NCBI RefSeq assembly: GCF_963678975.1
Contig: NC_089284.1
Span: 991,001 to 1,055,000 of the forward strand
Direction: 5' to 3'
DNA from: Dysidea avara
Lineage: Eukaryota; Porifera; Demospongiae; Dictyoceratida; Dysideidae
Length of the DNA stretch: 64,000 bases
Shown here: positions 1 to 64,000 of the stretch, piece by piece
Layout: every line of letters begins with the position of its first letter
Position numbering within the stretch: position 1 is the first letter of the stretch
Program-made: the position numbers and the translations under genes
The notes under the pieces: generated by a model
Databases searched by the model: none
Told to the model about the DNA's origin: nothing
Seen by the model: only the letters and a program-made list of their open reading frames with translations

Positions 1-2672
1 ACCATTCAGAATAAGCACTACAAAGTTCATGTTATGATGAGACCATGGAGTGAAGGAGAGATAAAATCAATTAATGACGTAGAAGAACTTTGTGATTTAT
101 TTTGCAGGAGATCTCTGTACAAATTCTGTCCTGGAATTGATCCTGTGCATTATGAGAATCAGTACCACAAAACAATTCGATTTCATATCAAAAGTGTTCG
201 GCAGTCAGAATTTCCATTTTCACGAGTAGATTCTGTGAATTGCAAACTCTGGTTTTTACCTGCATCAAACTGTAAGGTAGCAGAGAAAGATGCTAGTGAA
301 ATGAAATGTCCTCCTTGCAAACGTTTGGTCCATGACCTAAACCTCCAAAGAAAACGTACCCTGGAAGAAAGCCCAAGCAGAAGGATAAAAAGGCAATGTC
401 CCTCTTCAAGAGCACGCCTGCAGTATATGTCACCTGCCAGCAAGCAAACACGTAAACGGTATGCTCAATATCAACGATCCAGTAACATTCGGAACTTACG
501 AAGGCTAGAGGATAGTGAGGTTGTGCTCAGTGATGAACAGAATGTGGAGATGTGTGCAGTAATGGAAGCAACACAAGCTGAAGATTTGGATAAGCTGTAC
601 CAGGAAGGAGACCAGCATGGAGTAGGAAGTCTAATGAAGACATTGTGGTTGACAGATAAAGATCGCCAGCAAAAGCAGTTTTTCTCAGATCAGGAAAAGA
701 ATAGTAAGTGATATTTTTTTGTTTTGCATTACTTTTGTCTACTCTTTTCTTTCAGCTAACGGAGGTCGTGGGAACAGGTGGAACATGATTACTATCCGTA
801 TGGGTAAGTGAATTATTATACCGTATTATTGCTTTCACACTGTTTGTTCCTGTAGCCCTAGCTATTTATACTCGTAGCCCTGCAGCCTACAAAGCTCTGC
901 AAAGTTTTGATATTTTAAAATTACCATCAAAATCCACCATGCAAGCATTCACTGGAGCTTTCATGCATGCTCCAGGAGCAAGTAACGTTTGCATCATTAA
1001 GCAAGTGGCCCAGTATGTTTTATTTAAAGAAGACTGTCGAAAGAATGGACGACAAGAGCCACAATCAGATGGAGCCTTGATATTTGATGAGGTCAAGGTG
1101 GCCTGTCAGTTAATGTGGAACTCCCGCAACCACCAACTAATGGGGTTGGCAATGACATCGAAGGACATGGCATCTTTGAGCGATGTTTACCGCATTCTAA
1201 AAGATCCTGAAGCCAGCCAAACATCTTATATTCTACAATTTATTTGGAGAGACCTTACCAGCAGCTATGACATAGTGGGTCCTTACTATACATCTGCTGC
1301 CTCAGTGGAAGCCACTTTTGTAGTGGCTTGTTTGTTTGAAACCATCAAGCTTTTTCAACATCATGGTCTGAAGACAAGTTTGTTGGTCTGTGATGGAGGA
1401 TCTGCAAATATTGCTACAATTAAAGCAAGTCATTACTGCCATGGGGCGTATTCGATCAAAGAGGATGGGAATGACAGATATGAGGTAGAGCCATGGATGA
1501 TTAACCCTTTTAATCCTCCAAACAAGATTTTCTGGTTGATTTGTCCATCACACCAGGTAACTGTAATATGATGGTTGTGTTAAGTAATTGCTCTATTTCA
1601 TAGTTGAAGAATATGGTCAATGCACTGTTTTCATCCAAGGAAGGAGGGACGAAACAGTTTAGACGGGGAGACTCTACAGAGTTTGGATGGAAAGCAGTCA
1701 CAGACTTGTATGAGAGAGAGCTGCTACGGGTACACAATGGTCAGGCAAGAATGGTACCAAGATTGAGGGAGGCTCATTGTTTACGTGACTCATGGACAAA
1801 ACTGAATGTATTGCCAGCTAAAATTATGCAGGTAAATTTGAGGTTGTATTTAAAAATAGAAATGTTATGTGACTTATACAACCTTGTATTGTGTTTATGT
1901 ACCACTTGTTTATACAGCAGGAGCAAGTCCTTGGTGAACTATTTTGGTACGTGAATCAGAATCCTCCACCAAACGATGCAGCAAAAGCGCAGGAGACTTT
2001 TGCCTACCTAGAAGCTTGCAGTTTCATTTTTGAACAGGGATTATTGTCACACGATCAGATCAAAAGCTTAGATAGCAAGGTCCATCAGAACATTACAAAG
2101 GGGTATGATTATTTTTCTGAATGGTTAACTTCTATCCTAAAGAAAGGTACTGCCATACTATGGTATTATATAGGTACTGAACCACATTGTACTTGTTATT
2201 AGATCCTCAATATCCTCATACATCATCTACCCAGCGGTCATTCCTCTCTTGGCAAAGTAAGTTTGTTTACCATAAACAATAACTGTACAAGTGTCAAGCT
2301 GTTTAGATTTAGCCGTATAATTATTTATATGACTGACAATCATTTGTATAATCTTGTTTAACAGCATGGGACCTACTACGAATCGATGTATATGGATTTC
2401 AAGCATTCTCCAAGTGGTTTCTATCAACGTATCCTACATATTTTATCTCTCCAATTCGCCTGTCAGGATCAGCTGTGGAAAGCTTGTTTAGCCAATACAA
2501 GTTTACTGCTGGTGGAAAATTGGACTCGGTGAATTATACTACTGCTCGAGCTGCTCACCTAATCAAGCAATGTGCTGCTACACATCACAGCGGTGTCAAC
2601 TACAGGGATGAACAGCTAAGTCTAGTACAAATTCCTCTGGAGAAGAAGTCGTACAATAAAAAATCTGTGTAA
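1..2672 (+). CDS. P-superfamily-like DDE transposase, 5' end cut by window edge
   Basis: Probable cut-and-paste DNA transposase with an RNase H-like fold. I join seven GT-AG exons: 1-703, 756-803, 856-1556, 1604-1831, 1918-2146, 2203-2256 and 2365-2672. Introns are 46-108 nt and every phase matches, giving 756 visible residues with no internal stop. The frame is open to base 1, so the start may lie outside; the first visible ATG is at 34. Candidate catalytic residues are D328 in LIFDEVKV, D430 in LVCDGGSANI and E693 in VESLFSQYK. Between them, CPSHQLKNMVNAL resembles the segment after D2 in P-element transposases. The N-terminal part is basic with a few cysteines, and no complete THAP finger is visible. 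The stop lies 93 nt from the stop of the convergent companion gene at 2766-4342. Superfamily assignment rests on motif order only; it could be a separate family. Confidence 0.72.
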
Positions 2673-2765
2673 TTTTTTAATCACATTGTTTGTATTATAA
2701 TGAATGAAAATTACTTCTTACAACAAAAAATCAGTGTAATTTTAAATCACATTGTTTGTTAAAAA

Positions 2766-4342
2766 TCACTTCTTACTTCCTAGCTTAGTTTCTAATTTGG
2801 CATGATGAGCTAAAAGCGTAGGTCTTAAATTTATGTCAACTGTTGATGCCAAGCCTTTCTTTGTTGCCAGCTGTTGCTTTGTTGCTGACAAGAATTCTTG
2901 AATTCTTGTATTACAGATTTTCCTTGTAAATGTTTCAAATACATTCCTAATGGCATCTTCTGAATAGATCGTTATGTTTGGTGACTTTGAAGCCAGTATC
3001 TCTTTGAATGTATCGAAGAATTTTGTCTCTTCCTGAATTCTTTCATGTGTTATCTAGAAGGAAGACAGTTATTTAAATTGATCACAACAAAGAGTAAGCT
3101 AACCTTAATTAAATTGTCCCCTTCTTGGTGTAGCCAATCAGGATTCACAGTTTCTTTGACTGCAGTATCCACTTGTCTCAAAAATGGTATAAATGTAGGA
3201 TCAGGGGAGTACATGTATCCTTGGTCACGGTACTTGAGGTAACTTGGCATACTGACTTTATCCTTGGAATTCATACAGTGCAAAATCGATATCTCCTGGG
3301 ATAAAATATTCCTTTGATCATCTTTGCAATGCTTCATTTCTTTGTAATGAAGATGGAGCAAGTCTGATATAGCTGCACCACCAAAACGAAAATACACATC
3401 ATCTCCATCAGCTACCTGTGTTGTACTTTTATTACTGGAACTTGTGGTACTGGAATTATTACTCTGAAAATGGTTAACATGACCCAGTAAGCAGTGGTAC
3501 AATGCTGATGATATGGTCATCATCACAGGATTACTCACTGGGACAGGCACATCATTTTCTTCACAGAATCTTAGCCACATTGTTCGAGATTCGTCAATCT
3601 GATAACCAACTGGATCAGGTAGTCCAATTTCTAACATGGTGTGCTGGCTGGCTAATAAGAAGGCACTGCAGTACTTCTGCCACTGAAACTGGAAACGCAA
3701 AAAGGATTCAGGCCCCTTTTTACACTCTTTATACAGACCAACAAAACACAGTCGATGGCTCACGATTATATCCTTAAGGGGCTGCTCTGTATCATGGAGC
3801 TTGACAGTGATTTTCTTCAACTTTTCAGAAAATAGCTGTTCATCAAATTTGACATAAACCTCACTTAGAAGTACAGAAAGATCAACTGACTCTAAAGATG
3901 CCAGCATCTCATTTCTCTCTCTCTGGTTCATTACTTTCGACTTTTTTTTCTTTGGTGGTGGTAAGCAGCTTTCTGGTGTCTGTGACGGCTCTTTATTGGC
4001 TGGAACTGCTCGTTTTCCTCGGCCCTTTCCTTTCTTCTCTGCAGTTGGTTTGGAGCCATCTCGCGTTCTAGAAAAGCTATAGTATAATTACGCGTCAATG
4101 TTCAGACTTTAGTTACTACCTGTTCTCCTTAGTCATCCCTCGTTTCTGCCTTACAGTAGCTGCTTCTAGCTCAAGTTCCAGCGGACATTCACTCTCGGAA
4201 TTTCGGCTTGCCACGCTACAAGAACGGGGCTTACGTTGAGAATTAAGCCTTATAACGCTTTAAAAACTTACCCCTTGTGAATCTTATCTTTACCTGCTGC
4301 TTTACTCCTGGTAGTTCTTTTCACACTTTCAGCAGTCGCCAT
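2766..4342 (-). CDS. 472-aa companion protein of the P-like element, family not recognised
   Basis: I do not recognise a named domain. Four exons on the minus strand join in frame: 4342-4272, 4215-4120, 4067-3104 and 3053-2766, with introns of 50-56 nt and GT-AG ends. The ATG at 4342 is the first in frame. The first 100 residues are basic and low in complexity, with clusters such as KGKGRGKRA and PPPKKKKSK that look like nuclear localisation signals. The middle is globular, with WLRFCEEN and a Ser/Asn/Thr-rich linker before DDVYFRFGGAAISDLLH. I recall multi-copy sponge and coral proteins with this last motif, but without function. The C-terminus is helical and charged and ends in KLGSKK. The tail-to-tail position against the transposase suggests both genes belong to one mobile element. 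Role inferred only as nuclear and transposon-associated. Confidence 0.7.
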
Positions 4343-4647
4343 GCCGCCTTGCTAGCTGTTAAAAGTATCGCACGTGACGGCGCAGATCGCTCAATTCATT
4401 AGGGCTCGCGCGTGGCAAATTAACGCTAATCAACAATTCTTTAAGGGAAGCCAATTCACCTTACTTTACTTAACGGGGTCATTTTTGATGGGTTATATTG
4501 AAGTTAGACACTCTCTTCTTTATTATGGACTCTTGTTATTATGCATATACATGCACATGTACAATATCATGACACAATAATTATTATGTAACCTACACAG
4601 GTATGTATATAATATATGCTGAATGTTACATGTATTGTAATTCTTAC

Positions 4648-6866
4648 CCACAATGCTCTAGCTTGATTGTGACCAAACGAATTTGACCAAGCGTTTCGCA
4701 CTGTTTTGATGAGGTGAGGGACATCTGATATAAAATATATATCCCTCTTTTCACATGAATATGGATTTGGCACTTTGTAAACCACTTCAGAGTAGTCAGA
4801 TGTGGAGTTTTCTACTGTTTTGCGATGCATTCGGAAAAATTTAGGATTGCATGAACCCTTGTCACCAGTTAAAGATATTACCTTAAGTCCAACTGCTTCG
4901 AGATGTCTGACTACATCCCACACCAGTGGGAATAATACATCAGCAGAGAGGTCAGTGGTGGGATACTGGGCATATGGAAATTGAATGTTATTAACAAACA
5001 GGCCCCTGACCATGAATACAAGCATGTGCTTTGCAATTATTGGCTTTGGTTGTTGTGTGTCATCTTTCAGTATTCTTTCATACAGCTGAAGTGTGTTGTT
5101 GATGGTTCCTACATCTACAAATCTTATTATCTTGCACTCATGCTTATCATACACTAACCCTTCTTTTCATCGAAAACAACAGAAACGTATTTTTGGTGAT
5201 CTTTCAATGAGTCAAATTTCATAGCTGATAAAAGTTGTTGTGTTACCTCTGGTTGAATTCCAGTACCCTCTTTAATAATATGGGTATAATCTTGTAGTGT
5301 TCGACCACATGGAAGAACTAGTGTTTTCCGAAGCGTGTCATATGCTGTACCAGAAAGCATCTTCAAATAAAGACACCAACGAATAAACATTGGATGCCAT
5401 CTCCGTTGTGTAGGTGGTCTTGCAAGATTTTTGACTTGTTCACTCCAGAACAGATGGTGAAAGTTGTTGGGTTGATACTTGTGTTCAATTTCTTTAGAAT
5501 GATCCTGTATGATTTTGCACAATCCAGTATGTAAATTGTTATCAATATTAATGCTCTGGGTGTCAAAGGATTCTTTTATCTTTTGTTGAAGGTAACTATT
5601 CTTTTTCTGTGTAGCATGCAGTTTCTTTCCAACAAGTGTTAGTTTCTCCTTTTGTTCTGATGGTTTAAGCCACCTGTCATTGGTATGGCTGCTGATGTTA
5701 ATAATCTGTGTAGGTGACATGGCTTGTTGTTTCAGCCATCTGTTATAAATAGACCTTAATGTTGGTCTGTAATCTGTGCAACTGATGCATCTAGCCTTCT
5801 CGGTAAGAATTGTACAGTTAGAAGTTCTGATTGTCTGAGAGACTAACTGCCCATCATGACCATATATCCTGCAAGAGTGATCAACATATGCTGCTACTTC
5901 TCCAGATGCATGGTAAAGCTTCCCCATTCTATTGTTCATTAGTTCAATAAAGTGATGTTCTGGATGTCCTGAGCACACATTTAGGCCATCTAACTGCAAT
6001 AGCAACATAGCCACTTGGTTTTTATCAAGGCTTTCAGGAAAACTATTAAACGGGGGTATCTCTTTGCTGATTTCATGCTCGAATATTGTTACCTTCCAAG
6101 TCAGGTTTGAATAGATGTGTAGCGAGTGTGATATTCTTAATGAATGGGTGGAAGAAGAAGCGAAATCCTGTAATTTGTAAAAACACAGATGACTGTTGCA
6201 TGCAGAGCTAACTATATTCCAGTTTAAAGATGGTAGTGTCATTCTTCTAACTCTTTCTAGTGTCAATGGTAGATGAGGTGATGACAGCGGCAAACATGTT
6301 GATGACATTGGCAGTGTCACACATGATGATAACGACTCCCTGGGTAAAGCCGGCAAGAATGATTGTAAAAGCGGTGTTAGCATTGGTGAATATGTTGACA
6401 GTGGTGGTAGTGGTGTTAATAACACATCTGCTGACTGTACAACTGAATTTAAAAATGTGTATGGTGTACTTGGTGAACCATACTTTGATAGTGGCAATGA
6501 CAGTAATGACTTGTTACTAAATGGTGACAAAGGATTCTGTGATGATGGTAGCAATGATGGTGATAGTGATAGAGGTGTCCGTAATGGCAGTGATGTGGAT
6601 GGACTAAACAGTGATGGCAAGTTAGACAGTAATGGTATTCTAGGTGGTAATAGTGAAAATAATGTTGTGGTTAATCTGGTGGTGATGACTGTTATCTTTC
6701 TTGGACGCCCAGGTGGTCTTTGCATTAAAGCCTGTTGTTTCTTTTCACGGTTCTTGTGTTGTCTTCCAATTAACACCCTCCTTTGTCCCATCAGTGCAGA
6801 TGCAAATATGCCTGTAATTACTGTACCTGCATGTGCAGTAGCCATGTGTATTATCACTATAGTCAC
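4648..6866 (-). pseudogene. P-element-like transposase, frameshifted and truncated
   Basis: Resembles the animal P-element/THAP9 transposase family. Recognisable stretches in order are VDHSCRIYGHDGQLVSQTIR, RWHPMFIRWCLYLKML, SVVFDEKKG, KHMLVFMVRGLFVNNIQFPY, LTGDKGSCNPKFFRMH and DVPHLIKTVRNAWSNSFGH. The frame breaks at about 5154, directly after the first catalytic Asp. The segment that in relatives reads roughly DEMKIKEG is shortened by an indel, and the protein resumes in another frame as LVYDKHECK. The last exon ends at a good donor (4647), but no following exon is visible before the neighbouring gene begins at 4342, so the C-terminal half with the last catalytic residue is missing. The N-terminus has an AT-hook-like RPPGRPRK and a long Leu/Ser/Pro-rich low-complexity tract instead of a THAP finger. 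A dead copy. Confidence 0.8.
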
Positions 6867-8290
6867 CAGGAAATATATGCCCTATGGCTACCTTTACTAG
6901 CCAACCTTGTAAACAACTTTAGTGAGTACAATATTCATTAACTGTTGTGTTACTTACACTCACTAAAGAAAGTTATTCATATGTTCACAAGCATGTTTGA
7001 TGAATTGCTACTACGGGGGAGTGAAAACTACGAAACCCATTTTCATTTCACTCAATATACTTTCCTAAAACAAGGAAATTTTGAAAAATTAAAGTGACAA
7101 TTACACTTCTTGGAGTTTTGTGGTTGCACTGAAACAATTCTCTTTCTATAAATATCACTTGTTGCTTAGAAAATACTACAAAAGTGTTTGTGGGCGGACC
7201 CAGTGCATTATGTCATAATTTACGTAATCCGTACAGCTTTCCATGTGAGCATAAGTAAGAATACTTACGTGAGAATTTTTTAAGAGTAAGTAGAATACAA
7301 TATTACGAACGACTTATGAAGTAGCGGTGCACAGACTGAATACTGTCCTTGCTCTAGTAGCGGATAGTTAGCAACCAAAAAGGCGCTTTAATTTGTGGGT
7401 GGGTCCGCGTACAACCCGTAACGAGGATTTGCCGTGACGTCAGTACGCGTTGCTAAGTTCGTCACTAATCCCTGTTATTATCTATGCTACCACACTGGTT
7501 CTGCCGAATGAATTTCCTTCCATTCTGGTTCTTCCTGCTATAAGCATCGTTTCTATAACTACAGCAAAGACTAAATTCACCACAAAATGACTTCTTTGCA
7601 TTCGTCACCAACTCATCTTCTTCATCTTGTGTTCCCTCGTGTTGTCACCTGATGACAGTTGCAGGTCACGTGATAAAATCCCACATTAGCATAATTCGAG
7701 GCATAATTATAGCCGAAAGGCTAGTTATCGGCTACAAAAAACAGCCGGCTCGTTTTGTTTGTCACAAACGTAACATAGTATAGTGTTTGAAAGTGATTTA
7801 GAGGATATATATCTAGGAACTTTAGGCGTTCCGTTCCGGAGAATAATGCCACGGAATATGCCATTCCGTTCCGTGCCATAATAGAGGACTTGCAGCGTGA
7901 CGTAAATCATCGTAATTGCTAAGCAACCGTAGCTGTCGGCCATGTTTCGGGACAGTGTTTTGGCTGAAAAGCGCTTTCTCAGGATTTCGTACAGGCTGTA
8001 ATGAAGCGAATCATTGTTGAGTTGTGTTGTAAATACCACACAGCTCGTTAAAAAAGGCGACGAAGTTAGAATTGGTGAGTAATGTATCGAAATTTAATTA
8101 GCCACCTATTTCACGAAGCCAATGATAAGATCTTCTATTTCGAAACCAGCCCCGCTTCCCAGTGCCACTATACCCAGCGCTTAGTGAATAAATCTCGTTA
8201 CCTTCATTCTGACCCAACATGCGCCATAGAAAGTTGTACCGAAACATGTCTGCCTAGCAACAGTTGCTTCACACGTGCAAGTCCTCTCAT
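6867..8290. other. Intergenic DNA without recognised gene
   Basis: No convincing exon on either strand. Around 7820-7880 an imperfect inverted repeat is built on CGGAAT/ATTCCG. The right part probably belongs to the left end of the SANT-DDE element that follows, but I could not define its terminus. Confidence 0.5.
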
Positions 8291-8296
8291 ACCACC

Positions 8297-8314
8297 CAGA
8301 GGAGGCTGGACACG
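8297..8314. repeat. Inverted repeat arm, left side of SANT-DDE element
   Basis: cagaggaggctggacacg here recurs in inverted orientation at 13418-13435 with one mismatch. The two arms flank the two convergent genes at 8497-13365, about 180 bp and 50 bp outside the start codons. They may be subterminal transposase sites or part of a degraded TIR. Weaker similarity (GCAACNGT followed by CACGTG) lies outside both arms. Confidence 0.5.
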
Positions 8315-8496
8315 GCACACGTGAGCGCATCTGTTTCAATGTAAAAAGCAATCGAGCTTCTAATGAAGTTTCTAAGTACACCACTCGAAAATGCAATCAA
8401 TTTCTTCTCCGTTCGAACAATCTACCCCACCCTTTAAAGTAGTAAATTCCTCGTTCAACTTAAGTGTATCACGTGAGAAAGCAGCGCGGGAATGTA

Positions 8497-11400
8497 ATGG
8501 ATGGTCAGGATTGCGCGAGAGCATGTACTCCGGAAAATTCTACTCAGAAGCGTGCAAGAAGTTCCCCAACGCTGCAAACACCTCATAGAGAGCCAAAGCG
8601 GATTCCTCTTAGACAGCAGGACCAGAATAGGAACAGTTTGTCGCCACGTGTTTTATCACAAACCTTTAGAAACAGGTCGAATCATATTCATAATCCTAAA
8701 CCAAAGGAGAGATGGACTGATTCCGAATTAAGAGCACTGACTGATTTTGTGCTGTTTCATTGTGAAGGTAATGCATGGCCAGCTCACAAGCGTGAAGATT
8801 TCTGGGGAAGTGCCAGTGAATTTGTGCAAGCTAGATCAGGCCTGAGCACGTGCAGAACTGGTAAGTATATATTAGCCGTGTTAAAATTTTAAGTACAGTT
8901 ACTTTTTAGCACAAGCTTGCCGATTCCAAGTAGTTGGAGGCTTATCCAAAAAGTACAAGACGCCAAAAGAGGCAGAGGCCGACTTTTGTGGACAGGATTC
9001 TACTGCACGTGTGACACCTGTGAATGAGCCCATGCGTAGTGCACAAAATTCACCTGCACCTGATACAGGAAATGAAAATCCACCCACATTTGCTGATCTG
9101 TTTAGCAGCCTACCAGAGGATACTCAACTACAAACACTCTCTGGGCTTTTCTCTTCATATCTGTTATCTTGTCATGACCTGCAAGTTCCTGATGATTTCC
9201 TGTGCCATTCAGCAAATGCCATGTTACAGTTAAGGCTAAATAAATGTACAAACGTTTTGTACAACTTAGCTAAAGGAATGGGGACACTAAGGGAAGATAA
9301 CACCGACTCGAAATTTCCCATGAAACGTATGCCTATGGGCTTAGTTGAGTATGCTGCCAGCTTTTTTGCTTGCGATGACCTACGAGAGGTAATTTTCTGT
9401 AAGGAAATAAGGCTGTTAATCTCTTTTCACACCCAGATATCTTGTCCTCCTGATTACCGGTCATGGCAGCAAAGCATGTACTGCCAATTTGGACAGAAGT
9501 GGACAAAATTACTCCGGGGGCCCATGTGGAGTGTAGTGTTTTCTGGACAATCATCAGAAGAGGCAGAAAACAACTCACATAGTCAAAGCACTATGAAAGT
9601 AAAGAGCTGGATTTGATTGCACAAATTAAAAATTATTATGCTGTAGGCATTAGTCAACATTCCAGCCCTGTCGGATAGAACAATGCGCCGTGACATCGAA
9701 TCAAGTAACATACATTTGAATTCACAAATCCAGGTAATTTTTCTTAACATTGTTTATCATCTCTCATCCCAACATTATAGATTTCTGTTCTTGATGAAGC
9801 TGCCAGGTCGAGCCCTGAGGCATGGTGGTGGCTAAAAGCTGATGGGTGTGACATCACCAAAGGCCTTAAAGAATCTGTGAAGCAACAGTGGAGTGGTGAT
9901 GTTGATCTAAATGATGGCTGTTTGCAGCAGCAGTTTAAGGGTTATAAGCAACGATTGGAGGAGGCCGATAAGGTTGGTCTACAAAAGGATAGAGCTGGGG
10001 AAGATCTAGATCGCACCTTGCAAGATTTAGTGAAGGACTTGGACTTCATTTATTCAGGTATACATACACTACATTTATACATGCATAGTGAACTAAATGG
10101 ATTGTTTTAGAATTGAAGCAGTCAAATGATACTTACTCAGAGAAGTTGCAGTCCAATAAGTACATTGAAAAAGACCTCATCAACTTGAGCTGGAAGATAA
10201 AGGAACTTGGGGACTTAAATGAAATGGGAAGATCCTTGCATACAGAAGTTAATTTATTGTATAGCAGATTGGAAGCTGGTCAGTGCTTTTGGGAGCAAGA
10301 AAACATTCCTAGACTCTTGACAGATATTCGGAAGAAGTTACGTTCCTTTATTAAAGGAATAACACGCCACCAACGTACTGCAGCAACCCATATTTTGGTT
10401 TTCATGATTAGCCAAGAGATGCGAAGAACAAAACCATATGCGATACCAGTTCAGTGTATACCATACAAGGGCTTGTCTGATTTAAAAGTTCGTGAGCTCT
10501 CCAACAGGATTATTGAAGAAATGACTAAGAGGAAGATGAAGGTGGCAGGTGAACTACAGTGTGGGTATTTCTTCATGCCACTTATTTTAAATTTATTAGG
10601 ATTCACTACAGATGGCGAGTGGAATTCTCTACGGAGTAAAGGGAATACTCGTCCATTGTCTGTGTTTCAAGTCCTTAGTGATGCCAGAAGAAAGTATTCG
10701 CGTACAGGGCTACAGACAATGATTGGAATGTTGAGTCCATTGTGTAAGCTAAATTTAATTCAATTATTTAGTATATCTTTGTATGTTGATTTTACAATTA
10801 GGTAATGCTGACGGAGTTGTTACAGCACGTGTTCATAATGATGCTGTGCATACAGACCTACTCAATCAAATTCATGGGTGGATTACGGCAGGTGCAAAAC
10901 AAGATGATGTAATTGAGCGACTCAGGTTAAAGACCGTGCCTACAGGCTATAATGTTCATACCTGGATACAAGGTATGTACATCTTAAAATCTATATGCTT
11001 GAAATGGTATTTACTGTTGCAGGTAAAGATGAGACGCAAGTAGACAAGTTGAGATCCATTTTGGCCCAGTTGGAATATAAGCACCAAATAGATCTGTGGC
11101 ACTCCAAAGGAATTCCTTTCAAAGATTATTTGTATGTTCCGGAAGTACATCCAATCACGGGACTTCAGTTTTGTGAACGAGAGGATGAAGCTCACATATT
11201 GAAGGTACGTGATAGTTCCACAATTTCTAATGTGCTAAAGCACCTATGTATAGGATTGTCAATAATAGCTCCTTAGGGTTAGTGTTTGGCTGAGAAATTT
11301 ATATGCTTTATAATGAGCAGCCAGCTTTTGTTATTGAGATAATGCATATATTTTTAAATCCATGTAGCGCATTGGACACAGTCTTAGAACCGGAGGACAT

Positions 11401-12363
11401 GCTGACATAGAGTTAGAAAGGTTTCAGGAAGCTTTACATGACTCGTCTGCTGGGCTGACTTACACAGCTCTATCAGGTGTCCGTAAACAATCTGTAGAGG
11501 ACGTAGAGAGACTGTTTAGCAAGTCTTTAGTGAAATGGATGGAGGAGAAGGAATACAATGCAGAGGCCCAACATCTTAGGATTGTCTGTAACTGGAGACG
11601 TGCCTGTGATGAAAGGGGGCTTACAAGGGTACAACGTAGTGAATTTAACAACGATTTTCTGAATTACCTGCTTGATGATTTAATGCCTTGGCACAAAGAA
11701 GAGAAACTAAGAGATTTTAGTTTACTGGAAGTTAACAGGTATATTACATGCAGCTTGGTATGTTTATGACAATGTATTTCTGGTGTTTAGAAGCATTGCG
11801 GGTGTGAGAGGGTTCAGTAGGGAGACAATAATTGCACTTGCTGCTAACATTGAATCTCGTGAGTGGAGGTGTAAATACCTTGCTGCTAACAATGAACCAC
11901 CCGAGCACCCCAGGGCAAGTACAACCGATGACGTGGAGTGTTTCTTTAGTGTTTTGCGGGATAGTGTGGGAAAAGATTTCACACTGAAAGAGGTGAATAG
12001 CATTGCATCTTATACACTAACTCATGCTTTATCATGCAGGTTCAATTTGGCTGGAGAAGAGTTGTACATGAGTTTGCTAAAAGGCTTGATCCAGAATTGC
12101 CTTTTTATTACTACACGTCATCTCGAAGTCGTTTTTATGAGGGAGAAATGCCTGATTTTGATACGAAAGGAAACAAAAGTTCCAAGCCAAAGCGTATACC
12201 TCAGTATGAATTGCTCGGATCTAACAATAGAGTTACACTTTCTGTCCGTAAATCTACTTCAATCAGAACCTCCTTTCACAATTTACCAGTCAAGCTACCA
12301 CCACCACCTGGCACGGTTTATCAATTAACAGATGAGCATTCATATTCAATTCATAAGAAATAA
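8497..12363 (+). CDS. SANT/Myb-like plus DDE transposase-like protein, 1066 aa, intact
   Basis: Likely transposase of an unassigned DNA transposon family. Twelve exons join with matching phases: 8497-8860, 8910-9388, 9437-9598, 9647-9733, 9781-10057, 10111-10548, 10600-10743, 10802-10972, 11023-11204, 11368-11738, 11791-11992 and 12040-12363. Together they give 3201 nt, 1066 residues and no internal stop. Introns are 47-58 nt except one of 163 nt. Residues about 72-130 (ERWTDSELRALTDFVL on) look like a SANT/Myb DNA-binding domain. Candidate DDE residues are D385 in WWWLKADGCDI, D607 in FTTDGEWNSL and E941 in TTDDVECFFSVL. The last resembles the Glu motif of P/hAT-type transposases. The C-terminus includes QFGWRRVVHEFAKRLDP, a motif I associate with uncharacterised multi-copy coral and sponge proteins. 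The stop is 17 nt from the stop of the convergent HIRAN-like gene. A domesticated host gene is the alternative. Confidence 0.75.
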
Positions 12364-12380
12364 CTCAGAAATAATTACAA

Positions 12381-13365
12381 TTATTGACTAGCACTACTAC
12401 ATTGTACAACAACTCGGGACCATGTTCCATTTTTTGTAATAATAATTCCAGCATACAAGCCTGGAGTTTTATACAGTTTGAATCTAATCCAATCAAAGTA
12501 TATCTTAAGAATTTTATTGTGATCCATAGCGTGGTGCACATCAGGAAGAGCTTCTGACACAACATATCCAATCCGTTCCCAATCCTTATCAACCTTGCAC
12601 ATAAATGCAATGGAACGGGAATCAATATTATTGATGGGCTCCTTTTGAAGCTTAACAGGAACTGTGTGACCATCCTTTAACTTCTGCTTGGCCAATCCCA
12701 GTAACTCTTGGTAACGATGTTCTTTTGTTGCCCCTATGCACTTGAACACCACTGAATGGGTAATAAAGGAATTAGTGAGATCCTCTTCATCACTGAGAGA
12801 GTCTAATCCTTGATCCTCGACAACAATATCTGACCCTTCATCACTGGGTTCTTCGCGATCAAAATCAAACCACTCCCAATTCCACATCACGAAAATCTTA
12901 TTATCACAGAACAATGTGTATTGAGACAGATCAACAGCTTTACTAAAATCTTCTTCCTGTGAAATTAAAAAAAAACAAACAATAAACTGAACAAATTTTT
13001 ATTAATTTCAACTATTAAGCTATTTGAATATTGTAATACAACATTCAGTTCAAGTTAAGCTGCACATGTGGCGTTCTCACATACATACACAATCATAAAC
13101 ATACGCAATTACAGCCACAATCGCGTACGTCTATTAAGAAGGCGTTATCAAAGCTAACAGGGAGCCGGGCCACTGCAGGGAGAGGGTGATCCAACAAATC
13201 AGTGTCGTGAGCAAAACCGTCGAAGTAGTGTACAGTACCATCATCCTGATCCTCCCAACATAATTTGATTTCCCTTAAAACAGGTTTATATACAGGAAAG
13301 TTGGGAACAACGTATTGAAACGAGTTCCCCTTCGCGAGTACATCGACGTAGGCGTACTGCGCCAT
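12381..13365 (-). CDS. HIRAN-like companion protein, 270 aa, intact
   Basis: Two exons on the minus strand, 13365-13129 and 12956-12381, join in phase 0 across a 172-nt intron. The ATG (13365) begins MAQYAYVDVL. The middle holds an acidic linker (SDEGSDIVVEDQGLDSLSDE). From about residue 145, the stretch VFKCIGATKEHRYQELL through RIGYVVSEAL resembles a HIRAN fold: a beta strand, a short helix, a segment with conserved basic and polar residues, then an 'IGYV' strand. HIRAN domains of HLTF/Rad5 bind 3' single-stranded DNA ends; whether this one does is inference. It is tail-to-tail with the SANT-DDE gene and its promoter lies beside the right 18-bp inverted-repeat arm. A second HIRAN protein occurs in a different transposon at 44871-46070. 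Confidence 0.65.
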
Positions 13366-13417
13366 TTTGGTATGCAAACTATGCAATTAAAGGGATTATT
13401 TTTGGTAGCGCTTATAT

Positions 13418-13435
13418 CGTGTCCAACCTCCTCTG
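13418..13435. repeat. Inverted repeat arm, right side of SANT-DDE element
   Basis: Reverse complement of the arm at 8297-8314 with one mismatch, placed just upstream of the HIRAN-like gene start. Together the arms enclose both genes. Confidence 0.5.
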
Positions 13436-13490
13436 CATACCACCGGATGATTCCAATCCCGGGTACTTGTCTGTATATCTTTGTATCCAC

Positions 13491-13850
13491 TGTCACGTGT
13501 TATCTACCACCTTAATTATCACGTGATATGACAGTTGCAATATGCAAATCTTGGTTACCGGTATAAGTAAGAAGCTGGTGAATAAGCTTCATTCAGTAGG
13601 CTTCGTTGTGGCTAGGCGTTACTCAGTGGATCACTAGTAACTTCGGTACTTGTAGTAATAACATTACATAGCTAACATTAGACTCGTTAGCTACAGTAAT
13701 TTCATTAGCTACTTATAGACAGGGGGTGCTTAGATGATACATTACATTTGTAAGTAAAGTAACTTGAGTTATATCACCAGTTAGCTATTTTGTTATATTA
13801 CTTTGTTACCACAAAAGTAATTATTATGTACCCCCAACACTACTACTGAG
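13491..13850 (+). repeat. Interspersed repeat ending in acccccaacact
   Basis: A second, diverged copy lies at about 48066-48345. Shared blocks include gcttcattcagtaggcttc and ttatattactttgttaccac. The right end reads acccccaacact, the complement of the CAGTGTTGGGGGT terminus common in hAT-like MITEs. I could not identify a matching left end, so element type is uncertain. Confidence 0.55.
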
Positions 13851-15982
13851 AATGTAAGGATATGCAAGTATACAGTTAATTGACTACTATATGCCCTTCA
13901 ATTGCTAAATATCTCCAAAAAGCAATTAATAGAACTTTCACATAAAACACTGAGCAAGCTACTGTGAACAATATGGAAGGGGGTTACAAACTCACAACCA
14001 AAAGCATACAAATTCCTTTTTGCAACACATTTCACCTTAGTGAGTTTTTATAACACTGCATCAATGGATGGCACTAGACTGTATGAGAAAACACACACAT
14101 CCTTATACTATTTTACTAGTAGGAGAAGCAAAGTAGCAGTAGCCATTTCGTTTGTAATTTTAAACCTGTAGAAAAAAGCTTGCATAGGATCAATTACTTG
14201 ATATTTGCTGATGTTTACAGCCTTGGTTTGCTCCCTGATAGGTTTCATTTGACCCAATGCATGCCTTTTGGTGCATAGGAAGTGTAATGGACTTGGCTTT
14301 TCTTATGGTAATTAGTGGGTAGTGATAGGATTGTGTGTTGCTCAATCATAAAACAGGAGACATCCATAATTTAGTAAAATTTAGTAAGCCAATGGTGTAT
14401 TTTTCCTGTCCATTAAAATAAATAATTTAAGCATTTCAGTCTGGATCAACAGCATTTCAGGTTGCTTTGAAGGCATGTTTAGGATTTACAGGAATTGTGA
14501 GGCTGATTTTGGGGTGATATTGTAGGCTGAAAAAATGCCAACATTCATGATCCCAGTGCTACCATACCGTTATTACTAATGTATAGAGTTGGGAGATACC
14601 TAGTAAATAATGATGTACTGTAGAGTATTAACAATATTTCCAGTGGTTTGGTGGTGTTCGTGATGTGGGGTATAGAGCTTACATTTCCCCCTTCAATTCC
14701 CTTCCTTCTTTTTTCTACATATCTTTCCCATTCACAAAGTTACTGGAACAATATACTGTATAGCAATAGCGTTAATACAATCAAAAGGATGAATAACAAG
14801 TAGCCCACCCAGATTAACTCTTGATCTGAAGCATATTAATAATAAGTGGCTTAATCATATATACTATGCATACAATCAGTATGACAGTCTAATGAGTTCA
14901 CCATCTCTAACCTGTAACAAGAAAACACCAGCAGTAATGTAAAAAATTCTACAACACATATTACAAAGCTACATTACTATGTATACTTGGCTGTGGTGTT
15001 CCTTAGAGTTTGAATAGTTGTCGTTAAAGACTGTCGTTAGTATACAATACTGGATGCTTAAACACAATAATCGAGCCTTTATTATCAAAGTCCATTGTGG
15101 CACCACTTAAGTGATGCTGCTATTGAAGGTGCAGTGTTTAACCAAGGAAATATGGTACAGTATATACAGCTGGAGGTGCAAACATGTTCATGCTACAGGG
15201 GATAGTTTTCATAGCTCGACAGCTGGCTTGATGTAAGTAACACAGCGCTTGAAATATATAATGTATCAAAGCCACTAGTGTTGAAAGCATATTCACAACT
15301 TTAATTATTTATCACCAATATTACAACTATTATAGTGAGTACACATCACATAAAATGTGTTAATGTATGTCCTGTACATCATGTATAAACCCACAATCAA
15401 GCTTTCATTGTGTCGTTATCTACTACTGAAATTTACATGGTCTAATGGACGATATCCGCAATGACAAAATTTGAAGTCATAATTGACAAAATGGCCATTT
15501 TAGTGTGGGGGCTTCAGAGACTTTAGCACACAGTATTTGAAATGAATGTTGTTTGTAATTTTCTACACTTGGAACCACGAGATAATAAAGGTAAGAAGTA
15601 GTACATGTACCATGACGATGCAAAACACACTCCAACAAGGAGAGCAGACTGAAAATTCTAAATTCGGACACAACTAGGCTTATTTGTATTGCATTATACA
15701 AGTATACTATATGCCTCACCTTCGCCCTTTTTCAAATTTATAAACGTTGTCATAGGGAAACACTATCTTGCCCAATACCTCCCTGTAAAAGTCCTCACAC
15801 TAGCACGGTCATTTTGTTTTGTGACGTCAGAAAACGTCATTGCGGATCTAGTCCATATAAATACATTAGTGAAGCACATCTACAGTTTCCCACATGTGTA
15901 GGTGTCACCCACATGTAGTTATAACAGGCACTCATACTGAATGATACACAGTACAAGTACACAAAAACATTAGAATTTCAGC
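13851..15982. other. Gene-poor AT-rich DNA
   Basis: About 2.1 kb without a supportable exon, RNA gene or clear repeat on either strand. Short open frames (for example 15477-15719, minus) lack composition or motifs of real genes. Confidence 0.5.
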
Positions 15983-16220
15983 TAGAGTAGGGATCATAGC
16001 ACATCGATAAAAAGTACTGAAACAAGTTGGAGTAGTCTATGATAATAATTAAATCACAGTAAAACAATAAGTGCTATATCCCTACTGTGCTCAAGTTACC
16101 ATAACGGAATGCACAGTAGGGATATGACACTTCTTATTGTTTTACTGTGATATATTTAATATCATGGACTACTCCAACTTCTTTCAGTACTTTTTATCGA
16201 TGTGCTATGGTCCCTACTTT
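15983..16220. mobile_element. Hairpin MITE (gataaaaagtactgaaa family)
   Basis: Two arms of about 115 bp are near-perfect reverse complements: agtagggatcatagcaca at the left mirrors tgtgctatggtccctact at the right, folding around about 16105. Related hairpins with the terminal block gataaaaagtaNtgaaac occur near 50850, 53080 and 63260. No coding capacity. Confidence 0.8.
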
Positions 16221-16252
16221 CTTTCAGTATATGCGTGGATTGCAGAGGTGCA

Positions 16253-16380
16253 TTTCTTGATTCGTAATGCTGTGTAATGGGTTAAACATAGCTGACAATG
16301 AAGTGTAATGGATACTTCACTTTTACTTCACTTTGTTGTCAGCTATGTTCAACTAGTTACACAGCAGTATGAATCAAGAA
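16253..16380. mobile_element. Hairpin MITE, second family
   Basis: cttgattcgtaatgctgtgt at the left pairs with acacagcagtatgaatcaag at the right. The arms continue through catagctgacaa/ttgtcagctatg with a short loop near 16310. It sits 30 bp after the preceding hairpin. Confidence 0.75.
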
Positions 16381-16970
16381 CTGTTCAAAAAGTACCTAAA
16401 TAGCTATTATGAAAAATACAGATGATTTCCGTTACGAAGGGAAGTCATCACATGCTACCGCCACATCAACACTATTTGCTGTCAGCAGGACACAAAAGAG
16501 GACACTGGTAAGTCCATGGAGAACGCGTTGTATGCTCAGCGGTTTGCCAAAAGGAACCTCTCAGTGCCAAAGCGACGTCAAACAGTAAATAAATCAAGCC
16601 CGCAGCCTTAGCCGTTATCGAGTTACACTTGTCTGAAGGCATCAGTCAGTTACTTAGTCAGTAGAAAATTCCATTTAATATTTTTTTACAAAATTCCGTA
16701 GCAACTTTTTGAAGGTGTTTCGGCTCGATCTGAAAGCTTCTTTGGGTTTAGTTTGACTTGACTAAGAGTGCTTCATTGTCGTATGGAAAAATTGAGGCTG
16801 GTTTTTAGGTGATGTTATTTCGTGGGCCACGCCTACTCCACTCGTGTCTGTGGTAAAACTATTATTACTGTATAGTGTATAGACTAGTATATTGGTACAC
16901 AAACATACATGCAGTACACCACACTAACACATACACACAACATACACAAATACTAAACAGTGATCATTAC
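16381..16970. other. Non-coding interval downstream of COX4-like exons
   Basis: No gene recognised. A final COX4 exon could lie here or further left, but I could not identify one by homology. Confidence 0.4.
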
Positions 16971-19013
16971 CAATTACAGTTGGAGGAATCCTTGCTTTTT
17001 TGTCAAGCTCTTGCCACTCCTTTGTGTAAGTATAGGGTGGTTGTGGACCAACTGCAATAATGCAACAATGTCAATGTAAAAGTGGTTATGTGCTTGCATT
17101 ATGGATTTGTGATGTGTTTATGTATGAGTTTGGGTTACAGTAGTACATCACTGATTGGCAGATGTGGTACAGAACTTAAAAAAAATGGCTGAAGAAATGT
17201 AGTGGCGCAAAAATAGGTTAAGGAGCAACTAATTAAAATCAAGACAAAATTTTCATACTTGATGGTTTGCCAACAATGCAGCAAAACACCGAATACAGTG
17301 CTTGAACTTCATTCAGAACAGTATTACACTGTAATAGATAGAAATACAGCACAATTTTCTTTGGGTGCAAATAACTATGATATGGATTCATCATTCATTT
17401 TACATAGTAGTTCACAAACACAACACTAAATATACTTACAATACTGTTTTGTGATGACCGAGAAAAATATTCCCACAGATATAGCACACATGACACCTCC
17501 AAGAACATACTTCCACTCTCCATTGGAGGCATTAATCTCAGCAATTGTCAGGGGAAATGTCATTCGGTATACTACATATGTGATCAACAATTGTAACAAT
17601 GCATGACACACATATCAAAGCACACATACACTAGAGCTACTGGTGTAAATGTAGAATTACAGAAGGGAATTCTGGAGATGTTCCATTTATCACGCAAGAT
17701 CTCATTTAGCGTATGAAAACATAAAAACATTAAATAGGTTTTGCAATTTATTCTGCCCACGCATTTTAAACTATTCCGTAACCTTAAACTCCGTAAACTC
17801 ACTTGCTTAAACCAGACGCCCTCTATTATCTGTGCTTAAACTATGTAAGTAGTCGTCGAACTTTCGTGTTGTTTTTTTATTACATGGGGAGCATTTATAC
17901 ATTACCGTTTTGACGCATTTCAAACAAACATATACCTACAATACCGCTCTATTACATCAATAACCATCTTCTCCATTGGGCCAGGTCTGCTAAGTACTTG
18001 GGGGTTATTGTAGACACCAAACTTTCATGGAATAGCAATGTTTCACATGTTTCCAAGAAAGCTACTAGAGTATTAAATCTCCTACACTGTCATATGTAAA
18101 CCTGTAAAGCTTCTTCAAAACAAAAGGCCTTTAGGTCACTTGTGATTCCTATTCTGGATTATGCAAGTACTGTGTGGAATCCACACACTCATAAAAACTC
18201 CATTGCCCTTGAACGAGTACAAAACCATGGTTCTCGCTGGATTTGTGGCAGATTTTGTCCTAGGACCTATAAATGGTCTAAATCATCTGAGGAATGCTGT
18301 ACAGAGCTATCATGGCCATTTCTTTCCACCCGACATAAATATCTGTCATTGACAATTATCTATGATATTCTTCACCATCATATATCTCTAAATTTTAGCG
18401 ATTACTTCACTTTTTCTTCTGCTGCCTCTACCAGATCACACTCATTGTCTATTCTATGCAAGCAGTCCTCCATAAACTCTTACCGTTACTCCTTTTTTGT
18501 GAACAGCATTTTTTAGTGGAATTCCATCCCATTTGACATTCTGTCAACTACACGCCGCACTACTTTTAGGCGAATGTTATACAATTTTCTTTTTGTTTCT
18601 GATTAAGTCATGTATGTTTTTAATGTAGGCTTTTATTTCAATGTACTGTAATTGTCTTTGTAATGTATCTTAGTTGTTTGGTTTTGTATTGTACTGTTTT
18701 TGTAGGTGGTACTCATATAGGCAAATTTGCCTTTTGTATTCACCTTACTTTTTGGTTAAACTAAAAATAAAATAAATACTTCTTCTAGAACACACTAATA
18801 AAACTCACTAGCTTTTTTCTCTTCTATCGTAAGATCTTTCCAAGAGCCTTTCTCCTTCTCTTTGAGCATCTTCTGTTCCGGAGTGTTCACTTGCGCAACA
18901 GCGTCGTGCGGTAGAATTGGCCATGGTCGTGGCGTAGGAGAGTACGGATTTATTTTCCTACCTAACACAGCACTGGTGCTGACTAGTCGTCTCGCTCCTA
19001 CCCAAGCTGCCAT
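16971..19013 (-). CDS. Cytochrome c oxidase subunit 4-like, 3' end unresolved
   Basis: Nuclear-encoded subunit of mitochondrial respiratory complex IV, inner membrane. Three exons join in frame: 19013-18809 (ATG at 19013), 17571-17440 and 17051-16971. Exon 1 begins MAAWVGARRLVSTSAVLG, a basic, Ser-rich mitochondrial targeting sequence. It continues with KMLKEKEKGSWKDLTIEEK, the conserved matrix segment of COX4. Exon 2 has IYRMTFPLTIAEIN, then EWKYVLGGV and one hydrophobic membrane helix. Exon 3 has FGPQPPYTYTKEWQELDKK, matching the intermembrane-space segment after the helix. A donor follows at 16970, so a last exon is probably missing from my model; reading through instead meets a stop at 16924. 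The 1.2-kb first intron carries a non-LTR retroelement fragment. The promoter side (19014 on) is close to a hairpin MITE at 19288. Confidence 0.75.
17975..18600 (+). pseudogene. Non-LTR retrotransposon 3' fragment
   Basis: The translation contains YLGVIVDTKLSWNSNV, a stop, then LVIPILDYASTVWNPHTHKN and ALERVQNHGSRWI, the segment after the reverse-transcriptase core of Jockey/CR1-type elements. It lies inside the first intron of the COX4-like gene on the opposite strand. No endonuclease or RT catalytic core is present, so it is a 5'-truncated dead copy, typical of target-primed insertion. Confidence 0.75.
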
Positions 19014-19287
19014 CTTGTTACAATCGAAATTCGGAGAGGGTTTAGGTTCCGTATTTTGTTCCGTACCGCGCTCCGTACCCACTAGTTACGTACTGGAGTT
19101 TGCACTGGACGAGGCTCTGGCAAGTGCCTCGACAAATAAGTGTGTGGAGTCTCTCAAGAGTATGTTGTGTGCATCCAGAATCCCCTGGAGTATTTCTAGA
19201 ATAAATTACAGGTACGTCTTGTCAGTAAATCAGTAATATAAAAGTAGGACAGAGTCCTGGGCTTTGTTTTACTCTGGTGTGGTATAT

Positions 19288-19502
19288 AGTCTCGCGTGGC
19301 CAGACCGCTTTTTCTCTTTGTCATTGGGTAGGGAGAAAAAAGGGTCTGGAACAGTTCGAATCCCACACTCGTCTTGGTATTCCCCGGATAATTAGGGGGT
19401 GTTAACCAAAAAGACGATTGTGGGATTCGAACTGTTCCAGACCCTTTTTCTCCCTACCCAATGACAAAGAGAAAAAAAGCGGTCTGGCCACGCGAGACTA
19501 TG
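19288..19502. mobile_element. Hairpin MITE (tagtctcgcgtggccagacc ends)
   Basis: Arms of about 90 bp are almost perfect reverse complements. The left runs from tagtctcgcgtggccagacc through cagttcgaatcccacactcg. The right mirrors it and ends ggtctggccacgcgagacta. The loop of about 35 bp is near 19390. The internal gttcgaatccc resembles a pol III B box, probably by chance. Confidence 0.85.
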
Positions 19503-20156
19503 TGGTATAAACACGGCGCAAAACAAGTGTGACGCTAACACGAAGTGTCGAGAAACTTAAATTATTATAGTCTCCAGACCGTTTTGACGCTTTCTTTGTG
19601 CGTGAGCGAGAAGAGCTTTTCCCGCCCACAGACAATGTCACATGATAATGAGCTGCAGGATTTATACGAGAGCTTGGAAGCGTGCACGTGAGCCCAATGG
19701 TTTTGTATTGAAAAGCGTACTGGATCTCCTTGCGTGCTGAAATACCTCCCAATTGATGAAATAAGACAAGTAAATGGCATTGGCACAACAAGCCCCGTTT
19801 AGCCCCACCGAATGGGTTATTTACACTTAGGCTATGTTTAAATCACATGAGATCTTGCACCAGGCGATGGATGCAGTAACTCTCTTTGTTGTGCTAGAAA
19901 GATGGAGAGAGGAGTCCCACTTGAGAAAACAGTATGAATAAAACACCCAAGAAGCCATCCTATGCAGCATACTTCACTAAGACTGTAGTGGCATGCACCT
20001 TATATATTCAGGAATTACACAAAACTAGAAAGATGAAGGAAGCTTCCAGACAAACGATAACAACAATGCTCCACTACCAAGAAGGTTAGAAACGAGTATC
20101 ATAGCCACCATTCAAAGTTACTGCCCTCCTTCAATGCTATACCCCACCTTACAATC
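19503..20156. other. Intergenic DNA, no gene seen
   Basis: Overlapping minus-strand open frames near 19500-19790 show no recognisable motif and I do not support them as genes. Confidence 0.45.
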
Positions 20157-21404
20157 CAGGGGCGGAGAAACGGGTTGGGGGAGGGGAGCAGAGGAAACAA
20201 CACCCCACTTTTACCAGTGGAGGGGCAGTGTCCCCTCACTTTTCCAATATCCAGTTGCTAAAAAAGAACAACTGTTGTGAATAATCAACTTACTTTGTCT
20301 TGATTTACTAGAATTTGTGCTAAGGGTTATGCCATGAATCAGTGCTGGGAGTGCACAAGATCGATATACACTAATAGAGCAGTCACCTAACTACTCTAAT
20401 AGAACATTCAGAAGATTTGGCTCTGCTATGCAATTAATTCAATCTGTCTCCATTAACACATTAAATCCATATGTAATCAAGAGCATGAGTCTGTCTGAAA
20501 TGCCTTAATTTATTGCTGTATGTGTCTACAGTTATTATAGGAACATCCTATTTGAGTGCACATGTATTGCTAAAAATACTCTTAGATACAATCTCAAAGC
20601 ATTCAAATCTCAAAATTTTCCTGTAGTTGCATGCCCCCAGACCCCTAGTATTGGCATGCTTTGCCTGCTAGTGTGCTTCATACACTAAGGTACAGTTAAT
20701 GATTTTAAAACACTGTAGCAGGTAGTACTAAAGCTGGAATGGAATGGGGCGCGTGCCAAGTTAATAAATTGTTGTTGTACACTGTTTCTTGCTATGACAT
20801 AGTGAGTAGAATTGTGCTAAAGTTGGTTTTCTTCTACTTGTAGGCATGCTAGAAATCGCTCGCTCGAAGCATCGATTTAATGCCCACTGCAAGAATACAT
20901 TTTGCAATTACTTATGCTGAAAAGCTATCATTTAACCTGCTAAACTATTATTTTGTAAGCACTGTAAGCATATAATTCACAGCCACTAACATACACTCTT
21001 GTAAATTATTGCCAATGCTAGCAGACTTCAGAAAACCATCCTCACTGTTGCTAAAGACTTGGACACGACTATAACATAAAAATACTACAGTAGTTTACCT
21101 TTTAGAATGATAAGGAAGTAATTCTACATCAGGATTAAACAGAATTTGATGGATTGTTAATAACATAATATGCCACGTGGCGGGTATTAAATAGAAACTT
21201 TGGGAGTGAGATTTCTAGAATGCCTATAAGTAGAAGGAAACAAACTCTAGCACAATTCTAGTCACTGTGTGGCAGTTGGAAACGATGCAATTTTTCTACT
21301 TGGCATGCATCCCAATTGGTTCCGTTCCACACTACCCCTTTGTAGCTTAGAACCACTCCACATGACTTGCCCCCCCCACTTTTGAGTACTATTCTCCGCC
21401 CCTG
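20157..21404. mobile_element. Non-autonomous hAT-like element with 8-bp TSD
   Basis: The element starts caggggcggagaa and ends ttctccgcccctg, a 13-bp perfect TIR. It is flanked by the identical 8-bp target duplication ttacaatc (20149-20156 and 21405-21412). The CAGGGGCGGA terminus and 8-bp duplication are established hAT hallmarks. The 1248-bp interior has no transposase frame, so it must be mobilised in trans. Confidence 0.88.
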
Positions 21405-21952
21405 TTACAATCTCAAAAATGCAATTAACACACAAAAATTTTCTTAGCGCTTGTTGCACTTCCAACTTCCTCTGGTATGAGAGAGTGTCAATTAATCTGA
21501 TTATTGGGTAGCTATATATAGTGTCTGGTGACTGGAATATTTATTTATTCTGTTAAACCATGATTACCCTTAGAATTACTTAGTAACCATACCTCCAAAT
21601 ACTCTATATGAAATAAGAAACTCTACTATGTTTTTGTTCCTATAATACAAACCAAAACAGTTTTTACACGGCAAAGTCTAAACTTTAGTAAAACCACCCC
21701 GAACATACAATGGAATCCCAACTATTACTGTTTTCAATGATGCGCCACTCCATAGAACTATTCTATATAGTGCCTTGTCTGGTAAATACTTTTGAATTTG
21801 TAACGATAGATAGCTGGAATAGTTAAGCAATTTGTACAGTAATTATAGGCAGTGTTAAGGCAATTACTTTTTAAAAGTAACTTGTTACATATTGCATATT
21901 ACTTCCAACTACATCTTACCAAGAATTCAATATATATATATATATATATATA
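21405..21952. other. Intergenic DNA ending in a TA repeat
   Basis: Includes the right copy of the hAT target duplication and a (TA)n tract at about 21930-21952, which is the insertion context of the next hairpin. No gene. Confidence 0.5.
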
Positions 21953-22122
21953 TCTAATCAAAAACAGCCAAGCTGTAAAAAAAGGTGCAGCCCCCAAAAA
22001 GGCCATGGTGAAAAAAGATGTGAAATCCAAGGTGGCGGACAAGAAATGGCTGTGATGGTAGGTTAATGGTTACATTTTTGGGGGCCGCACCTTTTTTTAC
22101 AGCTTGGCTGTTTTTGATTAGA
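21953..22122. repeat. Terminal hairpin of copy A, shortened
   Basis: Ends tctaatcaaaaacagccaag and cttggctgtttttgattaga are reverse complements. The complete version in copies B and C is about 322 bp. Here about 150 bp around the centre are missing. Confidence 0.75.
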
Positions 22123-22319
22123 TATCACTTCTTTTTGTATTTGTATACTGTAAAGCCGGCCTATGGCTGGCTTTGGGGCTTTTTTAACCCATGTGTTTTT
22201 TTCTTTACTACAGGAAGAAGAAAAGAACTTAAAGAAGAATTTTAGTACTTCAATTATTTTTGATTTTATTAGTAATTATACAAATTATATACATATATTT
22301 ATTACATGCCCATTATGCC

Positions 22320-24300
22320 CCACAGGATGTTTTTTTGCAGCTGATCTCTCTACTGGGTGACTTGAAATGTAGCTGAACTATATACAGGATGGTTTCTTTG
22401 TAGCTGAACTCTCTACAAAGTAACCTCTTCTAGCTGGTCTCTCTACAGGGTATTTTGTTTCTAGCTGAACTCTCTACAGATGATTTGTTTGCAGCTAAAC
22501 TCTCTACATGGTGGTATCTTTGTAGCCGAACTCTCTACATGATGGTTTCTTTGTAGCTGAGCTCTCTATAAGGTGACTTCGTCTAGCTGAACTCTCTACA
22601 GGGTGATTTTTTTGTAGCTGAACTCTCTGCAGGGTGATTTGTTTGCAGTTGAACTGTCTACATGATGGTTTCTTTGTAGCTGAACTCTCTACAAGGTGAC
22701 TTCGTCCAGCTGATCTCTCTACGGGGTGATTTGTTTCTAGCTGAACTCTCTACAGGTGATTTGTTTGCAGCTAAACTCTCTACATGGTGGTTTCTTTGTA
22801 GCTGAACTCCCTACATGATGGTTTCTTTGTAGCTGAACTCTCTACAAGGTAACTTCTTCTCTACAGGGTGATTTGTTGTAGTTGAATTCTCTACAAGGTG
22901 GTTTGTATGAGGCTGAACTCTCTACATGGCGGTTTCTTCGTAGCTGAACTCTCTACAGAGTGATTTGTTTGCAGCTGGACTCTCTACATGATGGTTTCTT
23001 TGTAACTGAACACTCTACAAGGTGACTTCTTCTAGCTGATCTTTCTACAAGGTGAATTGTTGTAGCTGAACTATCTACAAGGTAACTTCTTCTAGCTGAT
23101 CTCTATACAGGGTGATTTGTTTGTAGTTGCAGGTGGTTTCTTTGTAGCTGAACTCTGTACATGATGGTTTCTTTGTAACTGAACTCTTTACAAGGTGACT
23201 TCTTCTAGCTGAACTCTCTGCGGGATAATTTCTTTGTAGCTGAACTCTCTATATGATGGTTTCTTTGTAACTGAACTCTCTACAAGGTAACTTCTTCTAG
23301 CTGATCTTTCTACTGGGTGATTTGTTTGCAGCTGAACTCTCTACATGGTGGTTTCTTTGTTGCTGAACTCTCTACAAGGTGAATTCTTCTACCTGATCTC
23401 TCTACAGGGTAATTTGTTTGTAACTGAACTCTGTACAAGTGCGTTTTTGTGGGTGATCTCACTGCAGGTTGATTTGTTTGTAGCTGAACTCACTAAAGGG
23501 TGATTTTGCTTGTAGCTGAACTCCTTGCATTGTATCTAGTTTCTAGCTGATCTCTCTACAGTGTGATTTATTTGTAGCTGATCTCTCTGCAGGTTGATTT
23601 GTTTTAGCTGAACTCTCTACAGGGTGATTTACTTGTAGCTGAACTCCTTACATTGTGTGTAGTTTCTAACTGATCTCTCTACAGGGTGATTTGTTTGTAG
23701 CTGATCTCTCTACAAGTTGATTTGTGTGTAGCTGATCTTTTTACAGGTTGATTTGTTTGTAGCCGATCTCTCTACAGGGTAATTTGTTTGTAGCTGAACT
23801 CTGTACAAGGTGCATTTTTGTAGGTGATCTCACTGCAGGTTGATTTGTTTGTAGCTGAACTCACTAAAGGGTGATTTGCTTGTAGCTGAACTCCTTACAT
23901 TGTGTCTAGTTTCTAGCTGATCTCTCTACAGGGTGATTTGTTTGTAGCTGAACTCTCTATAAGGTGATTTGTTTGTAGCTGATCTCTCTGCAGGTTGATT
24001 TGTTTTAGCTGAACTCTCTACAGGGTGATTTGTTTGTAGCTGAACTCCTTACATTGTGTGTAGTTTCTAGCTGATCTCTCTACAGGGTGATTTGTTTGTA
24101 GCTGATCTCTCTACAAGTTGATTTGTGTGTAGCTGATCTCTCTGCAGGTTGATTAGTTTGTAGCCGATCTCTCTACAGGTAATCTGTTTGTAGCTGAACT
24201 CTCTCCACAGTGACTTGTGTGTAGCTGTATTCTGTGTAACTGAATTCTCTAGAGAGTGACTTAGTTGTAGCTGAATTTTCTACACAGTGCATGACTTATT
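22320..24300 (+). repeat. Minisatellite, about 31-bp period, copy A
   Basis: Dozens of diverged repeats of the form gtagctgaactctctacagg followed by gtgatttgttt or a variant. Two alternating subtypes (gaactctctaca and gatctctctaca) suggest higher-order repeats. No coding potential. Confidence 0.9.
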
Positions 24301-25165
24301 TGTGATGTAATAAAATTCTATAATGGAATAAATAAATTAGCCGAATGCTCTATTAGGGTGACTGTTCTATTAGAGTATCTCGATCTCGCATTTGCTACAC
24401 GGAGTTGGCTTTCGAATCATAACTCAGTGGTTTGTAATCCGATTCTTCTGTACTACTGCAAGGACTTTCTATGAAGATTATTCCAGCTATACACCAATTT
24501 TCAGCTCATTGCTCTAAGCGGTTTGCCTAGTAGGCGTGAAAACTAATACTTTTTTATTCATAAAAATCGATCGCGTAATTGTGGCACAGGTTGGGTTTTG
24601 TGTCATATCTCCATGGTCTTTATCTCGATTCGTTTCAAACCACCAAAAGGCACTCCTACGATGGTTACTCCATCTACATAGCAATTTTCAACTCATTCCA
24701 TGAAGCGGTTTACCCTGTAGGCGTGACAACAAATCGATCTTGTTTTACGCGAATAATCGGACATAACTCCTGAACCATTCATCGGATTTGTACCAAATTT
24801 GATGCTAGGATTCGTCGTTGGACTCCCTTTCTGTGTGCCAAATTTCAAGGCGATCGGAGTACGCGTTTGGTTGTTATAACAATTTTTGCAAGTGTGCAAA
24901 AAGACGAAGAAGAAAAAAAACGAAACTTTGGCAGCTCGTATCTCGGAAATGGCTGGAGCGATTTCCTTCAAATTTGGAATGTAGACTCCCTTGGCTGGCG
25001 GGCAACTGTGTAGCAAATTTGGATCCAATCAGATAAGTGATCACCGAGATACAAAGGTGTGAAAATGACGTTTTCGTTCTTCCTGTCAATATACTCACGG
25101 GTGTGGCGCGCCGGCTTCTTGGGCCGCACGACACACTACCGTGTGTCTTGATATATATATATATA

Positions 25166-27134
25166 TTGTACCTTGCGTGGGAGGATCAAAGAGATGCCGC
25201 ATATCGTATTCTCCATACAGTACTAATCAACTGCATAACTAGTCATACAGTACAGCTATGCGGCTAATTGGGCAAATACAGTACAGTTATGCGGAGAATT
25301 TGTTTAAGGAATGTCACGTCAACAACACACTGTAAATCGCTAAAACCAGCCAAAGTAATCCTAAGAGTTCGTTCTACAGCTAGGAATAGATTGTATAAAC
25401 ACTTACTGATCGTCTGATCACGAAGCTTTTTAAACACGGCTCCACTAAAGACAGCACGATTGATCACCCCGTCACGTGCATGACATTGTACATCGCTAAA
25501 ACTAGCCAAACTAATCCTATCAGTTCGTTCTACGACTAGAAATAGATTAGTTAAACACTTACTGATATCCTTATCACCGAAAATCGCAGCGGTTTGAGTA
25601 CTTCGCCGAGTGCTGTATTAGCCTCTCGACACACCCCCTCGTACTGTATTTTCCGTACACATGCGTGGCAGTGCTTTAACTCTAACATATTGTACTTTGC
25701 GTGAGACGATCAAAGCGATGCCGCGTATCGTATTCTCCATACAATACTAATCAACTGCATAACTGTACTGTATGAGTCATACAGTACAGTTATGCAGCTA
25801 ATTGGGCAAATACAGTGCAGTTATGCACTTAATTGGGCAAATACAGCACACTTGGGCAAATACAGTAGTTATGCGGAAAATATATTTGTGGAATGTTACA
25901 TAAACAACACACTGTAAATCGCTAAAACCAGCCAAACTAATCTTACGAGTTTGTTCTATGGCTAGGAATAGATTGTATAAGCACTTACTGATCGTCTGAT
26001 CACGAAGCTTTTTAAACACGACTCCACTAAGACAGCATGATTGATCACCCGTCACGTGCGTGACATTGTAAATCGCTAAAACTAGCCAAACTAATCCTAT
26101 TAGTTTGTTCTATGACTAGAAAAGATTAGTTAAACACTTACTGATATGAAAATCGTAGCTGTTTGAATACTAGAGAAAATTGCTCCGAGCCAGACAACCA
26201 CGAAGTACAATATAACACTTAAGGCGGTGTGTGTACGAAAAATACAGTACTCGGGGGGTGTCTCAAGGCAAATACAGCACTCTACTTTGCCTCGTGCTGT
26301 ATTAGCCTCTCGACACACACCCTTGTACTGTATTTTCCGTACACACGCCGGCGGTGCTTTAATTCTAACATAAAGAACTTTGCGTGGGAGGATCAAAGAA
26401 AAAAGTGTTTTATATTTGCCATAAGCACCCAAGTATTCTATATTGGGCAGTTATAGAACACTTTAATATACCACAGTTCTATATCAGGTAGTTATAGAAC
26501 TGCCAGGTCTATCGTGTAGACTGATAGCCTACTTTAAGTGAGTAATCACTCAACTCTGACCAGTACAACTAATCAACCATGCCAGTGTAGGCTGATAGCC
26601 TGACTGTGCTGGCTGACCAGTCAACCCAACCAGTAAGAGCAAAACCACTGGATTTAATTTATAGACACACTTGAAGATTTCAATGATGGTTGCTTGTGGT
26701 CAGCAGCAGTGAACGTTCTTAGTACGTTTTGCCTACATAAATGGACGAGTCCTAGGAATATCACGGAAATATGCTTATTAAAGTACCACAATCAAAAACT
26801 TTTAGTATTGAGAAGACGGACTAGACTCACAAAACGACTAATAAAGGTGCAGCACAGTGCAATGTAGGCGCAATGCCTATTCTACCGATGATAACACTCA
26901 TCCGTGAGTTTCTAATTGTTTCGTGTCTCTTGTCACTCTTGTGTGTACCTCAAGTTGACAGTTCTCTATACCAGATAAAGCACTGCCTTTCGCTCGTGCT
27001 ATACGGGAAATATAGCACTCAAAGAGTGGTCTCGAGACAAAATATAACACTTGGCTTCGCCTCATGCTATATTTGTCTCTCACCCACTCATTACGTGTTA
27101 TATTTCCCGTATAGCACTCACAGCAATGCTTTAT
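25166..27134. repeat. Spacer between inverted copies A and B with internal tandem duplications
   Basis: A block containing cgctaaaaccagccaaa and gaatagatt occurs four times (near 25331, 25491, 25919 and 26070), that is, two dimers of a roughly 160-bp unit. gcgtgggaggatcaaag recurs near 25170 and 26380. Two palindromic segments lie at 26195-26367 and 26975-27135. No gene is supported; the short frames follow the repeats. Confidence 0.65.
26195..26367. repeat. Palindromic hairpin element
   Basis: Left strand blocks (gtgtgtacgaaaaatacagt, gcaaatacagcac) reappear as reverse complements on the right (gtgctgtattagcctc, actgtattttccgtacacac). Its architecture resembles the hairpins at 26975-27135 and 52783-52910. 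Confidence 0.65.
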
Positions 27135-27135
27135 C
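26975..27135. repeat. Palindromic hairpin element
   Basis: ataaagcactgcc, gtgctatacgggaaatatag and gagacaaaatata at the left mirror ctatatttcccgtatagcac and gcaatgctttat at the right. Imperfect palindrome. Confidence 0.65.
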
Positions 27136-28059
27136 TAATACATACATATATATCAAGACACACGATAGTGTATCGTGCGGCCCAAGAAGCCGGTGCGCCA
27201 CACGGTGAGTATATTAACAGGAAGAAAGAAAACGCAATTTTCACTCCTATGTAGCTCTGTGATCCCTTATCCGATTGGAACCAAATTTGCTACAGAAGTG
27301 CTAGCCAGTTATGGGAGTCTACATACCAAATTTGAAGAAAATCGGTCCAGCCATTTCCGAGATACGAGCGAACAAAATTTTGTTTTAATTTCTTCGTTTT
27401 TTTCTACTTCTTCATTTCGCACACTTCGCAAAATCTGCCATAAAACACGAATGCGTGCTCCAATCGGGCTGAAATTTGGCACACTTGAAGGGCTCATTAA
27501 GGCGGATCTCAGTACCAACTTTGGTAGGAATCCGATGGACATTCACGGAGTTATGATCGATTATTCGCGTAAAATAAGGTTGAAGGTCTGTCACACCCAC
27601 AGGGTAAACCCCTTGAAGGAATGAGTTGAAAATTGCTATGTATATGGAGTAACCATCATAGGAGTGCCTTTTTGTGGTTTGAAAAGAATCGAGATAAAGA
27701 CCATGGAGATATGACACAAAACCCAACCTGTGTCACAATTATGCAATCGATATTATGACACAAAACCCAACCTGTGTCACAATTATGCAATCGATATTTA
27801 TGAATAAAAAAGCTATTACTTTTCACGCCTACCAGGCAAACCGCTTAGAGCAATGAGCTGAAAATCGGTGTGTAGCTGGAATAATCATCATAGAAAGTCC
27901 TTGCAGCAGTACAGAAGAATCGGATTACAAACCACTGAGTCATGATTCAAAAGCCAACTACGTGTTGCAAATGCGAGATCGAGATACTCTAATAGAACAG
28001 TCACCCTAATAGAGCATTCGGCCACCTTTATAACTTACTCCATTAAAGAATTATATTAC

Positions 28060-29805
28060 ATTGCAAGTTATTCTGTACAGAATTCAGCTACAACCAGTTA
28101 ATCTGATAGACAATTCAGCTACAGGCAAGTCACTCTGTAGAGAGTTCACCTAGAAACAAAACACCCTGTAGAGAGATCAGCTAGAAGAAGTCACTTTGTA
28201 GAGAGTTCAGTTACAAAGAAACTATGCACCATGTAGAGAGTTCAGCTGCAAACAAATCACCCTGTAGAGAAATCAGCTAGAAGAAGTCACCTTGTAGAGA
28301 GTTCAGCTACAAAGAAACCATCATGTAGAGAATTCAGCTGAAAAAAATCACCCTGGAGAGAGTTCAGCTACAAAAAGATCACCCTGTAGAGAGTTCAGCT
28401 AGAAGAATTCACCCTATAGAGAGTTCAGCTGCAAATAAATCACGCTGTAGAGAATTCAGCTATAAACAAACCACCCTGTAGAAAGATCAGCTAGAAGAAG
28501 TTACCTTGTAGAGAGTTCAGCTACAAAGAAACTATCATGTAGAGAGATCAGCTACAAACAATTCACCCTGTAGAGAGTTCAGCAAGTAGAAGTCACCTTG
28601 TAGAGAGTTCAGCTACAAAGAATCCATCATGTAGAGAGTTCAGCTGCAAACAAATCACCCTATAGAGAGTTTCAGGTACGAAAAGATCACTGTAGAGAGT
28701 TCAGCTAGAAGAAGTTACCTTGTAGAGAGTTCAGCTACAAACAATTCACCCTGTACAGAGATCAGTTTGAAGACGTTCTTTTTAGAGAGTTCAGCTACAA
28801 ACAAATCACCCTATAGAAAGATCAGCTAGAAGAAGTCACATTGTAGAGAGTTACAAAGAAACCACCATGTAGAGAGTTCAGCTACAAACAAATCACCTGT
28901 AGAGATTTCAACTACAAACAAATCACCCTGTATAGAGAGATCACCTAGAAGAAGTTACCTTGTAGAGAGTTCAGCTATAAACAATTCACACTGTACAGAG
29001 ATCAGATAGAAGAAATTACCTTGTGGTGAGTTCAGCTACAAAGAAACCATCATGTAGAGAGTTCAGCTGCAAACAAATCACCTGTAGAGAGTTCAGCTAC
29101 AAACAAATCACCCTGTACAGAGATCAGCTAAAGAAGTTACCTTGTAGAGAGCTCAGCTATAAACAATTCACCCTGTGCAGACATCAGCTAAAGAAGTTAC
29201 CTTGTAGAGAGTTCAGTTACAAAGAAACCACCATGTAGAGAGTTTAGCTACAAACTAGTGACTGTGTAGAGACATCAGCTAGAAGAAGTTACTTTGTAGA
29301 GAGTTCAGCTACAAAGAAACCATCATGTAGAGAGTTCAATTACAAACAAGTGACCCTGTAGAGACATCAGCTAGAAGAAGTTACCTTGTAGAGAGTTAAG
29401 CTGCAAAGAAACTGTCATGTAGAGAGTTCAGTTACACTACAAACAAATCCTGTAGAAATATCAGCTAGAAGAAGCCACCTTGTAGAGAGTTCAGTTGCAA
29501 AGAAACCACCATGTAGAGAGTTCAGCTGACCCTGTAGAGACATCAACTAGAAGAAGTTACTTTGTAGAGAGTTCAGCTACAAAGAAACCATCATGTAGAG
29601 AGTTCAACTACAAACAAGTGACCCTGTAGAGACATCAGCTAGAAGAAGTTACCTTGTAGAGAGTTCAGCTGCGAAGAAACCATCATGTAGAGAGTTCAGC
29701 TACAAACAAATCACCCTGTAGAAATATCAGCTAGAAGAAGTCACTTTGTAGAGTGTTCAGTTATAAAGAAACCACAGTGTAGAGTGTTCTGTAATAAATA
29801 TATGT
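28060..29805 (-). repeat. Minisatellite, about 31-bp period, copy B
   Basis: Reverse complement of the copy A minisatellite, with units like ctgtagagagttcagctaca. It is interrupted at its right edge by the TA target of the Tc1 element. Confidence 0.9.
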
Positions 29806-29885
29806 ATTATACAGTATGGGTCAAAAAAAAGTTTACATTTCGTTTTTTTTAAACCATCATAGATTTGTACTAATATGATAGTTGT

Positions 29886-30006
29886 AACGATTGCACAATA
29901 AAACGATTGCATGGTAATAAAACGATTGCATGGTAACAAAACGATAGCATGGCAATAAAAACGATTACGCAGAAGCGTTTAAACGATTGCGTAATCGTTT
30001 TAACGA
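29886..30006. promoter_or_regulatory. Subterminal iterated aacgattgc motifs, left end
   Basis: aacgattgc or close variants start at 29886, 29902, 29921, 29940, 29960 and 29982, and a complementary gtaatcgttt at 29991. Similar copies lie at the right end (35001, and tcaatcgttt near 34980). Iterated subterminal motifs are typical binding sites of transposon proteins; the binder here is unknown. Confidence 0.6.
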
Positions 30007-30106
30007 AAAATGGGCGGATACTGTATTCACCATTGTACGAGCACAGCTGTACAGTAATTCATTCTTAACGTACGAGTGCAGCGAGTGCTGAAACTGGCAT
30101 GCCGTT

Positions 30107-32380
30107 ATGGAACCTATGAGTCTCAGACGAGCGTTAGCGCTCATTAATGCAGAAGCTGGTAAGTCATTGGTGGTTTGTGGTGCGGTATCACCTGTAGCCT
30201 CTAATGTAATTTGTTGAATAAACCCGAAGCCACCCAAGAGTCCGACCACAAACCACCACGCCTTTTACCACTAGCCCATTAATTGCTGTTATTTTTCACA
30301 GAATGCTACAGCCATTACGTGGTACTTTGGCCAGAGGGAAGTGTGTCCTCTGTGAATGCTGACAGTGTACAACCCCGCCAACGAAGTATTGGTGAAGAAT
30401 ATATTGTAACTGTTGGCAAAAAGAAGATAGAACACAAAGCCACTATTGTAGCACGAGGTGAACTAAAACTATACAAAGTATATGCAATTACATGTAGTAA
30501 ATAAAATTTCTAGGCACAAAATCTGAAATGGAAAAAAATTGAAGATAGGTTTGTTGCTGGTGAATGGTTACCACCACAGGGAGCAATCCCCAAGAAAGCA
30601 CCACCAACCAACACGCCAAAAAAAAAGGAAAAGAAAACGAAAAAGTAAAGAAACACCACAAACAGAAACACTACAAAAAGAAACACTACAAAAAGAAACA
30701 AAAAAAGGAAAGAAAGCTAGTGGTAAGTAACATTAAAGTTTTCCAATACATTGTGTTGAGCTCAATTTAATCTACAGGTACAATTTTGTTTGTCACACCA
30801 ACATCCTCCAGTTCTCCTGCCAGTTCTATAGTGACAACAACATCCATCAGTTGTACTCAGGTAGCACCGACATCCATTCAACCTACATTGGTGACGACTC
30901 TCCCTGACGAGATGACAACTCCCAGGCTCCCTATGTCAGCCACTCCAACTGCAGAGCTGACAACTCTCCCTGCAACAGTGACAACAACCGACATTCTTCC
31001 TGTGGCACCAACAGCTTCTACAATTTTACCTGCGGTGGTGGCAGCTCTCCCTGAGGTGATGAGAACAACTCCCAGACTCCCCATGCCAGTGGCAACTACC
31101 ACTCAAGCTGCAGAGATGATGACTCTCCCTACAGCAATGACAGCTTTTGCCACTCTCCCTGTGTCAGCAACAACTGCCACTCCTCCTATAGTGGTGACAA
31201 CTCCTGCCAATCTCCCTGTGGCAGCAACAGCTGCCATTCTCCCTGCAACAGCAACAACATCGAATCACTCAATACTACCAGAGACATCCTCACCGGGATC
31301 AGTGTCCAACCACTTTAACACCTTCCCTTTTGTACCTCCAACAACCAGTCCAAAATTGGACCCATTTAGCTCATTGGTCTTAGAGCTTGACATCACATCT
31401 CCACAGGCTGACAGGGTCATCGATGAATTACGATATATGGACGATGACTTCAGTTGGGACCCACATGAACAACTGAAATACTTCTCTTCAGGTATCTACC
31501 TATAAAAAATATATATATGAATGTAATTGTGATTATTAATTACAGAGTCTGAGAATGGTAGTGTGATATGTGACAACAGCAATAAGAACAACCATAACCA
31601 CAATAATTATGGCAGTGACATCACCAATAACACTGGCACCTTGCAATTCTTGGAAGAGTCAATCAAACAAATGCTGGGGGCCCATACAAAACAATTGTTG
31701 GAATCCCAAAGATCCTTCATTACCAGGCTTGAAGCTCTTGAACACAAGGCCAATGGTATGATCAGCATCCAGTTTAACTTGTACACAATGATTTTATTTT
31801 TCACACAGAACAACAAGTTGAAATAAGAAACAGCCATCCAGCCAGGTGCCATGCCACCACCTCCAGCAGTCCACCATCCACCCCTCACTGGATATCAGTA
31901 ACACCATCAGTAACATCATCAGCACACAGAGCATCACAAACACCAGGAGCATCACAAACACCAGTATCATTACAAACACCAGTATCAGCAACATCATCAG
32001 CACATCACTGTAATCCAATACAACAATCTAAGAAATCACTCAAATATGGAATGTTGTCATTGAGTGACATCGACAGAACAAAACTTGTGGATCCAGATAT
32101 CGTGATAGCAAAGTACAAGCATTACCATGAGACAGATAAGATCTCAGATCTTGCCCAAAAGCTAGCCCAAAAGTCTTATTTTGGAGACAATGTATTAGTC
32201 AGATGTACTGTATTCGGAACCAGTCGTTACCCTGCTCTGCCAATCTCGGTATTAAATGATATCAAGAGAAAGATATTTCAACTTCTTCCAGAATACTGGG
32301 TGGACCCAGTAAAGTATGAGACAACTTGGTGTAAATGTTCCAATTCCATTGGCCAACGGTGCAGGCGCCTGCGTCAATGA
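30107..32380 (+). CDS. BEN-domain protein encoded by the Tc1 element
   Basis: BEN domains bind DNA and chromatin factors. Proposed exons: 30107-30158, 30302-30477, 30514-30722, 30778-31491, 31546-31755 and 31809-32380. Exons 4-6 join cleanly. The C-terminal BEN domain contains LAQKLAQKSYFGDNVLVRCT, then PALPISVLNDIKRKIFQLLP and CSNSIGQRCRRLR, ending at the stop. The middle is a Thr/Pro/Ala-rich low-complexity tract followed by a coiled-coil-like helix (FLEESIKQMLGAHTKQLLES). The N-terminal part (ECYSHYVVLWPEGSVSSV) resembles the short beta domain often found upstream of BEN domains in invertebrates. Exon 3 contains a run of nine A (30618-30626) where one extra base breaks the frame; this may be a real frameshift or a sequencing error. 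The start ATG at 30107 is a choice. Confidence 0.72.
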
Positions 32381-33805
32381 GTGTTGCACAATAACTCATC
32401 TTATTATCCCAATAAGTCTGCATATCCTGTATTTATTAAATTTTAAACATATGTTGAATACATTAAATGAATTAATCCATTATTCTGAATATACAGAAAA
32501 AACTAGTACTTATAACTACACAAAAATACCAGTTTTCCCATATCTAGCCACACTTAAAACTGTACTATAAAAACCAGATCCAGTTACATATTTAAGGCGG
32601 CAGCTACCTGATAAATCACACGTAATTGGATCTGGGCATTTCATTTACAGAAATGAGAAGTGGGCAATGACTATCCCACAGTCCTTCTGAAAGCATTTGA
32701 AGTCACCATACTCAAATTTCCCCATACATTTTGGAGGAATGCAATAAAAGGCGTAATAACCCGCGACACGTGATACCTCAGATTCTGAACCAGATTTGCA
32801 AAAAGCAGTGAATAGCGATTAAGATGAACTATAGGAGAAGGAAATTTAAGCTCGTCATTTTAAGGTTGAAAATCACTTTCTATGTGGTGAATTGAATGGT
32901 AGATATTTGGAAAGGAACGCTCTGAGATATTTTGATGTCTTAACAGTCATTACCTTCACTACATTAGTGTTACAATGAAACGAAAGCATTGTGAATTAGT
33001 TCTGCAGGTTAGTTTGTGAAAATTAGTGTCCAGTGATTAAGCAAAATAATGTCCGTGCTATGTAGCAAACTTTTTCATATGCAGGCACCTGCTAATTGAT
33101 GAAGATGTACAAGCGTTGTAGTGATTAGTAGAAAGTGCAGGATTAATGGCTTAGTGCAGGATTAATGGCTTACCACAGGTACTTCCTAGTTGTTATAGAC
33201 CACATAATCGCTGCAGAAAGTTAGTTCCGCTACCATTCTTTTCGTCACTAATATATTCATAGGAAGCCACAACCTGTTTGTGGTAACCTCGTTATCGGGT
33301 AGCTACCACCTTAAGTAGATGAGGGTAACTTCGTTAAGTTTCATTAACTAATTTTCTCTGATCGTGATTGTAAGAAAATGTACAGGGAGTTATTCTTACT
33401 GACCGTACACTGCTTAATAGTAAACTTACAAACTGCTTTGAAAGCATATCCTGTATATTCCTGTTCCTTCTCCTCTTAATAAAATAGTAGTGCTGTTTTC
33501 CATCGCAGCAATTACTCATATTTTTGCCTTTACCATCTAGGATAAGTAGCCACGCGGTAATGAAAATTTTTCTTGCTTGTAAATTGGCAACTATCACGTA
33601 AGCTATTCTAGAATGTTCTTTACACGTGATTGCAAAATTTGCTGACAGGTACACTCGTGATATAATTACTCTGGATGTACTCGTGCTCTAGTTCGTATCA
33701 GTCTAGTGGTGTGAAGGAGTGCTGCGCTACATTGTTTCAGCTAAATCTTTTGTGAGGTTAGTGATTTCATTAATAATCAAATAATATGTACAATACAACA
33801 TTGTG
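32381..33805. other. Non-coding interior of the Tc1 element
   Basis: About 1.4 kb between the two convergent stop codons. No exon or known repeat was recognised on either strand. It may hold 3' UTRs or the remains of another insertion. Confidence 0.5.
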
Positions 33806-34890
33806 CTAATAACCCGTAGCAGCTCCATTTAATTCAATAACTTTAGGAAATACTTTTCTAAGATGATTAATGTACTTATTACATTTGTCAATAGTAACAG
33901 TTTCCCAAAATTGCTTTATTCCTTCTATCAACTCTTCCTTCGTTGTAGGCTTGACGACACGTCGGTTGTACTCCTTTAGTTCGTGCCAAAGGTTTTCGAT
34001 TGGGTTACAATCGGGAGATTCAGCTGGAGTCCTCCACCAAGTCACTTTATTCTGAGAAAGGAAGTCCTTCGCTTCGTTGGAGGTATGCTTCGGGTCATTG
34101 TCAGCCATAAAACGGTGACTATCTGGATAAACACTTCTGAGAAAAGGCAATAGCGTCTTCTCCAATACTTTTGTGTACAAAGTGGCATCCATGATACCTT
34201 CGAAGATGCAGATTCCTGTTCGTCCTCGTTTGCTGATCCCTGCCCAGACATGTACTTTAACTGGATGTTTGGCCCTGTATAAAAATAACATTAATTTACA
34301 GTAACACATTTTTTAAAATAATGTATTTATGCATATATATATATTCGATGTAGATTATACCTGGGTTTCAGTCTAGGAGGTTCTCCTTGCTTTCTGCAAC
34401 AGAATCGTTTGTGGCTTTCCAGTTGCACAGAGCATTCGTCCGTCCAGACTACATCATCGAAGCTGTTGTGAAGGTATTGACGAGCCCACTCTAGCCGCTT
34501 CACTTTGTTGGCGTGTCTGATCAACTGGCAGTATGCACTTCCTCGAAATGTCCAGCCTAGCTGGGTGCGGCAGCGAAGAACAGTTCTTTCACTGATGTTA
34601 AATCCTTGCGATAGCAGCAGGGAACGCAATTGATATGCAGTCGTTTCGTCGTCCTCCCTCATCTTTGCCTCTACAATCGCTTGCATTTGTTGCGTGATTG
34701 ATGATGGTCTCCCTGAACCAGGCTTTCTCGATAGTGAGCCGGTCTCAATAAATCTAGCAATGAACTTAGCCACACCATCTCGCGATACTTTTAAGTTTTC
34801 TTTAAGAAGCAACTTGACGATCGTTGGAGGTCTACATCCAAGTCGATAAAAGTGAATGATACGTCGTTTCTCGTACAGGTTATAAACCAT
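33806..34890 (-). CDS. Tc1-type DD34E transposase, 332 aa, apparently intact
   Basis: Cut-and-paste transposase acting on TA targets. Two exons, 34890-34361 and 34274-33806, join in phase 2 across an 86-nt intron into 332 residues without a stop, close to the usual 340. The N-terminal paired-like helix-turn-helix region begins MVYNLYEKRRIIHFYRLG; the GSGRPSS segment is the GRPR-like linker between its two halves. Catalytic residues are D151 in WTDE, D235 in MADNDPKH and E270 in NPIENLW, with 34 residues between the last two, the Tc1 signature. It is convergent with the BEN gene of the same element. With intact frame, triad and both TIRs, the copy could be recently active. Confidence 0.92.
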
Positions 34891-35339
34891 TTTGTCTGAT
34901 AACCAATTGTGATGTCTTGCAATCCGTCGGCTTGCGTTATTTATAGCTAATAAAATCTATAAACGTTTAAATGTGCTCAATCGTTTCAACGTAACATTAC
35001 AACGATTGCAATGGTTTAAACGAACTACTCCTATACAGTTTATTGCACAAGCACCGCATCGTTTTTATTAATTATTTCGTTTTACATAATCGTTTTGTCA
35101 AAACGAAACGTATGTAAAACTATAGCATTATAATCGTTTATACAAAACGAAATGTAAACTTTTTTTTGACCCATACTGTATATATATATATATAATTTGT
35201 ACATTTACTGATAAAATCAGAAATATTTAAAGTATTTAACATCTGATTCATCTTTTCTTCTTCCTATGGTAAAGAAAAGAAAATCCCCAAAGCCAGCCAT
35301 AGGCCGGCTTTGGGGTATACAAACACAAAAAGAAGTGAA

Positions 35340-35662
35340 ATCTAATCAAAAACAGCTAAGCTGTAAAAAAAGGTGCGGCCCCAAGAAGGCCATGGTGAAA
35401 AAAGATGTGAAATCCAAGGTGGCGGCCAAGAAATGGCTGTGATGGTAGGTTAATGGTAAAAATTTTAATAACGACAAGTCAGGTGAATTTTGTGCCAAGA
35501 CCAAGCGACACCAAATTCACCTGAATTGTCGTTATTAAAATTTTTACCATTAACCTACCATCACAGCCATTTCTTGGCCGCCACCTTGGATTTCACATCT
35601 TTTTCACCATGGCCTTTTTGAGGCCGCATCTTTTTTTACAGCTTAGCTGTTTTTGATTAGAT
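35340..35662. repeat. Terminal hairpin of copy B, near-perfect
   Basis: Arms of about 145 bp are almost exact reverse complements, from tctaatcaaaaacagctaag to its mirror ttttgattaga, with a loop near 35495. The same hairpin closes copies A and C. Confidence 0.85.
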
Positions 35663-36489
35663 ATATCAAGACACACTATCGTGCGGCCCAAGAAGCCGGC
35701 GCGCCACACCGTGAGTATATTGACAGGAAGAAAGAAAACGTCATTTTCACACTTTTTTATCTCGGTGATAGCTTATCCGATTGAAACCAAATTTGCTGCA
35801 GAGTTGCCCGCCAGCTAGGGGAATCTACATTCCAAATTTGAAGGAAATCAATCAAGCCATTTCCGAGATATGAGCGGCCAAAGTTTCGTTTTTTTTTCTT
35901 CGTTTTTTTTCTTCTTCGTCTTTTCGCACACTTGCAAAAATTGCTATAAAATGCAAACGTGTGCTCCGATCGCCTTGAAATTTGGCACACAGAAAGGGAG
36001 TCCAAAGGCACATCCTAGCATCAAATTTGGTGCAAATCCGATGAATGGTTCAGGCGTTATGACCGATTATTCGCGTAAAACAAGATCGATTTGTTGTCAC
36101 GCCTACAGGGTAAACTGCTTCATGGAATGAACTGAAAATTGCTATGTAGATGGAGTAACCATCGTAGGAGTGCCTTTTGGTGGTTTGAAAGGAATCGAGA
36201 TTAAGACCACGGAGATATGACACAAAACCCAACCTGTGTCACAATTACGCGATCGATTTTTAGTAATTAAAAAGTATTAGTTTTTACGCCTACTAGGCAA
36301 ACCGCTAAAAGCAATGAGCTGAAAATCGGTGTATAGCTGGAATAATCTTCATAGAAAGTCCTTGCAGTAGTATAGAAGAATTGGATTACAAACCACTGAG
36401 TTATGATTCGAAAGCCAACTCTGTGTAGCAAATGCGAGATCGAGATACTCTAATAGAACAGTCACCCTAATAGAGCATTCAGCTAATTT

Positions 36490-38500
36490 ATAGAATTCTA
36501 TTACATTACAAGTTGTTCTGTAGGGACTTCAACTGCAAACAGTTAATCTTATAGACAGTTCAGCAAGAAGCAAGTCACCCTGTGGAGAATTAAGCTACAA
36601 TTATATCACTGTAGAGATTCAGAACATTACAAGTCACACTGAAGAGAGTTCAGCTATGAACAAGTCATGCACCCTGTAGAGAGTTCACCTACAATTAAAT
36701 CACTCTCTAGAGAATTCAGCTACACACAAATCACTGTGCAGAGAGTTCAGCTACAAACAAATTATCCTGTAGAGAGATCATCTACAAACAAAACACTTTG
36801 CAGAGAGTTCAGCTACAAACAAATCAATGTTTAGAGTGATCAGCAACAAACAAATCAACTTGTAGAGAGTTCAGCTATAAACAAGTCATGCACCCTGTAG
36901 AGAGTTCACCTACAATTAAATCACTCTCTAGAGAATTCAGCTACACACAAATCACTGTGCAGAGAGTTCAGCTACAAACAAATTATCCTGTAGAGAGATC
37001 AGCTACAAACAAAACACTTTGCAGAGAGTTCAGCTACAAACAAATCAATCTTTAGAGTGATCAGCAACAAACAAATCATATTGTAGACAGATCAGCTACA
37101 AACAAATCAACCTGCAGAGAGATCAGCTACAAACAAATCAGCTTGTAGAGAGATCAGTTACACACAAATCAACCTGTAGAGAGATAAGCTAGAAACAAAT
37201 CACCCTGTAGAGAGTTCAGCTAAAACAAATCAACCTGCAGAGAGATCAGCTACAAACATATCACCTTATAGACAGTTCAGATACAAACAAATTACCCTGT
37301 AGAGAGATCGACTACAAACAAAGCAACTTGCAGAGAGATCAGCTACACACAGATCAACTTGTAGAGAGATCAGCTAGAAACAAATCACCCTGTAGAGAGT
37401 TCAGCTAAAACAAATCAACCTGCAGAGAGATCAGCTACAAACATATCACCTTATAGACAGTTCAGCTACAAACAAATTACCCTGTAGATAGATCGACTAC
37501 AAACAAATCAACTTGCAGAGAGATCAGCTACACACAATTCAACTTGTAGAGAGATCAGCTAGAAACAAATCACCCAGTAGAGAGTTCAGCTACAAAAAAA
37601 TCAATGTGCAGAGAGATCAACTACAAACAAATCACCCTGTAGAGAGATCATCTAGGAACTAGACACAATGTAAGGAGATCAACCTGTAGAGCGATCAGCT
37701 AGAAACAAATCACCCTGAAGAGAGGTCAGCTACAAAAAATCACCCTGTAGAGAGATCAGCTAGAAACAAATCACCCTGTAGAGACTTCAGCTACAAAGAA
37801 ACCATCACGTAGAGAGTTCAGCTACAAAGAAACCACCCTATAGAGAGTTCAGCTAGAAGAAGTCACCTTGTAGAGAGTTCAGCTACAAAGAAACCATCAC
37901 GTAGAGAGTTCAGCTACAAAGAAACCACCATGGATGCGGAGAGTTTAGCTGCAAACAAATCACCGGTAGAGAGTTCAGCTAGAAGAAGTCACCTTGTAGA
38001 GAGTTCAGCTACAAAGAAACCATCATGTAGAGAGTTCAGCTACAAAGAAAGCACCATGTAGAGAGTTTAGCTGCAAACAAATCACCTGTAGAGAGTTCAG
38101 CTAGAAACAAATCACCCTGTAGAGAGATCAGCTAGAAGAGGTCACCTTGTAGAGAGTTCAGCTACAAAGAAACCATCATGTGGAGAGTTCAGCTACAAAC
38201 AAATCACCCTGTAGAGAGTTCATGTAGAAGAAGTCACCTTGTAGAGAGTTCAGCTACAAAGAAACCATCATGTAGAGAGTTCAGCTACAAAGAAACCACC
38301 ATGGATGTAGAAAGTTTAGCTGCAAACAAATCACCTGTAGAGAGTTCAGCTAGAAACAAATCACCCTGTAGAGAAATCAGCTAGAAGAATTTATCTTGTA
38401 GAGAGTTCAGCTACAAAGAAACCATCCTGTATATAGTTCAGCTATATTTTAAGTCACCCAGTAGAGAGATTAGCTGCTAAAAAATATCCTGTGGGGAATA
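36490..38500 (-). repeat. Minisatellite, about 31-bp period, copy C
   Basis: Same repeat family as in copies A and B. A segment of about 180 bp (near 36660-36840) is duplicated at 36890-37070, showing recent unequal exchange inside the array. Confidence 0.9.
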
Positions 38501-38692
38501 ATGGGCATGTAATAAATATATTTATATAATTTGTATAATTACTAATAAAATCAAAAATAATTGAAGTATTAAAAATCTTCTATAAGTTCTTTTCTTCTTC
38601 CTGTGGTAATTAAAAAAAAACACATGGTTTAAAAAGCCCCAAAGCCAGCCATAGGCTGGCTTTGCAGTATACAAATACAAAAAGAAGTGATA

Positions 38693-39014
38693 TCTAATCA
38701 AAAACAGCCAAGCTGTAAAAAAAGGTGCGGCCCCCAAAAAGGCCATGGTGAAAAAAGATGTGAAATCCAAGGTGGCGGCCAAGAATGGCTGTGATGGTAG
38801 GTTAATGGTAAAAATTTTAATAACGACAATTCAGGTGAATTTTGTGCCACTTGGTCTTGGCATCAAATTCACCTGAATTGTCGCTATTAAAATTTTTACC
38901 ATTAACCTACCATCACAGCCATTCTTGGCCGCCACCTTGGATTTCACATCTTTTTTCACCATGGCCTTTTTGGGGGCCGCACCTTTTTTTACAGCTTGGC
39001 TGTTTTTGATTAGA
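38693..39014. repeat. Terminal hairpin of copy C, near-perfect
   Basis: Arms of about 150 bp pair from tctaatcaaaaacagccaag to cttggctgtttttgattaga. The inner arms contain acaattcaggtgaatttt and its mirror, with a loop near 38862. Confidence 0.85.
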
Positions 39015-39588
39015 TATATATATACTGAGGAGAGTATCCTACACATATGCCCCTGTAGAAGGCAAGATGTGGTTTGTGATGTATGAGCAGCCGTAAAAGT
39101 GCAAGAATCGTTAGCACCATTTCACACTCGTAACACTCAGGATAGCCGTATTCGCAAATGGCCTACAAGAAACACCTACGAAGCGGTCTTAACCCATGAA
39201 GTAACGATTGTAGTTAGGTGAGAAATGCTTAGAGCTGGAGTTAATTTGGTTACTATCGGCGTTGTTAGGCATGCTTTCAATTGATACCATGTTCAACTAT
39301 TGACATCATTAAAGGGAGAGTGACATGCATTAAATTTTTTTTTTTTTTTATGTATGTATGTATAGTTAAAGATATGATAGATATGTACAACTGTATGATT
39401 TGTAAAAATATAATATGATGAGTGAAAAATGGTGCTCTAAAATGGGATTATTTGCACTGTGTCGGCTCTTCTGGGTTGCGGTAAAAATGCGTTCTTTTCC
39501 TTAATATGTCACAAGATGAATGCAGCTGTGTAGTATTTATATTGACAAGAGTACCAACGTGCGAGCATAGTTGAAGCGAATAGTTAAA

Positions 39589-42060
39589 ATGGTTAAGTGG
39601 TGCGTTGCTATGAATTGTTCTAAGACTCACCTGGATGGTGTAAACTTGCATGGTTTTCCGACAGACTCTTCGCTGTGATTAGAGTGCACCCGGCAAGTCC
39701 AGAGAACTTTTAGTAACTGGACAGGACCTAGTCAACACTCAGTTATTTGCAGCGATCATTTCACGAGTGACTTCTTCGAAGAGGACACCGCTATAGCAGC
39801 ACAATTTGGGATTGAAAAAAGAGTGCGTCTAAAGCCAAATGCTGTGCTAACTGTGTTTCCTCATGCCCAGTCCAGCTCCACCTCGAGCTACACACAATCG
39901 CCATCTGTCACAGTACTTGTCACAGTACTTGTCACCGACATGGAACAGCAATGTTCAAGCTGTAAAAGACCTGGTGAGGAAGTGTCCGTCCCAGTAAAAA
40001 AGAAAAGAACCGTGTATGAGAAAAGAGATAGATCTAGGGTAATAAACCGCCAATTGACTTATTAACTAGCTATTGGTTTATGTATTAATAGATTGTACAA
40101 GAAGTGATGGATGCTCAGTCAGAGCAGCAAGATACTTTTGTTGGTTCTAGCCAATTGCAATCTGTGAATGAGGCTGCACAATCTCGGTACACTAGCTTTG
40201 GGGTCCAGGCTTTCCCAGACGTTCTTGATGCTCATACTCAGGCTGCAATTGTCCCTGAGGTCACTCTTTTTGGTAGGAACCAATTAATGTTATCTGCTAT
40301 TGTAATATGAACCTGCATGGTTACAGGTGTCCAGGTAGCACCAATGATGTGTGATGTAGGAGTACAGTGTAATCTCTTACATATTCCGATGACATCAACT
40401 CCTAAAAAAGGAGTGATAGCACTAGTGGCTGAGGATGAAGACACTTTCGAATTGACAAAAGAAGAAGAGAGTGAAACAGCCTACAGAATCCACCATAAAT
40501 TGGGAGTCCACTACATCAGAAAATGAAGAACAGATTCCAGTAGAAAAGCAACTGATTTTTCTGGTGTTTGAGTCTGCTCTCATGTTGCTGTTTGCCACCT
40601 GTGTTGCATGTGGCAGTACCTTTATTTCCATCAAACGCCATGTGATTGGATCTTTCCTCAGCATCAAGCAAGCATGAAGCCAGTGTAATAATACATTTGT
40701 TTGGGAAAGCCAGCCTTATATACGTAACATTCCAACTGGGAATCTTCTGACATCTGCTGCTATTCTGTTGACTGGCTCTTTTCCAGCTAAGGCACTCAGA
40801 GTATTTAAGACCCTTAATTGTGCTACAATAAGTAGAAAAACATTTTTTAGACATCAGAAAAAATACCTTCACCCTGCCATTCGTGTTATTTGGGAGAAGA
40901 ACCAATTTCTACTCCTTAGAAAACTGAAAGAGAAACAGCAAGGCTTGGTAATTGGTGGTGATGGAAGATCTGATAGCCCTGGACACAGTTCCAAGTATGG
41001 ATCATATTCCATGCTTGAATTGAATCTTAATAAAATAGTGGATATACAGCTTGTTCAGGTAAAACTATATTATGATGAAGTATGTGGTGTATACTAACTG
41101 TAAATTAAATGATTTACAACAGAGCAATGAAGTTAAGGGAAGCTACCATATGGAGAAGGAGGACCTCCATCGCTGCATGGACTTTCTTCATGGCCATAAC
41201 CTTGCAATTGATGTACTTGTCACAGGCAGACATAAGCAGATCAACAAATGGATACATGCACACATCAAACACTATTTTGATACATGTCGTGTAGCAAAAG
41301 GTACATACTTGTGCAGTACCTGTTGCAATAATCAGAACTGGTGAGTATATCTAGGTTTTCGCAAAAAATTAGTGAAATTGGCAAGCAAAAGGATTGTGAA
41401 TTGGTTATAGTATGTTCACGTTGAGCTGAATCCTGAAAAAACAGCTAAAAATTAAAAGTGGATTTTTTCTCAACAGACTTAACATTTCAGCCAACCAGAT
41501 GATTATTGGTAACAGAAAAGGTGTCAACAACAGACACGTACGGTTTGGCACCATTACAAGTTTGGGAAAGGGCTGTAATGGACACTGTACTTATGTGGCT
41601 TCCCATTGGAAATGTATTGTGAACATTTTGATTGGCCATAAATATTATGTCAAACATTTGAACAAAAAGATTTCGAAATATTTTTAGCGGGTCAAGCACA
41701 AAAGCAACTGAGAAGCTAACATCTCTTCTGACCAATTCAACACACTTGAAGGACATGACCCGCCTTTCTGGTGCTCACCAGGCATCTAAGTATAGTATAT
41801 TTGGATATCATTATTTTGCCCATAATAGTATAGTTCACTTTAGCATTGTACATGAATTTTACATGATATACATTATTTGTAATATTACAATTTAGGGTAC
41901 TTAAAGACTGCATACAGTATGTCTCTGAAGGAAAAGTGTGCCTTATTTTATCCACAGCACAACTTGGTAGTGCTATTCTTACAGATTTTCCCAGCCAACC
42001 CCAGCACCAACAAGTCTGCTGACAGTAGCTTGTGTATCACTACTGCCTGTACATTAAATT
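39589..42060 (+). pseudogene. THAP-domain DDE transposase, disrupted
   Basis: The ATG at 39589 opens a THAP zinc finger: MVKWCVAMNCSKTHLDG, then a break after FPTDSSL (in-frame stop at about 39679), continuing in another frame as RQVQRTFSNW and HSVICSDHFTSDFFEED (C2CH pattern). Later exons give SEQQDTFVGSSQ, VQVAPMMCDVGVQC and, after another frame change, NIPTGNLLTSAAILLTGSFP, LKEKQQGLVIGGDGRSDSPG and GSYHMEKEDLHRC. D in GDGRSDSPGH is a probable catalytic Asp. The second, in a motif that reads TDRHKQI in relatives I recall, is Gly here (VTGRHKQINKW), so the enzyme would be inactive even if the frame were open. The 3' part after 41340 is degraded. It is convergent with the ballast-like gene. 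Confidence 0.78.
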
Positions 42061-42675
42061 AAAAAGTTCAATGGGAATGTGGTATATCAGTGTAACGTAC
42101 TCATGAATGGATTCTTTATACTTGCCATACTGTTGTCTGTATCGATAATATGCAGTCTGCAAGACCCACTGGTTTAAACAAACTGCATCAAATCTTTCAC
42201 TTTCAGTGATACATGAAGCACCAATTACTTCCATCTTCTCTACCACTTCACCAATGGAACAGCAGCATATACAGTACATTCTCTTCTAGTGGGCATCATC
42301 TTACAATTGCCACAGTGACACCTGTAAGAATTGTATTATTAGCTAACAAGTAGTGGTAGAATGGTCATACCAGCTCATATCATTGGGCAATTTCCCAAGT
42401 AGCTCTTCATCAGACGATGATTCATCCTCAGTCAGTCAGTCTGTATTGCTAGCGTTAGCATCTATTGGCTCAAATTGGTAAGGTTCAAGAGAGGTTCCAG
42501 TCATCTCCTCAGTGTCTTCATGATCGTCTGTGTTGTCGCTGAAAATGCTCATTTTATCGCTAGAGACCAAACTGGAAACGTTACTATATTCATCAGAAAT
42601 ATCTTGGGAATCAATTGAACATTTCAAGCCAGGAGTAGTACAGCAGGAATCCGTTGACGACTTGGAAGTATCCAT
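42040..42675 (-). pseudogene. P2X7 C-terminal (ballast)-like cysteine-rich protein, broken
   Basis: In vertebrate P2X7 receptors the cytosolic ballast is a zinc-binding, cysteine-rich domain; related stand-alone proteins occur in invertebrates. The ATG at 42675 begins an acidic, Ser-rich leader. After an in-frame TGA (about 42442) come DESSSDEELLGKLPNDM, a splice donor near 42371, and then WCHCGNCKMMPTRREC. After a further frameshift come EVVEKMEVIGASCITE, FDAVCLNQWVLQTAYYRYRQ and GKYKESIHEY. The CxCGxC start, CIT and CLNxWVLQxAYYxYRxxYG motifs are the family signature as I recall it. The downstream part (in relatives roughly YRYIAYRQFVRWCWG) is missing. It lies inside the TIRs of the THAP element, in opposite orientation to the transposase. 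Confidence 0.72.
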
Positions 42676-43057
42676 AAAAAAGTCTTTCTATACCTATTAC
42701 TTCACTCTAATACGTGACTGAATTACTAATAAGATTTGATTCTTCCATGGAATGTATACTTCATTCATGCAGTGTTCCCCCTCTGACGTTAGCAACTTAT
42801 GACGTATTATAACGTATGATTACTCTGGAAACATTTTTGATCGTGTATTTCATTAACAAATCATACAGTAAATTAAATTTCAAATGTACAACCATAGTAT
42901 CAAATCAATTCAGTAATGAAATAAAAAAGAATTTTAAAATTCCATGTCTCCCTCCCTTTAATTATACACAGAAAAACAGGCGAACTCAGAAGTGCTATGT
43001 CATAACTTCACGATACGCCCTTCTACAGGGGTATATGAGAGTAGGATACTCTCCTCA

Positions 43058-43059
<2 letters not shown>

Positions 43060-43095
<36 letters not shown>

Positions 43096-43126
43096 TGTAT
43101 ATATATATATATATATATATATTATG
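43060..43126. repeat. TA microsatellite
   Basis: (TA)n interrupted once by cagtg, directly against the right TIR of the THAP element. Confidence 0.95.
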
Positions 43127-43765
43127 AATCTATATATAAGGCTGTCTGTCTATCTGTCCGTCTGCTTTGTTATGCCACTAACTCAACAACCAAAGCACGT
43201 ATTGACACAGGACTTTAACAGAATTAAGCGCTCATCATCTGGCAACTACAAGTTTGTTGTTACAAATTGCTACATGCTCCCTCTATAAAGCATTGAAGGT
43301 GTTGGTGTAGAGGAAAACTTGAGCTAAATTCCTGTCAAAACCATGAACAAACTGCCAAAGCGTTAGCGCATAGAACTGTTAACCCAAAGGTCCAAGGTTC
43401 GATTCCTACCCATGACAACTTTTTTTCTCTTCTTCAGTGCCACCTTTTCGTGACACACTTTTCATATGTCAGCTATTGATGTTGATTACTCAGCAATCTG
43501 TTCACGTATCGACTCGATTTACACGTAAAACGAAACACTCACCATCTGGCTACGTCGCAAAGTTTATTGCAAGCTTCTACGTGCATTCCTTTGTCCGCTA
43601 CAGCACCTTAAAGGCCATGATGTAGAGAAAACTTCAGCTGCATTCCATTGCTAACCACACGAGATAAACAGCTCAGCTGGTAAAGCACCTCCCCAAAGTC
43701 ATTGTGGCTACTGCTGTGTAGGGTGTGGGTTCAAATCCCGCCAGTGACAAAAACTTTTTTTTCGT
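43127..43765 (+). repeat. Two tandem diverged units with tRNA-like 3' parts (SINE-like)
   Basis: Two units of about 310-330 bp (about 43140-43432 and 43433-43765) share the order ctcaacaaccaa-type start, catcatctggc/caccatctggc, gtgtagaggaaaactt/tgtagagaaaactt, then a tRNA-like segment and a T-run. Unit 1 has a B-box-like ggttcgattcc (about 43397). Unit 2 has an A-box-like agctcagctggtaaagc (43671) and B-box ggttcaaatccc (43728). tRNA similarity at the 3' rather than 5' side is unusual for a SINE. Not a functional tRNA gene as far as I can fold it. Confidence 0.55.
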
Positions 43766-44640
43766 TTTATACACCTTTTTGGTGCATACTTTAAATTTCT
43801 CTTTCTATCTCAACTTTTTTAAGTTCATAGCATCCTGGTATTACTACACCACATATGGAATGTTGGAAAAGTATACAGTAGCACATTTGATAAGTATAGG
43901 GCAGGCATGGGCAGGTGCAGTCTGTATGTTTGTCCCGTGTGTTCTATTAGAGTAAGAGCCTTCTCTTTATAACTCCAATTCTTTGTGATGTGATGAAGTG
44001 TGTACCTGTGTATTTGCTCAAACCCTCAGTGGTTTGCAGTATAGCTTTAAATACTGTCGACCACATTATTGCAAAGCCTGCAAACTTTAATTATTAGGCT
44101 TGCATGATGGTGAAATAAGGTTCATGATATCACAATGCATGCTACTCAATTTAGGACATGATCTTTAATGCTTCATTCCTAAAGCACTGATTCATGTTAT
44201 TGCGGTTAATGTGAAAATGTGAAATGGTCCTGCACGTAGGGCAGGTACCATGAATATAGGCATAGGGCAGGTCGATTGGTTTGACTGTGTGTTTGTCCCA
44301 TGTACACTTCTCTTTGTAACTCCAATTCTTTGTAATGTTAATTCCTAAATTATAGCCAGGAAGTGTGTACCTGTGTGTTAAATTTGCTCAAACCTTCACT
44401 TGCAGTATAGCTACAACTGTTTTATACTCTCTGTTGACCACATTATTACAGTGCCTGCATGATAAGGACAGCACCACATAATCAGCATATGTCTTGGATA
44501 ATTATTGGTTTAGTTTATATAGATATGCAATTCTGCTGTTTAATTAATCCCATGTTCACATCATTTTAATTAGTGCTCGTATGATGGTCAAATAAGTTTT
44601 ATACAAGAAATCACTATGCATGCATGCTACCGTATAGCTT
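43766..44640. other. Intergenic repeats left of the pogo-like element
   Basis: A segment at about 44155-44250 (catgatctttaatgcttcat through gtcctgcacgtagggcagg) matches 47905-47990 on the other side of the element, in direct orientation and diverged. Internal similarities (gtgtgtacctgtgt, ctcaaacc near 44000 and 44360) suggest an older local duplication. No gene. Confidence 0.5.
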
Positions 44641-44870
44641 AAAATATTGGTGGTGTAAAACATTGACGAATTTCATGCATATAGGTATGTGGCGAATAAA
44701 ACATTGGCGAATTTAATGCATGCAGGTATTTGGCGAACAAAACATTGGCAAATTTACTCACAAGATCGGTTTCTTCCAACACACTTGAGCGAACGCATAT
44801 AAGTCACATGATGCCTGTATGTGTGAAAACCCACAATTAAAAGTTTTGTAGCACGTGTCTTGCGAGAGTG

Positions 44871-46070
44871 ATGCACGAGTTCACACTTGCTAGTGTAGTT
44901 CGTGGGTACCACGAGTATCAAAATATCTGGAATGCTCCTATTGATGGAAGAGAGCTTCAGTGTGAAAGAGAACCTGGCAATCCCATGGATACATTCGCCG
45001 TGGCAGTTCTTGATCAGAGTAGTACTGGTCGGATTAGTGTGACAGTGGGCCATGTGCCCCGTCTTATTTCGACAGTTTGCTCAGTATTTATACGTCGTGG
45101 GGGAGCTATAGTGTGCGTTGTAACTGGACCTAGGCAATACTCCAGTGACCTGCCCCAAGGTGGCTTGGAAGTCCCTTGCCGTTATATCTTCAGAACAAAG
45201 GATTGCTCATTGGGGGAGAAGGCTAAAAAGGTGGTTAATGACGTCTTTAATGTTTTACAGAATGGCCGACCAAAAGCTGCTGTTAATGATTGTAGTCAGG
45301 ATGATGGCTTACTTGATGCTGTGGGTAATAATGATGGTCCACCTAAAGCTGTTTGTAATGATGATGATCCTAATGCTGTTTGTAATGATGATGGTCCTAA
45401 TGCTGTTTGTAATGATGATGGTCCTAATGCTGTCAGTACTGATGGCCCATCTAATCCTGAACCCATGATCGTTGTTGAGGATGAGGATGGTTCTTCTGGT
45501 AAACTTACTGTCACTGATGATAGTGACACAAGCAATGAACCACCATGCAAAAAAGCTAGGATAATTGATCTTGACACAGAATATATCATCATGGGAGAGG
45601 AACTGTCTGATGTTCACATTAATTTAGCACAAAGCTTACTAAAGGTGCAATTTCCTGAATTGGGTGGGTTGAAATCTACCCTATTGCAGCAAAAAGAGGT
45701 ATCAGCACTTGAAACAAAAGAAAAGGTGATTCAAATCATTCATTGTGCCAGTCGTCACCACTGGATAGTTGCAACTACCATTGGGGGTGGAGAAAATTCT
45801 GTTGTCGTTTATGATTCAGTTTTTAAGAATGTTGACAAAGACACTAGGAGAAACGTTAAAAAACTCTTTGAGTCCTTACCTGTCAAGAACATTAAAGCCC
45901 CCAAAGTACAGAAACAAAATGGGACCAAAGATTGTGGTCTGTTTGCTGTTGCATTTGCTACCTCATTAGCACATGGACAAAATCCTTCTGAGCAGAGATT
46001 TCACCAAGACTCATTAAGATCACATTTCGTGGCTTGCTTGGAACAAGGAGAACTTACCCCATTCCCCTAA
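44871..46070 (+). CDS. HIRAN - Ulp1-like cysteine protease fusion, 399 aa, intact and intronless
   Basis: N-terminal residues about 5-105 form a HIRAN-type domain: SVVRGYHEYQNIW, CEREPGNPMDTFAVAVL, VGHVPRLISTVCS and DLPQGGLEVPCRY. Residues about 140-195 are an acidic linker with 27-nt tandem repeats (VCNDDGPNA). MIVVEDED (199-206) looks like a SUMO-interacting motif and PCKKAR like a nuclear signal. The C-terminal domain fits the C48/Ulp1 protease fold: catalytic candidates H297 in HHW, D315 in VVYDS, Q349 in KQNG and C355 in KDCG. The family cleaves SUMO or similar modifiers, so de-SUMOylation of host or transposon proteins is plausible but inferred. The ATG at 44871 begins MHEFTLASVV. It is intact although the neighbouring transposase is not, which could mean selection or recent insertion. 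It could also be a host gene trapped between repeats. Confidence 0.82.
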   Translation: MHEFTLASVVRGYHEYQNIWNAPIDGRELQCEREPGNPMDTFAVAVLDQSSTGRISVTVGHVPRLISTVCSVFIRRGGAIVCVVTGPRQYSSDLPQGGLEVPCRYIFRTKDCSLGEKAKKVVNDVFNVLQNGRPKAAVNDCSQDDGLLDAVGNNDGPPKAVCNDDDPNAVCNDDGPNAVCNDDGPNAVSTDGPSNPEPMIVVEDEDGSSGKLTVTDDSDTSNEPPCKKARIIDLDTEYIIMGEELSDVHINLAQSLLKVQFPELGGLKSTLLQQKEVSALETKEKVIQIIHCASRHHWIVATTIGGGENSVVVYDSVFKNVDKDTRRNVKKLFESLPVKNIKAPKVQKQNGTKDCGLFAVAFATSLAHGQNPSEQRFHQDSLRSHFVACLEQGELTPFP

Positions 46071-46214
46071 CTGGGGACTTGTATGTTCATGAACTTTTTT
46101 GCCATTATGTAAAGTTAACTGTGATTCTAGGTGTTATGATGATTAAATTAATAAGTAATTATTAAAAGCATGTACATTAGATGCAATAAATGGCAGATAA
46201 CTGGTACAGAAAAA

Positions 46215-47693
46215 GACGTACATATAGTCCATGGAGAGTCTATGCCTGTGACTTGGAATTGACACAGTCAAGTATACCCGCTTCCTTGAAACTATTCTTG
46301 ATGATATCAGGCTTGCCTTTTAAGTAGTTGAAGAGATCTACCAGCTATTTTGCCCCAAGTGGTTTCATTATGCTGAGTCTCAGATCAACTGGTGCCTTTA
46401 AGGTTTTCCCTCCAATTGTGAGCAAACTTGCAGAGCATACCACCTTTGAAAACTTCTGCGTAAGAATTCTTTTGCAGCTTTATTCACGCTGAGGTCTAAG
46501 GGCTGTAATCGGTCTGTACAATTGGCTGGGATCAGAACCACGTTTACATTATTACTATCAAGTACTTTGAGCAACTTCTCGGTGCACTGTCCCTTGAAAT
46601 TATCAAAAAGTAATAACGATGGGTACTTTGGATCAAGCTTCGACCTTTTTTTTTTGTCTCAAGGAGGTAAGGCAAAATAATTTTGGTAATGTACAATTCC
46701 ATTGTGCCTTTGTTACACCAATGATTCTCTGTATGTGTGATATTCCAGTCTGGTGGAAACTGAAAGGAGGGCAAGCATTTAGTGGTCTTTCCTTGATACA
46801 CCAATTGCAACGGAAGGAAATCACCCGTTGAAGAACATCCAAAAACTGCCGTTATCTGGCGCTTGTCATCTTTGCCATCAATTGGGACCCACTTAGCACC
46901 TTCCTTTTCCATAGTCCATTCTGAGACTGGTACATAACTGAGCCCGGTTTGATCCCAATTAATCACTAACTCCGCTGGTACCTCATCCATGGTGATAACA
47001 CTTTTGATGTCTTGGAGAAATAACCTTTTGAGTTCATGAAATTTCTCAACATCTACTTTAGCTTTTGTGTTTCCTTTTCTTTTAACGAATCCCATTCGTG
47101 TACTTTGCCCATTCTTTTGTTAAGATTTCTGTCGAGGCGCCCACATTTTTGCTAAGCAGTATCCCCTCTCCAACAGCAATAGCAACATGTGCATTCACAG
47201 TCAAGCCTCTCTTCCTCGTATCCAATAAATAGTGCTGTATTTGCTGATCGATTTCGTCTCCAGTGGCCAATGGTCGGCCGGTTTTCTTGCTAGGCAATTC
47301 TTTTGGAAATTCAATATCTGTTTTCCCCAAGCATTCAGCGTACAGTTTCATGTCATCCTTATAGGCGTTTTTAAACCTGCGAACACTAGTCTCAGTCAGC
47401 TGAAGGTCCCAGTATTTTTCATTATAGTAACGCATTGTTGCGGTAACGCCATGCTCAGCTACTTGCTTGCCGATTTCAAACTTTTGTGTTCCTGTCAGAA
47501 ATAGATATGGCTTTCCTCGTGGGCCTCGCTGGCTTTCACTTCTGTCCACCTTGTCCTCCTCGAGAGCCTTTTCCATCTTGGCATTAGCTGCGGCTATTGC
47601 GGTGGAAGGAACCTTTTCACTTAATGGCCCAGATGGCTCAGGCAAATCTGGCCCTTTTTGCTTCAAGGGACGAACAAACTTTAGAATAGACAT
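46215..47693 (-). pseudogene. Pogo/Tigger-type DDE transposase, several frameshifts
   Basis: The ATG at 47693 begins MSILKFVRPLKQKG. The N-terminal region has GTQKFEIGKQVAEHGVTATM and later KTGRPLATGDEIDQQIQHYL, a helix-turn-helix/CENP-B-like arrangement. The frame breaks near 47090, where NGIR-stop overlaps MGFVKRKGNTKAK. The catalytic core has D1 in VINWDQTGLSY. A run of ten A near 46644 shifts the frame again before D2 in SLLLFDNFKGQC and D3 in CTDRLQPLDLSVN. Another shift and a stop follow around 46410-46350, and the end reads SFKEAGILDCVNS. Four or more lesions, so inactive. It is convergent with the HIRAN-Ulp1 gene, ending about 145 bp from it. Confidence 0.82.
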
Positions 47694-47904
47694 TGTCGCC
47701 ACTTTAGACCAAGAAACACACAAAACGTTTTCAGCCGTACTATTTTAAACACAATATCGCGAGTACCGGTAATTTAAATTTTTTTTAATGAGATTCGTGT
47801 GGAATTTGGAGGTGGAAAACTTATTTGGTGAATTGCCAGTCATTCGCCAAATTCGCCAAAGTTTTCCCCCGCCACTGTTTTGCTCTATACAGTACTTTAA
47901 GGGC

Positions 47905-48345
47905 ATGATCTTTAATGTCTCATTCCCATTGCAGTGGTTCATGCTAATGTGGTTAATGTGGAATGTGAAATGGTCCTGCACGTAGGGAAGGTACCAATGC
48001 TAGTTCTTGATATTACCCATTATAATAAAGTAACTATAATAATATTACATATTGTATTACTTTGTGTCCACAGCCTTAAGCTGTCACATGTGAAACTACC
48101 ACCTCATCATGTGATGATTGCGTTGTTGGACAATGTGCAAATCTTGGTAATATATAAGAAGCTGGTGAATATGCTTCATTCAGTAGGCTTCATTACTTCG
48201 TTGTTGACTAGACGTTATTCAGTGGATTACTAATGAGATTAGTAACTTCGTTACTTGTAGTAATAATATTATGTAATTTCGTTATATTACTTTGTTACCA
48301 CAAAAGTAATAATTATTGCATAACGAATTACCCCCAACACTGAGT
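47905..48345 (+). repeat. Interspersed repeats right of the pogo-like element
   Basis: 47905-47990 matches 44155-44250 (catgatctttaatg, gaaatggtcctgcacgtagg). 48066-48345 matches 13491-13850 and ends acccccaacactg, a hAT-MITE-like terminus. Confidence 0.6.
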
Positions 48346-48362
48346 CTATAGGTAGATAAATT

Positions 48363-48991
48363 GTGACCGGATCTGCAAAAACCCAACATAATGGTACAAG
48401 CCTAAATTTTCAGTATAATTGCAATGGATAAAAATATTTGTGTAATTGAAAAAAAAAATCATAAAATTTTTAAACACTTTGTTCTTTGTGAAGAAAGGGT
48501 CCAATGATAAAAACCTGAATATCATCGTATTCGCCTACTCAAGAAGAGTTCAAACAAACATCTTTGTTTCGTTGCAGTAGACTAAACGATACGTAAGTTA
48601 TGGGCGTTTGTTTACGTCACATCAAAACAATCATACGCGATTGATTTTTCTTCACTGATTTCGTCTCTGTATGCAGTGAAGAATGGTAATAGAAGAAAAA
48701 CTTACCCAGTAATGGACTCCCCTATTCATGGCGAACACAATGGTGCAGGTTGCAACTCTGTACTGCATTGTGTTTGTAAGTTACAGCTGTTTTTGTAAGT
48801 GCATGTAATTTATTTTCCCAATACTTGCTGTACAAATCGATCTTTCTGTTGTTATACTTTGTAGGGCTGTAACTCCAAAAGTTGTTGGCATACAAGGCTA
48901 AAACTTGGCCAGAGCATACACTTGGCTAAGTATACTATAAATATTCAATAATAAAGAATTTGAAAAATGTGGGTTTTGCAGATCCGGTCAC
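48363..48991. mobile_element. MITE with GTGACCGGATCTGCAAAA termini
   Basis: The left end gtgaccggatctgcaaaa and the right end ttttgcagatccggtcac are perfect mirror images; the 629-bp interior has no frame worth calling. The GTGACC start is shared with the ISL2EU-like element at 56915, so that family may mobilise it. Confidence 0.8.
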
Positions 48992-49960
48992 AATTATAGA
49001 TGCTCATTTGATCAATGAGTGCAACAGGCTATGGAGTCGGTACTTCTCTTATTGTGTTTACCTTGAATTTCATTAAGGTACAGTGTTTGGCCCACACTTT
49101 CAAGCAAGAATGCTGTTTAAGCTTAGAAATGACTATGATGTTGTTACTTTGTATCACTACATAAATAAACACATAACTCATGGTCCAGGTATCAAACAGA
49201 TATTCTTACACTTTATAAAAGGGCAAATCTAAGTTACACCAATTCATGTAACACTTTCACACCTCAGATCAAAGAAACCACCTGGGCTACAACTGGGCAG
49301 TAATTATATACACTGTAGATGTTGATGCCGAAATCGATTGTGGGGATCGATACTCATGTGATTAGGATGTACGATTTGGATTTCGTCATGAAAACCACTC
49401 AGACAGAGAGTGTTTTGTCATCCTCACCATCCTATGAGTTGAAAAATGTTAGGCTAAGGTGAGAACTAGCACTATAGCTTATTCACCGATCGTTTCCACT
49501 CGTTTTCAAATATGGACACAAACCCATCACAAAGCTACCACTATGAACGGAGTAACCACTCTACCAGCAAGCTTACCTATCTAGGCCTTTAGTGAACTCC
49601 ATACTTTTTCCATAAATGATTCAATAGCACTGATTAAAAGATTAAACTCGCGTAACCAAAATTTTCTGTGATATCTCTAGGATATGTCCATTCATCATAG
49701 CCAGATGTAACCAGAACGTACTAGCTGCTGACCCATAATCAAAAATTTTTGGTATGTATGTACAATACATCCAGTGGCTGCACTCGTATTGGCTTGGGTG
49801 ATTGATTGCCCTGTACAGGCTATCAGCCTGATAAGTGTTACTTATTAGCTGTAACACGGGGCATTCGGGCTTGGCCTGATATGTATGCCCTCAGGCCTGC
49901 GAGCAGTTGGGCATACATGTCAGGCAAAGCCCTTACAACTATTACATGTATGTTTATTGA
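48992..49960 (+). repeat. Interspersed repeat, uninterrupted copy
   Basis: From about 49240 (catgtaacactttcaca) to about 49940 it matches 56395-56912 followed by 61990-62150, the two halves of another copy split by the ISL2EU-like element. It ends with a palindromic pair, ggcctgatatgtatgccc and gggcatacatgtcagg (49876-49925). No gene. Confidence 0.65.
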
Positions 49961-50409
49961 AGCAATTAAAATGTGTAAAAATTTATTTTTGTAGCACGTA
50001 CTTTTACCCAATTTATTTTAACCACCCCATGCCAGTGATCCCTTCTTATTTCACAGCTTTTTCAGTGATCCCTATTCCCCTCTTACAATTTTCTATTTTT
50101 CATTCATCTAGACTATTGGAAGAAATATAGTAAGTTTCCAAAGGTGATATGGACACATATGTGAGCCACTCCTACTTATTGGGAATGTGGACAAATATGC
50201 CTTGTTTACATAAACAGCTAAGCACTTTGAGAAGGCACCACCATGCTTTCATCCACCACAAAAGTTTGACCATTTGGTTTTTATCACATTCGTTATTTCA
50301 TTGGCTGTTGTACAGTGCACTTACACAAACAAACCATGTGATTTGGGATTAATTGTACTCCCAACTATTGGAACAACTAAATCACTATGTGATTAAATCA
50401 TTTTCACAG

Positions 50410-52315
50410 GGTTCTGATTCCCAATAGCCATTTCAGTACTAGCAGTCCTGATGTGAGGGTAACAAGTCGTACTCCTCCACCATTCAGTAGAGTGGACAGT
50501 GCAGCTCAATTCACTGTAACCAAACTGGATGATTTGATCAACTGGGCACACAGGGTCAGTCTCTTTTAAGTTCACATTACTTTTCATATGACATCTAGTT
50601 TTCAACCTTCTAATATGTTTCATTAGTGTGTGCGCATGCGTGTGTGTGTGTCGTGCTGCGTGTGTGTTGTGTTGCGCATGTGCATGTGTGTGTGTGTCGT
50701 GGTGCGTGTGTGTGTTGTGCTGTGTGTGTGTGTCGTGCTGCGTGTGTGTGTCATGCTGCGTGTGTATGTGTGTGTCGTGCTGTGTGTGTGCAAGCAAGAT
50801 ACAACTATTGCAATAAAAAAATTAAATTAAGAATATGAAGTAGGATTCCAGTGATAAAAAGTAGTGAAACAGGATGGTAGCTATGAGGGAAAATCCCTAC
50901 TTGGTATTGTAGGAGTAATGCCGATTTTCTGTTACTACTGTATGCCAAGTAGCTAGGAATTTTCCCTCATACTTACTTGTTTCACTACTTTTTATTGCTG
51001 AAACATAAAATTGTTTTTGCACTAGCTTGTTAACTTTTTGTGTTAGAGCATAGCTATGAAATACAAGTGTGGCTATGACTGCTATATTAGAGTATCCAAT
51101 CTCGCCACTGAGCTACACAATAGATCAAGCTAGTGGGCATGGCACAATGCCTTGTTTTCCTACATAGCTAGATCGTTGTTGTGGTGCATTGTGATCGTTT
51201 AAAGGGGCATGGCAATTGTTTTAAAAGTTGCTACCTGATACTACAGTCCATTAAACTGGTCACTGTAAAGTGCTAATAACAATAATAAACACCACAAAAT
51301 TTAATAGTTTCGTGGCATCTAAATGCACTCCTTCAAGGAAAGTGTCGATACGGAAAAATTATGTTACGTTCCTACATAGTAGTGTAACCAGTCCCCACTG
51401 TTTCAATCGTCATCTTTGTTCATCTAACCCTCAAATGAGAGTTTAAATCTATGATAGTTTAAATCTATGATTTCGATTTCTTGATTTTTGTTAATATATA
51501 TTGTAGTGGCTGCATATAGTATCACAAATGTAATAATTAACTGACAGTTTCACCCTTCGGTATGTATTGTATTATGTTTCATGGTTGTCATTGAATATGT
51601 TTTTGGCATATTGCTTAAAAGCTGTTTAATTTATGCACCTATATGTGTATCAGAAATTTTTTTGTATCTTTTCAGAGCTCTTTGTTTCCAATGACATTTG
51701 GCTTGGCATGTTGTGCTGTTGAAATGATGCACACAGCAGCTGCCAGGTGAGTATAATACAGATGTGTAGATTGTAGAACAATATAACTACTGGTCAATTG
51801 TAGATATGATATGGACAGATTTGGTGTAGTATTCAGAGCTAGTCCAGTAAGAAACTGTTTGTTAGTTACCTGCAGTCTTTGACATGTTGTCTTTTGTTAA
51901 ATAGCGCCAATCAAATGTTATGATTGTAGCTGGCACTCTAACAAATAAAATGGCTCCCGCATTACGAAAAGTAAGGTGCTAAACACAATATACGGTCACC
52001 TTAAATTATTCATATGATAATGTATAATATAGGTATATGATCAAATGGCTGAACCTAAGTGGGTAATCTCTATGGGAAGGTAAATAGCCATATTCTAACA
52101 TAATATACTACATGACTATTTTTTTCAGCTGTGCTAATGGAGGTGGATATTATCATTACTCTTACTCAGTAGTCAGGGGCTGTGACCGAATTGTGCCAGT
52201 TGATATTTATGTACCTGGCTGTCCACCTACTGCTGAAGCATTGCTTTATGGCATTTTACAGCTGCAAAAGAAAATAAAACGTGGAAGTGCTATACGACTT
52301 TGGTACAGAAAGTAA
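50410..52315 (+). CDS. NDUFS7: NADH dehydrogenase (ubiquinone) Fe-S protein 7, PSST subunit of complex I
   Basis: Carries iron-sulfur cluster N2, the last cluster before ubiquinone, in mitochondrial complex I. Six exons are seen: 50410-50554, 51676-51746, 51804-51846, 51905-51970, 52033-52079 and 52129-52315, all in phase. The first encodes part of the N-terminal leader and [14 protein letters not shown]; the exon with the start codon is not identified. Exons 2-6 are almost identical to animal NDUFS7: [12 protein letters not shown] (tandem Cys ligands), [48 protein letters not shown] and [19 protein letters not shown], with the further Cys ligands in the last two. It ends IRLWYRK. An intact host gene, flanked on both sides by mobile DNA; its second intron of 1.1 kb holds a hairpin MITE and a GT repeat. 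Confidence 0.95.
50626..50790. repeat. GT-rich microsatellite
   Basis: Imperfect (GT)n with periodic cgtgctgcgtg interruptions, inside the intron after exon 50410-50554 of NDUFS7. Confidence 0.9.
50850..51005. mobile_element. Hairpin MITE
   Basis: gataaaaagtagtgaaac at the left mirrors gtttcactactttttat at the right. Inner arms gagggaaaatccctacttgg and tagctaggaattttccctc pair imperfectly. Same terminal family as 15983-16220. Confidence 0.75.
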
Positions 52316-52782
52316 CTTTTGCAGCTTTGTTTACACATTTATAATAATTGAGAGCAACTGCATATAACATGTGAAGCATAATTATGAGGCACATCATCTC
52401 AGTATTATAGCAAAGGGCAAAGCCAAATGCATTGAGGCCAAACACTGAGTGCTTTATTTGTGATATAGCTTGGTGATGCTTTAAATTCCTATTCTTGTGG
52501 ATACACTAATGTGGCATTTCTAAATTAAAAGTTGTACCTGTTTTACACTTACACATGTTAACAGTCCCAGATTCAATTTGACCCATTTTAAAACTTTAAC
52601 AGTTAACCCTTTACAGTGGAGTGTTATCAACTTGCTGATCCTGAATTTGACTTGTAAATAGTGTTACTTGTAACTGTATTAGAGATTCTGCTGGTTAGTT
52701 CTAGAGGTTCTGACTTTCATACTTATGAGGTGCGAGTCTTAGTGTATGGTGAAGCTACACGACTAGAAAGTTCCATAAATCA
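52316..52782. other. 3' flank of NDUFS7
   Basis: AT-rich non-coding DNA; no further exon seen. Confidence 0.5.
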
Positions 52783-52910
52783 TTAAAGCATAGCCTTGCT
52801 CGTACTATATGAAAAATAAAGCACTCGGCGCTTGGCCTCGATGCTACTAAGGCACTCGGCTTCACCTCGTGCTTTATGTTTCATATAGCACTCACGACTA
52901 TGCTTTAACA
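52783..52910. repeat. Palindromic hairpin element
   Basis: taaagcatagccttgctcg and atgaaaaataaagcactcgg are mirrored by cgtgctttatgtttcatata and gactatgcttta. It resembles the hairpins at 26195-26367 and 26975-27135 in layout. Confidence 0.65.
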
Positions 52911-53074
52911 TATACATAGAAAATTTTGGAGCTATACAATCAAATGATTTATCTGTTAAATGTCCTAATAGAATATATAATGTTGTTCTTTTTGATGCAG
53001 TATGTGTGGGTTCACCCATAGATTATATAGTCTCTACTATCTATGGTTCACCAGTCACAATAAGTTTTTTGGAA

Positions 53075-53250
53075 TTTTCAACTAGAGTAGAGACCATAGC
53101 ACACTGATAAAAAATACTGAAAGAAATGCACAGTAGGGATATAACACTTTCTTGTTGTTTTACTGTGTTTTAATATCATGCACTATTCCAGCTTGTTACA
53201 GTACTTTTTATCATTGTGCTATGGTCCCTACTCTAGTTGAAAATTCCAAA
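53075..53250. mobile_element. Hairpin MITE, close relative of 15983-16220
   Basis: gaattttcaactagagtaga at the left and ctactctagttgaaaattcc at the right mirror each other. Interior blocks atgcacagtagggatata and gttttactgtg are shared with the copy at 15983. Confidence 0.8.
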
Positions 53251-54128
53251 AATTTTGTGCCCTTGTTAATTACAAAACAAATGCAGGTAGGAAAAGACAA
53301 CAACAATGAAGCACAACAGTAAAGAACAACTACAACAACAAAACGTTTACAATGAATCAAAAATTGTTCTAATGTAGAAAAAAATGTCACTATAAGATGC
53401 TTCCAAAGATAAGAGTTCCACCACTGACTGGATTTATAATTGTTGAGAGAACAAAAGATGACAATGGAACACTTTCAAAACTGATCTGGTATCATTATAC
53501 ATGTTGATGTCCAAACACGTGCACATTGGTGGATTAAGTGGCCACTGGTGCGATGGTACTGAGCAAACATATATAGAACATAAACATTATAATGAGTTTC
53601 TGCAAGGGCAATGCGCAGCCACCCAAAATGATTTGATACATGGTCATAATTAGTTTTGCATAGAGAGAAAGCAAATTCTATTGAGCATACGCTGAAAACG
53701 AGACTGTATCGCTACATGTACATTCACTGACAGTCTGGAAGTGCAACAGCACCAAACAGTTTAATAGCAATATAACAATAGCATTAGGGTATTTGGCCTC
53801 AGATGTACCACTAAGATAATCTGGCCCATGTAGTATAATAGTACCATGCATCCTCACACAAGCTATGAGCATTCAAGTCTTGATCAGCAAAATTAAGTAT
53901 ATAGCTGTGCTTTTTCCATATAGCTGATGCACTGTAAGTTGACAGGTCCACCTGCACGTTCTACATGGCAAAAATTTTATTATTAATTAGCGAAGCCCAC
54001 CAGGAGCAACACACTAATGTGCATTACAAATCACAAATTGTTTAGCTTAGTTCTTAAAAGTGTCAAGGTTAATTGTGTCAATTTGAGAGAATTATTGGCA
54101 CAAGTATATGATAGTGCCAATAATCCCC
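53251..54128. other. Intergenic DNA, no gene seen
   Basis: No exon or repeat recognised on either strand. Confidence 0.45.
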
Positions 54129-54440
54129 TCAATCAATTCTGGTTGGCTGAGGTAAACAATGATTTGGTAGCACCAGTAAGTTTCTCATAATCTTGAATAA
54201 TAAGATAAGTCTGATCGATCTAGCATTCCTTCTACTTTTTAAACCTGGCCATTGAAGGTAATTGAGCATATCTGTAATACTGTGTTGTTGGCTGGATCTG
54301 TGCCATGGTTTAAGAAGAACAAATCTTGCAGCTCGGTGTTGGATCATTTCTAATATGCTGACTGTTGTTTGGTGATAAGGATCCCAGATGGCTGAGCAGT
54401 ATTCAATAGAAGGTAACAATAATTGTTTGTATAAGTGTTC
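54129..54440 (-). pseudogene. Non-LTR retrotransposon 3' fragment
   Basis: The translation includes LLLPSIEYCSAIWDPYHQT, ILEMIQHRAARFVLL and LNYLQWPGLKSRRNARSIRL, the region after the RT core of Jockey/CR1-like elements. It belongs to the same functional class as the fragment at 17975-18600 but differs in sequence. 5'-truncated. Confidence 0.78.
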
Positions 54441-54488
54441 TTTGATTTGTATTGGGGCATTATATAAATGCCTATATTACAGCCAGCT

Positions 54489-54698
54489 GTAACCGGATTT
54501 GCAAAAGGGGGTCTTTCACACACATCCAATTGTAAGACCATAACTCAGTGCTCAAGAAACATAATTATATCAACCCAAAAAATTTTCCACACACTAATCT
54601 ATATTAACCAAAGTTCAAGTCAATAGCCTCAAATCTTAAGTTATCGAGACAGGTAAATTAGATGTGTGTGGAATACCCCTTTTTGCAAATCCAGTCAC
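54489..54698. mobile_element. Short MITE with gtaaccggatttgcaaaa ends
   Basis: The left gtaaccggatttgcaaaa mirrors the right tttttgcaaatccagtcac. Inner arms ggtctttcacacacatcc and gatgtgtgtggaata also pair. About 210 bp, related to 48363-48991. Confidence 0.7.
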
Positions 54699-56034
54699 AT
54701 TATGGACATTAAAAATAGTCCTGAGCAAGTAAGGAAAAATTAACTCTAACAATATAATCGGTTCTCTGAGTCCAAATAGCTGTTTGCTATAAAAGTAAAA
54801 AGGCAGGAATTCAATAGTCCAGTCTGGCGGTTGTAGTTATACAACTTGTTGCATCATTCTTTCTATTCAACATTAATCAGTTGTTTCTCTTTATCAGCAC
54901 ATAGACTTTGGTGTTGTAAAGAGCATTATATCTTTATTGATAAAAAACTGTACAGTTTTCAGTAATTTACAGTTAGTTTTAGTTCTAGCACCCTTGGTTT
55001 ACAGGAGTTTTAGTTTCTAATAAAAAGTGAAGTTAATTGGTTAAATGAGAAGATGATGTTGATGTTTTATGACTTCAATTCCAGACATACACAACTTCAA
55101 TACAATTAATTGTGATGATCGGCAGTGGTCTTTGCCTTTTAGATAGCACTGGCTTTGTATGAAAACTATTACTTGAGTATAATATAGTTCCATGGCATCA
55201 CTTGTACTGGCTTTGTATGAAAACTATTACTTGAGTATAATATAGTTCCATGGCATCACTTGTAAGTTTTCTCAGTATTGTGGAAACAAAAAGTTCCAAC
55301 TGGTACTGAAATTACCTTTAGCTCCAGTACTTAAAGCTGAACAACACTTCCACTGAATCCAGCAGAATAGAAATATTTGTTTCACTTCCCACTTGTACTT
55401 TATTAAGTTGTGATTCATGTAAAAATACTACTCCATCAGTTCCTGGCTGATTGAGAAACTCTGTGGGTGGTGCTGGCATCGGGGGTTTTATCCCCAGACT
55501 AGAAGCAGCTCAATTTCCTAACAGTTTTCTTCTGGTAAGTTAGCTAGGCCAAGTCACTATCAAAACCTATGGCCAAGTCACTATCAAAACCTATGACCAA
55601 GTCCGCGTGTATGCCATGCGGTGCACCACTGGCTGTCCCCTGTATCTATGACCAAATCCATGTGTAGTTGGGGCAATCGGGATTGGGTCAACTTCCCAAG
55701 GCCTTTACAAGGTGTAATGGCTCCCACTTATGACATTTTTATTGCGCTAACATTTTTGTGCAACTTTTTGAAAAATCTATTAAATAGTATTGTGGCAGCA
55801 CTGGGACATATTTTGAGGGCACCTTTGTTAGTAATTAGTATAACCACATAGCGATTTAGCATGTCATAATTAGTTCCAACAGTAGGAGTGCAAATAATTC
55901 CAAATCACTTTGTAATTACAGATAGCAAACGTAGGTAGCTGTAACTGTTCGAATTTTTACAAATGATTACCCAAAACTACATACATACAACATGAATGTA
56001 CAGGGTCTAACATTTAGCTATGCTAGTCTTGTTT
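54699..56034. repeat. Intergenic DNA with a 59-bp tandem duplication
   Basis: ggctttgtatgaaaactatt through ggcatcacttgta occurs twice back to back (about 55147-55205 and 55206-55264). A second short duplication, gaccaagtc with tatcaaaacctatg, lies near 55550-55600. No gene recognised. Confidence 0.7.
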
Positions 56035-56134
56035 AGTACTCTTTCTCTTCTGTATTAACTGTCTTATGATGGACACCAGTGATAAGAATACTGGAACTCC
56101 CACAGGAAGAAAGAGTGGAATATAAATAGCAAAC
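56035..56134 (-). CDS. Possible last exon of a membrane protein
   Basis: After an acceptor at 56135-56136, the frame reads FAIYIPLFLPVGVPVFLSLV then a basic tail (RQLIQKRK) and a stop: one membrane helix with a cytosolic positive end. No upstream exon was found within reach, so this is a suggestion only. If real, the gene's upstream exons lie to the right, and the ISL2EU-like element would sit in an intron. Confidence 0.3.
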
Positions 56135-56394
56135 CTGAAAAACAAGATGTCTGATTAAACCAACTATCTCCTATTTCAGTTAGTGTACTAATTTAAAAAA
56201 AAGAATCAAGTCATTCAGTAGTATTAGCACAAGTACACTGTTGATCAGACAAGTGTGCATTGTACACAATGCCAAGCACTAAATTAAAAGTATGTAGTGT
56301 GCCACTTTTACTGTGGAAGTTTCTGAGAGCCTACAGTAAATCATTAAATTTGTCATCTTTCTTATCCTGAAACAAGAGTCAAACAAGCCAGAAT

Positions 56395-56912
56395 GTTAAA
56401 CCATTCATGTAACACTTTCACAACGAGCCACCTGGGCTATATACATTTGCAATGTAGCCAGGGCAACAACCGGGTGGGGATCAATAATTTGTGATTATTA
56501 CGCACAACTTGATTTAGCCATGAAAAACCACTCAGACGGAAAGTATTTTGTTATCCTCGCTATCGTACGAGTTGAAAACTGTTGAGCTAAGGTGAGAACT
56601 AGTGTATAGCTAGCTTTTCAATACAGTTTTGAATATGGACCACACCCACATTGTTAATAACATGAAATTATCACTCTACACAAAATAACTATTCTACAAG
56701 CAAGCTTACCCATCTAGGCCAAGTAAACTACAGTGTACGTAATTATACCACAACTGATTCAACAGCACTGATTAAAACAATAAACTCATGTAGCTGAAAT
56801 TCAGCATGATATTTCTAGGATTTGTCCATTCATCATAGCCAAACGTAGCCAGAATGTACCAGCTACCGACCCATAATCGAATCTTTCTGGCATGTACTGT
56901 ATAATATACAAT
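56395..56912 (+). repeat. Left half of interspersed repeat split by element 6
   Basis: Matches 49240-49770. The matching sequence resumes at 61990 after the transposon, so the copy at 49 kb serves as an empty-site control. Confidence 0.7.
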
Positions 56913-57460
56913 ATGTGACCCTATTTTGGAAAACCATGCATTTGGGTACATGCAAAATTTGTGGGAATTCTCAATTGAAAATTTCAGTGATTTTTTAAAA
57001 TTAATTTTTTGCATATTCTGATAAAGCAACTATTAAGCCTTCTTGCTGTGAAATTTCACACCCATAGCGTCTTTTATCTAGGAGATATACTGAATTATAT
57101 CAGACCATGTAGTAGTTTCACAATGTGTGGGACAATTAACTTACAAATTGGGTGATTTGTTCATTCCCAAAACCAAACATTTTCTTGTCTTTAGACAATA
57201 ATACAAGTGATTTAATTGAGAAAAAGCACAAAGAACACATGATTAAACTATCAAGAATCTTTTTCATTAATTTTAGATTGTAAGAATGGTGATCTTTGTC
57301 AACAAAATGATTTGTCATCAATTTGTCACATCTGATCACTATTCAGTTCTATAGACCATGTGCATGCTAAGGCGTGGCATTTTATTACATCATCAAAATA
57401 TTACGTGAAATACGTATTCGCCATTTTTTGAGGGCAAAAGACTTAGAAGGTGACTCGAGA

Positions 57461-59809
57461 ATGTCTTCAGAATATTTCCATTCGTTGGAATATTTAGCTC
57501 AAAGAGTATATTTAGAGAAACTTAAGATCGATGGCGAAGTTCTCCCCGACCCGTTCTCCATTTCCCAGGATTTATGGAAGAATGACATGACACAGTGGCC
57601 AGATTTGCTGTATGCAGATGTGTACTTGTATTTGATAGAAACGAAAGGACCATCCATATACCAAGGAGAAATTGAGAGCTTATAAGTCTTTTGATGCATT
57701 TAATTATTTCATTTGTGGACACGTCCGCACAATCTACTGCCATTGCTTGGAAAATTATGTTGTCCTAAAGGCCTTGGTGAATCCTAGTCAGAAGACCCCC
57801 ACTCAGCCTGGCTGGTTGTGCATAAGGAAAGTGCTGAAGTAAAGACTGGTCACTGCACATGTATGGCAGGGTAAGTTTTGCTTGTTGTGTTTACCATGAA
57901 TCTAATAATTTTTGCAGTCAGGTGAAGTGTGCAGTCATGTTGCTGCAACACTTTTTAAGATTGATGAAACTGCGTACCGATTAGGACTTAATAAGCCATC
58001 TTGTACTTCTACAAGCTGTGGATGGAACAACTGGTATAAAGAAAATGTTAGTTTATAGCTTTAATATGTGTACATTTTAAATTTTTGCAATTCCAGATTA
58101 ATCAGCTGAGGTCAGAAAAATTGATTTTGTTAAACCAAAACATGCGTCTAAAAGAAAAGGACATGTCAACAGCCAGCCAATACTGTGGCTAAGCGTATGA
58201 AAACAAATTCACCACAGATTCCCTCAGAAATTGTGTACAATGCCGTGTACACTGCAGTACCTAATGCTTGCTTGTTTACAATTGTCCCTGAACCATATCA
58301 TATACTTGCTCAACCAGCTACCCTCTCTGTCACCCTGTCATCAACTGTAACAACATCATCATCACCACTAGTCATTCAATCAACTGTTACTTCTCTGCCC
58401 ATCACTCAGTCAACTGTCACATCACTGCCCGTCACTCAGTCAACTGTTACATCACTGCGTCTACTTCACTGCCCGTCACTCAGTCAACTGTTACTTCACT
58501 GCCCATCACTCAGTCAACTGTTGCTTCGCTGCCCGTCACTCAGTCAACTGTTACTTCACTGCCCATCACTCTGTCGACTGTCACATCACTGCCCGTCACT
58601 CAGTCAACTGTTACTTCACTGCCCGTCACTCAGTCAACCGTTACTTCACTGCCTGTCACTCAGTCAACTGTTACATCACTGCCAGTCACTCAGTCAACTG
58701 TTGCATCACTGCCCGTCACTCAGTCAACTGATACTTCACTGCCCGTCACTCAGTCAACTGATACTTTACCACCGGTCACTCAGTCGACTGTTACATCCCA
58801 TGTATCTACTGATACTATGTCCAGTGTGTGCTTACTTCCCAAATCTCTTATAGGTTTATATGATACACATTGCTGAATAAGGAGTTGTTGCTAAAGAAAA
58901 GCCAAGAAATGTTTTTTTTCTTTTACTGTCAACCAATGTAAAATCATTGAGCAAGTGACAAGGTCTCAAAGGCAGAGCACCGAGTGGTACAACCAAAGAA
59001 GAGGCCATATCACTGCTTCTTCATTTCATGACATTTTCGTTTTTAAAGAAAAAAAAAGATCCTGTTAATCTTCTGAAGAGACTGCTTCAACCTCAGGACA
59101 TTTCTTATGTCCCTGCTATCAAATGGGGAATCGAGAAAGAATATCTTGCAAGGTCAGCATATGTTGCAAAGGTGTCACCATTGCATCAGGGCTTTGAATG
59201 CAGTTCCAGTGGATTGATTGTTAACTGTCGTTATCCACACTTGGGTGCAAGCCTTGATGCGTTGGTTAGGTGTGATTGTGTGGTGAGGGTATACTTGAAA
59301 TTTAGTGCCCATTTTCAGGCAGAGAATGCCATCCAACTGAGCTTCAAAACAGAAAGAATTCTTTCTTGACTGAGTTTGGACTTCTGCGTAGTCACAAATA
59401 TTTTACACAAGTACAAGGGCAGCTTGCAATTTGTGGCAAACAATACTGCAACTTTACTGTGTGGACACCACATGAAATCTTGGTGCAAAGAATAGAGGAA
59501 GATACTAACTTTACAGAAGGTTTGCTTAAAAAAACTGACCAAGTTTTATGTTGAGCACATGCTACCAGAGATTATGACACACTCTATTGTAGATGTGGGT
59601 ACTGATGAACCAAATAATTCCCAGCCTACTTCTGCAACTAGTGGATCATCAGATGTAAAAGAAAATAATGCTATTGTCATAAGGGAGAAAAGTGAAGGAT
59701 GATTTGTTGTGAAAATGATGACTGCAAGATTTCTTGGTTTCATTTCAGTTGTCTTAAAATAAAGCGAGCTCCAAAGGGTGACTGGTTTTGTCCGGACTGC
59801 AGAAATTAA
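57461..59809 (+). pseudogene. SWIM - YqaJ exonuclease - PHD protein, frameshifted
   Basis: Second gene of the ISL2EU-like element. The ATG at 57461 begins MSSEYFHSLEYLAQ. The frame breaks near 57655 before YTKEKLRAYKSFDAFNYF. A SWIM zinc finger follows (GHCTCMAG, then after an intron EVCSHVAATLFKI), then a Pro/Ser/Thr linker with 30-nt tandem repeats (58380-58800; VTSLPVTQST units, frameshifted). The YqaJ/lambda-exonuclease-like domain has WYNQRRGHITASSFHDIF, AIKWGIEKEYLARSAYV and HLGASLDALVRCDC; the catalytic block that in relatives reads about GxLEIKCP is frameshifted on both sides (about 59280-59310). The C-terminus (about 59700-59806) is a PHD finger: CCENDDC, WFHFSC and WFCPDC. At least four lesions. 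It ends 127 bp from the convergent transposase. Confidence 0.8.
58380..58800 (+). repeat. 30-bp coding minisatellite
   Basis: About 14 copies of a unit like cactgcccgtcactcagtca, period 30 bp, within the linker between the SWIM and YqaJ domains. A short insertion near 58455 shifts its frame. Confidence 0.85.
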
Positions 59810-59935
59810 TTACTTTACCATGGGTACAGTTTTTTGTATATACACACATTTTTGCTTACTGTAAGATTAGTTGTGGTACAGTATATAATTTATTTGCATT
59901 TCATTATTCTATGATTCAAACAGCATAAACAAATG

Positions 59936-61691
59936 TCAAACTAAAGATGGCTGCATGTTGCAGAGTGCAGCACATACAAATAGAATATTGTCTATGGTAG
60001 CAAACTCATTGTCTTGACGTGCTTTAACCAAAGTGATAGGTAGTGTACATTGCAGTATCTTGAAGTTCTTAAGTCTCCCTATTGCGTGTTCTACATGGAT
60101 TCTTACTCTTGATAGTGCTCTTGCTGTTTCAACTTCCTTCTGTGAAAGTTGTGACTCCTTTGGTAAAAGGGGGGATTGCCAGGGAAGCACCACGAAGAGC
60201 TAGAGGTTCAGTAATGTCAAATTCACAATCAGCAAGAATTAAATCACCATGCATTAGTTTATCAAGGAATCCACTATGTGCAGTAATATGTTTATCACTG
60301 GTATGTCCTCCCCAACATCTTGAAACAAAAATAATTGCTCCTGTTGGACTGATTGCAATTAAAAACTTTACAGTGTTGTGATGTTTTGTAGTTAGAGTAA
60401 GTCTCGGCTCTTGCTGACAATGCACTTGGACGCTGTATAAAAATTTCAGAGCAATCAATAATACACGTGGTATGAGAGTACAGTGACTTAAAACAGTCTG
60501 GTAAAGTGCTCCGAATCATCCCTCGATCTGGCCATTTCACAAGTGGGGTGAGCTGAGTGGCCATTATGTCAATCTAAAGGTGAAAAATTTTGGATACACG
60601 AGTCATGTCAATGTTAAATCTATATCCCAAATCTTGATTAGTCATTGCTTGCCTTAGCTTCATCAGAACCATCACAAGTTGATCGCTTGAGTTTATCTCA
60701 CGTTGCTCATAGGGTGGCATAACACTTGACAATAAGCCAAGCAAGGTGGTAAGGGCTACATATGATGGCAGACCAGTATAGAAATGTATTTGCTCATCAT
60801 CGTCTTTCATCTGTAGAGAAGGGCTGTGTGCTCGTGATGCAATTTTCAATTCTTCTTTTATCATTGCATTGATCTCCTGCTGCTTATGAAGACTATTCAC
60901 AAGTGACTCATTCTGTTCCTTCAGTTCTTTTATTACCAGTTGGTGGTGGTGAAGACTATTTACTAGCAAATCATTCTGTTGCTCCAGTTTCTCAATAGTT
61001 TTCTGTTGCTGACAAATGGTTGCTGCAAGCCTAGCTGGCTGATGTCTAAGATAATTCCGTGTTAATTCCGATAACTTCATTGGTTGATGTAAACAAGTAA
61101 GTTGGTTGCTGTCTTGAAGCACTTCAGTATCATAATCCACTACCATTTCATCTTGCCATATCTACTTGATTCTTCATTTCATTTGCAGCTGCATGTCCAC
61201 GCCTTTAATTCCTGCGTTTCCTCACCGTCTCAGCATTCCTTGGGATCTCATTATTTTGACTCTCTATTTCATTTGCAACTGCACGTCTAGCCTTAGATTC
61301 CTTTGTTTCCTCACCGAAGCATTCCTTGAGATCTGGTTTCATCTATGCAGCCTCCTACTTCTAGCTTGCTTGCTGTTTTCTGTTGTAGTGTCTCTCTTTT
61401 TAAAGGTAAATATAGATGGCACATAATCTAGATCCCATTTCAACCTGACAGGTTTTCCTGTAAAGGCAGAAGAATAAAACTACTTTCACAAAGATGCGAG
61501 AGAGGAACTGTACCTGATATAAAATGCTCCCCACAGAGACGGGAATGCTTAATAGGCTGCCATGACTCATGACGAAGTGCTTGTATCCACAGGTTCCTTC
61601 GTTCTGAATTCTTAGGAAATGTGTAAAGTTTCAATTTCTTCAACCTACTACAACGATTAGTACAGTCTATAGCGCTGCAACTTGACAGCAT
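59936..61691 (-). pseudogene. ISL2EU/Harbinger-like transposase with THAP domain, frameshifted
   Basis: The ATG at 61691 begins a THAP zinc finger: MLSSCSAIDCTNRCSRLK, then LWIQALRHESW, CGEHFISG (exon to 61514) and, after an intron, RLKWDLDYVPSIF (61457 on). A charged region with stops follows, with a duplicated segment (61180-61340). From 61140 there is a long coiled coil (QQQKTIEKLEQQNDLLVNSL), then QIHFYTGLPSYVALTTLLGL (helix-turn-helix). A stop in KIFHL-stop-IDIM (about 60577) precedes CIIDCSEIFIQRPSALSARA, which holds D1. A frameshift near 60395 precedes ISPTGAIIFVSRCWGG and LILADCEFDI (D2). Another shift near 60140 precedes VRIHVEHAIGRLKNFKIL (E). The end is AALCNMQPSLV. Inactive. Confidence 0.85.
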
Positions 61692-61989
61692 TACTCTATT
61701 CGCCAATAAGTCTTTTGCCCTCAAAAAAATGGCGGATGCATATTTCACGTAATATTTTGATGATGTAATAAAGTGCCACACCTTAGCGCGCACATGGTCT
61801 ATAAACTGATAATGAAAAGTTAGTTTGTAATGTATTAGATAGTAAATAGGCCATATCTTTGGAATGCTTCAATGTATCGTCACAAAATTTTCACACAAGG
61901 TAGATAACCACTCAGTGCTTCACTGTAGCTATAAAAAAGAAAATTGGCCAATGTGCCCAAATGTATGGTTTTCCAAAATATGGTCACAT

Positions 61990-62160
61990 ATATCCTGTGG
62001 TTGGCCTAATATTGGCTCAGGTGATTGATTACGTGGCATGGGCTATTCGTCTGCTATAGCTGTAACACAGATTTTTGCCTGATATAGTATGTATGCCCAA
62101 CAACCTGATGGGGGCATACATATCAGGCGAATACCTGTGTTACAACTAGCATGTCAAACC
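61990..62160 (+). repeat. Right half of interspersed repeat split by element 6
   Basis: Matches 49772-49940, including the palindrome tgatatagtatgtatgccc with gggggcatacatatcagg. Confidence 0.7.
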
Positions 62161-63254
62161 CATTAAAAAGTTGTAATATTGATAAGTTGTAATATTGATA
62201 AGTTATTGCAATTTGTCTCATATCAAATGGTACAGTAGCATTGTTTAAGTAGAGATCCCCCCAAAAGTTTGCACGTCACCCAAAATTCTGCCTTTGAAAA
62301 TCATCTTAGAGACATCTTACAAGATGAAAATCACCTTTACGGAATGGTACTAGTCCATATAATATATTATACAGCATTAATTGTAACAAAACACTTATAT
62401 TACAGGTGGAAAGATATAGAATTTTTAAAAGTCGCCAAAACTTGAATTTTAACCTGACTGACTGACCACAGTTGCAAGACTAGAGGCCAAATGAAGCAGC
62501 ACACGGCTACCATTTTACACCACAATAACAAACTCACCAGTGGGTTGTGCCTTTTGGACTTCCGATGAGTGTAGGCCCTCTGCACCTTGTCTTTTCTTTT
62601 ATCTTCAATCAGGCTGCTTGTCTTCTTTATCCAACGAAATCATATCGACGCGTTAATTTTCCAAATCAATACTTTCTTTCAGCTGCATATTTAGATGCCA
62701 CAGAATTTTGTCATTTTTGTATGCATCTTATCCATTGTAATTGTAAACTGGTCTCATGTTTATGAATGTGTATGTACTTTGTGTGGGGAGCACGTTAGCA
62801 GGCTATATGCCTTTTGTGTACCCATGTCTTTTGACAAAAATGGATAATCTATCTATCTATAACTATTTCAGAGCTGGATTTCAGAAGCGCTTCAGCCCTG
62901 GCGCTACTACTACTATAAGAGGTATAATATCTAGATATCTGAAACTTCATGATTGGGACCCCGTTCACGATAGATTTGCAACCACACCCATCAAATAAAG
63001 ATCTAGGTGGACTAATAGTGATACGAGTATGGAGACCACACCTCTTAATTTATTTAACAATAAACAATATAACCTCACTCCTTACTGGTCTAGTTAGCTG
63101 CACAGACTCGCGATACTCTAATACAACAGTCATTTAATACAACAGTCATGTATGATATTCTAATAGGACGGTCACAAGTTACACTGTTGCTATAGCTGTG
63201 CTACAACAAAAAACTAAACAAACTAGTGTCTTAAAATAAGTAATTTAAAAATGA
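62161..63254. other. Intergenic DNA, no gene seen
   Basis: Several open frames of 60-80 codons lack motifs or good splice context. gatactctaatacaacagtc near 63112 resembles motifs at the edge of the composite repeat. Confidence 0.45.
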
Positions 63255-63435
63255 ATTAGGGATGTATGCAATAAAATGTAGTGAAACAATAGATGAATGA
63301 TGGTATTACTGCATAGCTCGGTGGAAAAGTCCTTACTTTGGCACATTAGCTATATGTTCAATCCCAAAGTAGGGACTCTCCACTGAAATACCATCATTCA
63401 TTTCTTGTTTTACTACTTTTTATTGCATAGATTTC
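63255..63435. mobile_element. Hairpin MITE
   Basis: tgcaataaaatgtagtgaaac at the left mirrors gttttactactttttattgca at the right. Inner arms aatgatggtatt and ataccatcattcat, and ccttactttgg and cccaaagtaggg, pair. Related to the 50850 hairpin. Confidence 0.75.
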
Positions 63436-64000
63436 TACTTCACTTTTAAATTAACAATTTTTAAAATACTAGTATGTGAAGCATACTGTACATTAGACAT
63501 GGTAATGGCAGCTACTACCGTAAGCGTATTAAATTTTGTGGGTAAAATTTTCGTGGTTTCCAAAAAGACAGGTTTGCAAGTGCATTAAATTTCATGGGTA
63601 TAATTTTTGTGATTTAATATCAACGAGCCAGTTTATTTTCTTGAGGAGCCATGGGAAGCAAAACTCGTGCTTTAAGGTCGTGTTTAAGGTTTACAGCTTA
63701 ACAGCTTTGGCTACTCCATCTATGCTGCCGGGCGAACTTATCTGGGACTCACTAAGCAAACTATTTTGTGGGGTTGATTCACCAAAAAAGAATCTTGCCT
63801 TCTGGAATCAGAGGAAACGGGTCTTAGATACTTGAACAAGGCCATCAGTATATATTCACGTGGTGAACAGGTCCACGTGTCATCATCAGGTCGTACGTAG
63901 AATTAATATATTATGCACATTAATAGTATAAGGAAAGCATATTGGTTGCAATGGTTAATAGGTATGCTCGAGCTGAGACGTAAGTTTCTAAATGGATTAA
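63436..64000. other. Window right edge, no gene seen
   Basis: A 99-codon open frame (63536-63835, plus) shows no recognisable domain. A short repeat, attaaattttgtgggtaaaat with attaaatttcatgggtataat, suggests non-coding origin. Confidence 0.4.

Follow-up and report, generated by a model that had tools for sequence, protein, structure and literature searches.

The window analysed here, a 64-kb stretch of the Dysidea avara genome (C13:991001-1055000), contains what we regard, with a probability of about 93%, as a dead Kol0-type Kolobok cut-and-paste DNA transposon, nested in a MITE and carrying convergent genes for a THAP-DDE transposase and for KolX. In their account of this group, Kojima & Bao (2022; PMC9587614) describe Kol0 Koloboks as encoding a transposase plus KolX, a protein with the ballast fold, two zincs and seven cysteines, and sponges appear in their list of hosts. 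Like Kolobok-1_XT and its kin (PMC9587614), the window element combines a probable DDD/E transposase with a KolX of predicted ballast fold and has the TTAA duplication and the 5'-RR...YY-3' termini. Compared with the Kol0 elements as described in that paper, the Dysidea avara family has TIRs of its own and a KolX with three exons, and the window copy is dead and MITE-nested. The placement in Kol0 is suggested by the KolX gene that the element carries.

The element (39313..42957, 3645 bp) is decayed and internally deleted. Direct reading of the sequence gives a 4-bp TTAA target-site duplication at 39309..39312 and 42958..42961, as is typical of Kolobok. The left terminal repeat AGGGAGAGTGACATG (39313..39327, plus strand) begins with 5'-RR, and the right terminal repeat CATGTCTCCCTCCCT (42943..42957, minus strand), ending in YY-3', is complementary to it at 13/15 positions; the termini AG...CT at 39313/42957 thus have the 5'-RR...YY-3' form of Kolobok. 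When the right-hand portion of the window served as query, the relatives retrieved stop near 42961. This right end was reached in 26/29 related loci examined and was then followed by TTAA in all 26. L087-L089 duplicate the copies L083-L085, so that these loci represent 23 copies; several others have flanks in common, which leaves about a dozen different surroundings. The left TTAA end was checked in the window copy and in L039-L041; at this end, L093 of the window's family is truncated or masked, and L092 is rearranged. In a second family, three nearly identical copies start with TTAA followed directly by AGGGGCA, and their surroundings differ. With the test used, the right terminus of the L039 element was not found. 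The segment 39313-42957 is a canonical Kolobok insertion.

An earlier note on this DNA had assigned the genes to a 4034-bp element with exact TIRs. The 40-bp inverted repeats at 39025 and 43058 were confirmed, but they belong to a MITE. This host MITE (roughly 0.45 kb, with 7-bp duplications) is split into a left half at 39025..39312, which has its inner TIR at 39025-39064 and one TTAA copy inside, and a right half at 42958..43058 with its inner TIR at 43019-43058. Using the left end of the proposed 4034-bp element as DNA query, we obtained 62 matches, scored the best 40 candidates and examined 27 among the 39 other best-scored places. The flanks of 39312 and 42958 were joined by script and aligned to these MITE copies. 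In 24/27 the alignment is unbroken across the join, the 39312 side running directly into 42962-43058, with a single TTAA and neither a transposase nor a ballast gene at that point. The three exceptions, L006, L049 and L053, bear inserts: L049 has a different insert of ~0.25 kb with its own inverted repeats in the same TTAA of the MITE, and L006 and L053 have short inserts near this TTAA. Identical 7-bp duplications surround the MITE in 14/27 copies (11 distinct sites, as L005, L008, L043 and L059 have common flanks) and duplications with a one-base difference in 3/27; they are mismatched in the 7-bp register in 5/27, three of which have common flanks and are read as an 8-bp palindrome, and no pair of MITE ends was located in the remaining 5/27. 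Because other copies read straight through the join and have 7-bp duplications, the 40-bp repeats are assigned to the MITE, and the Kolobok is inserted into an unrelated MITE. In other copies the full MITE TIR is longer than the inner 40 bp and extends outward through a TA run; this longer repeat reads CAAGAGTTCATAATATATATACTGAGGAG..., and in the window it perhaps extends to about 43137. A reading of the 7-bp duplications as those of a P-type or new element was made first and dropped on the TTAA pair and the MITE join.

Several further features were seen in the window. A near-perfect foldback at 38690-39017, whose two 160-nt arms are 98% complementary and separated by 8 nt, adjoins the left end of the host MITE. 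Long inverted arms at 22172-24924 and 35899-38642, 11-16 kb apart (e.g. 593 nt long with 95% and 338 nt long with 90% complementarity), may form the complex ends of a large mobile element in its own right. By eye, two open frames on the minus strand at 33806-34890 resemble a Tc1/mariner transposase that a frame break has interrupted, a 400-aa open frame on the plus strand at 44868-46070 has an Ulp1-type protease-like C-terminal part and a repeated ..DDGPNAVCN.. stretch, and open frames on the minus strand at 46544-47723 are like a pogo/Tigger-type DDE transposase with an NWDQTGL motif.

The transposase gene lies on the plus strand. Its THAP-domain exon (39589..40065), which has an in-frame stop inside, matches PF05485 with 28.4 bits against a cut-off of 23.9 (39685-40062). 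Pieces of the transposase core, with GGDGRSDSPGHSSKYGSYS at 40954-41010, were located at 40311..41802 by tblastn with pieces of L093 and L039: those of L093 match at 40311-41341 and 41698-41802; from the second family, one piece of the L039 transposase matches at the first-D motif. No transposase family was matched by the core in a Pfam scan. Missing from the window copy, at 41787/41788, is the C-terminal part that contains the LESFH motif; at the matching point L064-L067 and L093 have about 0.6-0.65 kb extra, and in L093 this stretch encodes the missing LESFH...LAALHFNEN part. Kolobok transposases are of DDD/E type with C/DxxH and zinc-finger signatures; in the window copy, devoid of the C-terminal part, the first-D motif is present and homologous to the transposase of other KolX-linked elements. 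A THAP-DDE transposase opposite the ballast gene, as the earlier note had it, is borne out by the THAP match and by the relation of the core to other KolX-bearing copies. In L092, positions 1-3100 upstream of its KolX contain coding-like stretches that do not align to the window's transposase and perhaps belong to another transposon.

On the opposite strand, 28/37 stand-alone PF20478 proteins, taken from a large protein database, match the window (tblastn, E <= 0.01), and all 29 of 29 tblastn rows fall at the ballast gene on the minus strand, with starts at 42,000-42,549 and a best E of 1.6e-12. By these alignments, the minus strand at about 42675-41905 is confirmed to encode a relative of the P2X7 ballast. 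The gene had been placed at 42675-42040; a homologue is indeed there, but in the form of a three-exon pseudogene with a frameshift and stops, whose third exon lies beyond that end. This model was drawn from reading three frames and from the relatives L092 and L093, with splice sites inferred by eye. Exon 1 (42675-42371; acidic/Ser-rich, with a YQFEP motif) is an open frame in L092/L093 and spans 42322..42675 together with the first intron; exon 2 (42321-42122; CHCGNC, cysteine cluster, SCIT) is frameshifted in the window copy and spans 42047..42321 together with the second intron; exon 3 (41905..42046, end approximate; WCWGWLG...LPSCAVDKIR) has in-frame stops at its start. In the Pfam check that had been proposed, exon 3 matched PF20478 (P2RX7_C) at 41920-42036 with an E of 7e-4 and a score of 19.9 bits, where the curated cut-off is 23.5. 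This is the best score of any scanned piece of the window copy, so that none reaches the cut-off, and it is read on a gene split by introns and frame damage. The middle piece of the gene alone had no Pfam match and gave only chance matches in a PDB search. The motif CLNQWVLQTAYYRYRQ, previously taken as a P2X7 signature, falls within the homologous stretch yet turned out in the alignments to be specific to the family. In the window's family just the acidic N-terminal exon precedes the ballast, and a P2X channel domain is not fused to it. With its stops, frameshift and about 0.6 kb of missing transposase, the window copy is dead.

Throughout the genome searched (550.8 Mb; a 575-Mb Dysidea avara assembly has been published, PMC12909245), PF20478 gave 132 matches at E <= 1; 17 of them fall short of the cut-off and the others exceed it, some only jointly with neighbours in frame; the window copy is absent from these matches. 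For the 30 best ballast loci, we searched 1.5 kb on each side for transposase pieces at E 1e-4 or better. Kolobok transposase pieces lie beside 25/30, and in all of these (25/25) they run opposite to the ballast gene. As L036 and L038 are one place, this corresponds to 24/29 independent places, and L013, L014, L017 and L020 among the positives are copies of the family that supplied part of the queries. No transposase match was obtained within 1.5 kb at L027, L029, L030, L032 and L035 (5/30). The same queries matched 0/23 control pieces, of which 16 were tiles of the window outside the element and seven were MITE loci. In the window's family, transposase pieces were present within the stretch covered in 20/29 loci, with none in 9/29. 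The KolX protein is kept between deeply diverged families, where synonymous sites are saturated, hence a comparison of pN with pS; close copies differ by 0 to 11 KolX changes per pair, too few for dN/dS (0.47 for the pair L009/L011). The gene pair thus recurs, as the earlier note had asked, in 25/30 ballast loci of Dysidea avara, but not between the 40-bp TIRs, which enclose neither gene in 24/27 MITE copies. Likewise, its view of the ballast as transposon cargo is correct in that this is a transposon gene recurring across copies and families, but KolX is the standard second gene of a Kol0-type Kolobok and not captured cargo.

Seven zinc-ligand cysteines (C42, C44, C47, C58, C59, C64 and C130) are kept at 90% or more across 34 proteins in the structure alignment A1, which leaves out P0016, P0018, P0019 and P0037, and by eye the pattern can also be seen in members of the window's family, namely in L093 (exon 2) and L092 (exon 3). 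The fold was predicted on the intact KolX of the L039 family, not on the window's broken protein, and the predicted model resembles the P2X7 ballast; in a Foldseek search, P2X7 was its single significant match to a solved structure, the other seven hits being at chance level (E 6 or worse). In another Dysidea KolX (P0001; L039 at about 3230-3480), the N-terminus has a cysteine-rich stretch, by eye a CXC-like DNA-binding motif, and for P0001 a Pfam search up to E 1 gave no hit. In an unrooted tree of 42 rows, six vertebrate P2X7 tails form one clade (100/99), which joins five stand-alone proteins, one of them from the oyster Saccostrea (95/81); the KolX rows nearest to P2X7 are P0023, P0024, P0026, P0027 and P0031. 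Sponge KolX rows are scattered over this unrooted tree, with 6 changes, at least 3 of them forced by well-supported branches. The window's family groups with seven others, including one from the coral Montipora (97/95; unrooted); its row is long and devoid of the first exon and some columns, so its place inside this well-supported group is unsure. The tree leaves out P0016, P0018, P0019, P0020, P0025, P0036 and P0037, 15/21 P2X7 hits, the near-copies L011, L013, L014, L017 and L020 of Dysidea, and broken or partial Dysidea loci. As far as an unrooted tree goes, it fits the published claim that the P2X7 tail came from KolX.

This claim stems from Kojima & Bao (PMC9587614), who derive P2X7 from a P2X4-like gene fused with KolX and interpret Nanor as a domesticated KolX; in a literature search for 'KolX' theirs was the sole transposon paper among the matches listed. 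Rump et al. (2020; PMC7016195) had found the ballast domain across animals, had dated the capture that made P2X7 to ancient jawed vertebrates, and mention that in one Ixodes protein the ballast is preceded by a domain given as 'TAHP' (presumably THAP); in the text of theirs considered here, no word beginning 'transpos' occurs. The Nanor/ZCD proteins (PTHR36981) resemble KolX as stand-alone ballast proteins with variable N-termini, but are host genes according to Rump et al. (PMC7016195), whereas KolX here is transposon-borne. In comparison with the cytosolic ballast of P2X7 (PF20478), KolX is a stand-alone transposon protein without channel or membrane part.

Could the layout be explained otherwise? 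That there is a single 4034-bp THAP transposon, with its own TIRs at 39025 and 43058 and the ballast gene as captured cargo, would account for the real inverted repeats with both genes between them, yet 24/27 copies are a short geneless sequence running through one TTAA, gene-bearing relatives end at 42957 before TTAA and not at 43058, and the duplications of the MITE are of 7 bp (14/27 loci) as against the TTAA of Kolobok; we consider this reading extremely improbable. Just as little speaks for membership in the P superfamily with its 7-8 bp duplications instead of Kolobok: a THAP domain is present and the surrounding MITE has 7-bp duplications, but the latter are the MITE's own, the element that bears the genes is flanked by TTAA with 5'-RR ends, and at the first-D motif its transposase matches that of the L039 family, which carries KolX. 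P element and THAP9 transposons are not known to carry a KolX gene. The P element and THAP9 share with Kolobok a THAP domain and an RNase-H-fold transposase of the same C/DxxH superfamily group, but the P element differs by 8-bp duplications and a GTP-binding domain within the transposase (PMC7776569).

Very unlikely, too, is a host origin of the ballast gene, either picked up by one copy (transduplication) or transferred from a P2X7-bearing animal. P2X7 is a vertebrate host gene, and a single copy could not discriminate between this and a transposon gene. Gene and transposase, however, recur across many diverged families within a single sponge genome, the sponge KolX rows are scattered over the unrooted tree (at least 3 forced changes) while P2X7 is one clade, and Rump et al. 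(PMC7016195) date the capture behind P2X7 to ancient jawed vertebrates.

For the Kolobok, then, the transposase would bind the ends via its THAP domain and subsequently cut and join at TTAA, a cut-and-paste mode ascribed to it because of family membership. Since it is conserved and recurrent in place, KolX would be a two-zinc accessory protein needed by the active element; it would most likely serve the transposition complex as a small subunit or stabilise it. One might go further and suppose that, in the Kolobok transpososome, KolX is a zinc subunit that binds guanine nucleotides and supplies GTP-dependent end-pairing in trans, but we consider this unlikely. The analogy would draw on the P2X7 site and on P-element transposase, in which GTP-dependent end-pairing is reported to be built into its own chain (PMC7776569). 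Rump et al. (PMC7016195) give R546 and R578 alone among the five contact residues as kept beyond deuterostomes; two arginines are kept in KolX, which is compatible with a reduced guanine-nucleotide site, whereas the loss of the other three contacts (by eye, KolX has no equivalents of H547, R574 and K583 of the P2X7 ballast) argues against use of the same site. If KolX were such a GTP subunit, a relic of transposition would survive in the P2X7 ballast, namely its GDP/GTP site.

The nested arrangement illustrates that an insertion of this kind can lead a TIR scan to give an element the wrong TIRs. A mobile-element origin of the P2X7 fusion, which the earlier note had put forward, is not new, since the idea of a P2X7 tail from a transposon is already in print (Kojima & Bao 2022, PMC9587614), and the sponge copy is a new example of it. 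Following these authors, the P2X7 ballast would be a KolX-type domain that the host later put to a new use, and the sponge genome provides genome-wide support for this published descent of P2X7's cytosolic tail from a transposon protein.
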